From Antennarius striatus (Eukaryota > Chordata > Actinopteri > Lophiiformes > Antennariidae): a DNA stretch of 64,000 bases. The stretch is from positions 7,919,482 through 7,983,481 of the forward strand of contig NC_090781.1 in NCBI RefSeq assembly GCF_040054535.1, written 5' to 3'. The notes below the pieces were generated by a model. That model saw only the letters and a program-made list of their open reading frames with translations, was not told where the DNA came from and made no database searches. A program made the position numbers and the translations under genes. Below, in pieces: positions 1 to 64,000 of this stretch (positions are counted from its first letter, which is position 1; every line of letters begins with the position of its first letter).

Positions 1-768
1 GTGGACATACTGTAATAAAACAGCCACTCGCCTACATAAGAAAATCTGAAGCTCCTTCTTGCTCTCATTCTCAGCACTGATGCCATCCCACTTGTTTGCT
101 CACAAATACATCCCCTGTTCACTGATTATTTCTCCTTCTCTTGTGCACACCGGCTCACAAGTGATAAAAACAACAACAACAAAAAAGACCTCAACAGTGC
201 GAAGAAGCATGGCAGAAAAGGCCACAGAGGAAAATAATCCAATGACCAGTTATGGTCAAAAGCTGCAGCAGTCAGCACTGCAGCCCAAAATTTAATTTTC
301 CCTAAAAGAGCAGCGATCCTGGATGAGCGCGGCTGCCTATTTTTAGTGTGTTATCATTCAGCCTCAATAAGACCAGAGCAGTCACAGACAGCATGAAGCT
401 CCTCCACAACACAACCAGCTGATCAAAAAACTGTGAATATTCCTTCAGACGCTGAAGTAGAATACTAGCGAGGCCTTATATTTATATTCTGTACATTCGT
501 CTCTGTTCTATCATTATGTGACACCGTAGATGAAATTCTCGGAAACGCTGCCGATGTCCAAACGTGGCATGACTGCATGAAAAAGCAGCGTTTTCACGTT
601 CTCGTCTTATTGCGTCGCCACCTCAAATGCTCTTCGTGAAGCCGTTCCCATGTGACCCACCGGCCTGTGGCGTCTGTGTCCCGAAAACAATTGGCAGAAA
701 AATATGAAGGATGGAAAATTTTGGCACTAGTTCTTAAATAAATGAGAAGCAACCTTACCATTTAGAAC

Positions 769-1353
<585 letters not shown>

Positions 1354-1939
1354 TGTTGGTGGGCTGTATGGTGTACAGAGCTTCCCTGCTCCAGTATGAT
1401 ATTCACCACTAACACACACAACTATCTCCCACACACACTAGTAACACACACAACACCGATAACACACACTACCAGCATATACTATCACACACACACCACT
1501 AACACACACATGACTAACACACACATCACTAACACACCAGAAGGGGTCTTAATAATCTGACCTGTCCACTGTACCCCACCTCCTCATTATGTATGCAAAT
1601 TAACAAGTTCATGAATTTACATTCGTGACTCAACACCGGGGTGAGTGTCTGGACAATTGTCTGGTTGACATTTGATGAGGCTTCCTTTAACATCCACTCT
1701 GAACACAATGATCACCTACAGGATTAACGCGGATGATTAAACGTCCTGTCCGTGGATCTGTCGCGTCACGCTGTGAAACACTTCATCAGCTGTTATGAAC
1801 ACAGAAATAAAAACTTGAGGCCACTTAACGCACTTTAACCTGGATTCTTAATGGGGTGTCACCTGAGCCTCCCCTCTTGATACCCCCACCAGTGTTGGTG
1901 TAAACTGTGGCCCGCTGGGGGCCACGGGGGCGCTCTCAC

Positions 1940-2338
1940 CTCTCCACCGTGGCCATCAAAAACCCCAAATATGGACGGGTGGCTCCTGTTGACCACGTCC
2001 GTGAGCACCTCGAAGCGGTCCTCCATGTGGTCCCTCCGGCCCTGGATGGAGTACACGGCCACGTTGTTGCTCTTGAACTCCCACGTCTTGGAGAACTCCG
2101 CGTCCAGGACGTCCAGCCCGCCGAAGCGCTCGTTCTGCATCATCTCCGCCACCTTCCCCTTGACCATCTTCACCGCATCGCGGCTGGATTTCACGATGGT
2201 CTTAACTTCATCGGTGTGGAAGAAGTAACTCCACAGCGCCAGGCTGATGCACAGCAGGAACAAGGTCTCTGGTCTGAGCAGAAAATAACGCATGATCCGA
2301 CCGAGCAGGGACAGCAGGGTCATTGTCTCCTCTATCAT
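1940..2338 (-). CDS. PPM1L: PPM1L first coding exon (partial gene)
   Basis: PPM1L is a membrane-anchored PP2C-type Mn/Mg-dependent Ser/Thr phosphatase of the endoplasmic reticulum, known to act on stress-kinase and ceramide-transport pathways. The exon gives 133 codons from ATG (2338-2336) to a donor after GGAGAG followed by GTGAGAGCG, in phase 0. The protein starts MIEETMTLLSLLGRIMRYF. A hydrophobic membrane anchor lies at about residues 25-41 (LFLLCISLALWSYFF). The PP2C entry motif VYSIQGRRDHMEDRF lies at about 95-109, and the metal-binding FDGHGGE closes the exon. Near-identity to the remembered human N-terminus fixes the start. The C-terminal two thirds of the gene are outside the window. 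The gene is divergent from NMD3, about 3 kb apart. Confidence 0.95.
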
Positions 2339-2900
2339 TTACTTATTTACACGCAGGATAATCGCGGCAGGTTGTTGGTCGCTTTGCGCCCGCAGCGGAT
2401 TTCAGTCCATCGTCGTGGGTTTGGTTGCGTGGAGGAAGCAGGCGCATCTAAACGAGCGTTTCACACCGGGGCGCAGACAGATTGGGACCCCACGGGTTTC
2501 CAGTTTACCGCATTTCTTTGACAGGACTCAGGAGGAAGGAGGTTTTCACGCACGTCCACAGATCGGAGCGGAGCAAACACGCTCCTCCCGGATCCCCGTA
2601 ACGCGCAGCCCCGCAGTGGCGTGTTGTTGGTGGACCATCTGACTCTACCGTCACCCCGCACGGTAAACGAGGTCTCTCGTGGACCTGAAATGAAGCGGCG
2701 TGGAGGTGTGGGCTGAGCCTCTCCCTCCCCGGCCGGAGTCGCTCCTGCTCCCAGTCCTGAAAATAGCGGTCCGCGGTGGAGCCTCACATTCCCAGCTGCC
2801 TCTCCGGCTGCGACTCTCTGCTGGTGCCTCTCAAGCAGCGGCGGTGCGTTCAAGTGCGGCTCGGAATGCGTCCTGCATCTGTCCTGAGCGGCCACGCCAC
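2339..2900 (-). promoter_or_regulatory. PPM1L: PPM1L 5' UTR and CpG-rich promoter region
   Basis: The sequence immediately upstream of the PPM1L ATG is GC-rich with many CpG dinucleotides, unlike the AT-rich surroundings. This is the usual look of a vertebrate CpG-island promoter. Several overlapping frames are open here on both strands, but this is expected of CpG-rich DNA and none resembles a known protein. No TATA box stands out and the start site cannot be set by eye. Confidence 0.6.
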
Positions 2901-5000
2901 GGAATTACACAGTCCATCGTCATCTGCATCCTATCTTGTGTTTGAAAGGACATCTCCACCATTTAGGAATATGGGGGAATACTTTGCATCTTATTCATGG
3001 ATAATAAAAGTTAAATGCTATTTCTATGTGACCTGCACACACCAAAGTTTGATCTGGATCTAAGTACTATCCCAGATCTGTTGATCCATAATATTTAAGT
3101 TCATTGGGATCAATGAAAATGTGCTATTGTTAAATAATAATAATAATAATAATAACAAAAACAACAATAATAATAATAGTAAAGTTTTGACTACGATCGT
3201 ATTGTCAGGGAGTTGATTTTGATCTAGATGCGGAAGGAAACCAGTTCGAGATGAATAGTTTTTCAGTAGCTATCAAGGTAAATATATCAATGTGAAGTTC
3301 TAGGAGTTTTTGTGATCAAGGACTTATACAACGAAGGTCAAACATACCAGTGATTCATTCTCTCTGACAGCTGTATAGATCTAAATATCCCATCTTTATT
3401 GTTTTCAACGCTCTTTTTCATCAAATTTATTCACAAATAACACAGGCCTGTATTGATAAAATAGTCATTACATTATATAATTGTGCTTATATATTATATA
3501 TTAGATCATAGGCCTGCACATATAAATTGAAATGTATGAAATGAAATATAATAACAAAAAAGATAAATGATCTAATAAAATACATCCAGTAAGATCACAT
3601 GGTCAACACACTTTATATATGACTGTCATAAAACCTTTGACGTTAGTGTGAGCAGAGGCCGCAGAGTTCCAGCGTCTTCACATGTTGTTGATAAATACAT
3701 TCACAAAATTACACTAATATAGTTTCTGAATTCAATCAAATAATTTCACTTCAAACACGGAGTCAAATAAAATTCGATTAAGTTCCAAGGATACTATCAA
3801 AAATAGTTCAATTTTTACGCCAAGTACACACACATACATTTTATTCTAAGCCCTTGGGTTTGTATTGAATAAAATTGTCTTAAATCAATGTAAGACCAGA
3901 TGTATATTGCTCTTAAAACTCAGAAACCTTAAATAGCTGAGTATTGTCGCGTTTGCTGACATTGCTCGTTCATTATTCAACGTTTAACAATCAATACGCT
4001 CTCATTTGGAGACTAGTTTCACTGTTTCCGACAGCACGTGAAGGCATCAATAAAGATCGTCATATCACAGGTGCGCTCGAAGATCAGACGCTGTATTGAT
4101 TTCTTTTACATGTTGAAACGCAGGGGTTTATTTTCGGCAATGTAATTTGTAAAATCCGATAAAGTAAAATAAAAAAACCCACTTAATCTCAAAACTGTAC
4201 GCCTTTTCCATGTCCCAAAAATGTATATTTAACTATGTTTTTTCTCCCATCACTTTGTGTGATGTATATTGAAAAAATTCATACAAAACCTGAAAACCTG
4301 TGATACCATGTGATATTCAGCCACAGTAGTGCTGTGGGTATTAGTGAAACAAGGGCATGAAAGGCGGCAAGAAAGCTCATTTTGGTTCCAAACCCTAAAA
4401 GCAGGTAAAACCATCAATGCGTTTCTTCAAACAATACTTCCTCACACAAATATACCCAGTTAAGTAGAATAAGCACTAGATTGACCTTCGTGTAGAGATA
4501 AAATTATATGTTAATATAATGCACTGCGCATGTATTAAATACATCATTGGTTATCTAGTTAAATTCTCTTATATCATATGATATTTCACCAAAATCGTTA
4601 AATCTATTTGAAAAAAACCGCTCAAATATTTTTTTATAAAACCACTTTGCTAACCCGAAGTATTTAGCCCACTGTAATCTCATTTATAATGCACAGTATT
4701 ATAGACTGACATCTATATTGTCTTGCATTAGGACATAAATTCACATCTGAATAGGTAAAATAAACATGAATTGGCCTCAGTTTCTTTTCTTTACAATCTT
4801 AGTTAGATTCTCTTTTGTTGTTGTTGTTGTTTTTTTTAATAGTTTTTTCAGAGTGCAATAAGAAAAAGTCTTTAGTCAGGGCATGTTTATTGCTTTACAA
4901 CAAGATTCTAACAATTGTATATATGTCGATTCTTGGAAATGGTATGGAAATAAAATTCCATTGATCGTCTTTATTTGAATGGGTTTTAAAATAAATTTAA
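2901..5000. other. AT-rich intergenic region, nothing recognised
   Basis: AT-rich DNA between PPM1L and NMD3. It holds a short AAT run near 3134-3180 and short T-runs near 4810-4840, but no convincing coding sequence, transposon end or RNA gene. B3GALNT1, found here in human, is not seen. Confidence 0.5.
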
Positions 5001-5092
5001 TCAGGCAGTCGCAGGCAGTCCTGGGGGCCTGGGCTCCTGCATGATGTCACAGACCTTCTCCTCGGTGGGGAAAACGTGGAAGACACTTAAAA
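5001..5092 (-). CDS. Possible orphan terminal exon (minus strand)
   Basis: On the minus strand a frame beginning after a possible acceptor (TTTTAAG, about 5093) runs FHVFPTEEKVCDIMQEPRP and on to a TGA at 5003-5001. An AATAAA-like signal on the same strand lies about 30 bp further on (about 4974-4969). The GC-rich stretch stands out from its AT-rich surroundings. I do not recognise the protein and found no upstream exon. It could instead be a conserved regulatory block, and the plus strand is also open here. Confidence 0.2.
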
Positions 5093-5514
5093 TCAGTGAG
5101 GTGGGTTTTCACTGTTCAAACAAGTTAACTACGGTTTGTCATAGCTCCCTTGTGCCCGTTTTGTTTGTTTAATTCTTTGAGATGACTTTAAATTTTTTGT
5201 TTTGATGTAAAATCCTTTACAATTCCTCATCTAAAGTAGACATTTAGCATCTAATGCTAACACCCGATCCCGTCCATGATAGCAGCTAGCAGCAGCAGCA
5301 GCCAGAGAGCGTGATGGGTTCAGTCGCTACTTGTCTGTTAAGAAAAACTTCTAGTTCCGTGGAAAAAAAAATACGTCAGTGGTTTTATATTAATTACGAT
5401 ATGTTGGAAATAGATTTCTGCTGATAGCTGTCACACAGTCTAACTTTAGATAGTCCATTGTAGCTATGCTCAAGCATTGACAGCACAATCTGACTGTCCT
5501 GTTTCTGTGTTCAG

Positions 5515-8500
5515 AGATCCACGAACATCCACTGTCCACGCATCTGTCAAGTGGGCAGCAATGGAGTACATTCAAGCTCCAGCTACAAGCAGCCAGGGCA
5601 ACATGTAAGTAATGGTGTTAACGGGAGATCCAGGCATCTGTCATAATGAGCATTAGCTACAGTTAACTACAGTTCCAGACTATGGGCTGTTTTTACACCA
5701 TGAGAACTTTCTTGTTTGCAACATCGTAAGAAATTGAGAACAAAATGTGGGGTTCATCGAGACCCATGCAAATCAACACCACATCCAGTGAGAGCAGAGG
5801 CCTTTCGTTTCCTTTAAATTGAGAAGCTGTTGTTTGCTTATTGCTCTCTAATTAAAACAACAACTACTAGGACAGTAGCACAGTAGGTAGGTCTAGCCTA
5901 CAGTGTTTTCCTTTGCGTCTTTGACACACATTTTTTGACAGGGATGCACGATCATCAGACAACGTCCCTGGAATTGTGAGTCTCAGAACGCAGTGCAGAC
6001 ATGGATGCTGTCAGCCAATAGCATGCACGTACAGTCTCACTGTATTACGATCACGATGCCTTCGAAAAAGTTAATGACGAAAAAAAGACAGATGTTACGG
6101 ACAGATATTACTGTGGATGTTGTGGATAAAGACGCAGAAGAAGCCAAGCAAAAACCAGCAAAAATTTGAACATCTGTACCACAATGGACAAAAATGTTTC
6201 CATGGGTGAAGCACGGTGAAATGTCAGCACCCAAAACAAAATAATGAGGTCGTCACCCCTGGTCGATTTTAATAAGGCTGAATCAAGCAGATGAGTCTCG
6301 TGACGAGAAACTCGCGCGGGATCAAAACACAATGGCGATTTCCAGGTTCGAAATTGAAGTGGAGAAATGGATAAATTGTGAATATTTTTGTTGAATTGAG
6401 GTGTATTTTATCCCAATATTTTACCCCTGAAAAAGGTAGCATCAATTTTTTTTAAATGTATTTAAAGCTTGCATCCCTTGCTGTCTGATGATCATGTGTC
6501 CCTGTCAAAAAATGTGTGTCAAAGACACAAGAATGCACGCAAACAAGAACACTGTGATCCTGTATAAAAAATAACTACCTAAATATCCAACACTTTTTTG
6601 GCATGTTTAAGTGAACAGGGACCAGTGTTCTCTAACTGTGGGGAAAACAGATTCAAGTAATGTATGGTTTACTTTTGGTAATGGTCAGCATTAATGTATA
6701 AGCATGGTGCAAAAACAAAGATAATGTTTTTTCCTCTTACTGAGGTTCACCCATGTTGCTCCTCTCCCCCCCCCCCAGCCTGTGCTGTACCTGTGGCGTC
6801 CCTATTCCTCCAAACCCAGCTAACATGTGTGTAGCTTGTCTGCGCACTCAGGTGGACATCTCAGAGGGAATCCCCAAACAAGTCACCGTGCACTTCTGCA
6901 AACAGTGTGAAAGGTTTGTTCCAAGAACAAATCGTGCATAGAATTTACTGACGTGATTCACACATTCTCTTGCTGTTCTAGAAAACATTTAGCTTCAGTG
7001 TACATCTTCCTCTTCCATGCAGATATTTGCAGCCTCCCGCGACCTGGGTGCAGTGTGCCCTGGAGTCCAGGGAACTGCTGGCCCTTTGCCTGAAAAAAAT
7101 AAAGAGCTCTATGGCCAAAGTAGGTGTGATTCCATCATGTTAGCCAGAGTACTTGTGGATATCCAGTCAGGCTTCCTGCTCTTTGGATTCAGCAACACAT
7201 CCTTCTTCACAGGTACGCCTCATCGATGCTGGCTTCCTGTGGACAGAGCCACACTCCAAAAGGATTAAGATGAAAGTGACCATTCAGAAAGAGGTAAGAA
7301 AACAAGATTGGAGGTGTAAAGTGGGTGTGGGTAGGGTTGGGAGGGGGTTTGTTGGGATGGATGTTCAAACCACCAGGGCAACCAAAGGTTGGGTATGTGA
7401 GATGAACCAGGTTTTTTTTTCAGTGACCTTTCAAAAACCACAGGTTATGTTTGACATAAACACGTCATCATTTTGAAGAAGACGAAATGCACTTTATTTA
7501 TCCCCTTGGGGAAATTGTTATTTTCCATTGGTCAGAAATATCTAAATGGCAACTTGAAACCATGTGAACAATCATAACTAATGCAATATTTCTATCCTTG
7601 TTTGCCCTGCAGTTTGACATGTCAGTGTGACTTACCTTTTCCTCTCCAGGTGATGAACGGCGCGATCTTACAGCAGGTGTTTGTGGTGGAGTTTGTCATC
7701 CAGTCCCAGATGTGTGACGACTGCCATCGCGTGGAAGCCAAGGACTTCTGGAAAGCTGTTGTTCAAGTACGACAGAAGGTAGGACACCTGTTACCTCTGA
7801 TCTGTTTGGCTCAAGTTCACGATAAAAAATATTTACACATACAGAAGTCCATCCATGTGTCCAGGGGTTTGCACTTTTTTCCTGACATCGCTGATGTTAC
7901 AGCTTTGTTGCAGGGCGGCGACTCCATAATAAAAGCTGAAGTCACTTCTCTTCACAGAGAATCTTTTCCTGTGAAGCAGATAAACAGAAATTTTAAACTG
8001 ACAAGAACCAAAATCACGACTGGGTCCCAGAGCGCTTTACACTTTTTTTAAAGTAAAAAATTTCATTCCAACCTGATGGGTTTATGAAGTTCATATAGAT
8101 TGTTTCTGAAACTTACAAATGAAATAAATGCGGCAGGAGGCTGGATAGGCCCCTGAATCTCTGAAGGTTCTTGCAGATTCTTTTTCTCATTTATTTTCAA
8201 CAGACTGTTCATAAAAAGACATTCTACTATCTGGAGCAGCTGATTCTCAAGCATAAACTCCACCAGAATGCCCTCAACATTAAAGAAATCCACGGTAGGT
8301 CATTGGAACATGATTTTATTGATTTGAATAACCAGATCTTTAAAGGGACGCGTCGGCCTCGTTTCCTCTGGGCTTTTGAACAGATTACTCTTTGAGGGGA
8401 AATTGTCTCATTTGTCACCAGCGTTACTAACGTTGATGAGCACTTATTAGAACATAATGATGTGCCGAGTGTTAATTACCTCTCCTACCAAACGGCAAGC

Positions 8501-10246
8501 CGTACATGTTTATCGCTCGCGTCAGTCGGTTCAAACGACGGTCCTCATGTGGGCCTCGTGGCGGCAGGAGCTGAGCATCTCTTCAGTGCACGATAATCAG
8601 AGCAGACATTCCACACCAGATTACTGCGCGGTACACGTCCCACGTAGAGACGCTGACCGCTGCGTCCACACACAGGCTCGCATTGAGTGGCAACGCGGCA
8701 GCAGCTCTCTGTACACCTCCACTGAACTGTAGCTTTGACAGTTTGGTCGTCTGATTCTGATCCAAAGCAGAAATTTCTCATAGTTTGTGGAAGAACTTTT
8801 TTTTTTTTTTTTTTTGTCCCGGTTCAGGTTGCGTTCAAACTGGCACTTTAACACACATGAAACTACACAAAGCAAAAAGCACACGGATGAACATGATTGG
8901 ACATTTGTGGTACACTTTGATATACTTTTTAGTTTTGATGCACTCAATCTGTAAAATGAAGTAGGGCATTTGGATTTGAGTCCCGCGCTAGTAAGTGTTG
9001 TTTTTCCGCTTGTGTTCTACGATAGCATCGGCCCATGAAGGCCATCAAGCGAGGAAGTTGACGTGTTGCTGTTTTTCTTCTCAGATGGGGTTGATTTCTA
9101 TTACGGCTCCAAGCAGCACGCTCTGAAGATGGTGGACTTCCTCCAGTGCACCGTTCCCTGCAGGTAGCAACACATCAGCCTACGCAGAATTCATCCTCGT
9201 GTGGCCTTGTGCCAGAACAACATCGCTCTTTATTGAAATGTTGGCCACAGGAGAATCCAGCCTGACTGACGTTATATTAAAGATCTTTTTGTGGTCAGGA
9301 CGCTGTGAAATCTGCTGTCCTTAACTACAGTTTGTGATGACAGTAATAATAATAATTATTACAATAATCATAATGTTGAATCCTGTTTCTGTTTTAAAGG
9401 TCAAAGGCATCCCAGCGCCTCATCTCCCACGACATCCACTCAAACACGTACAACTACAAGAGCACCTTTTCTGTGGAGATTGTACCCGTCTGCAAGGTAC
9501 ACGGCACGCTTTGTCTTCACGTGCTCACGTTTCTTATTAAAGCCTCTTATTTGACTTAGAATGTTGTGTTAGAAGCTTTCTTATGATCTACTGAAACGCA
9601 AATTGATCCTTAGGACGGCAAAAATCTATTTTTTTGTCAAATTTGATTCGCAAACTTGCAGGTTATGAAGGAAACTGAAGCTTAATGCAGTTTTCCATTA
9701 AAAACAAGCTGAGACTGTAAATACAGACGTATGTTTGATTATATTTACGCTACAAACTAGACTGACCGCAATCATACGGGATATTTGCAGTTAATAAAAG
9801 CTGGGATCTGATCTGTGTTTCGTCTCTGATCCAGATAGAAAATTAAGGTTCTTTTGTTAGTTTGTTAGACTTTTCAGACACACCATAGAATCCTAAAGTA
9901 GGGTGAAAGTCGTCACGCATTCCGTCTGGCTTCGGTTTTGACCCCACGTTCTTTCTCTGGTGGCCAGGATAACGTAGTGTGTTTGTCACCACGGCTGGCG
10001 CAGAGTCTGGGAAACATGGGTCAGGTGTGTGTGTGCATCCGTGTCACCAGCGCCATCCACCTCATCGACCCCAACACCCTGCAGGGTGAGTAGCTAATAC
10101 CACAGACCTGTTTGCCCTCAGTGCCCACCCCCCCCCTCGTGGCGGGTCTGCTAGTCATCAGAGGAGTTCTAAGTTGAATTTCTACACTAGAAAAACATGG
10201 ATGTAAGCTGTGACAGTTAATCATATCAAAAGTGATGCTGTGTTTG

Positions 10247-10290
<44 letters not shown>

Positions 10291-12647
10291 AGTCATCTAA
10301 TCTAAGAGTCAATAAATCTCTTACGTGATAGTTGCTGAAGTGGATGGGAACACATATTGGCGTAACCCCTTCAACAGTCTCTGCAACCCGCGGCAAATGG
10401 AGGAGTTCATCGTGATGGACATCGACATCATCAGGAACCAGAAGCTGGGTGCTGGAGCTGGCATGAGGTCCAATAAGGTGTGTGTGTGTGTTGTAGTTGT
10501 TGTTGTTGTTGTTGTTGCAGAACAAATTGCATTATGAGAGAATATTACTTTTCTTTTGGAAGAAAAATCAATAGCGAGCCATTATATTATCCCTGAACCT
10601 CTGTGTGATTCAAGCCGGAGCAGCAGAAACACTGGGGAGTTTATTTTGGCCGTGCACACAATGAAGTTTACAGGAACAATGTTCGCTCTCTCCTGTATGT
10701 TTCACTAGTATTGATTCAACTGTCTGACAGACTGAAGAAGAAAAACAACAAAGGTAATTTTAGGTAAATGGCTTGAAAGTACATTAACGTCCCATTTTGT
10801 GTGTGTGTGTGTGTGTGTGTGTCGCAGCATACCCTGGCTGAGGTATGGGTTCAGAAAACATCAGAGATGGACACGAGTCAGCAGTATCACTGCCGCACGT
10901 TCCTGGGTCACCTGCTGAACATCGGAGACCTGGTTCTGGGGTGAGTACGAGGCCAGCGGGGGGAGACTGACGTCAGGTTGGGAGCTTTACTTTAAGGCCA
11001 CATTTTCCTCTCTTACAGGTACGACTTTGCCAATTCTAACATCAATGATGAGCATCTGAATAAGATGAACCCACATCGTGTTCCTGACGTGGTAAGAATC
11101 CGCTTCAGTAAATCTGGGTCTGAGCAACACTGACCTCTAGTGGCGGGAGAAAATACTGCCTGATGTGGTCAGATTACTGTATAACAACAGGAGAAATGCC
11201 CGCTGTAGTGTTTTAACTTCTACAACCATGGATGTGGACTTCCGTAGGTGCTGATCAAGAAGAGTTACGACCGCACCAGGAGGGTGAAGCGCAGGAACTG
11301 GAAACTACAGGAGATGACCAGAGACCGAGAGGGAATGGACACGGATGACGAAAGGTAGGAAAGGAACGCCGAGTGTTTGAATAATCTTAAAAGAAGTAAC
11401 TGCAGCACACACAACCATTCCTTTACAAGACACACCCCATGATAATTGCAAAAACAGAGTCCCGTAGCTTTTAGCAGACGCTACTCAAACGAGAGTAACA
11501 GTCGTCACTTATTTATAGCAGCAGATCTGTGTTTGTTTGAAAGACTGGAATTAAAGAGGTCATGATCACCGTCACGGGAAAAAAATGTGCCAGTGCAACA
11601 TGGTGGTGGTTTTATGTCCTTTAATTTTTTTCCTCCATTAGAAGGGAATGATCTTCATCAGTCTGTGCAGTGCTTGTTTGCAGGATCGGTTTGTGTTGAT
11701 TTATGTTTGATGTGTGAGCATGAAGGCAAATACAGAATATCCCCACATTTATCCTCATCCAGAAGGTGTTTGAAAGGCATTCATCCAGTGAGAAGAAGTA
11801 TCTTTTTGAAAGTATATTGTTGTCAAATATAACCACGAAACATTTCATGCATGAATTGAGAGATCTTATTTTATTCTTAAACTAAAATTTATACCTGAGC
11901 AACTCTGGTGCAGGGAATCCAACAAAACAAAGACACACGTTAATGAATTGTCTGAAAATGAATCGGGAATCATCGGAGATTTTTCCACACCATGTTGTAT
12001 AATATAACTTTCTGTTTTGTCTTCAGACAATACCAGGACTTTTTGGAAGACCTGGAGGAGGACGAGACACTGAGGAAGAACATTAACATCTACAGAGGTG
12101 AGCCGCTCGACTCCTCAGTTAAGAGATTGATCACGGTTTAAGCTGCCAGTGGAGTTTATGTCACCGAGTTTATCGCGAGTGATGCATCGGATAGTTATTG
12201 AAAAGATATTGGTTTTTGGATTTCAGACGCATCAAAGATCCCGGTGGAGAGTGACACAGACGATGATGGAGCGCCTCGTATCTCCTTAGTGGAGATGCTG
12301 GAGGAGCTCAGCCTGACGGACGCCACAGGAGGGGAGGGCGCCGACATGATGACAGACTAGCAGCTCGGCGCTCTGACAGCAGTGACGCAGTTACAGAGCT
12401 GAAGCCTCAGATTAAAGGGGTGTGAGGACTGGTTTAAACATTTGGAAGTTCTTCCACAGTAAAAAACCATTAACTGTGGGTTTTAATGAGTCAGACTGTT
12501 CACTAAACTGAGTTAACTCCTGTGCGTCCACCCTGGTCCTGCAGAATTAACCCATTCAGCAGTTTTTGAAGTGGTACTTCACCCTCTTAATGCAAAAATT
12601 TGACATAATGTTAAAATTATGTGCATATGTCTCATGTCTAAATAAAT
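5515..12647 (+). CDS. nmd3: NMD3, 60S ribosomal export adaptor (complete, 15 coding exons)
   Basis: NMD3 binds nascent 60S subunits in the nucleus and links them to the CRM1 exporter. Coding exons: 5561-5604, 6779-6913, 7023-7119, 7213-7293, 7650-7778, 8204-8294, 9085-9163, 9400-9496, 9968-10085, 10332-10477, 10828-10940, 11019-11091, 11248-11354, 12027-12097, 12227-12360. All junctions are GT-AG and in phase, giving 1515 nt and 504 residues (human 503). Start MEYIQAPATSSQG is preceded by an acceptor at 5514. The N-terminal zinc region has paired cysteines in LCCTCGVPI, CVACL, FCKQC and MCDDCHR. The acidic C-terminus carries ESDTDDDGAPRISLVEMLEE, where the family has its leucine-rich export signal. 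A polyA signal AATAAA lies at 12641. The non-coding first exon is probably near 5270-5340 but was not pinned. Confidence 0.96.
5913..6530. mobile_element. MITE with ~45-bp terminal inverted repeats (NMD3 intron 1)
   Basis: The left end (about 5917-5964) reads GTCTTTGACACACATTTTTT then GACAGGGA and ATCATCAGACA. The right end (about 6480-6526) is its near-perfect reverse complement. The interior carries a fragment (about 5975-6040, GTGAGTCTCAGAACGCAGTG) resembling the Tigger-like MITE found at 44.6, 49.5 and 58.1 kb, so one element may be nested in another. No transposase frame is seen. Confidence 0.7.
10247..10290. repeat. (TG)n microsatellite in an NMD3 intron
   Basis: A TG run just upstream of NMD3 coding exon 10. 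A shorter TG run also ends at the acceptor of the next exon (about 10798-10822), where it forms part of the polypyrimidine-poor intron end. Confidence 0.95.
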
Positions 12648-14142
12648 ATTGATAAACATCTATGAATGTGTTGTTTGGGGGTGTAAAGGACATCACTGCA
12701 ACAATCACAAACAGGCTACATATTTGTCCATAGACTTCATACATATTTTGTGTTTTTCCATCATTTTTTCTTGCCTTCATTCACAAATTGAATTGTTTCT
12801 CAGTGGGGAGCAGCTCCTTCTGTAAAGTGCTTTGTTCCTCCTGACCTCTAGGGGGAGCTGTGGACCATTTAGAAAAGTAAACTAACTACAGTACTGCACT
12901 CAGCCAGCTGGACCAAATCCAAATTAATGGTGTCATTTTACTGCCATAGGCAATATTAAAATTCTCACCCGCCTGCTGCACCTATTTAGCCAGTGCTGTT
13001 TGTGTTCTCATACGGCCTGAGGCTGGATGTGCAGTTAGACCTCAATAACAAACGTGTCCTCATGTGATCCTGATTCACAACCAGCTGTAACCAGGGCTCA
13101 CAACATTTAGGTAACTTCTATCAAGTGTAGTTTTAATTAGCTGAAAGGTGTCATGCAGAATCGTCTCATGCCGATGATGGAATTATGCAATTTTGTAATT
13201 TTGAAAATGGAAAAATGTTACTGGCAAAATAAAATCAAGCCTTGAAAGTCTTGAAATAAGTGAGTCCTATTTTTTTTTTTCTGTCTTGACAAACATGGAG
13301 CGTTTGTGTTCACAGCTTCTGCATCTCTGCCATGTTGCACTATGCTGTCACATAAGTGATCAAGGGTTGAAACGTTTTTAGGTGTTTAAACTACAGCAGA
13401 ATTATCATCCCTCGTAACAAATTACTGATACCAATGCCAGTATTGTTCCCTAAGTACACAAACCTCTAACACATGAATCTTGATGTAATCAAAGACACAA
13501 GGAATGTCTGCATCACCCACTGTTGATATGGGGGGGTGTCTTGTTTTTCACAAACCTGAGTTGGTTGTTAACGGTAACCAGATCTACTTGGGAAAGTGTT
13601 TGAGCCGAAGCCCCTCTGGTGGTTTGTCTGTGAGGGAGGTGGAGGCCACAGCCATATAGAGAGGTTCTCTGATCACCCCTCTTTGACCTCACTGCAAGTC
13701 ATGTGACCCATAATGCTTTGCAGCGATGGCCCACTTCACCTAAATTATTTCATCATAAGAGACTTTCCAAGTACGACGACCATTGAGACGTGACAACGAC
13801 CTTACAGGGTCTCACGTTTGAATTTGTCTCCTTCGTGTCTGTGGCGGATCCACGCTCCTCTTAGCCACTAAATGGCTTTGTGTCCCTGCCTAAGCGGTGC
13901 CACGACATTGACCGTGTTTACACATCAATAATCCAAGGTGTTGTGGAGTGCAGGAATTGAGCAGGTCAGCAGCTCATGTGCTTTTACAGAGATAAGATTT
14001 CCCCATCTGAACGTCTGGTTGCACAAAAACAAAGGGAACTCCTTAGCTTCATACTGGAGGATTTGAACTGGGAAACTGTTTTCTCGACTGGTTTAAACTT
14101 ACTCAGTGGAAGAAAGGGAAAAGTAATTTATTTCCTGTGTAC
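12648..14142. other. Intergenic region downstream of NMD3, nothing recognised
   Basis: No coding potential, repeat family or RNA gene was recognised. A second AATAAA-type signal near 13228 could serve a longer NMD3 3' UTR. Confidence 0.4.
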
Positions 14143-14157
14143 ATATTGGGATTTTTA

Positions 14158-16891
14158 ATGTAGCCGCAAGAGGACACAAGCCAGTGTTTTATTGTGCCGG
14201 TCCCAAGCCCGGATAAATACAGAGGGTTGCGTCAGGAAGGGCATCCGGCGTAAAACTTTTGCCAAATCAAAGATGCGAATCAAACCTATGACTTCCATAC
14301 CGGATCGGTCGAGGCCCGGGTTAACAACGACCGCCATCGGCGCTGTTGACCTACAGGGCGCCGGTGGAAATTGGATTACTGTTGGTCGAAGAAGGAGAGG
14401 AGGAAAGTGCGTTCGCACGAAGTGATGCAGAGCATGCCTAGAAGTGAGAGAGTTGTCATTGGAGCAGACTTCAATGGACATGTTGGTGCAGGAAACAGAG
14501 GTGATGAGGAGGTGATGGGCAGGTTTGGTATCCAGGAGAGGAACGCAGAAGGACAGATGGTAGTTGACTTTGCAAAAAGGATGGAAATGGCTGTAGTGAA
14601 TACTTTCTTCCAAAAGAGGCAGGAACATAGAGTGACCTATAAGAGTGGCGGTAGGAGCACACAGGTAGACTACATCTTGTGTAGACGGTGTAACCTGAAA
14701 GAGATCAGTGACTGCAAAGTAGTGGTAGGTGAGAGTGTAGCTAAACAGCATAGGATGGTGGTGTGTAGGATGACTCTGGTGGTGAGGAAGATGAAGAGGG
14801 CAAAGGCAGAGCAGAAGACAAAATGGTGGAAGCTGAAAAAGGAAGAGTGTTGCATGACTTTTAGGAAGGAGTTAAGACAGGCTCTGGGTGGTCAGGAGGT
14901 GCTTCCAGATGACTGGACAACTACAGCTAATGTGATCAGGGAGACAGGTAGGAGAGTACTTGGTGTGTCATCTGGAAGGAAAGTAGATAAGGAGACTTGG
15001 TGGTGGAATGAGGAGGTACAGGAGTGTATACAGAGAAAGAGGTTAGCCAAGAGGAAGTGGGACACTGAGAGGACTGAGGAGAGTAGACAGGAGTACAGGG
15101 AGATGCAGCGTAAGGTGAAGGTAGAGGTAGCAAAGGCCAAACAAGAAGCTTATGATGACTTGTATGCTAGGTTGGACAGTAAGGAGGGAGAGACTGATCT
15201 ATACCGGTTGGCAAGACAGAGAGAGAGAGATGGGAAGGACGTGCAGCAGGTTAGGGTGATTAAGGATAGGGATGGAAGTCTATTGACAGGTGCCAGTAGT
15301 GTGATGGGAAGATGGAAAGAGTACTTTGAAGAGTTGATGAACGTGGAAAATGAGAGGGAACAAAGACTAGAAGAGGTGACTGTTGTGGACCAGGATGTAG
15401 CAAAGATTAGTCAGGATGAAGTGAGGAGGGCATTGAAGAGGATGAAGAGTGGAAAGGCAGTCGGTCCTGATGATATACCTGTAGAGGTATGGAAGTGTCT
15501 AGGAGAGGTGGCAGTAGAGTTTCTGACTGGGTTGTTCAACAGGATCTTAGATAGTGAGAAGATGCCTGAGGAATGGAGGAGAAGTGTGCTGGTGCCCATT
15601 TATAAGAACAAGGGAGATGTGCAGAGTTGTGGCAACTACAGAGGAATAAAGCTGATGAGCCATACAATGAAGTTATGGGAGAGAGTAGTGGAAGCTAGAC
15701 TAAGGGCAGAAGTGAACATTTGTGAGCAGCAGTATGGTTTCATGCCAAAAAAGAGTACTACAGATGCAGTATTTGCTTTGAGGATGTTGATAGAGAAGTA
15801 CAGAGAAGGCCAGAGGGAGCTGCATTGTGTTTTTGTAGATCTGGAGAAAGCTTATGACAGGGTGCCCAGAGAGGAACTGTGGTATTGTATGAGGAAGTCT
15901 GGAGTGGCAGAGAAGTATGTTAGAACGGTGCAGGACATGTATGAAGACTGTAAGACAGTGGTGAGGTGTGCTGTAGGTGTGACAGAGGAGTTCAAGGTGG
16001 AGGTGGGACTGCATCAGGGATCAGCTCTGAGCCACTTCTTGTTTGCCATGGTGATGGACAGGCTGACAGACGAGGTTAGACAGGAATCTCCATGGACTAT
16101 GACGTTTGCAGATGACATTGTGATCTGTAGTGAGAGCAGGGAACAGGTGGAGGAGAAGCTAGAGAAGTGGAAGTTTGTCCTGGAAAGGAGAGGAATGAAG
16201 GTTAGCCGCAGTAAGACAGAGTACATGTGTGTGAATGAGAGGGACCCAAGTGGAAGAGTGAGGTTAGAGGGAGAAGAGATCAAGAAGGTGGAGGATTTTA
16301 AGTACTTAGGCTCAACAGTCCAGAGCAATGGAGAGTGTGGAAAAGAGGTGAAGAAGCGTGTCCAGGCAGGATGGAACGGGTGGAGGAAAGTGTCAGGTGT
16401 GATGTGTGATAGAAGAGTTTCAGCTAAAATGAAGGGAAAGGTGTACAAAACTGTGGTGAGACCAGCGATGTTGTTTGGTCTAGAGACAGTGTCACTGAAG
16501 AAAAGACAGGAGACAGAGCTAGAGGTAGCAGAGATGAAGATGCTGAGGTTCTCTGTGGGAGTGACCAGGAAGGATAGGATCAGGAATGAGTACATCAGAG
16601 GGACAGCACATGTTAGAGGTTTTGGAGATAAAGTCAGAGAGGCCAGACTGAGATGGTTTGGACATGTCCAGAGGAGAGATAGTGAATATATTGGTAGAAG
16701 GATGCTGAGTTTTGAACTGCCAGGCAGGAGGCCTAGAGGAAGACCAAAGAGGAGGTTTATGGATGTAATGAGGGAAGACATGAAGGTAGTTGGTGTGAGA
16801 GAAGAGGATTCAAAGGACAGGGCTAGATGGAGGAAATTGATTCGCTGTGGCGACCCCTGAAGGGAAAAGCCGAAAGGAAAAGAAGAAGAAG
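14158..16891 (+). mobile_element. RTE-type LINE, young, internally deleted
   Basis: A non-LTR retrotransposon bounded by a perfect 15-bp target-site duplication, ATATTGGGATTTTTA, at 14143-14157 and 16892-16906. The 5' part (14158-14370) is a GC-rich leader. The 3' end has the fish RTE-type tail GTGGCGACCCCTGAAGGGAA and a short AAG-rich run. A 5'-truncated relative lies at 27535-27755. The leader joins almost directly to the second half of the endonuclease domain, so the N-terminal endonuclease has been lost. A perfect duplication and a long open frame argue for a recent insertion. RTE is assigned from tail and motif style; a related clade is possible. Confidence 0.85.
14371..16860 (+). CDS. 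LINE endonuclease (C-terminal half) / reverse transcriptase ORF
   Basis: An uninterrupted frame of 829 codons. Residues about 30-130 keep the C-terminal half of an AP-type endonuclease: GADFNGHVG and, further on, the DYILCRR segment. The reverse transcriptase follows, with KAVGPDDIPVEVWK, NYRGIKLMSHTMKLWERVVE, the palm motif FVDLEKAYDRVPRE, GLHQGSALSHFLFAMVMD and the catalytic TFADDIVICSE. The C-terminus has the WFGHVQRRD segment and basic GRRPRGRPKRRF. The usual catalytic N-terminal endonuclease residues are absent, so the product could not nick DNA alone. The annotated ATG is simply the first in frame. Codon use is strongly purine-rich (GA-rich sense strand), unlike host exons nearby. Confidence 0.85.
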   Translation: MDYCWSKKERRKVRSHEVMQSMPRSERVVIGADFNGHVGAGNRGDEEVMGRFGIQERNAEGQMVVDFAKRMEMAVVNTFFQKRQEHRVTYKSGGRSTQVDYILCRRCNLKEISDCKVVVGESVAKQHRMVVCRMTLVVRKMKRAKAEQKTKWWKLKKEECCMTFRKELRQALGGQEVLPDDWTTTANVIRETGRRVLGVSSGRKVDKETWWWNEEVQECIQRKRLAKRKWDTERTEESRQEYREMQRKVKVEVAKAKQEAYDDLYARLDSKEGETDLYRLARQRERDGKDVQQVRVIKDRDGSLLTGASSVMGRWKEYFEELMNVENEREQRLEEVTVVDQDVAKISQDEVRRALKRMKSGKAVGPDDIPVEVWKCLGEVAVEFLTGLFNRILDSEKMPEEWRRSVLVPIYKNKGDVQSCGNYRGIKLMSHTMKLWERVVEARLRAEVNICEQQYGFMPKKSTTDAVFALRMLIEKYREGQRELHCVFVDLEKAYDRVPREELWYCMRKSGVAEKYVRTVQDMYEDCKTVVRCAVGVTEEFKVEVGLHQGSALSHFLFAMVMDRLTDEVRQESPWTMTFADDIVICSESREQVEEKLEKWKFVLERRGMKVSRSKTEYMCVNERDPSGRVRLEGEEIKKVEDFKYLGSTVQSNGECGKEVKKRVQAGWNGWRKVSGVMCDRRVSAKMKGKVYKTVVRPAMLFGLETVSLKKRQETELEVAEMKMLRFSVGVTRKDRIRNEYIRGTAHVRGFGDKVREARLRWFGHVQRRDSEYIGRRMLSFELPGRRPRGRPKRRFMDVMREDMKVVGVREEDSKDRARWRKLIRCGDP

Positions 16892-16906
16892 ATATTGGGA
16901 TTTTTA

Positions 16907-17990
16907 TTGGTTTAATAAAACACTGTTATGAGTTATGTGCTCAGCGCTGTAATGACTGGGATGTGCAGAGCAGTCTATTTATTGTAGCTATGCCACTCAT
17001 GTCTGCATCAAAATAACAAAGCAATGCATGATTTAATATTTACATTTTATTTAAATTCCAAGTTCACACCAGTCTTCATAATTACTTTCACAGTTCTGCT
17101 CTTCAAAATGCCTCAGATATTCTAATGAATATAGGATCTGGTTTTTCTGTTCTGAGTCATTCACTGAGAGCTTCAGTCATCTGAGACTGCAGCCTAATAT
17201 TAGCATCTTGTAGGATGCTTTCTCTTTTAGCTGGAAAACCAGTCAGATCATTAAATAAATATTGTCTACGATGCACACAAAAAAGTAAAACTGTCAGACC
17301 TGACGCCTCACCTTCTCAGAAACAAACAATATGGTGTCCATTATAACATCACCGTAGAAACACAATAGTGGTACAAATTGATTATTGGGTCATTACAAAT
17401 AAAAAAAATGCAAATGAGTATGAATAGTATGAAAATAAATGCTCTTTTGACTTAAAAAAAAAAGAGCTTATAATTAAGAGAAAACGTCAGCTTAACATTT
17501 ATTGCTCGTCACACCTCCTGTAGGTTAACCACGTGTCACAAAGCAGGCCAGGGTGGTAGGGTTAGCAGGTTGACGGTGTTTCTCTTGAAAAAAACAACCA
17601 ACTGTGCAAACAAGGACCCGCGTTACAAGGATAGATGACGTCTCAATGCCTCTCTGCCGCTGCGGCCCCACGCCGCCGTGGACCAGCGCGCCTCCACGGC
17701 GCGTTCGCTGCTGCTGCGCCCGCGTCAGAGGCGCCACAGCGGCGCGGCCGCAGCATCTCAGGATGGGTGAGACAACGCACCCAACAAAGTTCGAAGCAGA
17801 GAACTTCACCCGACTGAAATCCACCCACCGATGCCGAGCCTGCACCCCCTCCCCTTCCGTCTCCGGATGCGTAAAGGTGCGCTCCTGTCTGCGCGTTCCG
17901 GCGTCTCTCTCCACCTGCATGATCAGTGAACCAGGTGAGCCGTGAGTGAATGCACGAGTAGAGTGGGTGTGGTGTCGTTCCCACAGTGTG
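16907..17990. other. Upstream region of SPTSSB with CpG-dense stretch
   Basis: 16907-17600 is AT-rich with nothing recognised. 17640-17960 is CpG-dense and open in several frames on both strands, consistent with a CpG-island promoter for SPTSSB, whose 5' exon follows. None of the frames resembles a protein I know. Confidence 0.45.
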
Positions 17991-18029
17991 TATGACCCAC
18001 TACATATTAAGCCAGTAGCGAACTAGTGA

Positions 18030-18141
18030 GACAGCTTTTCGTTTACACTAAGCACCGGAGCAGCGCCGGGACGCGGGCTGTCGTCAGCAGCTCGTCCTGT
18101 TATTATCTGTCATTATCCACGGAATCACATCGGCTGCCAAG
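18030..18141 (+). other. sptssb: SPTSSB 5' untranslated exon (end defined by donor)
   Basis: A GC-rich stretch ends in GGCTGCCAAG followed by the strong donor GTGAGT at 18142. It lies downstream of the CpG-dense region and upstream of the coding exon, which has a matching acceptor (CTTCCAG at 19372) just eight bases before its ATG. The 5' limit is a guess. Confidence 0.5.
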
Positions 18142-19372
18142 GTGAGTCAAACAAAGAGCGTGGCTGTATTGTACACTCTGATATTATAGGAATTTATTAA
18201 AAAAAAAGAAAAAACTCAATTATTGAACAGTAATGTTGAAATCGATCACACGCAGATACTATCTAGAGACAATTCTCAGCAAAAAAAAAGGGGAGGGGGC
18301 TCCGAATTATGGTTAAAATTTGAAAGTCGAGATTTTTATTAAACATTCTGATTCATCCCTAATTCACGAAAACAGATCCACGCAGAAAAGCTGCATACAT
18401 ATGCACGTAGCGCCTGTTTTTAAACTTTCACTCTATTTACAGTATATTCTAGAACCCAAGGTGGAGCGCACCTGTTGGCCACACCCCTCCCACAGGCTCC
18501 GTTAACGTCCGTGGGTAAAATACACGCCACGTAAAGAAAGGACGGCTTCTTTAATGTAAATGTATTCAAGGGAAAAAGGAAAGAAAAAGAAAAGAAGCAG
18601 AAAACAGTTGAACTTGTCGCTCCGAGACGCGCTGCGTCCTCCTCGGGTTTGTTTTGACCGAGACAACTGTGAGGATATGTTGCCTAGAAAAATGTGTTTC
18701 ATTGGCTTCTCACATCTGGATCCTTGGGGTCCCATTAGGGCCATGCCTGATTGCCCCCCTGAGACCCTGCAGAGATCCAGATTCTGTTTCACACCTTCTG
18801 GGTAATAAACACACAACCAGCAGGATTATTTTTGTTGATTCAAGAAGTTTCCATTGTGGTTACACGGTTGTCTCCGGGGTAATGGTTCCCATTAGGAGGA
18901 GGATAAACCACATGGGTTGAAAAGGGAAATTATTGAAATTAATACTTGTAAACAAATGTACTCAAATATCTCTAGTAAACTTTTCCTTCTACTCTTTTTG
19001 TTGATGTTTTATACTTCAGCTTCTGTATGTCCCCTGGGTAATAATGTGCCTTTTCACTTCTCATGTATTTGGGAACTCAAGTAAGGAAAGGAAAAGGAAA
19101 GTACAAGATAAGAAGATGAGTGTTTACTTGTGTCAACATGAAATTCACTGTACATAAATTTGTAAATACTTTGAATGCATTGTGCTGTTACCTTTGAAAG
19201 CAGGATATGTAGGCTAGTATTCTTCCCCTGGAGGCTCTTGTAATCAATCTCTTCCCCTTCTCCTCTTTCTTTTCTTTTCTTTTTCCACCCTCACTACATT
19301 TTCCCTCCCTGTCCAGTCACCCCCCTTTCTACCAGCTCGAATCCCACAATCCTCCATTCCTCCTCCTTCCAG

Positions 19373-19623
19373 TCTGCAAGATGAACTTCAAGAACTTTAG
19401 GGAGTACCTGGCCTGGTTGTACTACCAGTACCTGCTCATCACCGGCATCTACGTCCTGGAGCCGTGGGAAAAGTCTATTTTCAACTCTATCCTCTTCTCC
19501 GTCATCGCCATGGTGATCTACACATCCTACGTGTTTGTGCCCATACATGTACACCTCGCGCTGCAGTTTTTCTCTGGGATCACAGGCGGCCAGCCTGAAA
19601 GCACCATGACGCTCATGAACTAA
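19373..19623 (+). CDS. sptssb: SPTSSB, serine palmitoyltransferase small subunit B
   Basis: The small activating subunit of serine palmitoyltransferase in the ER membrane. In this family it stimulates the SPTLC1/SPTLC2-3 core and widens acyl-CoA choice towards longer chains. The whole CDS is in one exon: ATG 19381, TAA 19621-19623, 80 residues (human 76). It starts MNFKNFREYLAWLYYQYLLI. The family signature WLYYQY...VLEPWEKSIFN is present. Hydrophobic segments lie at about 10-27 and 36-58, the second containing SVIAMVIYTSYVFVPIHV. The tail GGQPESTMTLMN is a little longer than in mammals. The acceptor at 19371-19372 leaves eight UTR bases before the ATG. Position between NMD3 and OTOL1 matches the human order. 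Confidence 0.95.
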
Positions 19624-22600
19624 AAGGAGAAGTGAAAATGGAGGTGGTGGGGGTGGATTAGCATGACTCCCGAAATCATTTCCAATAACTCAACTCCTCC
19701 AGCTCCCAAAGGACCGTCCTGTTCCCCAGCCCCCTTCATCCCAAACAGTCATTTAGACTGAAAACACCCAGATTACAGCGGAACAATGTGGGAATTAGAG
19801 CCATACCGTCTTCTTTACATCCCAACCCCTCACCCCCTCCTTACCCGCGGTATTAGACACACACACACACACACACACACACGTGTGTGTGTGTGTGATA
19901 GTGGTTTTTGTTTGTTTCACCATGTGCCCTGTTTGACTGCATGCCAGCAGAAGTCCTGATGATTCAGCCTCCGAGGACCACCTGTGAGGTTTTGCATGAT
20001 GGGGCCACACGTGGACGCTACATTTGCATGCTCTTCTCACTACAGCACCTTTCCTTTCCTTCCATCACGATAATGAAGTGACTGTTTAAAGGGGAATTTA
20101 TGTACGTCACATCCTAAACTTTCTTTTCCCAAGTCCAGACACTGAATCTCTTGATCCTACATTACAACTAACTAGCTTCTTCTTTATTTCTTTTTTTTTT
20201 TGGCTTCACCTCTGTGACCAGGTAACTTAAAAAAAAAAAACAGTTTCTGCTAAATATACAGTACATCTCCACTTCAAAGCTGAAACTGCACGGAGGATAT
20301 TTGGGTCATTTTCCGACTGTGGTCGCACCTGAAATCCCTTTTATGCTACATTTAATTCATTATATTGGGGTTCCGACAATTAAAACAACCCAAAAAAAAT
20401 TAGGACAGACATTACTTTCAGCATTAAATACAACCATTGTGTGATGCTCCAGCTGTCAGCAATGAAGCAAAAGGATAGTGTCTCCCTCAGCTCACCACAA
20501 AGCCATCTATTCAGTGTTTTTAATATGAGGTGAGTCGTTTCAGACGCAGCTTCCACGCAGAGAAGCTGAAGGATTCACGCGGCTGCTTTCACAGGGTGAG
20601 TTGGATTCTTCGTACTCAGTCGACTGATGTGTGAAATTGATGGATGTCCCCTTCAAAGTGTAAGCATGTGTGTTCATCTTCTCGTCTGTGATGGCGACCC
20701 GTCTGTGACTCGTCTCTACATTTTGACATGTGCTCAATGTCTCTGGTTGATCAATGGTTTTGTATCAGAACCGCCATTATCTTTATTGGTTGCCTTTTAT
20801 GCTCTGTTGTAATAATTATCAGGCACATTTTAAGTCACTGTGTTGCTGAAGCTTAAGCTATGCAAATAATATAAAATGACACACAGCTGAGGAATGTTTG
20901 GCCCATATTTATCAATTTCCTGGTCAAAGTGAGAAATAAAAGGAAATAATGGCATTAACCTGTGCCGAGCCCTCTCTCTATCTTCTATCTTTTGACTAGT
21001 CGGTGTGTCAGGAAGGTGTGTTCACCACTAAGAATGAGCAAATATTGGTACAACACACCTTTGTGTTTTTAGGCTTCTCTGTGAATGCTTTACTTCATCA
21101 ACAGCCTCTGATCCCAAAGTTGTCACATGTAAAACATAAAGTATTGTCAGTCAGAAGCCATCTGACTAGAGGGTAGCTCCTGATTGGCTGACAGACGGTG
21201 CATCTTCCTCACCAGTGGAGGGAATGAGCCGCAGGGAGGACGTAGTGTTTCTCTTAGGGGTGATGAAACATCCATTTAGTCGTCTGCGTCATTATTTTTG
21301 ATTTGTGCTTTAGGTCAAGGGGCTTGTTGATTACAATTTAATCACTATTTCAAAGTTAATGTTATTTATAAGGACTTTTATATTTATGTACACTGGTAAA
21401 TGCTTAGCTGGTTACAATGTCAATTACCAAACTGATTATTGGTTATTTATATCTTTTTGTTCTCTTGTGGCAACAAATGACATTGTTATGATGATGATGA
21501 TGTCAGATCAAGACGTTTCCTGTCACAAGACCGTTTTTAACCTCAACCTAAATAAATGTTTTATTTATATATGATAGCAGTCGATCACTGCGATATTCAG
21601 AAAATAAACACTAAAATAATCTAAACATGTTTGGGGAAGTCTTCTCTCTCTCATCCCGCTTTGGTTTCTTGGTATTAATGTCTGTAAACATGTAGTCTGT
21701 TATTCTTCCGGTCGAAAGGATCACGAATGGTGCATTCCTAACACAAGGAGCTCAACCACGCAATGTGAAATCAAAGAATTGGAGGACCAAACCAGTTCTA
21801 CCCACACAGCGCAAGAATGATTACCCAGCGGCTTTGCTTTTCCTGCTGCCCACAGGTGGCCTGAATCCACCCACACCCATGGTGTCAGGCATACTGAGAT
21901 GACATGTCAAACCTATTCCATAGGATCGCTGTTGACATACTGGGAAATTGCTCTGCACGTGCAACCTTCATTCAATATTTTCAACATTGACAATGGATGA
22001 GGGAGCAGGGAAATACTTTTGGTGTGGCAGCAGCAGAAGGACGCACCTCGTAATCAGACACCACCACCTTCTTTTTCCCCAGCAACTCAATCGCTACTAC
22101 ACCCTCCCTTCTCCACCTGCACACAAAAAAACTCATGCAAATTACACCCCAGACCCTCTTTCCTCTCCTCTCCTGCCAATGAAGTCAAGTTTCAATCGAG
22201 CCCCTGTTTACACCCGACATGTTAATTTTTGTCCCATGACAGAAAAGGTCAAAGATTATCTTTAAAGGGACAAGGTGTAAACACATCTATCTGCATGCTC
22301 AAACACAAAGGGGGGGGGGGGTACCATTTCTGTTGTGTTGACATTGGTTTGTGAACAAAGCTGAGGAAGAAGCGACTTCACAGAAAGACGGAGGTATGTG
22401 ACACAGAGAAAAGCACAAGAGCATCACAACAGCAACGTTTTAGTTTACAAGGAGACCCCACAGAGTGATAAAATATTAATATTTGCTAAAGTTTTAATCA
22501 TATACAGACTTTAGCTTCTTAAAAGGCTCTGGAAATACAGCTGAAAGAACAAATTGCAGTTTGAACAGTGAGATCGTCATCCCTCAGAAAGCACATGCTT

Positions 22601-24190
22601 GCCAATCAGATGTTGGTAAAGCACTGTGCCAATCACCAAACAGATTTTTGAAAATCTTCTTCGATTAAGTCCTAGATTTAAATATTATTTCAGACCCCGA
22701 CTCCGAGATGTTCACTACGAGTCGGTCCCAGTGGCTCAGATCCACCCAGATCCAAGCCTACAGAACAGCTGTATGTCTGGGGGGGACAGAATGGAGCACA
22801 GGCTTCACTATGGGCAATACAGAATCATCAAACATCAGGAAACAGAGTTTAGTGTTAGATACAGGAAATATCCTGGTTCGATAGATGGTCATTCACATTC
22901 GCCTGGCATAAAAATCTCTGGTTTCATCTCATAAACCCAGGAATAACTGGAGGCCTTTATTAATAAGGAATGGGCTAAGATTCCTTAGGGATCCTGCCAG
23001 ACACTGGTGTCTGCCTGTGAGTTATGTTTACCCTGGGTCATGGCAGCAAAGCAGTCTCTACAAAGCACTAGACATTATTTACATCGAGATGCAATAATCA
23101 GAAAAATGATCTTTTCTTACTATTGGGGATATGAAGAATCTGTTGTAATGAGATCTAATTTTCCCGTGTATGATTTGCGTGAACACACACAGATGGTAGA
23201 TAGCATGTTTTGCTAGTAAAGCTAACAAAGAAAGGGGCTTGAATCATTTTGATGTCGACTCGAGGAGCCTTTCTTTACTTCTGTCCTCCTGCAGGTGTGT
23301 GTGTGTGTGTGCGTGTGTGTGTGTGTGTGTGTGTGCCTTCACAATGAAGTTCTCCATGGTGATAACTGAAGTGAACTATTCAGCCCCTGTCCGTGACAGA
23401 CACACACAACAATAGACGCACTTAAACACACACACACAATAGAACACACACAACCTGAACTTTGAAACGACTGGGTAGAAACGTAAAAATAATGAAAAGG
23501 ACGGGACAACACAATACTCTGCCATTATAGTATCATTTAACGGGCTCGGTTTGAGCGAAGACTGTTTGCACATTAGGGTGTGTGTGCTTGCGTCTGTCTG
23601 TTAGTGTATAATGTTTTGGGTGGGGGCTTGTTTAAACACACTCTAAGGGTCATTCCTAAAAACTCCTAGTCATAGTAACAGTGTGTCTGTATAGATTTAT
23701 ACTAGAAATGCATCAATACTTCATTATCCTTCATGTACTTTAACATTTTCCACAGTTTGTATTTTGACTTGAACTTGACTCTTTGAACATAAAAATAAAG
23801 GTTCTTAGCTGGCTATTACAAATCATCCATTGAGCAAATAATAGGCATAGATTAGATTAGACACAACAGTCATGGTAGTAACATGATTAGTGGATATACT
23901 TCAAGTTTACATTGTCATTTTGTGAAGATAAATTAATTCGTTTTTAGTATTTACTCCACATCAACACTGGGTTCATTTCCAGCCTGGTCTCAGTGTAATC
24001 AGTCAAGGCTTGTTCTGTGTGTATTTGGAGTGATTGTGCAATTATCGTCAATCTTTGTTGATCAGAGATGGAGAAAGAATTTAACACATGACACAGCTTC
24101 CAGCTCAACAGTATATCTGAGTTATGAATCAGTCAACATGAGCCCAGGAGTGGTTGAGTCGATAAGCGCTGGAGCCCTGCGAGGCACAAA
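19624..24190. other. SPTSSB 3' UTR and gene-poor intergenic region
   Basis: A long 3' UTR is possible, with AATAAA-type signals near 20935, 21551 and 21604. The region also holds CA/TG runs (19857-19898, 23297-23334). Open frames such as 22626-22934 show no family resemblance. No RNA gene or complete transposon was recognised. Confidence 0.4.
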
Positions 24191-24248
24191 ACTCGAGCCA
24201 AATCCTGGTGTAGTTAGTTAGTTAGATAGTTAGTTAGTTAGTTAGTTA
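24189..24248. repeat. (GTTA)n microsatellite
   Basis: A run of GTTA units with one GATA interruption. It follows a short stretch (24145-24210) vaguely like a degenerate tRNA-derived SINE head, which is too weak to call. Confidence 0.85.
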
Positions 24249-24394
24249 CACGTTCATGACAAAAGACTTCTTGTGCCATATGTCTATTGGAATTTTTAAT
24301 AATCTTTTTATTTTATATACTGATCATAATCCCCAAAGGGAAATTAGCAGCACACTCTAGTAGTCAATTGCATCCATATACTGTATATATTGGC

Positions 24395-25555
24395 CTAGTC
24401 CTTGAACTGAGGGAATCCAGAGACGAAGCGGTGAAGGTCGCAGCGGTGACTGTCCTTACCGGGTGGAAATGGAGAGCCCAGGAGGAAGTGGAGCAAGCCG
24501 TCTCTAGGCTGCAACACAAGGAGGTCCTGGGGAGAGTCCAAGTCGGCCGAGCAGGGTTGGGCGGGGTGCAACCTGTCCAGGTCTGGTCCAAAGCCACAAG
24601 GGAGCAGAGGAAGACCATGGTGGTGGATGAGCTCTCTCAAGGGGAGAATGTCAGCAAGTGCTACCTGTGCAGCAAGGACAAGGCAGGTCTCTAACACATC
24701 CTGTCAGGGTGCAACATCACACTGACACAGGGCCGCTTCCAGTGGCGGCACAATCAGGTGCTGAGGAAGCTGGCAGGGCAGTTGGAAAGATGTAGAGTCA
24801 GGGCAAACAACTCCTCTGAGTCCCATCGGCAAAACATCGCCTTCATCAAACCAGGAGAGGCAGGTCAGAAAGTGAGGGGAAGATCGGAATGCCTGCTTAC
24901 TCCTGGAAAGAGATGGGAAATACACAAGCAGCTAGTCTTTCCAACTGAGATCACGCTGACAACTCTTAGGCCGGACATTGTGATGTGGTCGACAGCTGCA
25001 AAGAAAGTCCTAATCATTGAACTGACTGCCCTGGGAAGAGGGGATACCAGGAGCTCAGGAGTTCAAGCAGTCGAAGTACAGCGACCTGGCGGAGGTGTGC
25101 AGAGTAGGAGGCTGGTCCGCAACTATTCACCTGGTGGAGGTCGGATGCAGGGGCTTTGTGGGGGGTTCTGCAATTTGACTCCTCCGTGCTACGGGAATGG
25201 CTGGTCGCAGCCTGAAGAGGGCCATCTAGGAGCTGGCAGAAGAGGCAGAAAAAGCAAGTTTCTGGATGTGGTTACAAAGGAAGGACAGCAGTTGGGGCTT
25301 AACACCCCAGTTAGATCAGTTGCAGGGAGTGGCATGGGGAGACGTCCCCACAAAGACACTGCCCCCCCACCGGGAGGTGTCCTGGCTAGGAGGCAAAACA
25401 TCAGTGAACGGTGGCACCAGCTGATGACCCTGCAGCTGATGTCAAAGTGCACTGGAGGAGGTGAGACAGGCAGAAATGCAGTCAGCCTGTATCATCTAAA
25501 GTGTGTACAGTCCCTGAACACACAAGTTGCTCACAGTTTAGCTCACAGTAATTGT
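24395..25555 (+). mobile_element. Fragment of a LINE with restriction-like endonuclease
   Basis: Conceptual translation gives the C-terminal part of a non-LTR element of the R2/NeSL/Hero type. In order there are RLQHKEVLGRVQVGRAGLG, a CCHC-type zinc finger with CYLC at about 24660-24671 and HILSGC at 24696-24713, then RWRHNQVLRKLAGQLE-like sequence. The restriction-like endonuclease block LRPDIVMWS...VLIIELTALG follows, and then a further-frame segment SKYSDLAEVCRVGGW and VEVGCRGFVGGS. Frame changes and stops (for example a TAA inside the zinc finger at about 24692) show it is dead. The reverse transcriptase domain is missing, so it is a 5'-truncated copy. Confidence 0.75.
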
Positions 25556-25645
25556 TGGTGAAGAGCAGGGGAGCTAAAAAATGAAGAAATTGTCCAATAA
25601 GTATCCAATAAAATTTGCGTTAAATCAATATGACCATGTGTTGGC

Positions 25646-25646
<1 letters not shown>

Positions 25647-25700
<54 letters not shown>
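25647..25700. repeat. (AT)n microsatellite
   Basis: A pure AT dinucleotide run of about 54 bp followed by a short TG run. Confidence 0.97.
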
Positions 25701-25704
<4 letters not shown>

Positions 25705-25960
25705 TGTGTGTGTGTGTATACTGCACATGCATATATATAATATACATAAAGAGCACACACTAGTGGTTAGTCACCTGAGTATACAGTATATAGTGCGTAC
25801 AGACCCGTAACACACACACCTGTGGGCATGCAGCTGAGGGGGAGGTAGGGCAGCGGCTTGGCGGTGAACTGGTAACTCTCCCTGCCAGTTCATACTGTAT
25901 TTTTGATCCTCCAGTGCCCAGAGCTCAGCTACACACTGAGTTACTGCTGCCCCAAAATTT
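25701..25960. other. Short intergenic stretch, nothing recognised
   Basis: Mixed-composition sequence between the AT microsatellite and the tRNA-like pair. No gene or repeat family was recognised. Confidence 0.4.
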
Positions 25961-25963
25961 CAC

Positions 25964-26036
25964 TGCTTGAACAGGGACTTGAATCCTGGACCCTCAGATT
26001 AAAAGTCTGATGCTCTACCGACTGAGCTATCCGGGC
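25964..26036 (-). pseudogene. tRNA-Lys(TTT) pseudogene
   Basis: On the minus strand, GCCCGGATAGCTCAGTCGGT is followed by AGAGC, an anticodon arm TCAGA-CTTTTAA-TCTGA with anticodon TTT, and the B box TTCAAGTCC. This is the vertebrate tRNA-Lys(TTT) sequence almost unchanged. The acceptor stem has two mismatches (the 3' strand reads TTCAAGC where TTCGGGC is expected) and the T stem one (CAGGA against CCCTG). It is therefore more likely a decayed gene than a working one, although the A and B boxes look intact. It sits 11 bp downstream of the split tRNA-Glu. Confidence 0.8.
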
Positions 26037-26047
26037 TCTGCAAGTTC

Positions 26048-26103
26048 TTCCCTGACTGGGAATGTAAAAAGAATTTCCCCAAGAAGGACAAATAAAGTGC
26101 TGA

Positions 26104-26171
<68 letters not shown>

Positions 26172-26248
26172 GTTATTATTATTATTATTAATTGAACCCG
26201 GGCCGTGACGGTGAGAATGCAGAATCATAACCACTAGACCATCAGGGA
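26048..26248 (-). pseudogene. tRNA-Glu(CTC)-like gene split by a LINE tail in its T loop
   Basis: The 5' part on the minus strand (26248 down to 26191) reads TCCCTGATGGTCTAGTGGTT, with an anticodon loop TTCTCAC (anticodon CTC) and a T arm starting CCGGGTTCAATT. The 3' part (26063 to 26048) reads ATTCCCAGTCAGGGA, the matching T-stem and acceptor strand. The two parts are separated by about 127 bp: the 3' end of a retroelement (GAATTTCCCC ... AATAAAGTG) and its ATT repeats. The acceptor ends still pair. The sequence is thus a tRNA-Glu gene disrupted exactly at the B box. Confidence 0.75.
26064..26190 (+). mobile_element. 5'-truncated LINE/SINE 3' tail with (ATT)n
   Basis: The insert reads GTAAAAAGAATTTCCCCAAG, then GACAAATAAAGTGCTGATC and a long ATT run. 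The GAATTTCCCC...AATAAAGT style is a common 3' end of fish retroposons (compare 7485-7525, 50272-50300 and 59420-59438). An AAT is repeated on either side of the insert, as expected for a very short target duplication. Confidence 0.65.
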
Positions 26249-26320
26249 AAGATCCCGGCCTATATATTTGAATAAGCTCACTTGAAAACCTCATGGTGTC
26301 ACGTTTTAACTCCACCCACT
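26230..26320 (-). repeat. Repeat shared with 33706-33770, upstream of the tRNA-Glu
   Basis: The minus strand carries CGTGACACCATGAGGTTTTC AAGTGAGCTTATTCAAAT, which recurs on the plus strand at 33718-33757 with two or three changes. The 26-kb copy lies directly in front of the tRNA-Glu. No known family is recognised. Confidence 0.6.
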
Positions 26321-27534
26321 ACCTGTCAATCAAGTGCCAAACCAATCACAGCGCCCAACCAATCACGGCGCATATGCCGGAAGGAATTGCATGAACAATA
26401 CAACAATTATTCATACATTCACGTCCCTTGCACAGGTGGTGACCCCAGTTCTGGGTCAGACCAGGACGCGCTGCCTGCTGGTGGGAAAACTCTGTGATGG
26501 GTGCGCTTGGTTTATAATATCAATACAGTACATTTGTTTTCATATGTTTGGTATGAAGTCTGATATTATTGTTTTATCGTGGAATTTCCATGGGTTCCCG
26601 CTAGTATATATAGATATGTGTGTATTGCAATGGAATGTAATTACATTAATTAATTGTATGTAATTCCAAGTCTGTAACTGTAAGGATGCCTGTGGGGAAA
26701 CTTAAAACACAATTCTGCCACCAAGTGGTCATTGAGAGGAATAATCTTTACTAATACATTTTACGATCTGTTGTTGTTGCTCTTGTCAAACAATGAAATG
26801 AAGTTTCTGAATTCAGTTGAGAAAACACCCGTATCATGCTCATCCACTTGTGACCATCTGGTTTACATTTTGTTGTGTTTTAGATCGCAGTGCCTCTGAG
26901 GTCTACTCATGAGACAGGAGGGACATTTTCATCAACGTGTCTGTGGCTGTTTCAAAGGAATGTTTGTCAGGGTACCAAGAATCTTATGTTGAAACACACC
27001 AGGAAGGGAGCAAGATAAAGTTTTGCTACTCTTTTTCACGTCATATAAAACCTATTCCGCTACATAAGGTCAGAGAAGATGGAAACACTGGGGATTGAGG
27101 CAATTTTGCAAATAATTGGCTTTGGAGAACAGTTGAGAGCAAAGGGACTCTTTTATTTTAGTTTTAAAGGGTGTTTTGTTTGGGAGGTGTGGTAGGTTCT
27201 GTGGTAGCAGGAGTGAAGATGGGAGGGGTGGATAAACCATCCATTTACGGCCCCCATGACGCATCACAACTCATGACCTCAGAGTGCTGGTTCTTCCTTC
27301 TGCAGCTGAATGAAGATCATCAGCCAGAAGAATTAGAAACGTAATCCTCTCTGCTTGAGTAACTTCATGTTTGAATCATACTTACAGAGTGACAAATGAC
27401 AAATGTAATGTCAGACAAATGTGTACCAACGTAGAATATTGTGGTAACTACAATGACTGTAAAAGACTGGATGACTAGGAGCTTTATTCTAAGGGATTTA
27501 CTCTGAAGGAACAAAATTATGCATTCCACTAGGT
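26321..27534. other. Intergenic, nothing recognised
   Basis: Two CCAAT motifs occur close together (26341 and 26359, CCAATCAC in both), but no transcript is evident beside them. The rest is ordinary mixed sequence without coding potential. Confidence 0.35.
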
Positions 27535-27755
27535 CATGTCCAGAGGAGAGATAGTGAATATATTGGTAGAAGGATGCTGAGTTTTGAACTGCCAGAGAGG
27601 AGGCCTAGAGGAAGACCAAAGAGGAGGTTTATGGATGTAGTGAAAGAGGACATGAAGGTAGTTGGTGTGAGAGAAGAGGATGCAAAGGACAGGGTTAGAT
27701 GGAGGCAAACTGATTCACTGTGGCGACACCTGAAGGGAAAAGCCGAAAGGAGGAA
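27535..27755 (+). mobile_element. 5'-truncated RTE-type LINE, 3' end only
   Basis: Nearly identical to 16669-16885 of the full element: GTCCAGAGGAGAGATAGTGA ... and the tail GGGAAAAGCCGAAAGGA. It keeps only the last 60 or so codons, with the frame broken near GACACCTGA. This shows that the family was active in this genome more than once. Confidence 0.9.
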
Positions 27756-30269
27756 ATCATCACTTATTATACTGTATAAACTGGACACTGGACACACTGT
27801 TTTAGCTTGGATTTGCCTTGTTCTACATCAGGTAAAATCCCACAAACCACTGACCTGAGAAACCTACCTTAAATTATGCACTCATATAAATCACTGATCT
27901 CTAATGTTTGAGATCCTGTAGGAATTCAGTTCTGATCTCTGTTGGACCTTAAGATCTCTTTTGACCGCTTTTTGAGGAACCATCAACATATTTAAATCTC
28001 ATGTAAAACAACTTTATTCTCACAGACATTCCGCTGACACAACCAACCTTGAGCCCTTTATTAACCGATACCTAACTTTAGAGTGGCTTGTCTGGAAAAG
28101 TGTTTTTGGAGCTACCATACTTGGCCTGACCATGTGGGATATGTCTGTGCATACCTGATAATTCTGCAGCACTTACAACTTCTCTGAAAAAAATAAAAAA
28201 TGTGTAACCGTATTTGTATAACTGGTTTGTTGTGTCGCTTACTAGACGCACCTCTATTTTATTTTCTCCCACTAAACACATTTCCCTGCAGCTTTACATG
28301 AATAGGGTTAATGTAATGAAATACACCTCCATCCATCCAAGTCATCTTTAGTGCTCTCTTTGCTCGGCTGCGCCTTTTGAATAAGTTAACTCTTCCTTAT
28401 CCTGCAGTCTATAGTCTATGGACGGGGACTGAAAGCACCGGCGGTGCCAGTGTTGAATGAACGGGCAGGTGAGCGGCACCTGGGTCCTGTGTGACCAGCT
28501 GGGTGCGGTAAGATGACCGCTGCTTTGTGTGGTCTGAATAGAGATTAGAGACGCCGGGGTTAGGCACGGTGAACCCCGGAGGAACCTGTCTCTCTCAGGG
28601 CTTGGGTGCATATCTTACACTCTATCTGCTTGTCATTCATAAAAAGAAAGTCATGAACGCTTCAGCTGAACCACAGGCAGGGACTGCATGTCAACACAGA
28701 AGAAGAGAAAGAGATTGCTAAAAAAATTTTTTTTTAAATGCTTTTCTCATACCTCCACCCTGCCAACCCCCTCTATGTACCAGATTTCATTTCTATCCTT
28801 CCTGCTCTCTTATAGCTGGTCATAGATCCCTCTGAGGACATGAAGTCTTTGACAAGTCAGGCATGTCCGCTGCTCAGGCATTAATTGTCACCGGAAAGTC
28901 AAGAGTTTCGAACAGACAGAGAGCAGAAAATCACTTTTCTACAAAAACCCGACGCTATCTTGTTACACCTTAAGAATGACTCTTTGTTCGACCACACAGT
29001 TTGAATCATAGTTAGCAAATATAGATGCCAGCAATCTCTGAGGCTCGTATGCAGAAGGTTTGTCACAGTGATCAGGCAAGCATTACAACTGTACTGATTT
29101 GAGGGAGATTAGCTGGTTCTTTTAACAAACAGCTCAGGTTTAGTAACTGTTGAATGAGAAGATTATCAGTGCTCTTGAGACTAAAGCTTCCTTGTGGAAC
29201 TTTATCAAGTACCAGGACATGGTACATACTTAGCTCCCAGTGCTGCATGCCAAGTTGCAGAATAAGACGTAAGCCTTTTTCAATTAAATGCTGCTTTCAA
29301 ATCATAAATTTGTATAACCATGAGAGGCATTTTAAATATTAAAGCTCTGTAAAATACCGTTTTTCCTGTTCTATCTGTATAATGAATACTGTATTTGAAA
29401 AACGGGCTGTTGTAGGACCCTGGTCCCTGTCACAGAGCCTTGATAGCAAGTTGGATGTTGAAGAAATACCCCCCGTATCAGGTGACCCATTGCCCCATGG
29501 CCCTTGCCCCTCTCTTAGCTCAGAACGAGAGCCTGCTCCTCATGGGCGCTGTATCCCGTGTCACAAAAGCACCTTTCTGCACAACAGGGGTACAGAGAAT
29601 GGTCCACAGCACAGTGGTTCTTCTTGGGTTGGTTCCAGCCTGCCATAGATGGATTTCAGACCTCCCCCTGTGTGTCTAGCAAACACCCTCATTGGTAAGG
29701 TTGTTCTTTCGCCAAAGTCTGACAGAGATATCAGAGAGACCTGAAGCTCCTGGGTCTGCCTCCAAACGACCGCTGGAAAGGATAAATGACCGTACCACTT
29801 ATGCATAACTGGGTGAGTGTTATCTGTCTTCTTAAATCATGTATTTTGCACAGAAAGATGAGTGTCAGCGTAATCGGTAGCCAATCACAAAATAAGTCAT
29901 GTTTAAAGAATCACATTTACATTTAGCAGCATGCTGAACTTCAGTGATGTCCCATCAGTTCTATAGGAAACTTACCATTGCAGGTAGTGACTGAAGTAGC
30001 TAATTAATGATGATAGAATCAGCTATAATGGTCAAAATGAAGACTCCTGAAGTCACATTGGTATATGACCGAGAAGCAAACACAACTGCAACCTGAACTT
30101 TACAAGCATAGTAAGAAATGGACACGGAAAAAGAACGGTAAAATGACAATGGTTGATGAAAAGGCATGTGGCATTACTGGTTGTGAGTGTTTTTCATTGA
30201 TAAACTGCTTCTACTGAGTTTCCACTGTTTTTAGAATATCTAGGCCCTTGTAGATGGAAAATAAAATTA
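27756..30269. other. Intergenic upstream of otolin-1, nothing recognised
   Basis: No gene seen. Open frames (28348-28611 minus, 29382-29679 plus) show no recognisable motif. Promoter elements for otol1 could not be placed by eye. Confidence 0.4.
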
Positions 30270-30332
30270 GTGCAGACAGTGAGACATAAAGTGTCATGTA
30301 CAAATTCATTTGTTCTCAGATTCCAGTCAAGC

Positions 30333-33115
30333 ATGAGGACTGTCTCCTGTCAGTTGTCCCTTGTGGCTGTGGTTGTGGTCACACTGGTTGTGGTGTCTGG
30401 CATTGAAGGTAAAACAACACAGAAACCAAAGTACCAGTACACAAAGAAGCCCGTTCCTCAGATCACAGTGCACAGCCCTCTGACCACCAGCATGACCAAG
30501 ACTCACAAGACAGTCCCAAGTGCAAAACCTGTGGAGCCCCATCAGCCGCCCAAGACAGAGAAGACCACCTATCCAAGTCATGCCATTCCAAACGACTACA
30601 CACAAAGCACAGAGACCCCTGGTGTTGGCCCTGAGAACTTCACCCTAGATTACAACGAATGCTACTTTAACTTCTGTGAGTGCTGCCCACCAGAGAGGGG
30701 CCCCAGAGGGCCAAAGGGAGACAGAGGCCCAGAAGGTACAAGGCACATTGTTAAAATGCAGAAAATAAATTCAAGTATTTTGTGTCCGTTTTAAGCATCT
30801 ACAACATTTCCTGTTGTTGTTTATCCAGGGATACCAGGTGAAAGAGGACCTACTGGAGCCACTGGTTTACCAGGACCACCAGGAGTGAGTGGTCGTATGG
30901 GACTTAAGGGAGACAAAGGTAAATTTAATTGATATAATACACATTTAAATCATGCAAAAACACAAAAAACACATTATATTTTCATATATTGAACTTAGGC
31001 AGAACAAATTCAATGGTATATTGTGTTATATATTAGAAAGACTGTGAATTGGGGGCGGCAGGGTGGTGCAGTAGCTCTGTCGCTGCTCAGGAAGGCGGTT
31101 TCGGGTTTGAGTGCCGCTCTGTGTGGAGTTTGCATGTTCTCCCCATGTCTGTGTGGGTTCTCTCCGGCTTCCGCCTGCCTCAAAAACATGTAGTTCAGGT
31201 GGATTGATCGGTTCCAAATTGTCCATATGTGTGAGTGTGCATGAGTGGTTGTTCGTTTTTCATGTGGTTCCGCGATGTGCTAGCAACGTGTTCGGAGCAT
31301 TTCCCTGCCTCATGCCAGTAAGTCTGCTGGGATAGAGTCCAGAAACCCCCATGAAACGCGAAAGCAGAGAAAGTGGTACAAAAAATGAATGAATGAATGA
31401 AAGAAATGAGATGATTGGTCTGAGCACCCACACTACATACTGTCACTTAGTAAGTCTGGTCAGTACAACGAGCTGCAACTGAATGTGTTGAACAGTTCTA
31501 ACTGAATGCAGTAGTGTGTGCATTGTGTTTCTCCTCCAAGCATTTGGATCAAGGAGAGTTTATTCACTTTGGAAATTTACTGAACAATTCCAGGCTTTGG
31601 AGTTTTGTGACTCATTGGGCCTCTAGGTAAACTGTATGCTGACAAACGTTCTTCCTCAAAAGTAAAAAACTAATATGATAATTTGATATGGTTACTTAAG
31701 GGCGGCACGGTGGCGCAGTGGGTAGCACCGTCGCCGCATAGCAAGGCAGTTCCCAGTTCAAGTGCCGCTCTGTGTTGAGTTTGCATGTTCTTTCCTTGTC
31801 TGTGTGGGTTCTCTCCGGGTTCTCTGGCTTCCTCCCACCTCCATAAACATGCACCTCATAATATTTGGCCGGTCTCAAATTGCCCGTGCATGTGGCTCTG
31901 CGGTGTAATAGCGTTACACCTGGAGTGTACCCTGCCTCACGCTTCCAGTTGGCTGGGATAGGCTCCATTAACCCTGCAATTCGCAACAGCGGAAAAATTG
32001 GGTATAAAAAATGAATGAATGGTTACTTAAACATGAGTTTTACTTTGTCAATTTCTTAGGTGAACAAGGCGAGAGAGGAGATATTGGGATAGATGGGCCA
32101 CCTGGAGCCCCTGGGAAACCAGGACAAAGAGGTATTAACATTCAACATGTGGCCTTGAATCATTTTACATTCACATTTGTTTTAACAGTTCTGACAAAGT
32201 TTCACTTCTCTTACAGGTGAGATTGGCTGGAAAGGTGAGAAAGGTCAAACAGGGCTGACAGGTGTCAAAGGGGGAAGTGGTGAAAAAGGGGAACCTGGCC
32301 AAAATGGAAATGCAGGTGAGAAAGGAGAACCGGGAAAAGAGGGGCCAGCTGGGCCTCCAGGAGTTGCTGTTGAATCAGGTCCGAAAGGAGAAAAGGGGGA
32401 TAAGGGGGAGTGTGGCACATTTGGAGAGAGAGGACAGAAAGGTGAGAGAGGAGATGCTGGGCCCCCAGGCATCCCAGGGGTAATGGGTGTTCCAGGAATG
32501 AATGGAAAGCATGGCTCCCCAGGTCCTGTGGGTGTCCGAGGGGATCCAGGACCTCCTGGACCACAGGGAGAACCAGGGGTCAGAGGATCTCAGGGGCCAG
32601 AGGGCCTACGAGGGATACCTGGAACAAAAGGGGAAAGAGGTTACACAGGGATGAGAGGAGACAGGGGTTTCCGTGGATTCAAAGGGTCAAGGGGATCATG
32701 GGTTCCTCAGAAACGCTCAGCCTTTAGTGTAGGTATTTCTCCAAGAAAGTCATTCCCTCCTTCTGGCTTCCCTATTCGTTTTGACAAAGTCTTCTACAAT
32801 GAGGAGAACCACTTTAATTTAACTTCTAACAGCTTCACATGCGTCTATGCCGGGGTTTACGTGTTCTCCTTCCACATCACCGTACGCAATCAGCCACTGC
32901 GAGCCACACTGGTGGTGAATGGGTCACGGCGGGTAAGGACACGAGACTCTCTGTATGGTCAAGACATCGACCAGGCATCCACTCTCGTGGTGCTGCGGCT
33001 AGCAGTGGGCGATCAGGTGTGGATGGAGACGTTCAGAGACTGGAATGGGGCTTACGCCAGCAGTGAGGATGACAGCATCTTCTCTGGATTCCTGCTTTAC
33101 TCAGACAAGCCCTGA
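30333..33115 (+). CDS. otol1: Otolin-1, inner-ear short-chain collagen with C1q head (complete)
   Basis: Otolin-1 is a secreted collagen X/VIII-like protein forming the scaffold of fish otoliths and mammalian otoconia. Coding exons: 30333-30735, 30829-30918, 32060-32131, 32217-33115. Each junction falls after the first base of a Gly codon, giving 487 residues (human 477). A signal peptide occupies residues 1-23 (MRTVSCQLSLVAVVVVTLVV). A Pro/Thr-rich N-terminal segment ends in a cysteine cluster, NECYFNFCECCPPE. Gly-X-Y repeats run from about 124 to 350, with one interruption containing a cysteine (GECGTFGERG). The C-terminal C1q domain has FDKVFYNEENHF, CVYAGVYVFSFHITV, GDQVWME and FSGFLLYSDKP. 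The start is the Met before the signal peptide rather than one 21 codons upstream. Two SINEs sit in intron 2. Confidence 0.96.
31051..31403 (+). mobile_element. V-SINE-like tRNA-derived SINE (otol1 intron 2)
   Basis: Head GGCGGCAGGGTGGTGCAGTA followed by a body with GTGTGGAGTTTGCATGTTCT, the conserved core of fish V-SINEs (DANA/Mermaid-like), and a GAATGAAT tail. It is more diverged than its neighbour at 31700. Clean target duplications were not found. Confidence 0.7.
31700..32018 (+). mobile_element. V-SINE-like SINE with 12-bp target duplication (otol1 intron 2)
   Basis: Head GGCGGCACGGTGGCGCAGTG, core GAGTTTGCATGTTCTTTCC, 3' part TGGGATAGGCTCCATTAACC and an AATGAATGA tail. The element is flanked by ATGGTTACTTAA at 31688-31699 and 32019-32030, so the insertion is well bounded and fairly young. 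Confidence 0.85.
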
Positions 33116-33390
33116 TATCCAACTGAAAACATCTCCTGCAGGACTGTTTCAACATGACTACATCCATGACCAGGCAAAATACTGGGGGTGCTACACTTTG
33201 CTCATCATTCATGAACTGCTCCAAAGCACTGCACACTAGTTTGGAAATTTAAAGACTGGCAATATGAAGACCATATTTATTGTTATCACTGCACCAATAT
33301 CTTCTGTGTTCTTATTCTATTTACTTTACTTTGTTTAATTAAAAAACAGAAACAAAAAACAAATTAATTAAGTACAACAATGACATACGC
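33116..33390. other. otol1: Otolin-1 3' UTR
   Basis: Follows the TGA of otolin-1. No canonical AATAAA is obvious before the microsatellite cluster. Confidence 0.4.
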
Positions 33391-34010
<620 letters not shown>

Positions 34011-34596
34011 AAGTAATCCTGAACAATTAAATTTATATTTATCGTTATTAGATGCAGTGAAACCCTTACTTAATCGTCTAACCCTAAAAGGGCCTTTACT
34101 TCATTTGTTCCTTGTTCCTCCTGACTTCCTCTTCTATAAATGCTGTCGTATTCATCCTGACCACTCCATCCATCTGTCCATACCATAGCTGATAACCTCA
34201 GCTATCTATAGTTAATAACACAAAATGAGGACTAGAAACCCAGTATACAAGGTACATCACTTTGAAAAACAATTTCGTACTGTACTCTATCAATGTAAGA
34301 AGTATTGATGTACAATAGGGATGTAAAATTTTATTGTGAATGATCAAAAATAAAATCCAGTAGTGCCTACTGTTTATGGAATGTTTCATTAGGTACAAAC
34401 AATTTTATACAAATGAGATCATGAAATTGATGCTTTGAAATTTGTGGCAAAAAGACATCATATTTAATCACATGAAACATGCTCAATGACCCTATATTTA
34501 TGACTGATATCTGATGGCAAGAAATAGAACCATCACAAATGTTCACTCTGATTTGGGGTCATTAATTTTATAATTGTCTGCATACATGCTGAATAA

Positions 34597-34710
34597 TCAC
34601 CATTGGTAGTTCCTGAGGTACCCTGATTCCTCAGTCATACCACTCGATTCTTCAGACAAATCAATAAGTTCGTCCGGTATGTCACCGGATTCTTCAGACA
34701 TGTCAATATA
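34597..34710 (-). other. Former C-terminal extension of the Fc-receptor-like gene (now 3' UTR)
   Basis: Beyond the TAA of the upstream gene the same frame stays open for 37 codons: YIDMSEESGDIPDELIDLSE, then a non-repeat end TEESGYLRNYQW and TGA at 34599-34597. The repeat pattern continues through the stop, so this was coding until recently. Confidence 0.7.
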
Positions 34711-35870
34711 TTAATCTGGTATTTCACCGGATTCTTCAGACATATCAATATATTCATCTGGTATTTCACCGGATTCTTCAGACATATCAATATATTCATC
34801 TGGTATTTCACCGGATTCTTCAGACATATCAATATATTCATCTGGTATTTCACCGGATTCTTCAGACATATCAATATATTCATCTGGTATTTCACCGGAT
34901 TCTTCAGACATATCAATATATTCATCTGGTATTTCACCGGATTCTTCAGACATATCAATGTATTCATCTGGTATTTCACCGGATTCTTCAGACATATCAA
35001 TATATTCATCTGGTATGTCACCAGATTCTTCAGAACTGTCAATAAATTCCTCTGATATGTCACCAGATTCTTCAGAACTGTCAATAAATTCCTCTGATAT
35101 GTCACCAGATTCTTCAGAACTGTCAATAAATTCCTCTGGTATGTCACCAGATTCTTCAGAACTGTCAATAAATTCCTCTGGTATGTCACCAGATTCTTCA
35201 GAACTGTCAATAAATTCCTCTGGTATGTCACCAGATTCTTCAGAACTGTCAATAAATTCCTCTGGTACGTCACCAGATTCTTCAGAACTGTCAATAAATT
35301 CCTCTGGTACGTCACCAGATTCTTCAGAACTGTCAATAAATTCCTCTGGTACGTCACCAGATTCTTCAGACACGTCATCAACTTCCTTCAGCATGTCATC
35401 ATTCTCTCCAGTCACATTGTATTCTACAAGCAACTCACCAAATTCCTCAGGTATACCTTCAGATTCTAAAACAAACCTACCAAAATCTCCAGACACGTAA
35501 CCAGATTCTCCAGACACGTAACCAGATTCTCCAGACACATAACCAGATTCTCCAGACACGTAACCAGATTCTCCAGACACGTAACCAGATTCTCCAGACA
35601 CGTAACCAGATTCTCCAGACACGTAACCAGATTCTCCAGACACATAACCAGATTCTCCAGACATGTAACCAGATTCTCCAGATACATAACCAGATTCTTC
35701 AGACAAGTAAGGAGATTCTCCTGACACGTAACCAGATTCTCCAAACATATAATGAGATTCTTCAGGCACGAAACCAGGTTTTTCAGACATGTCTCCAAAC
35801 TCTCCAGACACGTAACCATTTTCTCCAGACACGTAATCAGATTCTCCAGACACGTAACCAGATTCCTGGG
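34711..35870 (-). repeat. Coding minisatellite, 21-bp and 42-bp units
   Basis: Contiguous direct repeats without spacers. About 35490-35690: 21-bp units encoding ESGYVSG. About 35025-35365: eight 42-bp units encoding SEESGD(V/I)(P/S)EEFIDS. About 34711-35025: seven 42-bp units encoding SEESG(D/E)IPDEYIDM. Neighbouring units are often identical at the DNA level, showing recent expansion or conversion. The 42-bp units look like doubled 21-bp units. Confidence 0.95.
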
Positions 35871-37872
35871 GGGAGTGTGGTGATGTAGGAGAAGGAGCTA
35901 AAGGCCAGGGGTCTGTGGGTTGTCTATTCGAAGACGTCGTCATCTTTGGTCCTATTGGGTCGGAGATAAGTTGACCTCAAAAGTTTCAAAATAGCTGAGC
36001 AACATTTCACAAGCACGACTATTCAATTAGAGACAGTTAGAGATTTAAAGTCTAAATCTGATGTTGAGGACAAACGTCAGGCTATATTTGGAGGAAAGTA
36101 GGCCTACCTGGCTCTTGTTCAAATCTTCTGGGCTCACTCTTCTTCGTGAGACCAAGTTTAAGCACGTTGGTCATGCAGCTGTATTCTCCTGGAGCTCGTT
36201 TGACCCTTGTGTTGTTTTCTGAGGATGCCATTCCTAGACGTTTGTTGTCCTTATAGAAATAATAGTATACAGGAGGGGCAGGAGCACGGGCGTTGTATTG
36301 GTGGTGACAGATGAGAATCAATAGACCAAAGGAATTCAAGGTTTCTCCATCAATCTCCAAGACTGGTTGTGAAAGAATCTCTAAGAACAGAAGAAGAAAA
36401 AAACTAGTTTCAATTATTGGGAACAGGATCAATTTAAATAATTCTTTTCAACATGTGACCTGAATGCACAACCACACACAGCATACACACTCACCTAAAA
36501 CCTGCACTGGAGTGTCGGCTGAAATTACAGAGTGTGTTAACATGTTTTTGTCCCACGAAGCTCTGCAGGAATACATTCCTTGATCCTCTAAAGATGCATT
36601 GGCCACGTATAAATGTGTGTTTGGACCCCTCGTAACTTCAACACCATCTTTGTACAGAATCACTTCATTAACTTTGCGTGTTCCTCTGACGCGACATGTG
36701 AACTCCATCACGTCTCCAACAAGGCTGGCATGACGTGGCCCCTGTAGAATAGCCCACCCACCTGTGGAGCAATCACAAAGTCATGTCAGAACAGTATCTT
36801 ATGGTCTTATATTCATATTCATATTGGGAAATAAACAGCAAAAACACATGAAACATCATATAATGATTTGAAAAAAGGAAAGGAAAACACGTGTTAAGCA
36901 ATTTACATTTTTATTGTTAAAAGTCCAGTGTGTAAAGTTTAGTGACAAGCATGTAGGAGAGTCTGCAGTGGACTTTTAAAGCCATTCTTTGGTTGATCTC
37001 TTCTAGGCTTTCAATATAACGGGTAAAAATAATGTGGAAATGGACCCACTTCCACTGTGTGAAAAATTGTAATTCTAACATAATGAAGCACATTCTTTAG
37101 TTTCAGGTGATGGATAATATATCAAAAAACTGGGAATACTAAAAATTATGCTTCATTTCTGCATTATGAGTCCGTAAATCCCAATACTGTACTTTAAATG
37201 GAAGAGCAGGTTTAGGAAAAGGTTTTTATTATATTATAAAATAAGATCTTACCATCCACTGTGATTCCTCTCGGTTCACTCTGGAGGGTGTGTTGTTTTC
37301 CCACCAATGAATTCCTCACCCCCTGGCAGTAAAATTTCCCACTCTCCGTAATGTGGGCATTCCACAGAACGAGGTGCTCCTCAGTGCTTGGGAGCTGCTC
37401 AGATCCTCTGAACCAAAGGTAACTCCATGTGAAGTTATGGACATCTGGAACTGTGCATTTCAGCCTTACGCTCTCCCCAGAGAAGATTCTTGTATCCCCT
37501 GATACCAGCTCCACTATAGGTTTCAATGAGTTCAGGAGGGCTACGGAGACAAATATATAAATGTTAAGAAGCATTATCTAAATCATAATTTGTATAATTT
37601 CACAGTAATCACTGATCGCGGAGGTTTATTTTCAAAATGTACTTAAAATCTTAATTAGCACAAATCTATGCTTATAAATGATTTTTCATATCTAAATTTA
37701 TTTCTAAGATGGTTTTGAACTTACCCTGAGGGACCACAACCTGTAAAAGTGTTGAAAGAACTGAAAAAGAAACAGAATAAAGCATAAGACAGACCGAAAT
37801 ATAACATTTGAAATAGTGAGATTGTAAATGAATAGCAGAACACTCACCAAGAAAGAAAATTGTCGTGTTCAT
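34711..37872 (-). CDS. Fc-receptor-like Ig protein with acidic tandem-repeat tail
   Basis: Six coding exons: 37872-37848, 37760-37725, 37540-37253, 36761-36495, 36380-36108, 35951-34711, all joined after the first codon base; 709 residues. The two small 5' exons encode a signal peptide (MNTTIFFLVLSTLLQVVV), the layout typical of FcR/FCRL genes. Three Ig-like domains follow, one exon each: RLKCTVPD...GKFYCQG, EFTCRVRG...GMYSCRAS, and LLILICHHQ...PGEYSCMT. The last exon gives a Pro/Ser linker and about 370 residues of acidic repeats: heptads of ESGYVSG (about ten regular ones), then 14-mers SEESGDVPEEFIDS and SEESGEIPDEYIDM. There is no transmembrane segment, so it is probably secreted. The stop is GAA-to-TAA inside a repeat. 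The FCRL assignment rests on domain style and exon phase; binding of immunoglobulin is not shown. Confidence 0.82.
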
Positions 37873-38514
37873 TTTGGATGTTGTGCTTACAAGAAATAGA
37901 GACTGAGCAGGATCCTTTTATTTCCAGTGAGGGAGGAAGTGAAACTATTTTTTTTTTCTGGACCTGAACGCATCACACAGGATATCCCCTTTCCCTGAAA
38001 TAAGACTCATCACATCTGACAAAACGTAGTAATTCATATTCCAGTACAAACAGTTTAGTGTAGAAATTATTGTTTTATTTTTTTTACAAAAAAGAAGTGA
38101 ACAAGAATGAGTGAATTACAACAGTCGATGTCTCATGATGTTAGTCACTTCCATCTTATTTAATTCATTAGATAAAAGTGAAGAGAAAGTAATGAATACA
38201 TGTACATTCGACGTGATTATTCCTCCTATACATCTGGTTGTGAGACGCTTTTTAAATGTAGGTAATAGAAGTGAAATCTACAGTTTTTGTTCTGTCAGTA
38301 TAAATTCTTAACCTTAGTAGGAAACAATCAGGACAAGTCAGACTGGAATAAGTTTCCAAACAGAGTGAAGATTTTCAGCTGATTCGACTAATTTACTGTA
38401 GAATGACTATTGAAGCTTTAGAAATTATGAAAGTGGATAAAAGGGATCTACGCTTTAATGTGAATGTATTGTTTTAAGATTTGTATGTACAGTATGACTA
38501 TACATATGTACTGT

Positions 38515-38551
<37 letters not shown>

Positions 38552-40888
38552 CTATACACAGTACATATGATGCTGCTGTTGTTTGAAGTTAGCTTTTGAA
38601 ACTATTTTGAATTACTGCTTTCTATAACTGCTTTTCATGCTTCTGTAGTCAGTAAAGTGTGTATGTTGTTTACATCACATATGTATATTTTTATGTCCAT
38701 CATGTTCATTTTACCCTTTTCATAGAGAAGTGTAGACATACTTCAGTTCTCTTTCCATTTCTTGCTTGCGAAACAATAATTCACGTGAGCCACAAACGGA
38801 ACATGAGGACACAAGCATTTTCAGTTTTTATTAATCATCACACATCCATAGATGTCAAAAAAACCAACACTGCCCCAATAAGTTACATTTAAATAAAAGA
38901 CAGTATTGACTTTCCCCTAAAGTGATAAAATAAAACTGCACGGTTACAAAGATGATGTTTTAAATTTCTTTAAAATACCTGATAAATGGCTTCTGCATAT
39001 AGTGCAATATGAAATTATTCAAGCTGTTGAGGTTTAATTTAAAATCTTCTTCCAAACTGAGAATGGACAGTGACTGCACGTCGACTTCTGTTGCAAATAA
39101 AAATGAAATCAAGATCAAATTTAGCAACACAAGCAAATCTCAAGTTTATGATTGAATGAAACAAACTTCCAGCGTTCCAGACATTACTCCCACTACATGA
39201 ACGCCAAATATTAGGCAGTTTAAATACATCTCTGTGGTAACAGTCTGCAAAACTTCATTGGTTATCAAATAATTTCAACTGAATATAACCAATAATTTCT
39301 TCATTAAATGTACTTCTAAATCAAGATTTAAAATCAGATAGAAAGTGCTTTTCAAATAAATTAGAATGATTCTGTAGTCATCTGCACGAGTAAAACCACC
39401 AGAGCTGATCTTCGTTTCTTTTGTTTGTGTGGAAACCTCTCCCTCGTCTTCATCAAAACTTAATCCAACAACTCTGACAAGGAAAATATCTAAAAACTTT
39501 AACACCCCCCCCCAACACGGGCTTATGTCACGCTCTTGAACAATAAAAAATGACTTCATTTAAATTTGTCAGTTCAATCATTAAAATTCATGTAACATGT
39601 CTTCAACAGATGTTCTTTACTACTGTAAATATTACAGGATTAATATCTCCTATTGCATCCAAAAAGAATTGATACCTGCCACTCTATAGAAAAATAAAAT
39701 TCTGTACATCCGTGTTGTGACTGGAGTGAAACATCTGGCATGAAACAAACCAACAGTATCCTGACACACAACTGGAGGACTTCTGGTTCATTGACATTAA
39801 CAGAACACATCCATGCACTACACACACATACACACACACATTTACGCTCCTGTCTGCATGCAACACCAGCACACACGTACGCACACACAAACACACACTC
39901 TCAATATATTTAGGACAGTGATATATAAACACAGTAAATGCGGCAAAAATTATGAGCATAAGCTGGAAGGTTAATCTAGTTTGTGGAAGTTTCAAATTCT
40001 TCTGATTTCACAATTTCCTCCAGCAGAAAATGATTCTACTGAACTCTACTGTTTGTCGGGATTTTAAAGCTCAACTCATACCTGGAGATGTTATAACATT
40101 GTGGAAAAACCTTTTCTGAAATGATACTAATACTGACAGAAGAGCTGTGAAGAATCACGTCCAATCATCTGACATAAAGTAGAAGTAATGAAGCGCTGGA
40201 GACGCTCTTCACAAGAATGTGGAGTTGACTCAGTCAGCATTAAAAACAGCTAGATGAGGTGATCTGAACATTTTGTCAAATGATCCTTTGTGCCACTAAG
40301 AAATTCGAAATTCTGCCAACTATAAGAAAATGAGTAACTTCTAAGATCATTATTTGGTGAGTTAAAGCAGAAAATGATAAAGCAGTGGTAACAATATCCA
40401 AATATTTGAAGATCTAAAAACAAAACAAAAAACAAACAAAAAAACCCCTGCAAATACTTTTATACTCAGGATTCCACATTAATGAATTAAGCAAGTTCCA
40501 AAAAACTAATTTGCGAGCTTTAGATTTGGAGCCAGATCAGCTGTTTCCTGCCTTTACTCTAAGTTACGGCATTGAAACAGTAATGTATATTTATGGTGCA
40601 GGAATAAGAGTCATTCAAACAAACTTCTTATCTACGTCTCTGCAAGAAATCAAAGTATTTGCTTCACAAAATAACATTTTTTTTCCTTTAATTCAAAAAT
40701 TTCAGTGATTGTTCAGTGCCCATTCAGGGAATGGAGGAAAATGGATGTGACAGACATGGTTGAAACTGAAATCATCCGTACTGGATGGCTGCTGTATGTG
40801 AATACAACAGGTGAGTTTACCAGCTGGGACAAGAGGGAAGGTGGAGTAAAGCCTACAGAGGAGTGTTATTGGAGCAGATCTCTTCTCA
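37873..40888. other. Intergenic and probable RABGEF1 3' UTR
   Basis: AT-rich, with a short TA run (38521-38552). The right part probably includes the 3' UTR of the minus-strand RABGEF1 gene (stop at 40889). No other gene, RNA or bounded transposon was recognised. Confidence 0.4.
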
Positions 40889-43800
40889 TCAACCAGCAAA
40901 CACTTGTGGTTGCAGCGGCGGGGGCAGCAGCTCGCTCTCCACGTTATCGGCGTCGATCGCTGACGATGCCGCGGACGTCGTCCCGCCGGCTGGGACTGCG
41001 TCAGCGGTGTTTTCTTTCTCTGGGGGAAAGCTCTCCAGAACGCTCTGCACCTTCTGCTCCACTTCATCGGTCCAGTCAATGAGGTCGCTCTCCAGCTGGC
41101 GAGCTTTCTCCATGACCCGCTCCTGCCTTTCACCGAGGCCCGTGAGCAGGTCGAGTCGTTTGTGGACCTGATTGAGAGCCGTGCCGCCCGGGGAGCAGGA
41201 GGACGGTCCAGGGGCCTGTGGCCAATGGGGCGACGCCTGGCCCGACATGTAGAGGTCAAACTCCTCCGAGCTCAGGTTCAGAGACTGGCCGTCCAGCTTC
41301 TCAATGAAAGCTACTGCACAGCACTGGGGAAAGACATTGAAAATATATCTCATCTTAATCTCTATGAATGTATATCAAGTGTTCCAGATTTATATACTAA
41401 TCTGGATCTGCTTGTAGGGGGTAATCTTTAAAGGGAGTGAGAGAGACAGACACACATAAGACTGTTATAAGACTCATCGAAGTGACATTCTTTTCTAAGA
41501 CAGGACACAAACGGAAGTCACTTTTTAAAATTTTTTTTATGAAACAGGGCTCGAAATTGCAACCATTGTGGTCGTATAATTTTTTATCAGTGCGACTATT
41601 AAATATATTTGGGAGCACTGGTGCGACTAGGGTGATGGTTCTGTCCGGACCCGTGACCACTCCATGATAAATTCACGAGAGTAGATTTTCTTGGCGCATT
41701 TTTACTTGCAGTTCGCGGCTACAGACGGCGGGCACTGCTCCTCCAGTTAATACGGTAGTAGCTCCACTCAGTTCAGCCAATCAGATCCTTTGTCTACCCT
41801 GAGCTGTCAGCGTACCAGGAAGTGAGACAGCTCGCTACCGCTGTGAGTTTACTGCTACAGCGGAGCACAGAAGAAGGGAGACAGCCTAGCTCCAAACAAA
41901 GGGAGGTTAACAAGGAAAACCGCTGGTTAACAGTAAGTGGACGAAATTTATGTTCATTCCTCCGTCAGGCAGTTCAAAACCATTTTACCTCATATGGTCT
42001 GAACACGTAGCATGAATTAAAAGTGGTAACATGAAGCTCCACTATGAAACAAAGCCCAGATCTTTTGCGCAGAAGTATCCCCTGAAGTCCGAGCTGAGGG
42101 CAAAATGACCAAGAAACATGCAAAAGAATGTTCACTAAAGGCATGGTGGAGTTTAGGGCAACATTAACATCTTTTAGTGATTTTTTAAAATACAAAACAA
42201 TCCAATAATAACCAAAATGGTTCAGTCCAGGTACCGGGCTGGCCTGACAGCGCACCACAATGCGCTATTTAAGCCACATCCAGGTACTGTCTCGGTTTGG
42301 CCCCTGACCCGGAGGCGGACCAACGCAGCATCCTCAGGTGAGCGTCTCTCATTTGTTTTGTGTGGATGTGGGGAAAATGCGTAGGTGCCGAGTGTGCACC
42401 CTGGAACGCACTACCGCGAGTTTGTTTGATGCAGACACGTGAGTGTGGACTTGCTGGAGAATGTGCGTGAAACAGTCTGAGCAGAACCGCGGTCCTGCCA
42501 GGAAACAATGAGAGCGCAGCTGCAGCTGCTCTCCTGGGCGAGGGAGAGAGGTGCGTGGAACGGAGATGGACGGAGCGTCTCTATCGCTCCGTCACTGCCT
42601 TGCTTTTGGGTAGGTGCTCCTAAAGTCTTTTCTGGTGCTACTAACTTCTAAATTTGAGAGCACCAGCGCTACCAAGAAAAAAAGTGAATTTCGAGCCCTG
42701 TGAAACATCTTTTTCTCCTGGAAAATTAAGAAATACATTAAGATACGTTACACAAAATCACATACTGATATAATTCTACCTTCTTAATATTGTAACGTTT
42801 AGTTTTCCCCTTAAATGTTTTTTGAGAGGATTGATTCCATGTAATTTTAGATGAGGGCATTTCTGGTACTGCTGAACTGTATTCAAACATTTTTTGAATA
42901 ATTTAATTTAATATTTACTGTAATTTAATTTAAATTGAATAATTTAACTTGAATAATTTAATTTAATATTTTAATAACTTAGCCTAATGATTGTCATTAT
43001 AAGAAAATGAAATTAATCAGCAACACAACGTCTTTTTTGATTTGTAAATTTGCCACTCTGGGTACACTCACAACAACAAACCGCACTCGTCTCGGATCGA
43101 GGACCCTCTCACCAGATTTGTGAAGTAGTATCCATCCTCTCCGGTCATGAGCCGGCTGGGGTTGCAGAAGCGAGTGATGTACTGGATGTTGGACTGCAGT
43201 CTGGGAGGATTTGCCTTCAGTACGATGTAGATGAGTGTAGGGAGGAAGTCGTCTGCAGACGCAGCCTCTTTCTTGCTGACTTTGATGGCGTTGAAGATGT
43301 GTTTGCTACAGCGGGTGATGCACGCTAACTTGTCCTTGGGCACCCGCTTTGAATCCATTTCAATCACATCTGTAATAATAAAGAGATTTGAGACGACAAA
43401 ACTCTTAGTATTAAATATCGTTGCTGGATATCTGACACCTGTCTGAAGAGGGTCTGAAGAACAACCCTGACCTGTGATAGCTTTGACTACACTGTCAGAC
43501 ACTTCAGGAATCTCCTCGTCCACGGGCACACACAGCATCTCGATTGTGACCCAGTGCAAGGCTCTAAAAAAGAAAGAACATCTGGAATTTCACCATTTTT
43601 AACTGCACATATGCTTTGCCGAGGATAAGTAATGTTTGCTCACCTGATTCTCTTCTGAATGGCTAAGTCTTTCTTCTCATCGTCTGTGGTCTCAGGACAG
43701 AACACTTCCTTATACAGACGGGTCATCATATACTTCTCTACTTCATCCATTACACTCTCCACTTGGTCTGATGAGCCTTGGAACAGAAGCACAGGGAGCA

Positions 43801-46653
43801 AACATGTAAAGACACACTACACTCTGTGTACGAATTGTAATGTTCACTATGAGCGTCTGATCTACCTTTGAATTGAGCCTGGAGCCGCTCAGACTGGTTC
43901 TGATAGAAGTCCTGCACACACTCCGACAGCTCATCAGCACCCATGTCCTGAAAAAAACCACATCAGTCTCAGCATAACTGACAGACTGATATATTTTGAC
44001 TAATTCCCGACTTTTTTAAAAATTTGTTAATGTAATTGAATGGTAATTTAAAAAGGAAAATAGTTAACTGCTAACTGAATTGCTGCAAACCTTCATTAAA
44101 GGGGATAAAAAAATCTTATTTTCACTTAAGGCAGAAAGTTGTTTGTTCTTAAAATGTTTTTGGAACACTGAGTTAATGTCAGCATTATGGATTGTAATGT
44201 CGGAAACAGAAGTATTTACTAATGAATTAAAACAATTTCAAAAAAGTTGGGGCGTTACTTTCCAAGCAAATAAAACTAGATGGAAATGATGGAAATCCTT
44301 TCTTCAGTCTAAAGGATTTAAAAAATCTTTCACAAAGACAACATACAACCTGTAATGTTGATTTATAAATTTATTTCTAATAAAAATTATCTGAATTTTT
44401 ATTAGAATTTTAAATGTTTGGACCGGTTCACGCTCACCACTGTGTTATATCACCTTCAATATCCATCACCATTATTGAGAGTGACACTAACTGCTGAAGT
44501 CTTCTTGTGTGTGTGTTCTGGATTGTATGTGTGTGAATAATCGTGAAAAAAAAAAAATCCTCATTGTGGGATTAGGAGAGGACTTTATTCTTCATAGAAT
44601 TATGGTACTCTATAAATATATAGCGACAAACTATTTATCTTAATATTTACGGTAATTTAAACGTTTATGAACCCTCCCCATACTGATATTAAACCATCTT
44701 CTGTGTGTATTACCTTTTCCCACACTCTTATTGACTGTTTAAAGTACTTTTGAGTAAATGAGAGTGAAAGACTCACAGAACGTAACACACTTCCGGATGT
44801 CGTATCATGTAACTGCCTACCAAAAATCCATAATGAGGTGAAATCGCACGTGTTGATCTGCAAATGCGCGAGGGATTACTGTATATTTCTGGGCAGAATT
44901 TCAGTGCTGAAGCTCTCACTATCTTTACTGGTGAATGAGTCTGGAGAAGATCCACCTTTATACTCAATCACAACACCATCACCTGCCACCAGGAAACCTT
45001 TTAACCCATTGAACTATTTTATCTGGTGCTTTTGAGCATTGTATTGTTGGCATGAATTTCAGAATATATTTGTTGATATTCAGTATGTATGTACTGTATA
45101 TATATATATATGAACAAAGTTCATTCAGTACAACTTTATTGTTTTACTGGTTTCAGTTGAGATAATGATCAAAAAAGGATGTAAATCTTTGTGTTTTGCA
45201 TTATTTATGTTTTGCAGAGATTCTCAACTTTTTTGGAATTGGGTTCGTAATAATTAATCAGTAAACTTGAAAAAACTTAAAACATAAAAAATATATAGAT
45301 AAACGCTATTGGACACAGAGCACAAACAAAATCTTTAACTTAAACTGAAACTGCAAACAGGTTATCGATTTAAATAGCTAGTCATGCATAAAACTTCTTT
45401 CAGACTCCTTTAAACCACAAACAAAGAAATCTATGATGAATAATCTGCTTTGGCTCACCCGCTTATAGACCATGCTCTCAGTGAAGGCCCGGCACTGCTT
45501 GAAGATCTCTCTGCCAGACTTCAGAGGCTTGAGGAAATCAATGAACTCTCGTGTCGCATGGTCACTGTCCACAGAGGAGTGTCGACCAGCAGAGGAGCTG
45601 GGGCTGGGGCTGGACTGTGCATCATATGGAACAGGATCTTGGAGAACACACTAAAATTAATGCTGTAAATTTACAGCAATTTCTCCAGGAAGGGCTGGAT
45701 CAACTATGACAACAGCAGCTAGCAGTGGCACATGCAGCAGCATGCCAAGATGTTTCATAGAATGAAGGTTGCTACTTTTTGGGGCAGTTGTCTTTGACCT
45801 GCTGCATTCTCTTCTAATTCTCCCAGTTCTCCCTTGGCAAACGCAGTAGTCGTGCTTTGCGCTTCTGTTAATCATCTTTAATCACACATATGGTAGTTTT
45901 AATGTGTTACAAAACTAGGGAAGTGGTTAACAAAGACAAAACTATTACGCAAATATGGTGATGACCTCATTCTGGTTTAGTTTCTTAATATATTTCCAGT
46001 AAAAGAGGCTATCAGAATCAGTTCTGCAAAAATCCAGGCGTAAACGTTCATCAACACAAGCAGATATCATGAAAAAAAACAACATGCGCATCTCAATGTT
46101 TCACAAAATATAAGAAAATAGACTACTGTCTCTTTGAGTTGAATACACACATTTATCTTTACCTTTTTTTGGTGGTGTTTTTGAAGACGGAGTGAAGAAC
46201 TTTGTAACTGTGTGTACTTTGCTGGATTTCTCCTTAGTTTTTCTTTCCTCAAACTTGCTGAAAGGTGTAATGGTCGACTGTGATTGGACCTTCTGATGTC
46301 TACTTGCATAAGCTTCCTCTTCCTCTCTCTGCAGCCTGAAGAGAAGAGACAATTCGACTGTAATCGGTGTCAAATGGGCACAGGGGCAAGAGCAACCCGA
46401 CCAAAGGAGGTGGTAAGAGAACAGGACAACGTGTGGCTTTTGGGAATACTTGTACACCAGATATCAAGAGACAAACATACTTCTCAGCAAGTGCCCAGTC
46501 GTCTTGAATCTGTTTCTGCTTTTCTCGTTGGTTTTCCTCTCGCCAGCACTTGGAGCACAGACCCTGCCAAGCAGTGTTGCCGTAGAAACCACATCCTTTC
46601 TTGCAGAGAAGTTCTGATTGGTCCACATGGATGCCGCGCCGCTGGCTATTCAT
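40889..46653 (-). CDS. rabgef1: RABGEF1 (Rabex-5), Rab5 guanine nucleotide exchange factor
   Basis: Rabex-5 activates Rab5 on early endosomes with rabaptin-5 and binds ubiquitin. Eight coding exons: 46653-46481, 46335-46163, 45637-45459, 43947-43866, 43776-43644, 43563-43472, 43369-43113, 41323-40889. All are in phase; 507 residues (human about 490). An A20 zinc finger has Cys17, Cys21, Cys33 and Cys36. A ubiquitin-interacting helix lies at about 47-70 ([20 protein letters not shown]). The helical bundle and VPS9 domain run from about 180 to 400, with [39 protein letters not shown] (catalytic Asp about 318) and [13 protein letters not shown]. The rabaptin-binding coiled coil and C-terminal [12 protein letters not shown] follow. 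The acceptor of exon 3 is atypical (CTCCAAG) but is the only one keeping frame. Intron 7 contains a hAT element. Confidence 0.95.
41545..42700. mobile_element. Non-autonomous hAT-like element, 1.16 kb (RABGEF1 intron 7)
   Basis: Ends are exact inverted repeats, CAGGGCTCGAAATT at 41545 and AATTTCGAGCCCTG ending at 42700. Each side is flanked by TGAAA (41540-41544, 42701-42705), which may be what remains of an 8-bp hAT duplication. Subterminal GAGCACTGGTGCGACTA and its diverged complement TGGTGCTACTAACTT-type sequence extend the symmetry. No transposase frame is recognised inside. The interior has CpG-rich stretches around 42230-42600. Confidence 0.8.
44600..44883 (-). mobile_element. Tigger-like MITE copy 1 (RABGEF1 intron 3)
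   Basis: Ends in GCGAGGGATTACTGTA, the complement of TACAGTAATCCCTCG, and shares the interior block CGTTTATGAACCCTCCCCAT with copies at 49.5 and 58.1 kb. The left end is truncated or degenerate. The CAGT-AATCCCTCG end with a TA target is typical of Tc1/mariner-Tigger-derived MITEs, which is the basis for the family name. Confidence 0.7.
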
Positions 46654-47345
46654 CCTTCACCCGAGTTCAACAGACTTCTGAATGAAGACAGGAAACATCT
46701 CAAACCAAAAACAGGTCGAAGAAGAACTTGCAATTCCATCACCAAAAAGGGAACGTAATCGTGCGTGAGGAAGATTTGTTTTATCTCCTCAGTTACCCGT
46801 TATATTTTTTGATCAAGTTTGCCAAACACGCTCTGGGGGTTTTTTTTCCGAGTGGCAAAACACCTATTGGATCGAAATGTGTCGAACTTTGACCTCTCTG
46901 TTGATCAGCACTAACAAACAGTCCGCTGTCGACTCTGTAATGGTTACAAAACAGCAGCTTTTTAACGTAGACTCTACACAATTCACATTGTTGCTCACTC
47001 TCATTCTGAAATATCGTTTTCTATATTACTCTAACATTACATATAGTCAGAGAACCAAAATAAAACGCCAAACATGCATACGACTCCACAGTCATCTACA
47101 GTATTAGTGTTTAAGCTAATTACAGAGCTAACATGTCTAGCTAAGGTAGCTAGCGTAAATTAACGTAACACGCTTGAATACTACGTTAACAACTCCAATT
47201 TGTCAATGGTATTTTTTGTAAAAATCAACACACATTCACATTCGTGGCGTCAAAATACTTCGATATCTTTATCGTTGTGGCTCCAGGATTCCACTGGTGG
47301 ATGTTTACTGTAGCCGAACGGCTAACATTCTAGCACAGCCATTTT
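46654..47345 (-). promoter_or_regulatory. rabgef1: RABGEF1 5' UTR/promoter region
   Basis: Upstream of the RABGEF1 ATG. No further coding exon is seen. The transcription start probably lies towards 47300, where GC content rises and conserved gene density ends, but no TATA or defined start could be read. Confidence 0.35.
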
Positions 47346-47780
47346 GTTTGTTGTTTCTTCTTCTTTGATTTGTTCCCTGTGTTCGCCTGTCGCCCTCTAG
47401 CGGCTCCCGGTGTAATTACCCACAGTACAGTAGTCCGCATACAGTACTTCTGCGAACTAACAAAGGTCAGCGCAGGTTTTTCAAGTTCTCACCTCTGAAA
47501 GCTGATAAAGATAATTTTTTATCATCTAATCAGTGGGAAGCACTAGCTGATGTGTTTTAATTTCAACAAAAATCCACTGTCAGCACCAAATATCAATACT
47601 GACCTAGTTAAATGACACTTTCGACATCCCCAAATAATGTTATGCTTCAGCTGCGAAAACGTTGAAAGCTCTTTATCGTTCTCATTTGCTTAAAATAGTA
47701 ACCTTTAACATACTATAATATTATAGAAGCAGAACGTTACATTCAAGAAGTTGCTGATAACACAGTCGGCTGCATCGGGG
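47346..47780. other. Intergenic, nothing recognised
   Basis: Mixed sequence with no coding potential or bounded repeat seen. Confidence 0.35.
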
Positions 47781-47789
47781 AAAGAAACT

Positions 47790-48275
47790 CTACGGGCCGG
47801 TGCCACCAGAACTGGCTGCAGACGGACACAGTGAAGAACAAGGAGGTGGTATTGGACTACAGACCACTAATACCTGCCTTTGTGTAGGCAGTGCAGGTGA
47901 ACGTCGTGTCATCATACAAGTATTTATAGGTTGGCACACACAGATTGATTTTATAGGAGACTGGCCAAGACGTACTTCGTGAGGAGCAACTCCTGCGGAA
48001 AGCCGCTGCATATGTTCTATCAGGCTGTGGTTTCCAGCATCCTCCTCTAAGCAGTAGTGTACTGTAAGGAAGCATTAGGGGGAGGGACACACAGAGGCTA
48101 AAAGTAAGCTGATCAGGCATGTATGGTCTGTGGTTGGGATGGAACTGGAGTTTATGGTGGCAGTTGCAGACAGAAAAACACTGAGCAAGCTGCTGTCCAT
48201 CATTGGTGATGTTGGCGACACTCTGCATGTCACCATCACTTCATATAGAGAAACTGTTGCATTTAGCATTTTTTA
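47790..48275 (+). mobile_element. Degenerate LINE fragment, C-terminal end (L2-like)
   Basis: A broken plus-strand translation resembles the C-terminus of fish L2/CR1-group LINEs: an RLYFLRRLRSF-like and FYQAVVSSILL-like region (about 47960-48050), followed by KLIRHVWSVVGMELEFMVAV and DRKTLSKLLSIIGDVGDTLH. Stops and frame changes are numerous. The clade is assigned from this phrase pattern only. Confidence 0.55.
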
Positions 48276-48627
48276 GAAAGCAAGGATTATAAACCTCTTA
48301 ATCGTTTTGGCAAAGTTCTAGATCCATAAATGTCAATACAATGAGCAAAGACCTATATTCAAACATTTGTCTAATTATGAAAATAATCAGTGGTTGATTG
48401 AACAAAACGGCTTCAAAAACTCTAAATACCCGTATTTGTATCACCTTTAAGTCATTTGAATGTATGTAAGGTTTGTGCATATTTCCCCCTCGCAATTATA
48501 ATCATTGTACACTCTTTGTATGGAATGTATGGGTTTTTTTGTTTTTGTTTTGAAATAAAGCATTCATAAAAATCATAAAGGAACTCTTTCAGCAGCAGGA
48601 AACTGTCTCAAATTTGACAGTTGAATA

Positions 48628-48713
48628 ATAAATAAATAAATAAATAAATGAATGAATGAATGAATGAATGAATGAATGAATGAATGAATGAATGAATGAA
48701 TGAATGAATGAAT
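48628..48713. repeat. (TAAA)n/(TGAA)n microsatellite
   Basis: About five AATA units run into some 17 ATGA units. The reverse-strand frame of repeated HSFI is an artefact. Confidence 0.97.
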
Positions 48714-48829
48714 CAGTCACTACTGATTTCCAACTTGCTGCAGCCTTTTGTTTATTCATTAAACGCCAAGATTTAGGATTTGAGAGGTAAAAAGACAAGT
48801 CTGTATTTTCAAAAGCCAAGGTTACTCAG

Positions 48830-49040
48830 TCACGTGACTTCCCTTTACTCATCATTGTCATGGATGAACTCCTTTTTTCGCTTCTTTTGGGTTTTGTCTG
48901 AAAACACGTGGTTTTCTCCTTTTCTCGCGATATCTTGAGACAGCCACACCTTCCGTTCTTCCACCTCAACAGGACCCGGGAAGTTTTGTCAGAGTCCCGC
49001 GAAGACCTGGTTTCAAACGGGGTTTCGCAAACTTTGGGAA
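48830..49040 (+). promoter_or_regulatory. 5' flank and UTR of the CARD-only gene
   Basis: Sequence directly upstream of the CARD-only start, with CACGTG E-box-type hexamers (48898 and nearby CACGTGA at 48831) and CpGs. No TATA box was identified. Confidence 0.35.
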
Positions 49041-50834
49041 ATGGCAGGTAAGACTTCACCCCAATAAGAAATAATAAGAGGCGCGTTGGCGACCCGCCGG
49101 CGCGCCTGGTAGTTTTTATCTCCGTGGAGATAATCGGAATGAAAAGTTTGAGCGCAGCAGCGGATCAGCAGTAGAGCGGGTTGTTCCAAGATCGGAGGTT
49201 CGATTCCCCCCCCCCCCCCCCCCTCAAAAAACAAAAAAACACCCGGAGTGTGAGCTGACAGTGGGGAGACTCCGCTCACCTCCGTAGCACTGCCGAGACA
49301 CCCTTGAGCAAGGCGCCGTCCCCCTTACAAGTTGCTCATTTGGCCGCAACAAGCTGCCAGTCAGAGACTGCAACATCCCGCGACACCCCTGAATTCAACA
49401 TTTGACCCTGACCTACACATTTTTGTGCCTCTGATTTCCTGAAAATGTTGCTTTTTGTTTTGTGATTATATCATCAGGTTTCAGAGACGTGTACCTAAAA
49501 AGGTATACAGTGCGCCGTCTCAGTTAATGCGTTCCAGGAACCAAACGCGATTAACGAAATCAGTGATGAGCGACAAACTATTTATGTTAATATTTACAGT
49601 AATTTAAATGTTTATAAACCCTCCCCATACTGACATTACACCGCCTTCTATCTGTTATCTTTCCTCCCACTCTAATACACTGTTTGAAGCGCTTTTGTGT
49701 CTCACGGAAGTCCGAGACTCACAGAACGTAACGTACTTCCAGATGCCGTCAGCCAATAGAATGCCTTCCAACAATCCTCGATGAGTACAAAAGTTGAAAT
49801 TTGATCTTGACCTAGTTTTCTCAAGGTCAAGGTCATCTCATTCTCATCCTATTTGCCGCCCCAGTCATGTGCTTTTTTTTTCATCTATCTGCAACGGTTG
49901 TGAAGATATTTGGTGGACGTATGAATGGACGAACACACAAACACTGACAATTACATTGTTACAGTTCTGTTGGTGTGTTCATGAAAAACATTGAGTCGGT
50001 TTCTAATTGTAAACGATTGACTGTAAACGAAATACCCGGAGGTGAGCTAACAGTGGGAGGTGTCAGCTCATCTCCGGAGCACTGCCGAGGCACCCTTGAG
50101 CAAGGTGCCGTCCCCTTTACAAATTGCTCATTTGAGGCGCACCAAGAAGGAGCTGCCTGCCACTCTACCTCCCCTGCATGCCTACAGGCCCCTTTGTGTG
50201 TGTGTGTGATACAGGGGCCTGTACTCACATACATGTATGCATGCGTTTGTAATCAGTAGCTAGAGTGTGCTTCTTAATTTCCCTTCGGGGATCAAACCAG
50301 TATATAAAATTAAAAAAAAAAATTGTAAAGTCAATTTAATGTTTTGGGACAGAAAACTAGAGTTTATTAAATTAACCTCAAACACCACCGATTAAAATCA
50401 TATTTTAACCTTTAAAAGTCAGTGGTAATGACTCAAATTTTCTTGATCATCAGTCTAATCAGAATCATGAGACAACTGGTTAGGGTTGTAAAATATTCCT
50501 GACTCAGTGTCATCTTCAAGAAAAGAGTGGATGTATGAATTCTTTCTTTTTTTGTCTTCGCTTAATCTCAGACGAGCGGCTCATCAGTGTGAGGCCCAAA
50601 TTTGTGAGCAAGGTGTCCAAACCTCTGATTGGTCAGCTCCTAGATGACCTTCTCCTGGATCGTGTGGTGACCAGAGGGGAGAAAGACTACGTACTGGATA
50701 AGGACAACCTCAGAGAAGAAATGGCACGCCGTCTCATTGACACAGTGACGCCAAAGGGGGACACAGCCAGTCAGAGGATGATCGATCACATTCAGCTTAG
50801 AGACCCAATGTTCTTCTCTGACCTCGGTCTGTAA
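49041..50834 (+). CDS. CARD-only protein, caspase-1 CARD relative (two coding exons)
   Basis: Exon 1 is ATGGCAG (49041-49047) with donor GTAAGA. Exon 2 is 50572-50834, after acceptor CTTAATCTCAG, ending DLGL then TAA. The product is 89 residues: M-A-D-E-R-L-I-S-V-R-P-K and a full death-fold CARD (GQLLDDLLLDRVVTRGEKDY, ARRLIDTVTPKGDTASQ). The exon is nearly identical to the CARD exon of the caspase gene 3 kb downstream, but that exon splices on after LSFG whereas this one stops at the equivalent point. No protease exon lies before the next gene's promoter. Family knowledge: CARD-only relatives of caspase-1 in primates (CARD16, CARD17, CARD18) act as decoys in inflammasome assembly. A similar role is inferred. 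Candidate polyA signals at 51302 and 51748. Confidence 0.75.
49130..49430 (+). mobile_element. tRNA-derived SINE copy in CARD-only intron 1
   Basis: Contains a tRNA-like head (AGTAGAGCGGGTTGTTCC, B box GGTTCGATTCC), a C-run, and the body TGCCGAGACACCCTTGAGCA AGGCGCCGTCCCCC, a phrase repeated in the second copy at 50040. This body is common to a fish SINE family whose name I am not sure of. Confidence 0.65.
49507..49790 (-). mobile_element. Tigger-like MITE copy 2
   Basis: Shares AGCGACAAACTATTTATGTT, TAAACCCTCCCCATACTGAC and CTCACAGAACGTAACGTACT with copies at 44.6 and 58.1 kb. Its ends are less well kept (left ACAGTGCGCCGTCTC; right AATCCTCGATGAG). Confidence 0.65.
50040..50305 (+). mobile_element. 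5'-truncated SINE, second copy
   Basis: Starts inside the body (GTGAGCTAACAGTGGGAGG), repeats CCGAGGCACCCTTGAGCAAG and ends TTAATTTCCCTTCGGGGATC. It lacks the tRNA-like head. It lies in the same intron as the longer copy. Confidence 0.65.
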
Positions 50835-50849
50835 TGTGACCCCCCTGGT

Positions 50850-52357
50850 GAGCTCAGATACTTTACGTTAGATGCTCTCATCCGTTTTTGGAATTAGAGA
50901 TGGTAGAATGTGCTCGAGCTCAGTAGAACTCGATCATACAAACTTTTAAAAGTCTGGCTAGATATTTCTTTATTTTAGACGAATCCTGTAAACAAACAAA
51001 AAATGGTAACCATGTGCAGGTTAATGTTTCAGAGAGCTTTAGCATTTAGCACGACGACACTTCTGGGACTGACTTATAACAATTATCATCCATCTGTTGT
51101 CTTTACCTCCTCAGAGCCTGGATACCCAGACGGAGCCCAGAGAAGGTCGTCTCCCTGTGAGATGACATTCATATCCAAGTCCCATCACGTCCCCCCATGG
51201 ATACAGTGTTCATTTTAATCATGTAAAACAACAAAACATTTTAGAAAAACAAAACATCTCATTTTTATCTGCGCTTTCTTGTTCCTATGTGAATTGTTGA
51301 CAATAAACATCAGCCGATGTTGTTTTTGCACATGAGGAGGAGGGTTATTCCTGGACACTCATTGCCTCTGCTGATACATTCTGGACAGAAGAAATGACAG
51401 ATGATGCTCATCGTTGGTAAACATCTGAATTTTAAAGCCATTCTGGGTTTTTTGGTTTTACTACACATGTAAAAATATATAAAAAAATATGTACTTTTAC
51501 AACAAAGGAATCCATTACAATGTCTTAACAAATAGTGGCCTTATGAATCAAGTCATGTCTAGAATATAAAATGCATAATCATGCAGTTTCTATAGCATTT
51601 AGTAGATGTATTTTTATGCTATGTCAGTGATGGGAGGCTAATTTACTGTTGACAATCAGCGTTTATTGAAAATATCATGTTTTCTTCTGTATTGATTTCA
51701 ACTCTCTGCTGTATGACCAGGATTGTTTTATGTGTTGTAAGAATACAAATAAAACTTCCTTGCATACATGTCATATCCTTTCAGTGTAAGACGGACAAGG
51801 ACAATAAAACAAGATTCAAACAGTAGTTTTAATGTCACATTGCAAAGGGGTAAAACAATTTAAACCGACACTAACATTGTTATTTCATTGTGTGATTATA
51901 AAATGACAAATAAAGCTTATCTTAAAAGGTAAGTGTATTTTAAGGTTTGACAGGATTTCACCAGTAGTTATGTAAAGTGTAATTATATCTCATTCATTGA
52001 GTTCCTTTCAGATCATTTATTTTGGTCAGTGATTGGGTATGATGTCAAAACAAAACTGATCAAAAATGATTTAAAATGCAAAAATGAAGAAGCCATGTTG
52101 ACCATGGTTCAATTATTGTTTGTGGTTCGTTAACATCCTCTCACCTGGACTCCTGTTATTCCACACAGACTGTGACGTCAAGCCGTGACGTCTGCTGTCA
52201 GACGGACAGGTTCAGCTCCACCGCGAGAAGCAGGAAGAAGCCTCCACCCGCGCGCGTGACTCCGCCCCTCAGTCCCAAACTGCACGCGCCGCCCGCCAGA
52301 GGTGCCTTCAGGTCCGACGGAAAGAAAGACTTCAGCTTCCAGCTCCAACTCTGACAA
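50850..52357 (+). other. CARD-only 3' region and caspase promoter
   Basis: A possible 3' untranslated exon of the CARD-only gene starts after CTCCTCAG (about 51115) and ends at polyA signals 51302 or 51748. The last 200 bp (52150-52357) are CpG-rich and directly precede the caspase start codon, as in a promoter and 5' UTR. No protease-type exon is present. Confidence 0.45.
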
Positions 52358-55300
52358 ATGGCGGGTAAGTCGTCTAAAAAAATTAAAAAAAACTTTGTAA
52401 AGAGCCGTAATGGAGGTGATGGCGTCACAATGTAGGAGGAACGAGTTGCTCCTGTGTGAGCGGTGTGTGAAAAAAAAAGGCGCGGGCAATGATGGAAGCC
52501 GGAAACAGGGTTTGTCCCCGTTAATCATAAAGTTGCTGGGGGATTGTTTTGCCTCTGGTTGTATGCTAGGCCACCATCACCTCCCCCCTAGTTTAGCTAA
52601 AGGTTAAAACACCAAAAGGTTTTCTTTACGCCGTTAAAGTGATAAAATATTCAGTGACGTGTCAACAGCACCACCCTGTGGTAACAGCACGACGTGCCAT
52701 TAACTCTTCAGCACTGGTTTGGCCCAAAAGTGACATTTTTTGTTGTTTGTATGTCTTTCTCTTCCCAATAAATCAGTCCGTTAAAGGCTAGGTATATGGA
52801 ATTTAACCAGTAATTTTATTTCATCTTTATTTTCTAAATTCCTTAATGCCTGTCATTGGAAGTGTATAGAAATGTAGATTTTCACTGTCAACACACAAAA
52901 CCTGATGGGGTCAAAAATGATCCAATTGACTCCCATTATAACCATATATTTTTCATATACTATAAGCATATGTATATATTTATATATTGTATATTATATA
53001 TATTACTATGTGTCAAAGGTGTCTTATGTTCTGTGTTGAATGAAGAACTTGTGCTCAGTCAATGGTTGATCTAATTCACATATTTTTTTGCTTATGTTAT
53101 GGTTTGTTTTTTGAAATGTGAGTTCCTGTTTAGACGAAGGTAGAAAAGATGATTGCCAAGAAGTTGTCCACAAAAATATTGTGTCAACGTGATTATATTG
53201 TAATTTGGACTTCACGAATAAATGTAATTTTAAAAATAAAAAAAATCCCCCTGTTTTTTTTTAGTTTGATAAAAGTTAAGCGATTAGATGTTTCTTTGTT
53301 CAGAAAACGCACAGTATTATTGAAAATCCTCTACGTGAATCTCTTGGATTTTGTGTCAACGTGATTATTTTGTAATTTGACTTTTATGAATAAACGTGAT
53401 GTTAAAAATCAAACACCCCCCCCCCCACTCCTTGCGTTGTGGACGTAACTAAATATTTCTTGAATTAAAATTTTGAATCGGACTGAGTGTTGCTGTTGAA
53501 AACAATCTTTTCTCAATTTAATATCATTTAAACACACATGTCAGAAGTATTTTTATTTTTTTCTATTTTTGTGATAGCACCCACAGGATGGAAAGTTATA
53601 GAAACATTGCTAGTGTGGCAAAAGGTTAATCGCCAACACTGAGGTTTTTGTTTTTGTATTTTCTCCTATAGAGGACAAGCTCAACAGTGTGAGGCCCAAA
53701 TTTGTGGACAAAGTGTCCAGACCTCTGATTGGTCAGCTCCTAGATGACCTTCTCCTGGATCGTGTGGTGACCAGAGGGGAGAAAGATTACGTACTGGATA
53801 AGGACAACCTCAGAGACGAAATGGCACGCCGTCTCATTGACACAGTGACGCCAAAGGGGGACACAGCCAGTCAGAAGATGATCGATCACATTCAGCTTAG
53901 AGACCCAATGTTCTGCTCTGACCTGGGTCTGTCCTTTGGTGAGCTGAAATATTCAAGAGACACCTTCATCCTATTTTGGTTCAAGGTGGTTTTACTTTAA
54001 AGTTGTCTGGACTTCAGGTTGAATATGAAAAAAAATATTTTGTTGTTTCCAGCTCCTGAACCCAAGAAGCAACAAGAATGGTCGACTTCACTCATCCCTA
54101 CCACAACTAATTTCTGGAAGAAGAATCAAAATGATCCAGACGTTAGTCGTGATATCTGAATGAAATAACTCACATAGTCTAACTTACAGAATTGTCTTCA
54201 GGTTTTTAAAGTTTATCCTGTCTCTTTTTAAATTTGTTCTTTAGATTTATCCTGGGACCAAAGAGTCCATTGGGAATCGTGTGGCCCTCCTAATCACTAA
54301 CATAAAGTTTGCTAATAAGAAAGGTAACAGAAATGGTGCTGAGAAAGACGAGCAGAACATGAAAAACCTGCTCACAGGCTTGGGATATGAGGTTGTGAAT
54401 CACACAGACCTCACAGGAGAGGTACTTTATAAAAGGCATATTAAAAAAATGTTCTTTCTGGTGATACTGTATTGTAATCTGACTTATTGGTTTCTTTCAC
54501 AGGAAATAGATAAAGCCATAATTGAGTTCTCTAAACACCCAAAGCTCGAAGGGACAGACAGCGTGGTGGTGGTTATCATGTCTCATGGAAAACTGGGTTT
54601 TGTCTACGGTGTCAACCATTTTCCGAACAAACCAGATGTGTTCCCCACCGACAACATTTACAAACATTTGGGCTCAGAGAAATGTCCAGCACTGCTAGAC
54701 AAACCCAAGATCATCATCATCCAGGCCTGCAGAAGAGGTGATTCTCATCTGCTATCCACAACACACACCTGTAGATGAAGAGAAATCTTTCTTAAATCGA
54801 GCAAAGCTCTCCGGCTTTGTGTTCAAAGTGCCCCACATGTGTTTCAGAGGAGTTGGGAGGAGCAGTGTGGCGGGAGTTTCGTTTTTCTTAAGGACAGGAG
54901 ACAGTGTAAAATACAAGATATTTATTTGTCAATTCAAATCATGTTTAGGTTGAGTAGCAGTACAATAATATCAATAGGTTGAGTATGAGTCCAATAGCAT
55001 AATCGATGATATTGACAGACAGACAGGTTCAACAAACAGACAAGTTCAACAAATACTTATCTAAGCATGATGAGAGCTCTGGGGACGATGAAAAAGTCCT
55101 CCGGTCTGTTGTTGCAGAGTATTCTGGGTACTAAAAAACTTCAAGTACAAACTAAAACATGGATCACATCTCTTTTTATACTCTAAAGGCGTAACTATGG
55201 GAGGTGTGAATCAGTTGTTTAACTTGATTCCCTTTGCTCTCCACTAATCTTTCCCCCAGTTTCAGTAGGTACATCATGACCTCAAGAAGTTAGCAGAGAC

Positions 55301-57700
55301 ATCTAGTCGACAGTTTCACATGGCTGATGACATAACGTAATCAGTAATGCATACAAAATTATTAGCAGATACTGAAATTTACGCAAACGCTTCTAAAAAC
55401 AGATTAGATTCTTGCAGAATCTTTCATGACCTAGAGACTTCCTGGGGCCGTTTCTCCCAAGTGCTGAAAGATTTGACACATACTCTAGATTTTTGGGTCA
55501 AGAAATGATATTATTTTATTCTAATATTATTGTATTATTTTATTGTATTAAAAACTTTCCACCACAGCAGTAATCGAGGAAGATGCCCCAATGCCAGATG
55601 TGCAATCTGATGATATGGATCAGCCAGGCTTATCTCCATCTGCTGATGACGAAGACATGGAGGACGACAGTTATCGTATTGTGCACAAAGAAAAAGACTT
55701 CATCTGTCTTCTGAGCTGCACCCCAGGTGGGTTACAGTTGATGTGCATTTTAGGGATGAGCGATTACACCACTATCTGTATCTGTTCAATCATCTAAATT
55801 ATCTGTGTCCGTATCTGTACTCGGAATGGGCGGGACTTAAACCGGAAGTCGATGTGGTTTGCCCAGAAATAGGTGGGGCTTAAATCAGTACATTATTTTG
55901 AGTCTGAAATTGATAAGGATTGATCATAAGTTGCTATTTTATTGTTTATTTTAAAACTATTTGCAAAACGGCCTCAAAATTGACATTTAAATCAATGTTT
56001 TTGATCACAAGAGTAAGAGAAATATTTACAGAACAAGTTTTATATGAACTCAGAACATGAATATTCTTAAGTATATGGATGAATATTTACAGAACAGCCT
56101 CAGAATTGAGATTAAATGCTTTTGATCACAATAGTCAAGGAACTGTTTACAGAACAAGTTTTTTATAGACTCAGAACATGAAGGGCATTAATCAGTACAG
56201 CGTATGCAATAGGAAATTATTAACTACAAAGTATGCATGAACAAGAATTGTCATACTCAACACAACCAATTTTTTTTCTTTTTTTCATTTTTAAAATTTT
56301 TTTAAAGCGAAAGAAAAAGAGAAATAGAGAGACAGCATGTGCGTGTATGTGCGCTATGTGTTAACAGTTAAAATTGCTATACAAATTATTGATTTGAACT
56401 GAAGTGAGAACGTGTCAAACTAAGAGCAGAGATTCTCTGTTACATCCGTCTACGTCAGTGATCCCCAATCACCGGGTTGCGACCCGGTACTGGGTCGCGG
56501 GACATTAGGTACCAGGCAGCACAGAACCTTTGACTTTCTTTTTTTTAATTGATTTTTATTGATTAGTTTTATTTTGAAAAGTGACGTCTGTGTGGAATGA
56601 CGCACAGACGAATGCATACGTCTGTCCCACTTGACAGGTCTCGGTCACGTGACAGGTTACCAGCCATTACTCCTAAATTAAGTGCCCATAACTGCCCCAG
56701 TGTTCTGGATTAAAGTCAAGGCAGATTATCCTGAGGTCACCCAAAAAGTTTTGAAAATCCTGTTTCCATTTCCAACCTCCTGTCTTTGTGAAGTGAGATT
56801 TTCTGCAGTGACCGTAAAAATGAAACTGCATCTTCCGTTACCCCTAGATCAGAGGTCCCCAACCACTAATTCTCATTATTGTAATTATTATTGTTTAATT
56901 GACTTGTTCACCCGTTTATTGGAAATGAGCAGTATTTCTCCTACATCATCAAAGCAGTCACTTGAATCAAGTTTTTAATATAATTATTTCTTATAATTTT
57001 TTCATTTACAGAGATGTTGATTATCAGTTTCTGAAAAAAAGATTGTTTATTGTCTGCTGACGTCTGCATTTTACTTCAAACCACTGCAGATGATTTATTA
57101 TTAGACTACAGCTTTCCTGGCGTCATTAACGATTATCGATCAAATGTCTGAATATTTAAAGTTTTGTATTTTATATTATTTAATTATTTTTTACCACAAT
57201 TGATGCATTTGTTTTAACAAGAAATGGGATCTGTAGGGATCCGGAGATCCTTTGAGAAAAATCGTCTCCGTCTCAGACAAAAACTGACAAATCTGGTCTA
57301 GGTAGAAAACCTAATCTAGCTTTTAAAGTAACTTAGATCAAGACTGGCATTAGTACTGATGTATTTTCTGTTTTTGAGTTTCTTGCAGACACTGTGTCAT
57401 ACAGACATGCGATCCGTGGTGCTGTTCTGATCCAGTATATCGTTGAGGTATTCAACACCTTCTCTCACAGTGATCACCTGGAGGAACTCTTCAGAAAAGT
57501 ACGTTTTGGACAGGAAACATGCATTTATAATCAGAGGCAGCAGTAATAACAGCACTACTGTTGATATGACATTATTCACTCTTTCAACCACACAGGTCCT
57601 GCAGCGCTTCGAAGGTTTTGCCACTGGCCAATGCACACAGATGGCATCCAAAGACAGATGCACTATAACAAAGCACTTCTACTTCTACCCAGGCCTCTGA
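52358..57700 (+). CDS. Caspase-1-like inflammatory caspase with CARD (complete, 8 exons)
   Basis: Coding exons: 52358-52364, 53672-53938, 54053-54141, 54245-54421, 54503-54737, 55568-55726, 57389-57498, 57596-57700. The predicted protein has 382 residues, about the length of fish caspase-1 (caspa). A CARD spans 1-91 (MAEDKLNSVRPKFVDK); a linker and prodomain follow to 121. The p20 subunit starts IYPGTKESIGNRVALLITNI. The catalytic dyad is His208 in VVIMSHGKLG and Cys256 in IIIIQACRR. An acidic inter-subunit loop (EEDAPMPDVQSDDMDQPG) offers Asp cleavage sites. The p10 subunit has DTVSYRHAIRGAVLIQYIVE, LEELFRKVLQRFEGF and ends KHFYFYPGL. Odd point: the active-site motif is QACRR where the family has QACRG, so activity is uncertain. 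It is downstream of, and closely related to, the CARD-only gene. PolyA signal at 58668. Confidence 0.9.
53165..53425. repeat. Imperfect tandem duplication in caspase intron 1
   Basis: The phrase TTGTGTCAACGTGATTAT plus TTGTAATTTG and GAATAAA-GT occurs at about 53180-53230 and again at about 53350-53400. The C-run near 53416 and T-run near 53255 occupy the equivalent position in each unit. Confidence 0.6.
54738..55567. other. Caspase intron 5, repeat-like filler unidentified
   Basis: About 830 bp without coding potential. Internal short repetition (GACAGACAGACAGGTTCAAC-type, 55014-55045) and a mobile-element-like texture were noted, but no termini or family could be defined. Confidence 0.3.
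55727..57388. other. Caspase intron 6, repeat-bearing
   Basis: Contains an imperfect duplication of about 125 bp (phrases TTTTGATCACAA, TTTACAGAACAAGTTTT and ACTCAGAACATGAA occur at about 55998-56060 and 56120-56180) and hAT debris from 56456. The remainder is AT-rich. Confidence 0.5.
56456..56860 (+). mobile_element. hAT fragment with transposase C-terminus
   Basis: The left end CAGTGATCCCCAATCACCGG followed by GTTGCGACCCGGTAC is a typical hAT terminus. At about 56740-56830 the translation VLKILFPFPTSCLCEVRFSA matches the hAT C-terminal dimerisation motif (LPF-TxYLCExxFS). Another terminus-like CAGAGGTCCCCAACCAC at 56850 lies in direct, not inverted, orientation, so the copy is internally deleted or overlaid by another. 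Confidence 0.6.
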
Positions 57701-57769
57701 GGCAGAACCTGCTGTTGTTTGGACCGCTTTCAGGAGATGTGGGGTTCTATCTGTCTGCTGGTCTGTTAT

Positions 57770-58500
57770 TTTATAATCCCTCCATGATAGAGCCAGATTT
57801 TATAATGCAATACAGTATATCACAACATTTTCTTTACTTTAAAGTACTTAAAGTTTGAAATAATGGATCATTTTTATTAATTTGGATCCAACAGCTGATT
57901 TAATCGTGAATATGTTCAATATTGAATGATTGTGTGAGTTTTGATAAGCTGCCTGCAAAATTATGAAATCATTTTGATTCTTAATGGCCTCCCCAGCCAA
58001 CATGTGCAAAAAATTTTTTATAATGCAATATATTATGTCACAATTTTTTAAAATTTCAAATATGTCTGACATTGTTTAAGTTTGAAGTACAGTAATCCCT
58101 CGCACATTCATGCATCAACACGCGCGACTTCACCTAATCGTGGACTTTCAGTAGGTAGTCACGTGATACCTTACGCACATTCTATTGGCTGACGCTATCC
58201 AGAAGTGCACTACGTTCCGTGAGTCTCAGAACGCAGCGCACTTCCGTGAGACACAAAAGTGCTTTAAACAGTTGATAAAAGTGTGGGAAAAGGTCATACA
58301 GATAGGTGGTTTAATATCACAATGGGGAGGGTTCATAAACGTTTAAATTAACGTAAATAATAAGATAAATAGTTAGTCATTATAGTCTAATTCGTTATTC
58401 GCGTGTGGTTCCTGAAACGCATTAACCGCAAGTAAAGAGGCACACTTTAATGGATCATTTCTGTTAATTTGGCCTCCCCAGCCAACAAGTGCCAAACCTA
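57770..58500. repeat. Tandem duplication downstream of the caspase, split by a MITE
   Basis: The phrases TTTATAATGCAATA (57799, 58017), AATGGATCATTT(T/C)T-TTAATTTGG (57862, 58450) and GGCCTCCCCAGCCAACA (57985, 58473) recur. Two or more units of roughly 220-240 bp are arranged head to tail, and the second is interrupted by the MITE at 58090. Confidence 0.6.
58090..58446 (+). mobile_element. Tigger-like MITE copy 3, best preserved
   Basis: Begins CAGTAATCCCTCGCACATTC immediately after a TA. The interior carries GTGAGTCTCAGAACGCAG and AATGGGGAGGGTTCATAAAC, and the end reads CGCATTAACCGCAAGTAAAG. Compared with copies at 44.6 kb and 49.5 kb it is inverted. No transposase. Confidence 0.7.
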
Positions 58501-59019
58501 CAACTTCAGTAAGAGTTTGCCTTTAATTTCAAGTTTGTGTCCTAATTATGATCCCAATTACATTTACACATTACACATTACATTTTCAAAAATATTTCAA
58601 AAATATTTTTTCTTTGTTGTACCGACAAATACATTCAGAACTACATCTTTTGATTGTTGTTTTCAGGAATAAAAGATTTTTATGAACATTTTATCATAAT
58701 GGCATCTTTATTTGTTGGATAGTTATTCACCTTTTGTTGTTTAGGCGTGGCTGAAAGATATAATAGAGGGACTGTCCATTCACCGTTTTAGTTTTACCAC
58801 TGCAGTGAGATTAAAACGAGCATACAAACAGTAAACTCAAGAGCAATTAATTATCTGTAGATACACAGTAATTAACTGGAAACTTATTTCGTTGGTGAAT
58901 GTGATAGTTTTCTTTCTCACAGAATTCACAGAGATGGTTTTACCAAACACAGTACTTCAAGCAAAGCAGAAAGCTAATTTCTTCTAGGTGAGTACTCAAC
59001 ATGTAACACTCTGGAACCA

Positions 59020-59205
59020 GTTTGGACCTTACAGCTCCTGACAAGTTAACTTTAATGTCCAACCAGCAATCAGCATGGACATCATAAATCTTCATAATGC
59101 CAGTTATACCGTGAGTGCTGCAGCCCCCTATAGCAAAAATAACGGTATTAGGTAAACGAGGACGAGCAGCGAGATTAGAGAAAAATGTCATGGGCGGTGT
59201 AGTAT
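59020..59205 (-). pseudogene. KLHL10-like Kelch fragment
   Basis: The minus strand reads NLAARPRLPNTVIFAIGGCS then THGITGIMKIYDVHADCWLD, matching the junction and first Kelch repeat of KLHL10-type proteins (TRPRLP..ILFAIGGWS, YD.RADRW). Trp of GGW is Cys here. Homology fades after VNLSG. No other Kelch repeats follow towards 58900. A BTB-BACK fragment of the same gene type lies at 61148-61474 on the opposite strand. Confidence 0.6.
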
Positions 59206-59348
59206 TGGACAGCTGATGTTTGAGTCACAGGACGTTAAAGTACAACCACTTTAAACCAAAATAGGATGAAGGTGTTTTCTTGAATATTTCAGCTCACCAG
59301 AGGACAGACCCAGCTCAGAGCAGAACATTGGGTCTCTAAGCTGAATGT

Positions 59349-59420
<72 letters not shown>

Positions 59421-59690
59421 CTTTAATAATCCCGGAGGTGATCGATCATCTTCTGACTGGCTGTGTCCCCCTTTGGCATCACTGTGTCAATGAGACGGCG
59501 TGCCACTTCTCTGAGGTTGTCCATATCCAGTACATAGTCTTTCTCCCCTCTGGTCACCACACCATCCAGGAGGTCATCCAGGAGCTGACCAATCATAGGT
59601 TTGGACACCTTGCTCACAAACTCTGGCCTCACACTGTTGAGCTTGTCCTCTATAGGAGAAAATACAAAAAACAAAAGTTCATTGTTAGCA
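59206..59690 (-). pseudogene. Third CARD exon, inverted relic with LINE insertion
   Basis: The minus-strand exon 59649-59298, with flanking intron, repeats the caspase CARD exon: the acceptor side TTTTCTCCTATAG, EDKLNSVRPEFVSKVSKPM, GQLLDDLL, ARRLIDTVMPKGDTASQKMI, and the donor side GTCCTCTGGTGAGCTGAAAT. Relative to the caspase it has two small in-frame losses (LLLDRV to LLDGV; LREEMARR to LREVARR), and an 88-bp retroelement tail splits it after the ATCGATCA segment. No start exon or protease exons accompany it. Confidence 0.8.
59351..59438 (-). mobile_element. LINE 3' tail with (GATA)n in the CARD relic
   Basis: On the minus strand the insert reads CCTCCGGGATTATTAAAGTA and then about 17 TATC units. 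It is flanked by a TGA on each side of the exon sequence. The GGGAT-TAAAGTATCTATC pattern is the standard 3' end of a fish LINE family; only the last few tens of bases were inserted. Confidence 0.75.
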
Positions 59691-59748
59691 AATGACATTT
59701 TGCTAGCTGTAGATGAACTGTAGATTGTGCATTAGTTATTCCTTGGGG

Positions 59749-61139
59749 TGGGGGTCACCAACCATTTTCAAACAGAGCTACTTCATGGGTACTGAATCAT
59801 ATGAAGGGCTACCAGTTTGATAGGCTCTCTTGAAATAACACATTTTCTCGGTTTGCCTTCAGTTATACATTATTAATAATTAATTATACTCATCTATGTT
59901 AAGACACTGATCATTTTAATGATTTCTCACCATAATTATCAATGAGAAGGCTGAAACAGATATCAATATTCAGTGCTTTGTTAATCTCGGTAATTGTTTA
60001 TCATTTATGTAATGTTAAAGAAAAAATGAATCTTGTCACATTTTGAACAAATGAACAAATCTGCATTTTTAACAAAATTATAACTGCTACATAATCACTT
60101 TTAAATTGAAAACAATTCTACAATATTTTAATTCAAGTTTGCCATGGCATTGCCATGTTGCCACTGACAACGTCTGGTATGTGTTTCTTTGATAGTGGGA
60201 TACTGTTGCCAAAGTCTGTTTATGACTTCATAGTACTTTTCTGCCACTTTGTTAAATGTATCAGATGCAGAAGCATTGTCTCTCAGCATCAACTGCACAG
60301 AGGGAAAGTGCAGCACTTTTTTTCTCTGTAAATCTAGAGGAAAATATTCATCTTGGCTTTAAATCCATCCATTCATCAAAAATGCAAGGTCAAGTGTCCA
60401 CTCTGTGTCCTCCAGCAATGACACGTCTTTGACTTTGGACTGCATGAACTCTTTAATTTCACCCAGAAGTGAGAAAAACAATGTAAAACTCGTCCTCTGC
60501 TGAGCCGTTAGATTTCTGTGTGTAGCATCAGGTCAACATATTCAGCTGACATCTCCTCCAAAAGCTCCTTGAAAACCCTGTGCTGTCTTGCTTTGGAGCG
60601 GATGTTGTTGATTGTTCTCACAATGGGAGTCATCATGTTGTGCACGAAAAACTCCTTCGCCGTGTTATAAATGTCAACTCCCCTCATAGTTGTCTTCAAG
60701 GGCAGTAGTGTCAGGAGTTCTTGTGGAGAAAAAGAACTCCTCCTCCCATTCATTGTGAAAGTAATAAGATTTATTTTTTCTGCCATGTTTTGAGGTCAGA
60801 AACTGCTTTCAGCGTCCATCTGCGCTGCGCCTGCTAGCTTACTCTCCACTAGCACTGGTTTTGTCACATGCACAATCCTGACCTTTGAACTAGAGTGGTT
60901 CAGAGGTGACCTAAACTTATCTAAAGTTCATGTATAATTAACATTTTTAAGATATTGACATTTTCAAATCTGTATATAAATGTAAGTGTGATGCAAAAAG
61001 AATAGCAACAGAACGAAATAAAAATTCAGTCGTGCTGAGTAGTGACGTAGTAAGTTCTATTTTTAGAACAGCCTGTGGGCGACTTATGTGGTTGTTGGAG
61101 GCGACCTGATGCCCGCGGGCAACGTGTTGGTGACCCCTG
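59749..61139 (-). mobile_element. hAT transposon relic, 1.39 kb, with 8-bp duplication
   Basis: The element is bounded by CCTTGGGG at 59741-59748 and 61140-61147, an exact 8-bp target duplication. The right end is GTTGGTGACCCCTG and the left end GGGGGTCACCAAC, inverted repeats of the CAGGGGTCACCAAC type. The minus strand carries pieces of a hAT transposase: MTPIVRTINNIRSKARQHRV with FKELLEEMSAEYVDLMLHTE (about 60508-60680), and a further piece at 60128-60316. The frames are disconnected and the element is too short for a full transposase. It sits inside the KLHL10-like BTB fragment. Confidence 0.85.
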
Positions 61140-61147
61140 CCTTGGGG

Positions 61148-61474
61148 AGTGTGATTCCACTGCTAACCAGTACTTCCAGGCCCTTTTCTACCGACTCACA
61201 GGCGATAGAACACATTTACCATCCCAGACGTGTCTACAGAGGTGATGAAGATCATCATTGACTTTGCATACTCAGGTTCTGTCTCTGTGGAGGACAACGT
61301 ACAAGAGCTGCTTTTTGCAGCTGACTATTTGATTGTAACTGACATCATAGAGGCATGCAGCAACTTCCTGGAAGAGAATCTCACTCCAGAGAACTGCATT
61401 GGTGTTTGTCGGTTCACCGTCTCAGGTCCTCAAGTGAAGCACAAGGCCCATTTCCTGATAGGTTTGAGGAGGTT
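61148..61474 (+). pseudogene. KLHL10-like BTB-BACK fragment
   Basis: Translation gives YFQALFYR, then in another frame TIPDVSTEVMKIIIDFAYSG, VEDNVQELLFAADYLIVTDI and NFLEENLTPENCIGVCRF, followed by KHKAHF and, after another shift, RFEEV. This is the BTB end and BACK start of KLHL10-type ubiquitin-ligase adaptors. At least two frame changes and the hAT insertion upstream show it is not functional. Homology ends exactly where sequence related to the caspase intron starts (about 61474). Confidence 0.7.
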
Positions 61475-61520
61475 GAAGTTGTCTGGACTTCAGGTTGCAT
61501 ATGAATTAAAATATTTTTGT
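61474..61520 (+). repeat. Displaced piece of CARD-gene intron
   Basis: GAAGTTGTCTGGACTTCAGG TTGCATATGAATTAAAATAT matches the caspase intron at 54000-54042 (AAGTTGTCTGGACTTCAGGT TGAATATGAAAAAAAATATT). In the minus-strand CARD relic the homology stops just before this stretch (about 59206), so this is its missing continuation. Confidence 0.75.
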
Positions 61521-61574
61521 CATGGTTATACTGTAGGACCCAAATGCACAGATGTGAGGTAAGCGAAAAAAGAA

Positions 61575-62035
61575 ATTTATTCAACAAAATGTGGAGAACT
61601 TTTCTGTTGCGTTTACGCCTTCCGTCCACACGACAACGCAGATATCCGGAACGAAAACACAACTTTTTAAAACCGCTGGCCGAGGAGGACTTTTTTTTAA
61701 ACGCTGGGTCTGCATTGTCGTGTGGACGGTGTATCCGCAACTTTTTAAAAACGCTGACGTCTTGCCTGCGACGAAAACCTCTGTGACGTCATATTTATGG
61801 GCCTGTGTGTTGTGACAACAAAACACGGAGGATTCCTATTGGATAAAATTTGAGTCAATACTGCCACCACATGGTTTTGCATGCTTGTAGCCGTCTTCGA
61901 AAACGCACTGGTGCGTTTACATGTGGACAGAGATTTTTTTGAAAACGCTGTCGTGTGGACGCGAATTGTTTTCGGTGCGTTTTTAAAAAGTTTTCAAAAA
62001 AATCTGTCATCGTGTCGATGGGGCCTTAATGTGAC
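61575..62035. mobile_element. Non-autonomous DNA element rich in AAAACGC motifs
   Basis: The stretch repeats TTTTTAAAAACGCT, CGTGTGGACG and complementary forms (GTCCACACGACAACGC at 61622; GTCGTGTGGACGCG at 61948), and ends GTGTCGATGGGGCCTT. The layout of complementary CGTGTGGAC blocks with a GGGGCC end fits a fish MITE family. Precise ends and duplication were not found. Confidence 0.5.
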
Positions 62036-62445
62036 ATTTGACACCCAATGGCTGGCATTCCCCAGGATTAATCTCAACTTCACTGAAAAAAGTGAAACGT
62101 TGAATCAATTAAAAAAAGTTCTTAAATTGGTTACATCTAATAACATTAAGTGAATTTAAAAAAAAAAATTAATATGTTATTTTTGATTCTATTTAGCTGT
62201 GACTAGAATATAACTAAATCTCCAGGCAAATCACAAAGAGCTGTGATTGATAGCCAACTGAGCGAATCAGGGACTGCATCGCATCCAGTGACTTCATACA
62301 ACTGCTGTGTTCAAAACAGGAACAGTCAGAGCACGAGTCAATTCGCAGAGCAACTCTGAGTCAGAGTTGTGATTGAGTCTATTTCTGCAATAACTACACT
62401 TACTGCTGTTAACTAATGTTAATGTTGCAATTCAATGCTCTAAGA

Positions 62446-62760
62446 CGGGGATGTCAAACTCATTTTCACAGAGGTCCACATCAGTATAAGGGCTGTCCTC
62501 AAAAGGTCAGATGTAACTTATAAATGTAACTAAACTCAATATAATTTAAAATATAACTCCTTCTTAATGTTAAATAACTGAATTTAATACTTATTCAAGT
62601 TACAAACATTGCACAGAAAAACTATATTTGCTTGTTGTTCTGTTATAACATAAATCCTTTTAATTTGTCAGCTTATGAAACCCACAAAACATCAATCAAG
62701 GATCAAACTATCAATGAATAAAGAAAAATAACATCACACACAAGTTAGGACATAAATGAC
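62446..62760. mobile_element. hAT-like MITE, second copy (reverse of 769-1240)
   Basis: Begins GGGGATGTCAAACTCATTTT and continues with GGTCAGATGTAACTTATAAA, AACATAAATCCTTTTAAT and ATCAATCAAGGATCAAA, all present in complement in the copy at 769-1240. The far end was not located. Confidence 0.65.
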
Positions 62761-63188
62761 TCTACAGCGCAATGTACATCATGTTAGAATAATGTATATA
62801 AGTTATCCCATATTTACTCTTTTATTTTCCTTTATTCTTTGTACTGCATAGCATGACCATATACAGTAAATGTTTATATCTGTGTGTGAGTGTCTTGCTA
62901 TGCATTGAGTTATTTTTTCAGGGAGACAACAGTAGCAATGGGATCACAGGAGTGATAGCAGAAGGTCCCTTGAGCAGGGCGTGAGCTCTGAACTGGTGAT
63001 AAGGGATGTGCCTGCTTCTTGTTTTCAAATGAGAGAATGTCATAAAAAGAAGAATTTACTACTCATTTATGGCATCGTGCCACAGGTGTTGCTTTACTGT
63101 TGTTTTCTATCCTCCATCCCTCAGAAAAATAATGTAAACAGGGAACGCCCCAAGAAAATAAAAAATAGGATTCGGCAGAGACAGGGAT

Positions 63189-63442
63189 GGCCAACTTAAA
63201 AAAAAATTGAATACATAGTTTTATGCATTTCCCAGTATTTAAAGGGATCATCTGCTCAGTCCAGAGGAGGAGCAGCTCTGCATCTGCATCTGCAGTGGCA
63301 TTTTACACCCATGGGTATTAACCCATGGAAGTTCTGGACAGCGATGCAGATGAAAAAATGCCACTGCAGATGCAGAGCAGATGATCCTTTTAAATACTGG
63401 GAAATGCATAAAACTATGTATTCAAACTTGTTTAAGTTAGCC
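63189..63442. repeat. Fold-back (long inverted repeat) element
   Basis: The arms are near-perfect complements. The left arm 63189-63250 contains TTGAATACATAGTTTTATGC ATTTCCCAGTATTTAAA and GGATCATCTGCTC. The right arm 63380-63442 reads the same on the other strand. The loop holds two further small complementary blocks (TGCATCTGCAGTGGCATTTT against AAAAAATGCCACTGCAGATG, and CCATGGGTTAATACCCATGG). No transposase; the whole 254 bp could form a cruciform or RNA hairpin. Confidence 0.85.
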
Positions 63443-63837
63443 AAAAAGTTATCTTGTGACACCAGCTGTTAAAGGGTGTTTTCTAAGGCTGGAGAAGTTA
63501 TTTACCATAAAGAAAGAAATCGACTAAGCCCTTCTACTGTACAAAAATTGCCATTCCTAAAAACACCTGAGTTACACAGTCATTCAGTACACAAAGCACA
63601 CTGTCATGTATAAAACGCTAAGTACACCAAGCACCATCCCAAAGAAAAATAAGAACTACAAAAAATATATTTCAAAGATTTATTTTCATTTCATTTATTG
63701 TTGCTTCAGATGTAGAATTTTTACTAGGAAATACAATCAGCAAATTCCTAAAACACAGTTGCATTTACAGTCATTTGAGTAGTTGCCACCTTATAAATTG
63801 CTATATTAAGAAGCACAGTATTTCCCCACTTCATACC

Positions 63838-63912
63838 CTAAGTCAGCTGGGATAGGCTCCAGCTCCCCACGGCCCTTCATAGCGGATGAAGCGGTTGAAG
63901 ATGAATGACTTC
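63838..63912 (+). mobile_element. V-SINE-like 3' tail
   Basis: AGTCAGCTGGGATAGGCTCC AGCTCCCCACGGCCC is followed by GGATGAAGCGGTTGAAGATG and AATGA, the standard 3' part of the SINE family also seen at 31051 and 31700. Only the tail is present. Confidence 0.7.
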
Positions 63913-64000
63913 ATGACACAGTGGTTCAAAAATGTTCAAAGCTTCAAAAAGCTTTGTATTGCCATCACTACCAACCAAGGATCTGCATTAAAGAATCTAT

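What the first reader, a model, noticed from the sequence alone, without database searches (positions are those of the whole stretch)
49041..50834. A CARD-only gene beside caspase-1: a possible fish counterpart of the CARD16/17/18 decoys
The CARD exon is almost identical to that of the adjacent caspase, yet it ends in TAA exactly where the caspase exon continues (LSFG) and no protease exon follows. It keeps its own start exon, splice sites, promoter-like flank and polyA signals, so it looks like a gene rather than debris. In primates, CARD-only relatives of caspase-1 arose separately and dampen inflammasome assembly. If expressed, this would be a convergent invention of the same device. That it acts as a decoy is inference.
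Basis: partly seen in the sequence, partly recalled or inferred. Interest (0 to 1): 0.78.

Follow-up and report, generated by a model that had tools for sequence, protein, structure and literature searches.

The report
Frogfish CARD-only gene beside caspase-1
In the striated frogfish a truncated copy of the inflammation protease caspase-1 encodes only its docking domain, much as in primates; it may tune inflammation, but that it is switched on and acts has not been shown.

Summary
Two exons (49041-49047, 50572-50834) encode an 89-residue CARD ending in TAA, 5' of an eight-exon caspase-1 gene. The genome matches Antennarius striatus (striated frogfish), and public records already hold the identical protein as 'caspase recruitment domain-containing protein 18-like'.

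What is new here is its history. It is an old, truncated tandem copy of caspase-1: a decayed linker exon survives downstream, no catalytic exon does. The CARD core is 98% identical to caspase-1's, the adjoining introns only 61-62%, and sites switch partner along the exon: the mark of gene conversion, as described for primate CARD16/17 (PMC11383037, passages). So near-identity is not itself evidence of function; dN/dS is uninformative.

It is not unique. Other teleosts have caspase-1-type CARD-only proteins, in five other species on a contig of the same length as caspase-1's. They do not form one clade (AU p 6e-16), and in 3 of 9 species that could be compared they pair firmly with their own caspase.

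Best reading: a CARD16-like modulator of caspase-1 assembly. Expression and function are untested; the main rival is a relic kept intact by conversion.

The parts
49041..49047 (+). CARD-only gene, coding part of exon 1 (ATGGCAG|gtaaga; encodes MA plus one base)
   Evidence: in-frame join gives the 89-aa protein, identical to NCBI protein P0001
50572..50834 (+). CARD-only gene, exon 2: CARD, ending in TAA at 50832-50834
   Evidence: Pfam CARD 44.3 bits; AlphaFold2 pLDDT 92.2; 96% identical to caspase CARD exon over 254 nt
50835..50847 (+). remnant of the longer exon end after the stop (TGT GAC CCC CCT G), then donor-like gtgagc from 50848
   Evidence: alignment of the three copies; 9 nt absent from copies 2 and 3; 48 of 116 fish caspases read S-C/S-G-P/Q here
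51319..51408 (+). decayed caspase linker exon belonging to the CARD-only copy
   Evidence: tblastn 12 of 120 caspases at E <= 0.01, best 5e-5
52358..52364 (+). caspase-1 gene exon 1 (ATGGCGG|gtaag)
   Evidence: spliced model (382 aa) equals NCBI P0002 'caspase a-like isoform X2 [Antennarius striatus]' (381 aa) apart from one residue at the exon 6 acceptor
53672..53938 (+). caspase-1 gene CARD exon (copy 2)
54053..57700 (+). caspase-1 linker, p20 and p10 exons: 54053-54141, 54245-54421, 54503-54737, 55568-55726, 57389-57498, 57596-57700
   Evidence: Peptidase_C14 169.5 bits for P0002
59302..59650 (-). third CARD exon copy, inverted and dead: two 3-nt deletions and a (TATC)n-tailed insertion

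Best explanation
This is a CARD-only paralogue of caspase-1 in the striated frogfish. A tandem copy of caspase-1 lost, or never had, its catalytic exons and gained a stop codon right after the CARD. The CARD core has since been homogenised by gene conversion with the neighbouring caspase CARD, so the two stay matched (the relic exon and the conversion pattern are shown; the order of events is inferred). Most likely mechanism (inferred): the 89-residue protein enters the CARD filament that ASC seeds for caspase-1, as human CARD16 or ICEBERG does. It occupies sites without bringing a protease, and so raises the threshold for caspase-1 activation. Net inhibition rather than promotion is the less certain step, because human CARD16 has been reported to do both.
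For: Intact two-exon gene, identical to an NCBI protein named CARD18-like. Confident CARD model; best solved matches human caspase-1 CARD filament (TM 0.95) and ICEBERG (TM 0.85); best sequence matches among solved chains ICEBERG, 6j52 'Caspase recruitment domain-only protein' and human caspase-1 CARD. 80 of 89 residues equal those of the partner caspase CARD, including D27, which a review reports as needed for CARD16 filaments (PMC7555848, passages). An ASC-type CARD (best solved match ASC, E 1.3e-12) with a PYRIN match about 2 kb away on the same strand exists on C9. Truncated-duplicate origin: relic linker exon. Conversion: codons 21-86 98% identical, dS 0.023, against 61-62% in the adjoining introns; 0 of 20,000 shuffles reach the run of shared sites. 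Same pattern in primates (PMC11383037, passages). CARD-only relatives in other teleosts.
Against: No expression data were available here. dN/dS is not low: whole CARD NG86 dN 0.053, dS 0.078, and YN00 0.057 against 0.062; core 0.020 against 0.023, so purifying selection is not shown. Gene conversion alone could keep a dead exon looking intact; the dead third copy is also 95-96% identical in the core. PolyA and promoter signals are at chance level. R45, the other CARD16 filament residue named in the review, is aspartate in both frogfish proteins. The neighbouring caspase itself has an altered active-site motif (QACRR), so the pathway may work differently in this fish.
Confidence: 0.55

Rival explanations
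1. A non-functional relic. The truncated duplicate has no role; gene conversion from the neighbouring caspase keeps its CARD exon looking intact, and the database model follows from homology.
For: High identity is confined to the exon core; the adjoining introns have decayed to 61-62%. A dead third copy shows the same core identity. dN/dS near neutral. No promoter or polyA signal above chance. The linker exon is decayed.
Against: The start codon, exon 1 donor and exon 2 acceptor lie outside the converted core and are still intact although the flanks have diverged to about 60%. Similar CARD-only proteins recur in other fish, one clade spanning five cyprinodontiform genera.
Confidence: 0.3
2. 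A promoter of assembly rather than a decoy. Being almost identical to the caspase CARD, the protein co-polymerises and helps nucleate caspase-1, as oligomerised CARD16 was reported to do.
For: 90% identity and the same residues at positions 27 and 45 as the caspase CARD. The review reports CARD16 inducing IL-1beta secretion, with activation in HeLa cells and inhibition in THP-1 cells (PMC7555848, passages).
Against: An in vivo study cited in PMC11383037 (passages) found that all three primate CARD-only proteins inhibit. Nothing here measures direction.
Confidence: 0.08
3. An upstream first exon for caspase-1: exon 1 of the copy is spliced to the caspase CARD exon, giving a second promoter and the same protein N-terminus, with the CARD-only exon skipped.
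For: Both exon 1 copies end in the same phase, so the splice would read MAED... in frame. Sea bass caspase-1 transcripts are alternatively spliced, though downstream of the active site (PMC3511578, passages).
Against: Exon 2 of the copy has its own intact acceptor and would have to be skipped. NCBI has a separate CARD-only protein.
Confidence: 0.05

Closest known systems
Primate CARD16/CARD17/CARD18 (COP/pseudo-ICE, INCA, ICEBERG)
   Same: CARD-only, derived from caspase-1, next to caspase-1, CARD matched to caspase-1 by gene conversion (CARD16/17, PMC11383037, passages), similar length
   Different: The primate genes are dated to the primate ancestor (PMC11383037, passages); the frogfish CARD groups with its own caspase (100/99). 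Expression, binding and inhibition are reported for the human proteins and not here.
Other teleost CARD-only caspase-1 relatives (NCBI CARD16-like in Toxotes; CARD18-like in Girardinichthys, Betta, Epinephelus, Thunnus (partial), Halichoeres; consecutive locus tags in Perca fluviatilis and Zoarces)
   Same: Same domain, similar length; in Perca, Zoarces, Toxotes, Symphorus and Halichoeres on a contig of the same length as a caspase-1 gene's
   Different: Not one clade (AU p 5.9e-16). The frogfish copy is specific to its lineage or has been overwritten by conversion.
Iridovirus CARD-only proteins (grouper iridovirus, frog virus 3, cod iridovirus, lymphocystis disease virus 3)
   Same: Single CARD of similar size; best viral fold matches are cod iridovirus and lymphocystis disease virus 3; solved chain 6j52 is a CARD-only protein (that it is from frog virus 3 is recalled)
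   Different: Viral; 28% identical in the two fold alignments; the frogfish gene is a host duplicate with an intron
[quoted passage not shown]
   Same: Fish caspase-1 products proposed to compete through their CARD (PMC3511578, passages)
   Different: Splice forms of one gene that keep the p20 domain, not a separate CARD-only gene

Membership tests
Caspase-1-derived CARD-only proteins (COPs) | One CARD of the caspase-1 type and nothing else | tested here: met
   89 aa; Pfam CARD only; fold closest to caspase-1 CARD and ICEBERG
Caspase-1-derived CARD-only proteins (COPs) | No catalytic domain encoded downstream | tested here: met
   stop at 50832-50834; only a decayed linker exon before the caspase start
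Caspase-1-derived CARD-only proteins (COPs) | Locus beside caspase-1 | tested here: met
   stop codon 1.5 kb upstream of the caspase start codon, same strand
Caspase-1-derived CARD-only proteins (COPs) | Expressed as mRNA and protein | not testable with these tools
   no RNA-seq at hand; an NCBI protein record alone
Caspase-1-derived CARD-only proteins (COPs) | Binds caspase-1 or ASC and changes IL-1beta output | not testable with these tools
   no assay
Orthologue of primate CARD16, CARD17 or CARD18 | Shares a CARD-only ancestor with them | tested here: inconclusive
   groups with its own caspase at 100/99, 36% identical to human ICEBERG and caspase-1 CARD in fold alignments, which argues against; but no primate row was in the tree and conversion can erase such a signal. 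The published dating to the primate ancestor (PMC11383037, passages) also argues against.
CARD16-type filament former | D27 and R45 as in human CARD16 | tested here: inconclusive
   D27 present; position 45 is Asp in both the CARD-only protein and the frogfish caspase CARD
Pseudogene | Lesion inside the remaining coding frame or splice sites | tested here: not met
   frame, start, donor and acceptor intact; this does not exclude a silent relic

The most novel reading that the evidence does not exclude
Teleost caspase-1 loci repeatedly bud off CARD-only genes, some held across several fish genera, and keep them matched to their own caspase by gene conversion: the same evolutionary device as in primates, with fish iridoviruses carrying the viral version.
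Probability: 0.45. Interest if true: 0.72.

Novelty: new member of a known kind. Interest (0 to 1): 0.52.

Why it matters
The review consulted here describes CARD-only caspase regulators as specific to humans and higher primates and absent from rat and mouse (PMC7555848, passages). If fish make the same kind of gene repeatedly, it becomes a recurrent solution to controlling inflammasomes, open to experiments in fish, and it offers a host counterpart to the CARD-only proteins of fish iridoviruses. The frogfish locus also shows how the stop may have arisen and how conversion keeps the domain matched.

Tried and rejected
PolyA and promoter evidence: counts at chance level, so dropped. dN/dS as a test of function: rejected as uninformative because of conversion. 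Viral contig scan with the CARD alignment: 340 stretches matched a pattern, 0 confirmed. First protein search with the single CARD found only the gene's own record, 1 hit among 2 candidates; the alignment search gave 156 hits, 120 listed, of which I chose 36 by eye for the tree (mostly complete start, no run into intron sequence; two carry N-terminal extensions); the choice is subjective, and some rows may be partial models or isoforms (for example P0126, named an isoform). Caspase rows in the tree: 50 of the 120 listed (458 hits). Idea that unnamed row P0180 is an anglerfish gene: dropped, its best identity is to other fish caspases. A p10-like match at 61773-61889 (one query, E 8.6e-4) was left as probable chance. 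Papers on filament interfaces: PMC4420773 and PMC4856535 are not held. A trout paper holding '...domain-containing protein 16-like' proved to mean an ankyrin-repeat protein.

Full report
Identity of the source. The window lies in a 548.4 Mb, 42-contig genome. Its two caspase-related proteins match NCBI proteins of Antennarius striatus at 100% (P0001, P0002), and the published A. striatus assembly is 548.56 Mb (PMC11192929, abstract and passages). The species is a percomorph of the order Lophiiformes.

The observation. The CARD-only gene joins ATGGCAG (49041-49047) to 50572-50834 and encodes 89 residues ending at TAA 50832-50834. The public record names the same protein 'caspase recruitment domain-containing protein 18-like', so the gene is already annotated. 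The neighbouring caspase-1 has eight coding exons from 52358 to 57700 and both CARD and protease domains. A search of the whole genome with the CARD-only protein found three matches at E <= 0.001, all in this cluster: copy 1 (the CARD-only gene), copy 2 (the caspase) and copy 3, an inverted fragment near 59.3-59.65 kb. Copy 3 has two 3-nt deletions and is split by an insertion with a (TATC)n tail.

How it arose. Tblastn of 120 fish caspases finds no catalytic exon between the stop and the caspase start, but does find a decayed linker exon at 51319-51408 (12 of 120 at E <= 0.01). The copy was therefore once longer than a CARD exon. After the stop, copy 1 reads TGT GAC CCC CCT G and then gtgagc. 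Fish caspases mostly continue LGL with Ser (83 of the 116 in which the position was found), and 48 of 116 read S-C/S-G-P/Q. Copies 2 and 3 lack 9 nt here. So the stop is best read as a base change in a Ser codon of a full-length exon end, and the 9-nt loss as an event shared by copies 2 and 3 (inference; no fish DNA outside this genome was available).

Gene conversion. In the adjoining stretches of intron (47-78 aligned nt) copies 2 and 3 are 81-82% identical, and copy 1 is 60-62% identical to either. In codons 21-86 all three are 95-98% identical, and copies 1 and 2 are closest (195 of 199 nt). Partner-sharing sites cluster: a run of ten sites shared by copies 1 and 2 without a 2-3 site was reached in 0 of 20,000 shuffles. 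dS between copies 1 and 2 is 0.226 in codons 1-20 and 0.023 in codons 21-86. Selection on the protein would not hold synonymous sites at 2% beside introns at about 39% difference, so conversion is the simplest account. The primate study reports the same for CASP1 with CARD16 and CARD17, and predicts that it keeps their binding matched (PMC11383037, preprint, passages). The cost is that identity and dN/dS no longer test function (whole CARD dN 0.053, dS 0.078).

Other fish. An alignment search limited to short proteins gave 156 matches, of which the best 120 are listed. Seven of those 120, the frogfish's own included, carry NCBI names CARD16-like or CARD18-like. In Perca fluviatilis and Zoarces viviparus the CARD-only and caspase locus tags are consecutive, and in these two and in Toxotes, Symphorus and Halichoeres both are listed with contigs of equal length, probably the same contig. 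In a tree of 36 chosen CARD-only rows and 50 of 120 caspase CARDs, the label changes 19 times, at least 6 forced by well-supported branches. Nine species have a row in both sets. In three (frogfish, Perca, Zoarces) the CARD-only row pairs with its own caspase (100/99, 100/94, 100/99); Labrus does so only weakly (86/35); in the other five (Toxotes, Symphorus, Dicentrarchus, Halichoeres, Epinephelus lanceolatus) it does not. The Zoarces protein is 93 of 95 identical to its caspase, so a recent copy or a partial model is possible there. A clade of CARD-only proteins from five cyprinodontiform genera has support 100/96. Holding all CARD-only rows together is rejected (AU p 5.9e-16). With 89 columns the tree is coarse and its bootstrap had not settled; conversion can mimic repeated origin. 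Five unnamed rows (P0123, P0142, P0180, P0189, P0209) run from exon 1 residues straight into the CARD on contigs of about 0.96-1.7 kb, as spliced transcripts or retrocopies would (inference).

How it may work. The predicted structure is confident (pLDDT 92.2), closest to the human caspase-1 CARD filament (TM 0.95) and ICEBERG (TM 0.85). The nearest viral folds are CARD proteins of cod iridovirus and lymphocystis disease virus 3. Grouper iridovirus CARD has been proposed to mimic human CARD-only proteins (PMC4457926, passages). The genome has an ASC-like CARD on C9 with a PYRIN match about 2 kb away on the same strand. Human precedents differ: INCA caps filaments and ICEBERG commingles (PMC8403095, passages), while CARD16 inhibits or promotes by context (PMC7555848, passages). 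Because the frogfish protein is 90% identical to its caspase CARD, mingling is more likely than capping (inference). That it dampens activation is inference.

What is in print. Searches for CARD-only with fish, teleost or zebrafish, for CARD18-like, for the -16-like and -18-like protein names, and for CARD16, CARD18, COP1, ICEBERG or teleost in pairs listed no paper whose title or abstract describes such host genes in fish; two searches listed only 20 of 33 and 25 of 223 papers. Only CC-licensed papers were searched, and most hits were seen as listings only.

Verdict. A real, already annotated gene model; a new member of a known kind of regulator; its history of truncation and conversion is the main gain. 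Function and expression are open.

Noticed in passing
window 54503-54737 (end of the exon): The frogfish caspase-1 active site reads QACRR; 118 of 120 listed fish caspases read QACRG, and one Sebastes copy (P0116) reads QACRK. The SHG and QAC residues (catalytic His and Cys, recalled) are present, so activity may be altered rather than lost.
   Followed up: partly
window 59302-59650, minus strand: Third, inverted CARD exon copy broken by an insertion with a (TATC)n tail flanked by a short repeat (ATCAC); its adjoining introns are 81-82% identical to those of the caspase.
   Followed up: partly
window 43728-43805: A caspase model of Cebidichthys (P0091) begins with 26 residues matching this stretch (E 1e-6), close to a VPS9-domain ORF on the other strand (zf-A20 and VPS9 ORFs here suggest RABGEF1; the name is recalled), hinting that the two genes are neighbours there too.
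   Followed up: no
window 49523-49763 and 58178-58426: Inverted repeat at 77% identity, one copy in the CARD-only intron and one 3' of the caspase gene, probably a transposon.
   Followed up: no
proteins P0166, P0169, P0182: A second type of CARD-only protein with an RxKL(V/I) start and a GLPV end forms its own clade (100/99) in Epinephelus, Perca flavescens and an unnamed source.
   Followed up: partly
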